A DNA stretch of 10,431 bases from an uncultured Erysipelotrichaceae bacterium (GTDB lineage: Bacteria > Bacillota_I > Bacilli_A > RF39 > UBA660), in the NCBI GenBank assembly GCA_902803685.1, contig CADCQR010000027.1, forward strand, positions 1 to 10,431, in the 5' to 3' direction. This document shows, piece by piece, positions 1 to 10,431 of this stretch. Positions within the stretch are counted from its first letter, which is position 1. Every line of letters begins with the position of its first letter. The notes under the pieces are model-generated. The model saw only the letters and a program-made list of their open reading frames with translations, was not told the DNA's origin and made no database searches. Position numbers and translations under genes: made by a program.

Positions 1-45
1 AAAAAACAGTCTAATTCCTTATAAATCAAAGGTATTTAAACTGTT
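1..45 (-). terminator. Rho-independent terminator closing the tyrS operon
   Basis: On the minus strand an interrupted hairpin forms between the arm at 45-29 (AACAG, T, then TTTA and CCTT) and the arm at 20-5 (AAGG, TTAG, then ACTGTT). It is followed directly by a run of T (the A-run at 1-6 on the plus strand). It lies about 90 bases past the stop of the alkaline-phosphatase-like gene and is the only good terminator downstream of tyrS, so it probably ends the tyrS, DUF84, hydrolase transcript. The stem has internal mismatches. The 46-137 stretch between gene and terminator is AT-rich and holds no gene. Confidence 0.7.
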
Positions 46-137
46 CTTACTTTATTTCATGTTTTTGTCCTGCAAACCTTAGAATTCATATCAATATTTT
101 AATTAGAAAATTAAATATTATTAATCAACCGTTATTA

Positions 138-1250
138 TTATTTTTCAGTTTTTATAACAATTAATGGTATTAATATTTCATCATCGGTGCATCCAGCATG
201 TTGCGATTTTAAAAGTTCACTTCCAATATATAGCAAAGTTTTATTAGTTTTAGCAACGGCTAAATAATCACCTAAGGCATCTCTAAAAATATCATTTTCT
301 ATACCATCACCAAATAGTTGAGATTCAATTACTTCTTGCTTAGAATATAAATCAAAATCAGAACTAAAATGTTTATTAAATAGATTTACAAAAATGTCTT
401 TTTTATCTGGTTTAATAAAGAAGTTAACTGCCCTTTGTTCAATCGAAGTATTTCTTAGTAAGCATGCTTCAATATCAGGATAATCCTTTATGAATAAGTT
501 TTTGACATTACAATGACCATGATCGGCAATTACAAAGATGACGGTATCTTTTAGTTTGCTACTTAAGTCTTCTATTCGTTTATTTAAATCAACAATAATA
601 TCTCTAACCTCATCTTTGTCACATCCAATTTCATGCATAGTATGATCAGGCTCCGTATCATAAGCATATATATATTTTCTATCATCATTTTCACACAACG
701 ATTCTATTCTTACAAACATATCATCTAAATCTTTGTAGCAATCTTCACCAAATGGAAATAGGTTATATCCTTTGTACACGCCCTTTTCGTTAATATCCTC
801 ACTTATAGATTTCCGTATCATGTGTGTCCTATTATATTCAATAGCTTCTGGTAAAACTTTTCCTTCATCGTCACCTTTTTCAGAATTCATAAAAACACTT
901 ATAGTTTTATCAATATCTTTGTAATACATATCCCAGCCTAACATTCCTGTTTCACAAGGATTAAGACCTGTTAGCATTGATGTTGTTGCAGCAACAGTGG
1001 TAGCAGGAAATACCGTTGTTATTGGTTTAAGTCTGTTTCTTAATAGAAAAGTATCCTGTTCTAACATTCTATCCATTATATTGGAGCCCATGCCATCACA
1101 CAAAATAGTGACAACATTCCGAGGCTTATATTCATTGAGTATTGTATCAATATAATCTAAAGTATTATGCTTATATTCCAGTCCAAAATATTTTCTTATT
1201 GAACAAGCTAAGTTAGTTAAACATTCATTATAGTTATTTTTTACTATCAT
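138..1250 (-). CDS. Alkaline-phosphatase-superfamily hydrolase (type I phosphodiesterase / nucleotide pyrophosphatase-like)
   Basis: A 370-residue protein with the metal-site layout of the alkaline phosphatase superfamily. CDGMGS at 51-56 gives the first metal Asp (D52). FPATTVAATTS at 81-91 carries the likely Thr nucleophile (T84 or T85). EPDHTMH at 200-206 gives D202 and H206, ADHGH at 242-246 gives D243 and H244, and QHAG at 350-353 gives the last His. This set matches two-metal phosphodiesterases and pyrophosphatases of the PF01663 type. There is no signal peptide or membrane segment, so it should be cytoplasmic. The start is set by AGGAGG five bases before ATG. It follows the DUF84 gene by 25 bases and is last in the tyrS operon. 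The substrate is unknown; a nucleotide or phosphonate ester is possible. The family call is firm, the exact reaction is not. Confidence 0.82.
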   Translation of the reverse strand: MIVKNNYNECLTNLACSIRKYFGLEYKHNTLDYIDTILNEYKPRNVVTILCDGMGSNIMDRMLEQDTFLLRNRLKPITTVFPATTVAATTSMLTGLNPCETGMLGWDMYYKDIDKTISVFMNSEKGDDEGKVLPEAIEYNRTHMIRKSISEDINEKGVYKGYNLFPFGEDCYKDLDDMFVRIESLCENDDRKYIYAYDTEPDHTMHEIGCDKDEVRDIIVDLNKRIEDLSSKLKDTVIFVIADHGHCNVKNLFIKDYPDIEACLLRNTSIEQRAVNFFIKPDKKDIFVNLFNKHFSSDFDLYSKQEVIESQLFGDGIENDIFRDALGDYLAVAKTNKTLLYIGSELLKSQHAGCTDDEILIPLIVIKTEK

Positions 1251-1275
1251 AGTACCTCCTGCATGATATTTTAAA

Positions 1276-1809
1276 TTATTCTTTAGTTAATTTATTATAT
1301 TTTGAAGAGATGGCACATAATACTGAATCCGAGAATTCATTTGTCCTAGTGTAACAACCATTAGTTAACATACCGTTAGTACCATAGTTTCGTACTTGTT
1401 CTTCTGTACTGCCCATATATTTAGCAACAACTTCAGATAACCTTTCGTTTTTAGACAATTTACTAATTATGTTAGTAGGAACATGTACTTTGGCACTACA
1501 ACCATATAAATATTCAGTGGTACTTCTATCATAAACCACTGTCCAACCACATAGAAATGTCTCATTCAAAGTCTTTGTCAAAATACCTTCCATTGCTATA
1601 TATAAATCGGCTGTGGGATTTTGTTTTATAGCATCAGCAATTCTGTTTTTACATCCGATAATACCTTCTTCATCACCAATTGGTGTTTCTGACACTCCAG
1701 AATTTGTATCTAATGATTCAAGCTCATACCTTGATATAAACTGCTTTATGACGTTTTCTACAGCTTGATTTTTTGACTTATTCTTTGAACAGACAATTAT
1801 TTTAACCAT
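1276..1809 (-). CDS. DUF84 family NTPase (YjjX-like inosine/xanthosine triphosphatase)
   Basis: A 177-residue protein resembling the DUF84/YjjX family, which in E. coli hydrolyses non-canonical nucleoside triphosphates such as ITP and XTP and so cleans the nucleotide pool. Visible family features are the N-terminal IIVCSKNKSKNQAV (residues 4-17), the SGVSETPIGDEEG segment (37-49) followed by GCKNRIADA, the AMEG acidic motif (72-75), and the Y-G-T-N-G-x-L-T-x-G element near 142-151. The start used is the ATG at 1809: AAAGGAG stands eight bases upstream, while the in-frame ATG at 1833 has no such site. It lies 60 bases after tyrS with no terminator between, so it should be transcribed from the T-box-controlled tyrS promoter. 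Length is normal for the family. The activity is inferred from the family. Confidence 0.78.
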   Translation of the reverse strand: MVKIIVCSKNKSKNQAVENVIKQFISRYELESLDTNSGVSETPIGDEEGIIGCKNRIADAIKQNPTADLYIAMEGILTKTLNETFLCGWTVVYDRSTTEYLYGCSAKVHVPTNIISKLSKNERLSEVVAKYMGSTEEQVRNYGTNGMLTNGCYTRTNEFSDSVLCAISSKYNKLTKE

Positions 1810-1869
1810 AATCAACACTCCTTTTAGATTCATAGTATTATCTGCAAATATTTTAATATATTTTTATAA

Positions 1870-3108
1870 TTACTTTAATTCAATTTTTAGGAATACTTTT
1901 TTACCTTTTTGAATAATTAATATATTATCTATAAAGTCTTTTTCAGTAATTATTTTATTATAGTTATTTTCCTTTTTTTGGTTTAATCTAATACCATTTT
2001 GTTCTATTAGTCTTCGGGCATTGGACTTTGAAGTTGCAATTCCAACATCAACCAATAAATCCAATATGTTAATGTCTAATTTTTCTTTTGAATAAGATAT
2101 TGAAGGCATATCATTAGTCGTTAGATTGCCTGAAAACAATTCTTTAGCTGCTTTCTGTGCTCTTTTTGCTTCCCCCTCACCGTGGACTAACTTTGTAACC
2201 TCAAACGCCAAAATTCTTTTTGCTTCTCTAATATCATTAGAACAAAGTTCCTTTATTTCTGCTATTTCTAATCTAGTAAAAAAGGATAAGCATCTTTCAA
2301 CGTCTTCATCAAAAATATTAATCCACGCTTGAAAAAAATCAAATGGCGTAGTTTTATTTCTCGATATCCATAGAGTACCACTAGCTGTTTTGCCCATTTT
2401 CTCACCATCGGCTTTTATTAGTAATGGACAAGTGAAGCCAAATAATGGATCTATTCTAATGCCTTCGCTAAATCCTATCTTCCGAGACAAATCTACTCCG
2501 GCCAATATATTCCCCCATTGGTCTGAGCCACCGATTTGTAATTTGCAGCCATATTCTTTATTTAAATGTACGAAATCAAAAGCTTGCATTAGCATGTATC
2601 CCATTTCTAAAAAAGTTAAACCACCATTTCCTAATCTTTTTTTATAGCATTCGGCTGATAACATATTATTGACATTAAAATGAACTCCAATATCTCGCAT
2701 AAAGTCAATATACGTCTTATCACTTATCCAATCTGAATTATCAACGATAATAGCTGGATTATCTCCATCTGTTCTTACAAATCTTTTAACTAGTTGTTTA
2801 ACTTCTGCTTTATTATGTGCAACCTCGTCTTTAGAGAGCATTTTTCTCATTCCAACTTTCCCAGTAGGATCACCAATCAAGGCAGTAGCGCCACCAATTA
2901 AAATGATTCCATGATGACCAAAGTCTTGCAGCCATCTAAATAACGTCAATGCAAAGAAATGTCCTATGTGCAAACTATCAGCGGTTGGGTCAATCCCTAA
3001 ATAAAATGTCATAGGCTCCCCATTGATTAAGTCAATTATTTCTTTTTCATGGGTTAAGGCCTTAACATAGCCTCGTTCATCCAATATATCAAATAGTTTT
3101 TTGTTCAT
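1870..3108 (-). CDS. tyrS: Tyrosyl-tRNA synthetase
   Basis: A 412-residue class I synthetase that attaches tyrosine to tRNA-Tyr in the cytoplasm. The Rossmann catalytic domain has HIGH at 47-50 (within ADSLHIGHF), the Tyr-binding region GGSDQWGN at 193-200, and a KMSKS-equivalent KMGKT at 237-241. Residues from about 345 to the end form the S4-like RNA-binding domain (DVGIATSKSNARRLIEQNG) that contacts the tRNA. Length and architecture are those of the bacterial TyrS family, and nothing essential is missing. AGGAGGAA lies six bases before the ATG. Expression is controlled by a consensus promoter and a tyrosine T-box, and probably also by a Tyr-rich short ORF that overlaps its first 20 bases. 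It leads an operon with the DUF84 NTPase and the phosphatase-like hydrolase. Confidence 0.97.
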   Translation of the reverse strand: MNKKLFDILDERGYVKALTHEKEIIDLINGEPMTFYLGIDPTADSLHIGHFFALTLFRWLQDFGHHGIILIGGATALIGDPTGKVGMRKMLSKDEVAHNKAEVKQLVKRFVRTDGDNPAIIVDNSDWISDKTYIDFMRDIGVHFNVNNMLSAECYKKRLGNGGLTFLEMGYMLMQAFDFVHLNKEYGCKLQIGGSDQWGNILAGVDLSRKIGFSEGIRIDPLFGFTCPLLIKADGEKMGKTASGTLWISRNKTTPFDFFQAWINIFDEDVERCLSFFTRLEIAEIKELCSNDIREAKRILAFEVTKLVHGEGEAKRAQKAAKELFSGNLTTNDMPSISYSKEKLDINILDLLVDVGIATSKSNARRLIEQNGIRLNQKKENNYNKIITEKDFIDNILIIQKGKKVFLKIELK

Positions 3109-3187
3109 ATTTATTTCCTCCTAAATAATTTGTATAGTTAATTAAATTACAATCATCAAAGCAATAATAGTAATAGTCACTATCCAT
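3089..3187 (-). CDS. Tyrosine-rich leader peptide ORF overlapping tyrS
   Basis: A 32-codon ORF starting MDSDYYYYCFDDC with seven Tyr codons in total, four of them consecutive (TAT TAC TAT TAT, 3175-3164). Its ribosome binding site is stronger than that of most genes here: AGGAGG at 3201-3196, eight bases before ATG. It begins just after the U-tract of the T-box terminator, so it exists only in read-through transcripts. It runs through the tyrS ribosome binding site and stops at 3089, overlapping tyrS by 20 bases in another frame. Inference: when Tyr-tRNA is charged, ribosomes crossing this ORF occlude or compete at the tyrS start; when it is scarce they stall on the Tyr run and leave that site open. 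A 10-bp stem (3193-3184 with 3137-3128, two wobbles) could enclose the ORF start. AT-rich DNA makes TAT codons by chance, so the regulatory role is unproven. Confidence 0.6.
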   Translation of the reverse strand: MDSDYYYYCFDDCNLINYTNYLGGNKYEQKTI

Positions 3188-3204
3188 ACAAACCACCTCC
3201 TAGA

Positions 3205-3246
3205 AATAAAAAACGAGCAAACATCTGCAAAGGACGAATTGCTCGT
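3205..3246 (-). terminator. T-box leader terminator upstream of tyrS
   Basis: On the minus strand ACGAGCAA (3246-3239) pairs perfectly with TTGCTCGT (3220-3213) around an 18-base loop, followed by TTTTTT. The upstream arm overlaps the T-box sequence, as expected for the terminator that competes with the antiterminator. Uncharged tRNA-Tyr binding should disrupt it. Confidence 0.88.
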
Positions 3247-3421
3247 GGTACCACCTTTTTTTGTAATAATAGTTTATTACCTCTTGTTTATAACGGATAC
3301 TATCCGACTTAAAATCATCACTTGTAATTCATTACTTTCATCTTACTTATTTTCACCAACCATAAGCTCTCTACTAAGAAATTAAAATAACTACTTTGAA
3401 TGAATCGTCTTTTAATTAACT
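3205..3421 (-). promoter_or_regulatory. T-box riboswitch (tyrosine) controlling tyrS
   Basis: The leader senses uncharged tRNA-Tyr and switches a terminator to an antiterminator. Landmarks on the minus strand, in order, are AGAGAG at 3372-3367, the GGTGAAAAT box in 3360-3346, a specifier-loop codon TAC (Tyr) followed by A at 3326-3324, the stem III inverted repeat CGGATAGTATCCG at 3306-3294 ending in CCGTTA, the T-box AGGTGGTACCACG at 3256-3244, and the terminator. The T-box contains the UGGU-type stretch that pairs with the tRNA acceptor end. The specifier agrees with the downstream gene. Transcription should start near 3421, seven bases past the -10 box. Confidence 0.93.
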
Positions 3422-3427
3422 GACGTA

Positions 3428-3456
3428 ATTATAACACTAATATATCCTCATGTCAA
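3428..3456 (-). promoter_or_regulatory. Sigma-A promoter of the tyrS operon
   Basis: A perfect consensus on the minus strand: TTGACA (3456-3451), a 17-base spacer, and TATAAT (3433-3428). It lies between the leuS stop at 3508 and the tyrosine T-box, so tyrS is transcribed separately from leuS. I see no convincing leuS terminator, and some read-through may occur. Confidence 0.92.
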
Positions 3457-3507
3457 TGTGCGGTAAGTTCTGACAAAAATGGTACTGTGCCCTATATACT
3501 TCTATTC

Positions 3508-5919
3508 TTACAAGATAATATTAATTATTTTATTTTTAATATAGATAATTCTTTTAATATCAGAATTAATTAAATTTGGATATGTTGATTTAATCATATT
3601 TATTATTTCTTTTTCGTCATTAATAGAAGAATCTATCAAAATATTCTTTTTAAATTTACCATTTATTTGAATTGGCATAGTTATTTCTTTTTTTACTAGA
3701 TATTGATCTTCATATTGAGGCCAATGATCATCAACTATATTTCCACCAAAAATCATTTCGTACATTTCACTTGTGATGTGAGGAGCCAATGGATTAAGGA
3801 GAATTAGAAATATTCTCAATTCTTCTTTTGTTATAAAATTATCTTTTTTGATAACATTGATAAATGTCATTAGAGAAGCTATGGCAGTATTTAGCTTTAG
3901 ATTTTCGATATCCTCAGTAACCTTTTTAATAAGGGCATTTATTTCATAAATATGCTTGGATGATACTTTATCATTTTTTACAATATCCTTTAATTTCCAG
4001 ACTTTATTAATAAAATTAATAATACCTGTTATTCCATCATATGTCCATGGTGTGTTATCTTCATACGCTCCCAAGAAATGGACATGCAGTCTTGCTACAT
4101 CAGCACCATATTCGTCTATTACTTGCATTGGAGAAACTCCATTAGTGGAACTTTTGCTCATCTTTTTGCCAGTATCATCTAGTATTAAACCACTTCCCAT
4201 TTTTCTTATGAATGGATTTCTTGTAGGTACAGCCCCTATTTCATACAAAAAGTTTTGCCAGAAAAATGCATACAAAACATGTCTGGTTATATGCTCAGTT
4301 CCCCCTGTATAACAATCTACACTTCCCCAATATTTCAATTTTTCATAATCGGCAAAAGCCTTGTCATTATGAGGATCGCAATATCTTAGCCAATACCAAG
4401 AAGATCCAGCCCAATTAGGCATCGTATCTGTTTCCCTTTTTGCATTACCACCACAATTTGGACACTTACAATTAACCCATTCATCTATCTTTGATAGTGG
4501 CGAATTACCAGTTTCATTTGGCATATAATCAGCAGTATGTGGAAGTACAAGTGGCAAATCAGAATCAGCTAGTGAAACTATTCCACATTTATCACAAAAT
4601 ACCACCGGGAAGGGCTCTCCCCAATATCTTTGTCTGTTAAATGACCAATCTTGCATTTTATAATTAATCTGTTTCTTACCAAAGCCAAGCTTGGTTACTT
4701 TAGCGATTATTTTTTCTTTTGCCTCTTTAACAGGCATACTATTGAATTCTTCAGAGTTAAGCATAATACTGTTATCTTTTATATAATCATATTTTTCATA
4801 TGCTTGCCTGCTTATGTCACCAGCAATTACTTGAATCATTGGAATGTCAAACTTTTGGGCAAACTCATAATCTCTTTGATCATGAGCCGGAACAGCCATG
4901 ACAATTCCCGTACCGTAATTGGCAAGGACAAAATCCGCAACATAAACAGGCACCTTATTTCCATTAATAGGATTAATTGCATATATCCCCTCGAGTATAC
5001 AACCGTTTTTTTCTTTTTGATTTGACATCCTATCCAGCTGACTTCTATAAGCGGTTTGATTTCTATATTTCATAACTTCATCATAATTATTTATTGAGTC
5101 TTTCCACTGATTAATTAACTCATGCTCTGGAGCCATGACAAGAAATGTTATTCCATAAATTGTTTCAATACATGTTGTAAATATAGATGAAGAGGTAAGT
5201 TTCTTATTGTTTTTGTCAACTATATCAAACTTAACTTCCATACCTTCACTTTTACCAATCCAATTTCTTTGTAGTTCTTTCAAGTTTTCATTCATTTCAA
5301 TCTTATCCACATTTTCAAGAAGTTTTTCTGAATATTCTTTCATTTTTAGAAACCATACCATTCTTTCTTCTTGCACTACTTTCCCATGACATCTATCACA
5401 TTCTCCGCCTTGAGAATCTTCATTAGATAGAACTGTCTTACAATTAGGGCAAAAGTTAACAACCCCCTTTCGCTTATATGCTTTGCCAACTTCAAAAAAT
5501 TTTTTAAAAATCCACTGTGTCCACTTGTAATAACTTGGATCACTAGTACATATTGTTCTATCCCAGTCAAAAGACAGTCCAATTTTTCTTGATTGTTCCA
5601 TGGCCTTGTCCATTCCGTTCTTTACAAACTCCTCGGGGTTAATTCCTGTCTTAATAGCCGCATTTTCTGCTGGCAAACCAAATGCATCTCCACCAATGGG
5701 GAAAAGTACATTATACCCCTGTAGCCTTTTCATTCTTGATAATGCATCCGCTGGAACAGTCCCTTTCAAATGTCCCATATGAAGATTGCCGCTAATATTA
5801 TAAAATTCATAAAGTACATAATATTTTGGTTTTGTCGGATGGAAATCTATTGCTTTAAAACTTTTTTCGTTATACCATTTATCTTGCCATTTTTTCTCTA
5901 TTTCTTTAAAATTATACAT
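3508..5919 (-). CDS. leuS: Leucyl-tRNA synthetase
   Basis: An 803-residue class I synthetase that charges tRNA-Leu. From the N-terminus: HIGH variant HMGH (47-50), GGDAFGLPAENAAIK (76-90), a zinc-binding pair CPNC (157-160) and CDRC (174-177), a CP1 editing domain (about 220-400) with GTGIVMAVPAHDQRDYEF including the conserved Asp (D347), a second Cys cluster CDKC (442-445) and CKCPNC (484-489), TGGTEH near 538-543, KMSKS (586-590), then the anticodon-binding and C-terminal domains. The editing motif normally read TTRPDT is TTCIET here (248-253), an unusual variant. Start: ATG at 5919, eight bases after AAGGG. The GTG at 5928 lies within that ribosome binding site and is unlikely to be used. 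Its upstream region has a Leu-codon attenuator instead of a T-box. Confidence 0.96.
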   Translation of the reverse strand: MYNFKEIEKKWQDKWYNEKSFKAIDFHPTKPKYYVLYEFYNISGNLHMGHLKGTVPADALSRMKRLQGYNVLFPIGGDAFGLPAENAAIKTGINPEEFVKNGMDKAMEQSRKIGLSFDWDRTICTSDPSYYKWTQWIFKKFFEVGKAYKRKGVVNFCPNCKTVLSNEDSQGGECDRCHGKVVQEERMVWFLKMKEYSEKLLENVDKIEMNENLKELQRNWIGKSEGMEVKFDIVDKNNKKLTSSSIFTTCIETIYGITFLVMAPEHELINQWKDSINNYDEVMKYRNQTAYRSQLDRMSNQKEKNGCILEGIYAINPINGNKVPVYVADFVLANYGTGIVMAVPAHDQRDYEFAQKFDIPMIQVIAGDISRQAYEKYDYIKDNSIMLNSEEFNSMPVKEAKEKIIAKVTKLGFGKKQINYKMQDWSFNRQRYWGEPFPVVFCDKCGIVSLADSDLPLVLPHTADYMPNETGNSPLSKIDEWVNCKCPNCGGNAKRETDTMPNWAGSSWYWLRYCDPHNDKAFADYEKLKYWGSVDCYTGGTEHITRHVLYAFFWQNFLYEIGAVPTRNPFIRKMGSGLILDDTGKKMSKSSTNGVSPMQVIDEYGADVARLHVHFLGAYEDNTPWTYDGITGIINFINKVWKLKDIVKNDKVSSKHIYEINALIKKVTEDIENLKLNTAIASLMTFINVIKKDNFITKEELRIFLILLNPLAPHITSEMYEMIFGGNIVDDHWPQYEDQYLVKKEITMPIQINGKFKKNILIDSSINDEKEIINMIKSTYPNLINSDIKRIIYIKNKIINIIL

Positions 5920-5939
5920 ATTAATCACCCTTTCTACAT

Positions 5940-5977
5940 AAAAATAGAGTCAACACTTAATGTAGCATTGACTCTAT
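5940..5977 (-). terminator. leuS attenuator terminator (3:4 hairpin)
   Basis: On the minus strand ATAGAGTCAATGCT (5977-5964) pairs along all 14 positions with AGTGTTGACTCTAT (5957-5944), with two G-U wobbles at the inner end and the six-base loop ACATTA. UUUUU follows (5944-5940). It stands 25 bases upstream of the leuS start, between the leader peptide stop and the leuS ribosome binding site. That makes it a regulated stop and not the end of an operon. Confidence 0.93.
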
Positions 5978-6111
5978 ATGAATTACTTATTTTTAATATT
6001 TATTAAAATGCACTCAAAATAGACCCATTACTACATAATCGGTTTAATAATAAGTCTAATAATAAATTATTAATTACAATCATATTTTTCATAGTCTATT
6101 TCCTCCAACTG
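5944..6111 (-). promoter_or_regulatory. Ribosome-mediated transcription attenuator of leuS
   Basis: The leader can form three mutually exclusive hairpins. 1:2 protector: TAGACTTATTATTA (6058-6045) pairs with TAGTAATGGGTCTA (6033-6020) at all 14 positions (three G-U), and strand 1 spans the Leu codons. 2:3 antiterminator: ATGTAGTAATGGGTCTAT (6036-6019) pairs with ATAGAGTCAATGCTACAT (5977-5960) at 16 of 18 positions. 3:4 is the terminator at 5977-5944. Inferred action: a ribosome stalled at Leu codons masks strand 1, strand 2 captures strand 3, and leuS is transcribed. When leucyl-tRNA is plentiful the peptide is finished, 1:2 forms, and the terminator folds. This is the logic known from enteric trp and leu operons. 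There is no T-box motif anywhere in this leader. The 5' end is estimated from the promoter. Confidence 0.9.
6003..6092 (-). CDS. Leucine-rich leader peptide of leuS
   Basis: A 29-codon ORF beginning MKNMIVINN and continuing LLLDLLLNRL, with eight Leu codons (seven TTA, one TTG). Six of them fall in a seven-codon block at 6065-6045. GGAGG at 6106-6102 stands nine bases before the ATG at 6092, close to ideal. It stops at 6003, 26 bases upstream of the attenuator terminator. The role is to gauge charged tRNA-Leu by ribosome pausing; the peptide itself probably has no function. TTA is the commonest Leu codon in AT-rich genomes, so the run likely reads the general Leu supply. The Leu block coincides with strand 1 of the protector hairpin, which argues strongly against chance. 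Confidence 0.9.
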   Translation of the reverse strand: MKNMIVINNLLLDLLLNRLCSNGSILSAF

Positions 6112-6117
6112 ACTAAT

Positions 6118-6146
6118 ATTTTACACTATTTGTGTCAAGATGTCAA
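6118..6146 (-). promoter_or_regulatory. Sigma-A promoter of leuS
   Basis: Minus strand TTGACA (6146-6141), a 17-base spacer, and TAAAAT (6123-6118). It lies in the gap after the IMPase-like gene stop at 6166, so leuS has its own promoter. A second TTGACA-like hexamer inside the spacer is too close to the -10 box to serve. Confidence 0.88.
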
Positions 6147-6165
6147 TTACATTCACCGTAATAAG

Positions 6166-6960
6166 TTAATCGTTAAGCAAATTTTCAAATTCACTATAGA
6201 TATTCTTATTAGTCGCAATAATGACTTGCTTATCAATTTTACTATAATCAATTTTACTATTTTTTATGGTACCACATACTCCACCCGCTTCTTCAACCAA
6301 TAGCGCTCCTACACATATATCCCACAAAAAACAATATAATTCAAAATGCGCTTCTATCTTTCCTGATGCTACATAACATAAAGAAATTGCAGTTGAAAAT
6401 AATTTTTCTACATTTAACATTTCGTTCATACACTTGTCATGAATCTTATTAAAGAAATCCCTCTTTTCTGGGTATCTATTATTAAAGCCTATAGTAGCTA
6501 ATGACTTATCCAATGTTAAAGCACTAGATACTGCTAGTTTTTGATTATTGCAATAAGCCCCTTTGCCTCTTTCACAATAATATAGTTCATCCAACTCTGG
6601 TATATATATTGCCCCACCTTCAGGAATATTATTTTTTAAATAGCCTATGCTAACACAATAATAGGCCATTCCTCTTGAGTAATTCATAGTACCATCCAGT
6701 GGATCAATTGCCCAAGAATATTCGTTATTTTCCTTATTGGCCATACCAGATTCTTCTGCTACAACCATATCATTTGGAAATACTTCTAGTATTTTGTCTA
6801 TAATTATTTTTTCACTCTTTATATCTGCGACAGTAACAACATCATTTAAACCTTTACTTTTTGTTTCAATATTCTCATTATGTAGAACTCTTTTTATTTC
6901 ACTACCAGCAAGTTTTGCCAATTCCATAGCTAATTTTGTTCTATCATTAAAGTTAAACAT
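6166..6960 (-). CDS. Inositol monophosphatase family phosphatase
   Basis: A 264-residue member of the Mg-dependent, lithium-sensitive phosphatase family (IMPase/SuhB/CysQ group), which removes phosphate from inositol phosphates, sugar phosphates, or 3'-phosphoadenosine 5'-phosphate. The metal site is complete: AEES at 68-71, WAIDPLDGTMNY at 83-94 (D86, D89, G90, T91), and FLWDICVGALLVEEAGG at 211-227 with the second Asp at D214. Length is typical and no export signal is seen. GGGAGTGAG is a good ribosome binding site just ahead of the ATG. It follows the GNAT gene by 44 bases and should be in the serS transcript. The substrate cannot be read from the sequence: IMPase, NADP(H)-phosphatase-like or PAP phosphatase activity are all possible. 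Confidence 0.88.
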   Translation of the reverse strand: MFNFNDRTKLAMELAKLAGSEIKRVLHNENIETKSKGLNDVVTVADIKSEKIIIDKILEVFPNDMVVAEESGMANKENNEYSWAIDPLDGTMNYSRGMAYYCVSIGYLKNNIPEGGAIYIPELDELYYCERGKGAYCNNQKLAVSSALTLDKSLATIGFNNRYPEKRDFFNKIHDKCMNEMLNVEKLFSTAISLCYVASGKIEAHFELYCFLWDICVGALLVEEAGGVCGTIKNSKIDYSKIDKQVIIATNKNIYSEFENLLND

Positions 6961-7004
6961 ATATACTCACTCCCTATGCTTATATATTACATAAAAGTTA
7001 AAAA

Positions 7005-7670
7005 TTATAACCTTTTTAACGGTTTCCTATTCATAAATAGCTCTCTATTACAATAGTATTCTTTTGATGTTAATATTTCATCATTTTTAAAATACGACGA
7101 TTGTTTCGTTCCAGTATACTCAAAGCCCAACCTTTCCATTAATTTCCATGAACCAAGATTTATTTCTGCGGCACCAGTTCTAATTTCTGTGATTTCCACG
7201 GTGTTGAACATAAAGTCTAAAACAGCAGTTGCTGCTTCTGTCGCATATCCTTTTCCTTGATATGCAGGTGCAATATACCAACCAACATCTCTAATATTTT
7301 CTGGCTCATTATCTTTAGGTTGGCAAGTTATCTGCCCTATAACAATATCTGTGCCTTTCAAAAATATACTCCAAGTAAATTTTTTACTATCATCTTGGCG
7401 CTTTATACTTTCAATCTTATCTTCATAAAATTGTTTTTGCCTTTCCCAATCTGAAATCTGTTCTATAAATATTCTTCTAGCTTTTTTTATATCGTCAAGA
7501 TTAGTTTTACTAAGATTATTCTTTTTGAATATTCTATCTGGTGTAGGAAAATAGTACTGGTTAATATTTTCATCTATTAAAATCTGCCACAGTTGAAATT
7601 GTTCTTCCATACTAGGTATTCTCAAATCTAATCTTTCGGTATATAAATCAGTTGAATTAATTCTATTCAT
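7005..7670 (-). CDS. GNAT family N-acetyltransferase (RimJ/RimL type)
   Basis: A 221-residue acetyltransferase. The N-terminal TERLDLRIPS (11-20) is the usual opening of RimJ/RimL-type GNATs. The acetyl-CoA loop is in YIAPAYQGKGYATEA (132-146, Q138-G-K-G-Y-A). NLGSWKLMERLGFEYTG (171-187) is the conserved helix-strand near the C-terminus. An unusual charged insert at about 46-98 (rich in Lys, Asp, Arg, Glu) separates the first strand from the core. Start: the ATG at 7670, with GGAGTGATG just upstream; the in-frame ATG at 7706 lacks a ribosome binding site. It begins 60 bases after the serS stop with no terminator between, so it should be induced with serS. Substrates of this family include ribosomal protein N-termini, small amines and aminoacyl-nucleotide toxins; none is indicated directly. 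Confidence 0.85.
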   Translation of the reverse strand: MNRINSTDLYTERLDLRIPSMEEQFQLWQILIDENINQYYFPTPDRIFKKNNLSKTNLDDIKKARRIFIEQISDWERQKQFYEDKIESIKRQDDSKKFTWSIFLKGTDIVIGQITCQPKDNEPENIRDVGWYIAPAYQGKGYATEAATAVLDFMFNTVEITEIRTGAAEINLGSWKLMERLGFEYTGTKQSSYFKNDEILTSKEYYCNRELFMNRKPLKRL

Positions 7671-7730
7671 AACATCACTCCATACATTATAAATGTAGCA
7701 TACCAATTTGTCTAAAAGGACTTTTGGCTT

Positions 7731-9011
7731 TTATTTTATTACCTCTATTCCACTTAAATATGGTCTTAAAACTTCTGGTACAGTTACACTACCATCAGCA
7801 TTTTGATATTGCTCAACAATAGCTGGAACCAATCTACTAGTAGCTAATCCGCTACCATTTAGTGTAGATACATAATGTAAATTTCCCGCATTATCACGAT
7901 ACTTTGTATTATTTCTTCTTGCTTGATAATCTCTACTGTTAGATACACTACTTACTTCCTTATATATTCCCATACTTGGAATCCAAACTTCGATATCATA
8001 AGTCCTACACATTCCCTGTGCACAATCACCAGCAGCAAGTTTACTTACTTGATAATGTAGTCCCAAACTTTTCATTAAACCCTCTGCAATATTTAATAAT
8101 TCAGTAAATGCTTCCTCAGTCTTATCTTCAGTTACATACTGAACCATCTCTACTTTATTAAATTGATGACCTCTAATCGTTCCTCTTTCCTCCTCACGAG
8201 AACTACCTGCCTCAACTCTGAAGCACTGGGTATAAGCAAAATATTTTTTTGGAAGCTCATCCATACTAATTATTTCATTACTATGTATATTTACAAGCCC
8301 TGTTTCGGCCGTTGGCAATAAAAACTTCATGTTATTTTCATTACCATCTTCATTCTTAATCATATATACTTCATCATTAAATTTTGGAAACTGACCAGCT
8401 CCAAAGCCACAATCATATTTTAACATATAAGGCAGCATCATAAATTGAAAGCCATTTTTTAAATGCGTGTCAATAAAATAATTTATTAATGCCCACTCAA
8501 GCCTAGCACCTATCCCCGTATAAATCCAACTTTTTTCTCCAGCTATCTTTATACCACGCTCATAGTCTATCATCTTTAAATCTCTTAAAATCTCATAATG
8601 TGGCTTCAATTTAAAATCATAAACACGTTGTTCTAAATGCCTCGTTATGACCTCATTATTTTCTTTTCCGCCGGCAGATATATCGTCATCAGGAATATTA
8701 GGTAGACCAGCTAAATAATCAAATATCTTTTTATCTAATTCATTATATTTAATCATCCCATCATCTATTTTATTTCCTAATTCTTTCATTTCTTTTACTA
8801 TGTCATCGACAGTTTTTCCTGCTCTTTTTAAATTGGCAATATTATCACTTGCTTTTTTTCTATCTGCACGATACTGATCCATTATTGTACCAATTTGTCG
8901 TTTTTCTCTATCCCATTCTAATAGCTCAGCTAAATTTACATTATCCATTCTTTTTAATAATGCTTTTTCAACTAATTCTTTATTATTTCTAATTTTATTT
9001 ATATCTATCAT
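7731..9011 (-). CDS. serS: Seryl-tRNA synthetase
   Basis: A 426-residue class II synthetase that charges tRNA-Ser. The first ~105 residues form the charged, helical tRNA-binding arm, ending at the typical LPNIPDDD (103-110). The catalytic domain has the TAE loop (234-236), motif 2 FRVEAGSSREEERGTIRGHQF (264-284, split here as FRVEAGSS and REEERGTIRGHQF), EVWIPSMGIYKEVSSVSN (341-358), DYQARR (361-366), and motif 3 LNGSGLATSRLVPAIVEQYQ (384-403). Several positions differ from the common bacterial SerRS pattern (see findings), though all core elements are present. The ATG at 9011 follows AAAGGAATAATTAAT, a moderate ribosome binding site. A consensus promoter and a serine T-box lie upstream. The GNAT and IMPase-like genes follow in the same direction. 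Confidence 0.96.
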   Translation of the reverse strand: MIDINKIRNNKELVEKALLKRMDNVNLAELLEWDREKRQIGTIMDQYRADRKKASDNIANLKRAGKTVDDIVKEMKELGNKIDDGMIKYNELDKKIFDYLAGLPNIPDDDISAGGKENNEVITRHLEQRVYDFKLKPHYEILRDLKMIDYERGIKIAGEKSWIYTGIGARLEWALINYFIDTHLKNGFQFMMLPYMLKYDCGFGAGQFPKFNDEVYMIKNEDGNENNMKFLLPTAETGLVNIHSNEIISMDELPKKYFAYTQCFRVEAGSSREEERGTIRGHQFNKVEMVQYVTEDKTEEAFTELLNIAEGLMKSLGLHYQVSKLAAGDCAQGMCRTYDIEVWIPSMGIYKEVSSVSNSRDYQARRNNTKYRDNAGNLHYVSTLNGSGLATSRLVPAIVEQYQNADGSVTVPEVLRPYLSGIEVIK

Positions 9012-9053
9012 ATTAATTATTCCTTTCTTATTAGTTCTAGTATTAATTAATAC

Positions 9054-9092
9054 TCAGGATCGTTCAATCATCCACTTATAAATATTTTTCAT
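9054..9092 (-). CDS. Possible 12-codon leader ORF before serS
   Basis: A short ORF (MKNIYKWMIERS) lies between the serS T-box terminator and serS. GGGGGG nine bases upstream could pair with the 16S tail through one G-U; an ATG at 9101 in the same frame would make it 15 codons. The only Ser codon in the 12-codon form is the last sense codon. The stop abuts a 16-base palindrome AGTATTAATTAATACT (9054-9039). It is listed because leuS and tyrS have leader ORFs in the same place. Ser enrichment is lacking, so it may be fortuitous. Confidence 0.25.
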   Translation of the reverse strand: MKNIYKWMIERS

Positions 9093-9112
9093 TTTGCTCA
9101 TCCCCCCAAAAT

Positions 9113-9159
9113 AACAAAAAAGATGATACCTTAGGAGTGCATAAAGCACGGTACCATCC
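9113..9159 (-). terminator. T-box leader terminator upstream of serS
   Basis: On the minus strand GGATGGTACC (9159-9150) pairs with GGTATCATCT (9130-9121) with two wobbles, enclosing a small inner hairpin GTGC/GCAC, then TTTTTTGTTAT. The upstream arm overlaps the T-box, so the hairpin competes with the antiterminator. Confidence 0.88.
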
Positions 9160-9310
9160 TTTTTTTCACTTAATTTGAATAACGGCTATTAACCGAAAAT
9201 GTTTGCATTTCACTCAAAGGTAGAAACTTTTAATCAATTTTATTATCTTTCACCAAACGATAACTCTCTACTAAAACTTTATAAAAGTCATATCCTCATC
9301 AAAGATTTAT
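9113..9310 (-). promoter_or_regulatory. T-box riboswitch (serine) controlling serS
   Basis: Minus-strand landmarks in order are AGAGAG at 9269-9264, the GGTGAAAG box at 9254-9247, a specifier-loop candidate TCT (Ser) followed by A at 9224-9222, the stem III repeat CGGTTAATAGCCG ending in CCGTTA (9185-9180), the T-box AGGATGGTACCGTG at 9160-9147, and the terminator. Uncharged tRNA-Ser should stabilise the antiterminator and let serS be transcribed. The specifier matches the gene; its exact placement in the loop is by eye. Confidence 0.92.
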
Positions 9311-9316
9311 GTATGA

Positions 9317-9345
9317 ATTTTAACATAAATATCTGTTTTTGTCAA
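9317..9345 (-). promoter_or_regulatory. Sigma-A promoter of the serS operon
   Basis: Minus strand TTGACA (9345-9340), a 17-base spacer, and TAAAAT (9322-9317), with the T-box leader beginning near 9310. It lies in the gap downstream of the DUF4176 gene. I see only a weak 7-bp hairpin there (around 9395) and no convincing terminator, so some read-through from the upstream operon is possible. Confidence 0.9.
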
Positions 9346-9450
9346 ACTTGGCATAGCGAGGATATTTATAGTGTTGTGATTATTAATAGTAGTAAACGAG
9401 CCATAACTACCAATAGTATTTTTATTCTTAATTAGTATTTTATACCTCAA

Positions 9451-9774
9451 TTATTCATTTGTATTGGATTCTTTTACACTATCATAAAATTGCCTTTTAA
9501 CTTCAGCTTCTGTTTGAACTAATATTGTATTTAATTGCTTTTGATCATCATCCTGACATCCCACGAAATACACTTTATCTATTTCATCATGATTAAAAGC
9601 GATGGTATGATCACTTTCAATAATTCCCTCTGGAAAATGACATGCACCATAATCAAATATCTTCGGATTGCTATTTTCTCCAGTTCCGAAAACTAAGTAA
9701 CTAGTGATCATTATTTTTTTATTAGCTTCTTTTAACTGAACTACACTACCTATTGGTAAAAATTTCTCTTTCAT
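9451..9774 (-). CDS. DUF4176 family protein (type VII secretion-associated)
   Basis: A 107-residue protein resembling DUF4176: an opening LPIGSVVQLKEANKKIMITS, a central Y/F-D-Y-x-x-C-x-F-P-E-G segment (FDYGACHFPEGI, 40-51), and FNHDEIDKVYFVGCQDD near 60-76. These small soluble proteins are commonly encoded within type VII (ESX/Yuk-like) secretion loci of Bacillota; their role is not established. Its ATG shares four bases with the stop of the upstream gene (ATGA), and GAGGAG of its ribosome binding site is within the upstream coding end, so the two are probably translationally coupled. It is the last gene before the serS promoter. The family call is from recalled motifs and is fairly secure. 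Confidence 0.8.
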   Translation of the reverse strand: MKEKFLPIGSVVQLKEANKKIMITSYLVFGTGENSNPKIFDYGACHFPEGIIESDHTIAFNHDEIDKVYFVGCQDDDQKQLNTILVQTEAEVKRQFYDSVKESNTNE

Positions 9775-10431
9775 AAAATCTCCTCATCATTGTTATTTCT
9801 ATTTTCGTCTTCATCTTCTTCTTCGTTATCATCAGAATTTTTCTTATTATGTATTGCATTAGCTATAGTACCAATAACACCTGCTGCTGCGCCTATAGTT
9901 GCGCCAGCTATTACAGAATTTGATATACCACTACTTTGACGAGTTCCACCAGAAATTCCTGTATTTGGTATTGATACATATTCCGTTACTGGTGGATTTG
10001 TATATGTTGCGACAGGTGCCTGTGTATATGTAACTATTGGGGTTGTCGGTATTGGCGTTGTGATTGGAATTTGTGTCGTTGTCACTGGAATTGGAATTTG
10101 TGTCGTCGTCACTGGAATTGGAATTTGTGTCGTTGTCACTGGAATTGGTGGATCAGTCGGTGATGGTGGCACAATAGTAACTGTGCTGCTTGGCATATCT
10201 ATAATATCTTCAATTGGTTTTTCTGTTCTAGTAATTGGAGGAGGGATAATCACTTGTCGTTTATGTCCAACTACAACTGGGTCAGCTACTTTAGGAGGTA
10301 TTGGGGTTGGAGTTGGTACTGCTAGACCAGTTTCGCCTTTTGGTTCTGGTACTGCTAGACCAGTTTCGCCTTTTGGCTCTGGTACTGCTAGACCAGTTTC
10401 GCCTTTTGGCTCTGGTACTGCTAGACCAGTT
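9771..10431 (-). CDS. Repeat-rich Pro/Thr protein with glycine-zipper segment and acidic tail (5' end outside window)
   Basis: The reading frame is open to the window edge, so the 219 residues seen are only the C-terminal part. The order is: 11-residue repeats EPKGETGLAVP (three full copies plus a part), a TPTPIPP linker, a Pro-rich stretch with three 9-residue repeats of the TTTQIPIPV kind, GISGGTRQSSGISNS, a 21-residue Gly/Ala/Ile segment VIAGATIGAAAGVIGTIANA followed by I, then HNKK and an acidic tail of about 20 residues (EEEDEDENRNNNDEEIL at the end). The hydrophobic segment has GxxxGxxxG spacing and may be a membrane helix or glycine zipper; Lys after it would put the tail inside the cell. 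The GTG at 10253 is an internal Val, not a start. The coupled DUF4176 gene suggests a type VII secretion locus. I do not recognise the family. Confidence 0.75.
   Translation of the reverse strand, partial: TGLAVPEPKGETGLAVPEPKGETGLAVPEPKGETGLAVPTPTPIPPKVADPVVVGHKRQVIIPPPITRTEKPIEDIIDMPSSTVTIVPPSPTDPPIPVTTTQIPIPVTTTQIPIPVTTTQIPITTPIPTTPIVTYTQAPVATYTNPPVTEYVSIPNTGISGGTRQSSGISNSVIAGATIGAAAGVIGTIANAIHNKKNSDDNEEEDEDENRNNNDEEIL
10066..10146. repeat. Three tandem 27-bp coding repeats
   Basis: Unit GGAATTTGTGTCGTTGTCAC then TGGAATT on the plus strand, at 10066-10092, 10093-10119 and 10120-10146. Only one base differs among the three (T to C in the middle copy). They encode a nine-residue Thr/Pro unit (TTTQIPIPV register) in the partial protein on the minus strand. 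Confidence 0.93.
10315..10431. repeat. Tandem 33-bp coding repeats running off the window
   Basis: Three full units (10315-10347, 10348-10380, 10381-10413) and a fourth cut by the window end. Each begins GGTACTGCTAGACCAGTTTC on the plus strand. The copies differ only at one synonymous position (GGT versus GGC). They encode EPKGETGLAVP on the minus strand. Near identity implies recent expansion or homogenisation, so copy number may vary between strains. Confidence 0.95.

Follow-up and report, generated by a model that had tools for sequence, protein, structure and literature searches.

The window, by which we mean the whole stretch of 10,431 nucleotides analysed here, carries on its minus strand, in this order, serS, an acetyltransferase gene, an inositol-phosphatase-like gene, leuS, tyrS, an ITPase-like gene and a phosphodiesterase-like gene. 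The gap between the inositol-phosphatase-like gene and leuS holds, on the same strand, a promoter, a leader ORF and a terminator. The elements of this region are as follows:

6118..6146, minus strand: promoter of the leader and leuS, TTGACA, 17 nt, TAAAAT (11/12 consensus matches)
6106-6102, minus strand: Shine-Dalgarno sequence GGAGG of the leader ORF
6093..6102, minus strand: second strand-1 candidate GAAAUAGACU, between the Shine-Dalgarno sequence and the start codon (exhaustive pairing)
6003..6092, minus strand: leader ORF MKNMIVINNLLLDLLLNRLCSNGSILSAF with its stop (ATG at 6092, stop at 6005-6003, 29 codons)
6045..6058, minus strand: strand 1 UAGACUUAUUAUUA, on Leu codons 14-16 (exhaustive pairing)
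6016..6036, minus strand: strand 2 AUGUAGUAAUGGGUCUAUUUU, common to both 1:2 pairings and to 2:3
5960..5977, minus strand: strand 3 AUAGAGUCAAUGCUACAU, antiterminator partner of 6036-6019 (16/18)
5944..5977, minus strand: intrinsic terminator (strands 3:4), 14 bp, with a U tract to 5940
3508..5919, minus strand: leuS, the putatively controlled gene (803 aa; TIGR00396, 829 bits)

The leader and its conservation

The leader ORF contains eight Leu codons, of which seven are UUA (codons 10-12, 14-16 and 19). At the window's own TTA rate, at least seven TTA in 29 codons correspond to p = 4e-5 and at least eight Leu to p = 1.5e-3, values that are a rough guide because the leader ORF was chosen in advance. 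The initial annotation had described a leader-peptide attenuator at this site. Brute-force pairing confirmed its 14-bp 3:4 terminator (5977-5964/5957-5944, 14/14 pairs), with the five U it reported obtained only if the last stem base is counted. The 2:3 antiterminator of 16 out of 18 positions (6036-6019/5977-5960) was recovered by exhaustive pairing and outperformed all 500 shuffled versions of strand 2. On the Leu side, brute-force pairing of strand 1 with strand 2 (6058-6045/6033-6020) gave 14/14 pairs, three of them G-U. The same strand 2 also pairs with GAAAUAGACU (6102-6093/6025-6016, 10/10); this Shine-Dalgarno-side pairing, absent from the initial annotation, is the one used by the minimum-energy fold of the window leader. 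The fold of the 175-nt leader has a z-score of -3.88, and 1 of 200 shuffles was equally good. Upstream of leuS neither a T-box stem I nor a T-box antiterminator was found at either threshold, in a search that did find the T-boxes of serS and tyrS, and no other Rfam family matched the leader.

A search upstream of leuS in related genomes, as had been proposed, showed a Leu-rich ORF followed by a terminator before leuS in the draft genomes of 11 relatives (G001-G010 and G396), and the LeuRS of G001-G010 is 74-86% identical to that of the window. Metagenome contigs contribute 119 listed relatives at 83-87% identity. Among 80 leuS loci, all of which were scored for strand 2 and 60 of which had their upstream regions read, the exact 27-base strand-2 pattern was present in nine, and L006 carries it with one mismatch. 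The distribution of the leader was obtained from patterns with 2-3 mismatches, so that diverged leaders were possibly missed, and the leader of G002 is interrupted by a contig end. A covariance model retrieved 11 of 74 sources at E < 1e-4, namely the window and ten loci, ten of these 11 being its own training rows. Twelve leaders could be translated (the window, ten leuS loci and the G414 leader described below; L001 and L091 are near-copies), and in all 12 predicted ORFs a Shine-Dalgarno sequence, an ATG and an in-frame Leu block are present. The block begins 24, 27 or 30 nt from the ATG and each leader has 4-8 TTA codons. The residues preceding the block are variable, and Tyr, Cys, Phe or Ser stands at some of the Leu positions.

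At the RNA level the leaders vary little. The -35 hexamer is TTGACA in 9/10 aligned leaders (TTGACT in L010), and in all 11 aligned leaders the terminator retains 14/14 pairs and the 2:3 duplex 14-16 of 18; the latter beats 500/500 shuffles in eight leaders and 499/500 in the other three. The Shine-Dalgarno-side 1:2 pairing keeps 9-10 of 10 pairs in 11/11 leaders, the Leu-side pairing 12-14 of 14, and strand 2 is nearly invariant, with a single G to T change in L006. Retention of the Leu block, ORF, Shine-Dalgarno sequence, terminator and 2:3 complementarity in the relatives supports the earlier reading of a leader-peptide attenuator. The compensatory changes that had been expected in the stems did not appear: 0 of 35 pairs show a double change in the relatives' leaders, because the attenuator strands hardly vary, which makes this result uninformative rather than contrary. 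A 1-nt deletion in the G414 leader alters the peptide downstream of the Leu block, giving the peptide MKNIRNNSSYLYLLLTDYVVMGLF, and strands 2-4 are intact, strand 2 being retained despite the shift of reading frame; the RNA is therefore the thing kept. Conservation of the leader C-terminus at the peptide level was considered and is ruled out by this frameshifted, RNA-conserved leader.

The leader is patchily distributed, being present in 3/35 genomes of the genus of G001 (one of which is G414), 1/8 of that of G003 and 1/3 of that of G007. Order- and family-wide samples gave 2/385 and 2/386 genomes, all of them cases already known. No match to the leader was found in phages, nor to its exact 25-base pattern in viral contigs. 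Carriage on plasmids was also considered and set aside, as 16 plasmid records matched at most 30% of the query and were judged to be chance matches of AT-rich sequence.

We also modelled the folding of the 11 leaders. The perfect 14-position 1:2 hairpin on the Leu codons, put forward in the initial annotation, holds as a pairing but is predicted to be weak: its pair probability, calculated without a ribosome and ahead of strand 4, reaches 0.21 in L004 and is 0.00 in each of the remaining ten leaders. With a ribosome stalled on the UUA block, again before strand 4, the mean pair probability of 2:3 is approximately 0.57-0.86, save for stalls at Leu codons L12 or L16 (L006) and L11 or L15 (G414). 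If the ribosome is placed at the stop codon, 2:3 is reduced in 9/11 leaders (not in L005 and L006), in G414 to 0.00. Without a ribosome, 2:3 forms at equilibrium in 9/11 leaders (0.64-0.86) and the Shine-Dalgarno-side 1:2 pairing leads in L006 and G414 alone. Once the RNA is full-length, the terminator remains at 0.9 or above at every stall site tested in 6/11 leaders, and falls below 0.9 at some UUA stall in the other five (window 0.59, L091 0.39, L005 0.13, L008 0.87 and L010 0.69). Equilibrium folding of the 11 leaders does not show a switch. Since the terminator persists and 2:3 forms without a ribosome at equilibrium, the switch must be kinetic, as in trp; the calculations are compatible with such a switch and are not proof of it.

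An accessory LeuRS type and the scarcity of TTA codons in its leader-preceded genes

Eight of the 11 genomes with a leader-preceded leuS have another, divergent LeuRS, 39-50% identical to that of the window in the best pieces; it was not found in G001, G009 and G010, three draft genomes of unstated completeness. On the tree these second LeuRS cluster separately (13 rows, support 93/76), and the rows with a leader fall into two groups (support 100/100 and 86/66). The second leuS lies behind a T-box at 7/9 loci, none being found at L153 or at L156, which is a short contig, and no T-box was found at the 7/7 leader-leuS loci scanned, the window included. The view that synthetase genes in Bacillota are generally regulated by T-boxes thus holds for most of the relatives' other leuS genes and does not extend to the window leuS, which appears to be a second, patchily distributed one. 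Between T-box and leuS there is a hydrophobic ORF of 115-132 aa at 10/10 loci (L154, L155, L157-L161, L003, L009 and L063). G007 has three leuS genes (L157, L158 and L008), two of them behind T-boxes; this draft could be a mixed assembly.

In G011-G013 a window-type LeuRS without leader is the only LeuRS match, and its gene is located behind a T-box and a hydrophobic ORF like those just described. This leaderless trio adjoins the window's group on the tree (support 93/81), and it seems that the accessory type took, or kept, the housekeeping place in these genomes. Downstream of leuS at L001 and L152 lie genes for a relaxase of the Mob_Pre type and a large serine recombinase, L152 has a transposase gene upstream as well, and the L006 locus also has a large serine recombinase; the scan for mobile elements took in ten chosen neighbour proteins, and other loci may have some too. 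Judged by sequence comparison, the gene would be a patchily spread second type of LeuRS, with the spare-copy status of the window's own gene read from its relatives.

The editing domain of the window LeuRS has the Thr-rich motif FTTCIET where the canonical motif is FTTRPDT, and many members of the clade share FTTCIET; the regular expression used for this motif missed several rows, L005 and L010 included. The altered motif (TTCIET for TTRPDT) was considered as a mark of resistance and dropped, as leaderless and Clostridia members share it.

The leader-controlled leuS genes hardly use the codon that dominates their leaders. In the window leuS, TTA makes up 5/49 Leu codons counted from the ATG (5/50 from stop to stop), against 90/176 in neighbouring genes (p = 8e-8). 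At 10 of the 12 leader-leuS loci the TTA share is 2-15%, with p-values per locus between 8e-8 and 8e-16. L008 is an exception (28/62 against 14/20 in its neighbours, p = 0.07), and L012 is a weaker case (13/61) that has no neighbours for comparison. When nine loci were pooled, leaving out L008 and L012 and representing L001 by its near-copy L152, TTA accounted for 41/471 Leu codons in leader-leuS and 1100/1944 in neighbours, with a p-value of 9e-89 that overstates independence because the leader loci are related. In the same pool the codons of every other amino acid showed no deviation at p < 1e-4, and we therefore rejected the possibility that the depletion is a relic of a GC-richer foreign donor. 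The GC3 of leader-leuS is within 0.05 of that of its neighbours in 8/9 loci (0.30 vs. 0.19 in L011).

LeuRS genes without the leader do not share this property. The three leaderless sister genes use TTA for 112/175 Leu codons, like their neighbours (549/807), and at 38 shared Leu sites with TTA in the leaderless L009 the window has a different Leu codon at 36. More distant leaderless LeuRS genes have a neighbour-like TTA share at 15/15 Clostridia loci (Fisher p at least 0.06), with three additional loci yielding no row, and the second leuS genes have 46-70% TTA at 9/9 loci. Separate tRNA-Leu with anticodons CAA, UAA and GAG were seen in G396, where some tRNA stretches were examined, and therefore tRNA-Leu(UAA) may be dispensable for reading UUG and CUU. 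In G006 the anticodons CAA, UAG and GAG were found, and no UAA was seen in the stretches examined. According to PMC1183508, charging drops to different degrees during starvation among isoacceptors for the same amino acid, and leaders use the sensitive codon; in an E. coli model, leuL is sensitive and the leu structural genes are robust (PMC3783181, in part). The depletion of TTA in the controlled genes is independent support for sensing of tRNA-Leu(UAA).

Proposed mechanism, precedents and alternatives

Taken together, our sequence comparisons suggest, with a probability of about 0.82, that the leuS leader is a ribosome-mediated transcription attenuator that senses the charging of tRNA-Leu(UAA), and that the LeuRS type under its control is accessory and spread horizontally. 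When tRNA-Leu(UAA) is charged, the ribosome on the leader would pass the UUA block and strand 2, which would leave strand 3 free for the terminator, and leuS would be off. When charging fails, the ribosome would stall at the UUA codons 10-16, strand 2 would pair with strand 3, and RNA polymerase would read through, provided that the kinetics of the switch permit. The trigger would accordingly be loss of charged tRNA-Leu(UAA), and the product a backup LeuRS, made from an mRNA that is nearly free of UUA and therefore translatable during that loss. The proposal presumes another leuS in the window's own genome. As to what causes the loss in nature, we see roughly even odds that it is inhibition of the other LeuRS, rather than plain leucine hunger, and that the gene serves survival of an inhibitor.

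The main new content is the accessory nature of leuS and the purge of the sensed codon. One gene here looks like selection embodying selective charging, as the leader uses one Leu codon and the rescue gene is almost without it, in contrast to the leaderless sister genes that do not avoid the sensed codon. It also adds a leader-peptide-regulated synthetase gene in Bacillota, with the other copy on a T-box. A Streptomyces gene for an auxiliary, antibiotic-resistant TrpRS is reportedly under ribosome-mediated attenuation (Vecchione and Sello 2010). The likeness is a spare synthetase induced by loss of charging; the amino acid and the phylum are different, and resistance is in the title there and a conjecture here.

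Further precedents can be drawn from partial descriptions in the literature. According to the text available of PMC1262725, classical attenuators are predicted for Streptomyces leuS and trpS2, and synthetase genes in Firmicutes are mostly under T-boxes, none under classical attenuation. The window shares with these Streptomyces genes a leader peptide of cognate codons, an antiterminator and a terminator before a synthetase gene; Streptomyces belongs to the Actinobacteria, and the available description includes no mobile second gene or codon depletion (PMC1262725). The view in the initial annotation that attenuation is best known outside Bacillota has to be qualified, as there are precedents within the phylum, each known to us from part of its source (PMC2965389, PMC5794164, PMC4191407). 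For the Bacillus paralogs hisS*/hisZ, His leader peptides are predicted, and as in our case a duplicated synthetase-family gene has a leader peptide and the main copy is on a T-box; they differ in concerning histidine and in being duplication paralogs, and neither mobility nor codon depletion is in the available part of the description (PMC2965389). The ilv-leu operon of S. aureus, for which the excerpt includes experiments, has a Leu-rich attenuator and is likewise a Leu-dependent leader-peptide system in a low-GC Gram-positive, differing in that it is a biosynthetic operon (PMC5794164). AgnB2, in the section available, is a plasmid-borne LeuRS for self-immunity against agrocin 84 in Agrobacterium, hence also an accessory LeuRS on a mobile element; the host differs, and the role there is producer immunity, whereas resistance of the window enzyme is a conjecture (PMC5059758). 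In the open-licence literature, with subscription journals mostly outside, we found no description of a second, mobile leuS preceded by a leader of this sort, nor of such codon depletion.

The same attenuator could instead respond to ordinary leucine starvation, the second LeuRS raising the charging capacity. This explanation, which we hold at clearly less than even odds, leaves unexplained the patchiness of the gene type (2/35 in one genus), the mobile-element neighbours at three loci, the separate LeuRS lineage and the use of the same leader on a kinase gene. What it does account for is the T-box control of the other leuS (7/9 loci), where LeuRS supply is tuned to charging, and the logic of control codons and structural gene fits starvation theory, selective charging being the rationale for codon choice in the parts available of PMC1183508 and PMC3783181.

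The kinase gene is found in one genome. In G414 the leader precedes a gene whose 639-aa product contains two kinase regions of the APH type (tandem-APH); TTA accounts for 38/64 of this gene's Leu codons, i.e. is not avoided. Adjoining it are ANT(9)-like and APH(2'')-like genes, whose bit scores (66 of 340 and 227 of 475) are far below the curated cut-offs. The contig (L151, 64-7038) also has ABC-transporter-like genes, and of four proteins scanned in NCBIfam none reaches a curated cut-off. With the lack of TTA avoidance and these resistance-like neighbours, the locus lends itself to a drug-sensing leader, i.e. that a ribosome antibiotic arrests the hydrophobic peptide (cf. the erm and bmrB leaders) as part of a general resistance response, and antibiotic-induced, ribosome-mediated attenuation is reported for bmrCD of B. 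subtilis (PMC4191407, in part). We consider this improbable: a LeuRS would not protect the cell from a ribosome drug, there would be no reason for leuS to be depleted of TTA, and the variable residues before the Leu block and the Leu replacements are unlike an arrest motif.

Somewhat less probable still is that the leader responds to tRNA-Leu(UAA) itself being destroyed or inactivated, e.g. by an anticodon nuclease, and not to failure of charging; leader and gene do single out UUA, one isoacceptor, with the codons of other amino acids normal, but an extra LeuRS cannot restore a broken tRNA and selective charging accounts for effects on a single isoacceptor. That the leader is decorative, with leuS constitutive and the terminator part of something else, is very improbable given that ORF and frame are kept in 12/12 leaders and all strands in 11/11 aligned ones, one of them frameshifted, and the absence of clean switching in the equilibrium folds is what speaks for it.

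The serS and tyrS genes of the window

Besides leuS, the window has two further synthetase genes, each preceded by a T-box leader:

7731..9011, minus strand: serS, accessory type (judged by identity to the relatives' SerRS)
9130..9311, minus strand: T-box leader of serS (75.9 bits, under the Rfam cut-off of 93; E = 1.4e-15)
1870..3108, minus strand: tyrS (product 33-44% identical to the one TyrRS match in each of 15 relatives)
3227..3417, minus strand: T-box leader of tyrS (104.7 bits)

In 14 relatives the main SerRS shares 28-34% identity with the window enzyme; a second SerRS present in G414 shares 85%, and a fragment that lies upstream of G007's leader-leuS shares 88%. The specifier of the serS T-box was read by eye as UCU, using the alignment of its G414 relative; UGC was also considered and dropped, since by eye the UGC stretch belongs to the next stem. 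TCN codons are scarce in the window serS, with 4/19 Ser codons against 79/121 in six other window genes (p = 4e-4), and in the accessory-type serS of G414 (2/15), compared to 9-15 of 22-30 in six other SerRS genes. In B. subtilis starved of serine, ribosome density goes up at UCN and not at AGC/AGU codons, according to the part of PMC3862929 available to us. For tyrS, the identity of 33-44% does not decide, and it is perhaps a third accessory synthetase gene.

We tentatively propose, at somewhat less than even odds, that the window belongs to a mobile set of emergency genes that counter aminoacyl-tRNA synthetase inhibitors. Such a set would comprise a spare LeuRS, a spare SerRS and perhaps a TyrRS, each with its own charging sensor (a UUA leader, a T-box and a T-box, respectively), and the genes for LeuRS and SerRS would have been cleared of the sensed codons (TTA, and TCN with UCU as the likely specifier). 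The UUA leader would be portable, and re-used before a kinase that possibly inactivates an inhibitor. This suggests that gut bacteria exchange inducible spare synthetases; natural inhibitors of LeuRS (and SerRS) would then be expected in the gut habitat.

A short ORF, MSKMKNIYKWMIERS, lies between the T-box and serS in the window (9054-9101, minus strand). Its counterpart in G414, identified by eye, is MKYILLWTVERS (motif at 2839-2828 of L162, minus strand). Both end in GAACGATCCTGA, with a Ser codon beside the stop, and this ORF is possibly a second layer of control. At the edge of the window (9451-10430, minus strand) there is a protein with the tandem repeats PVTTTQIPI and GLAVPEPKGET, followed by a DUF4176 protein.
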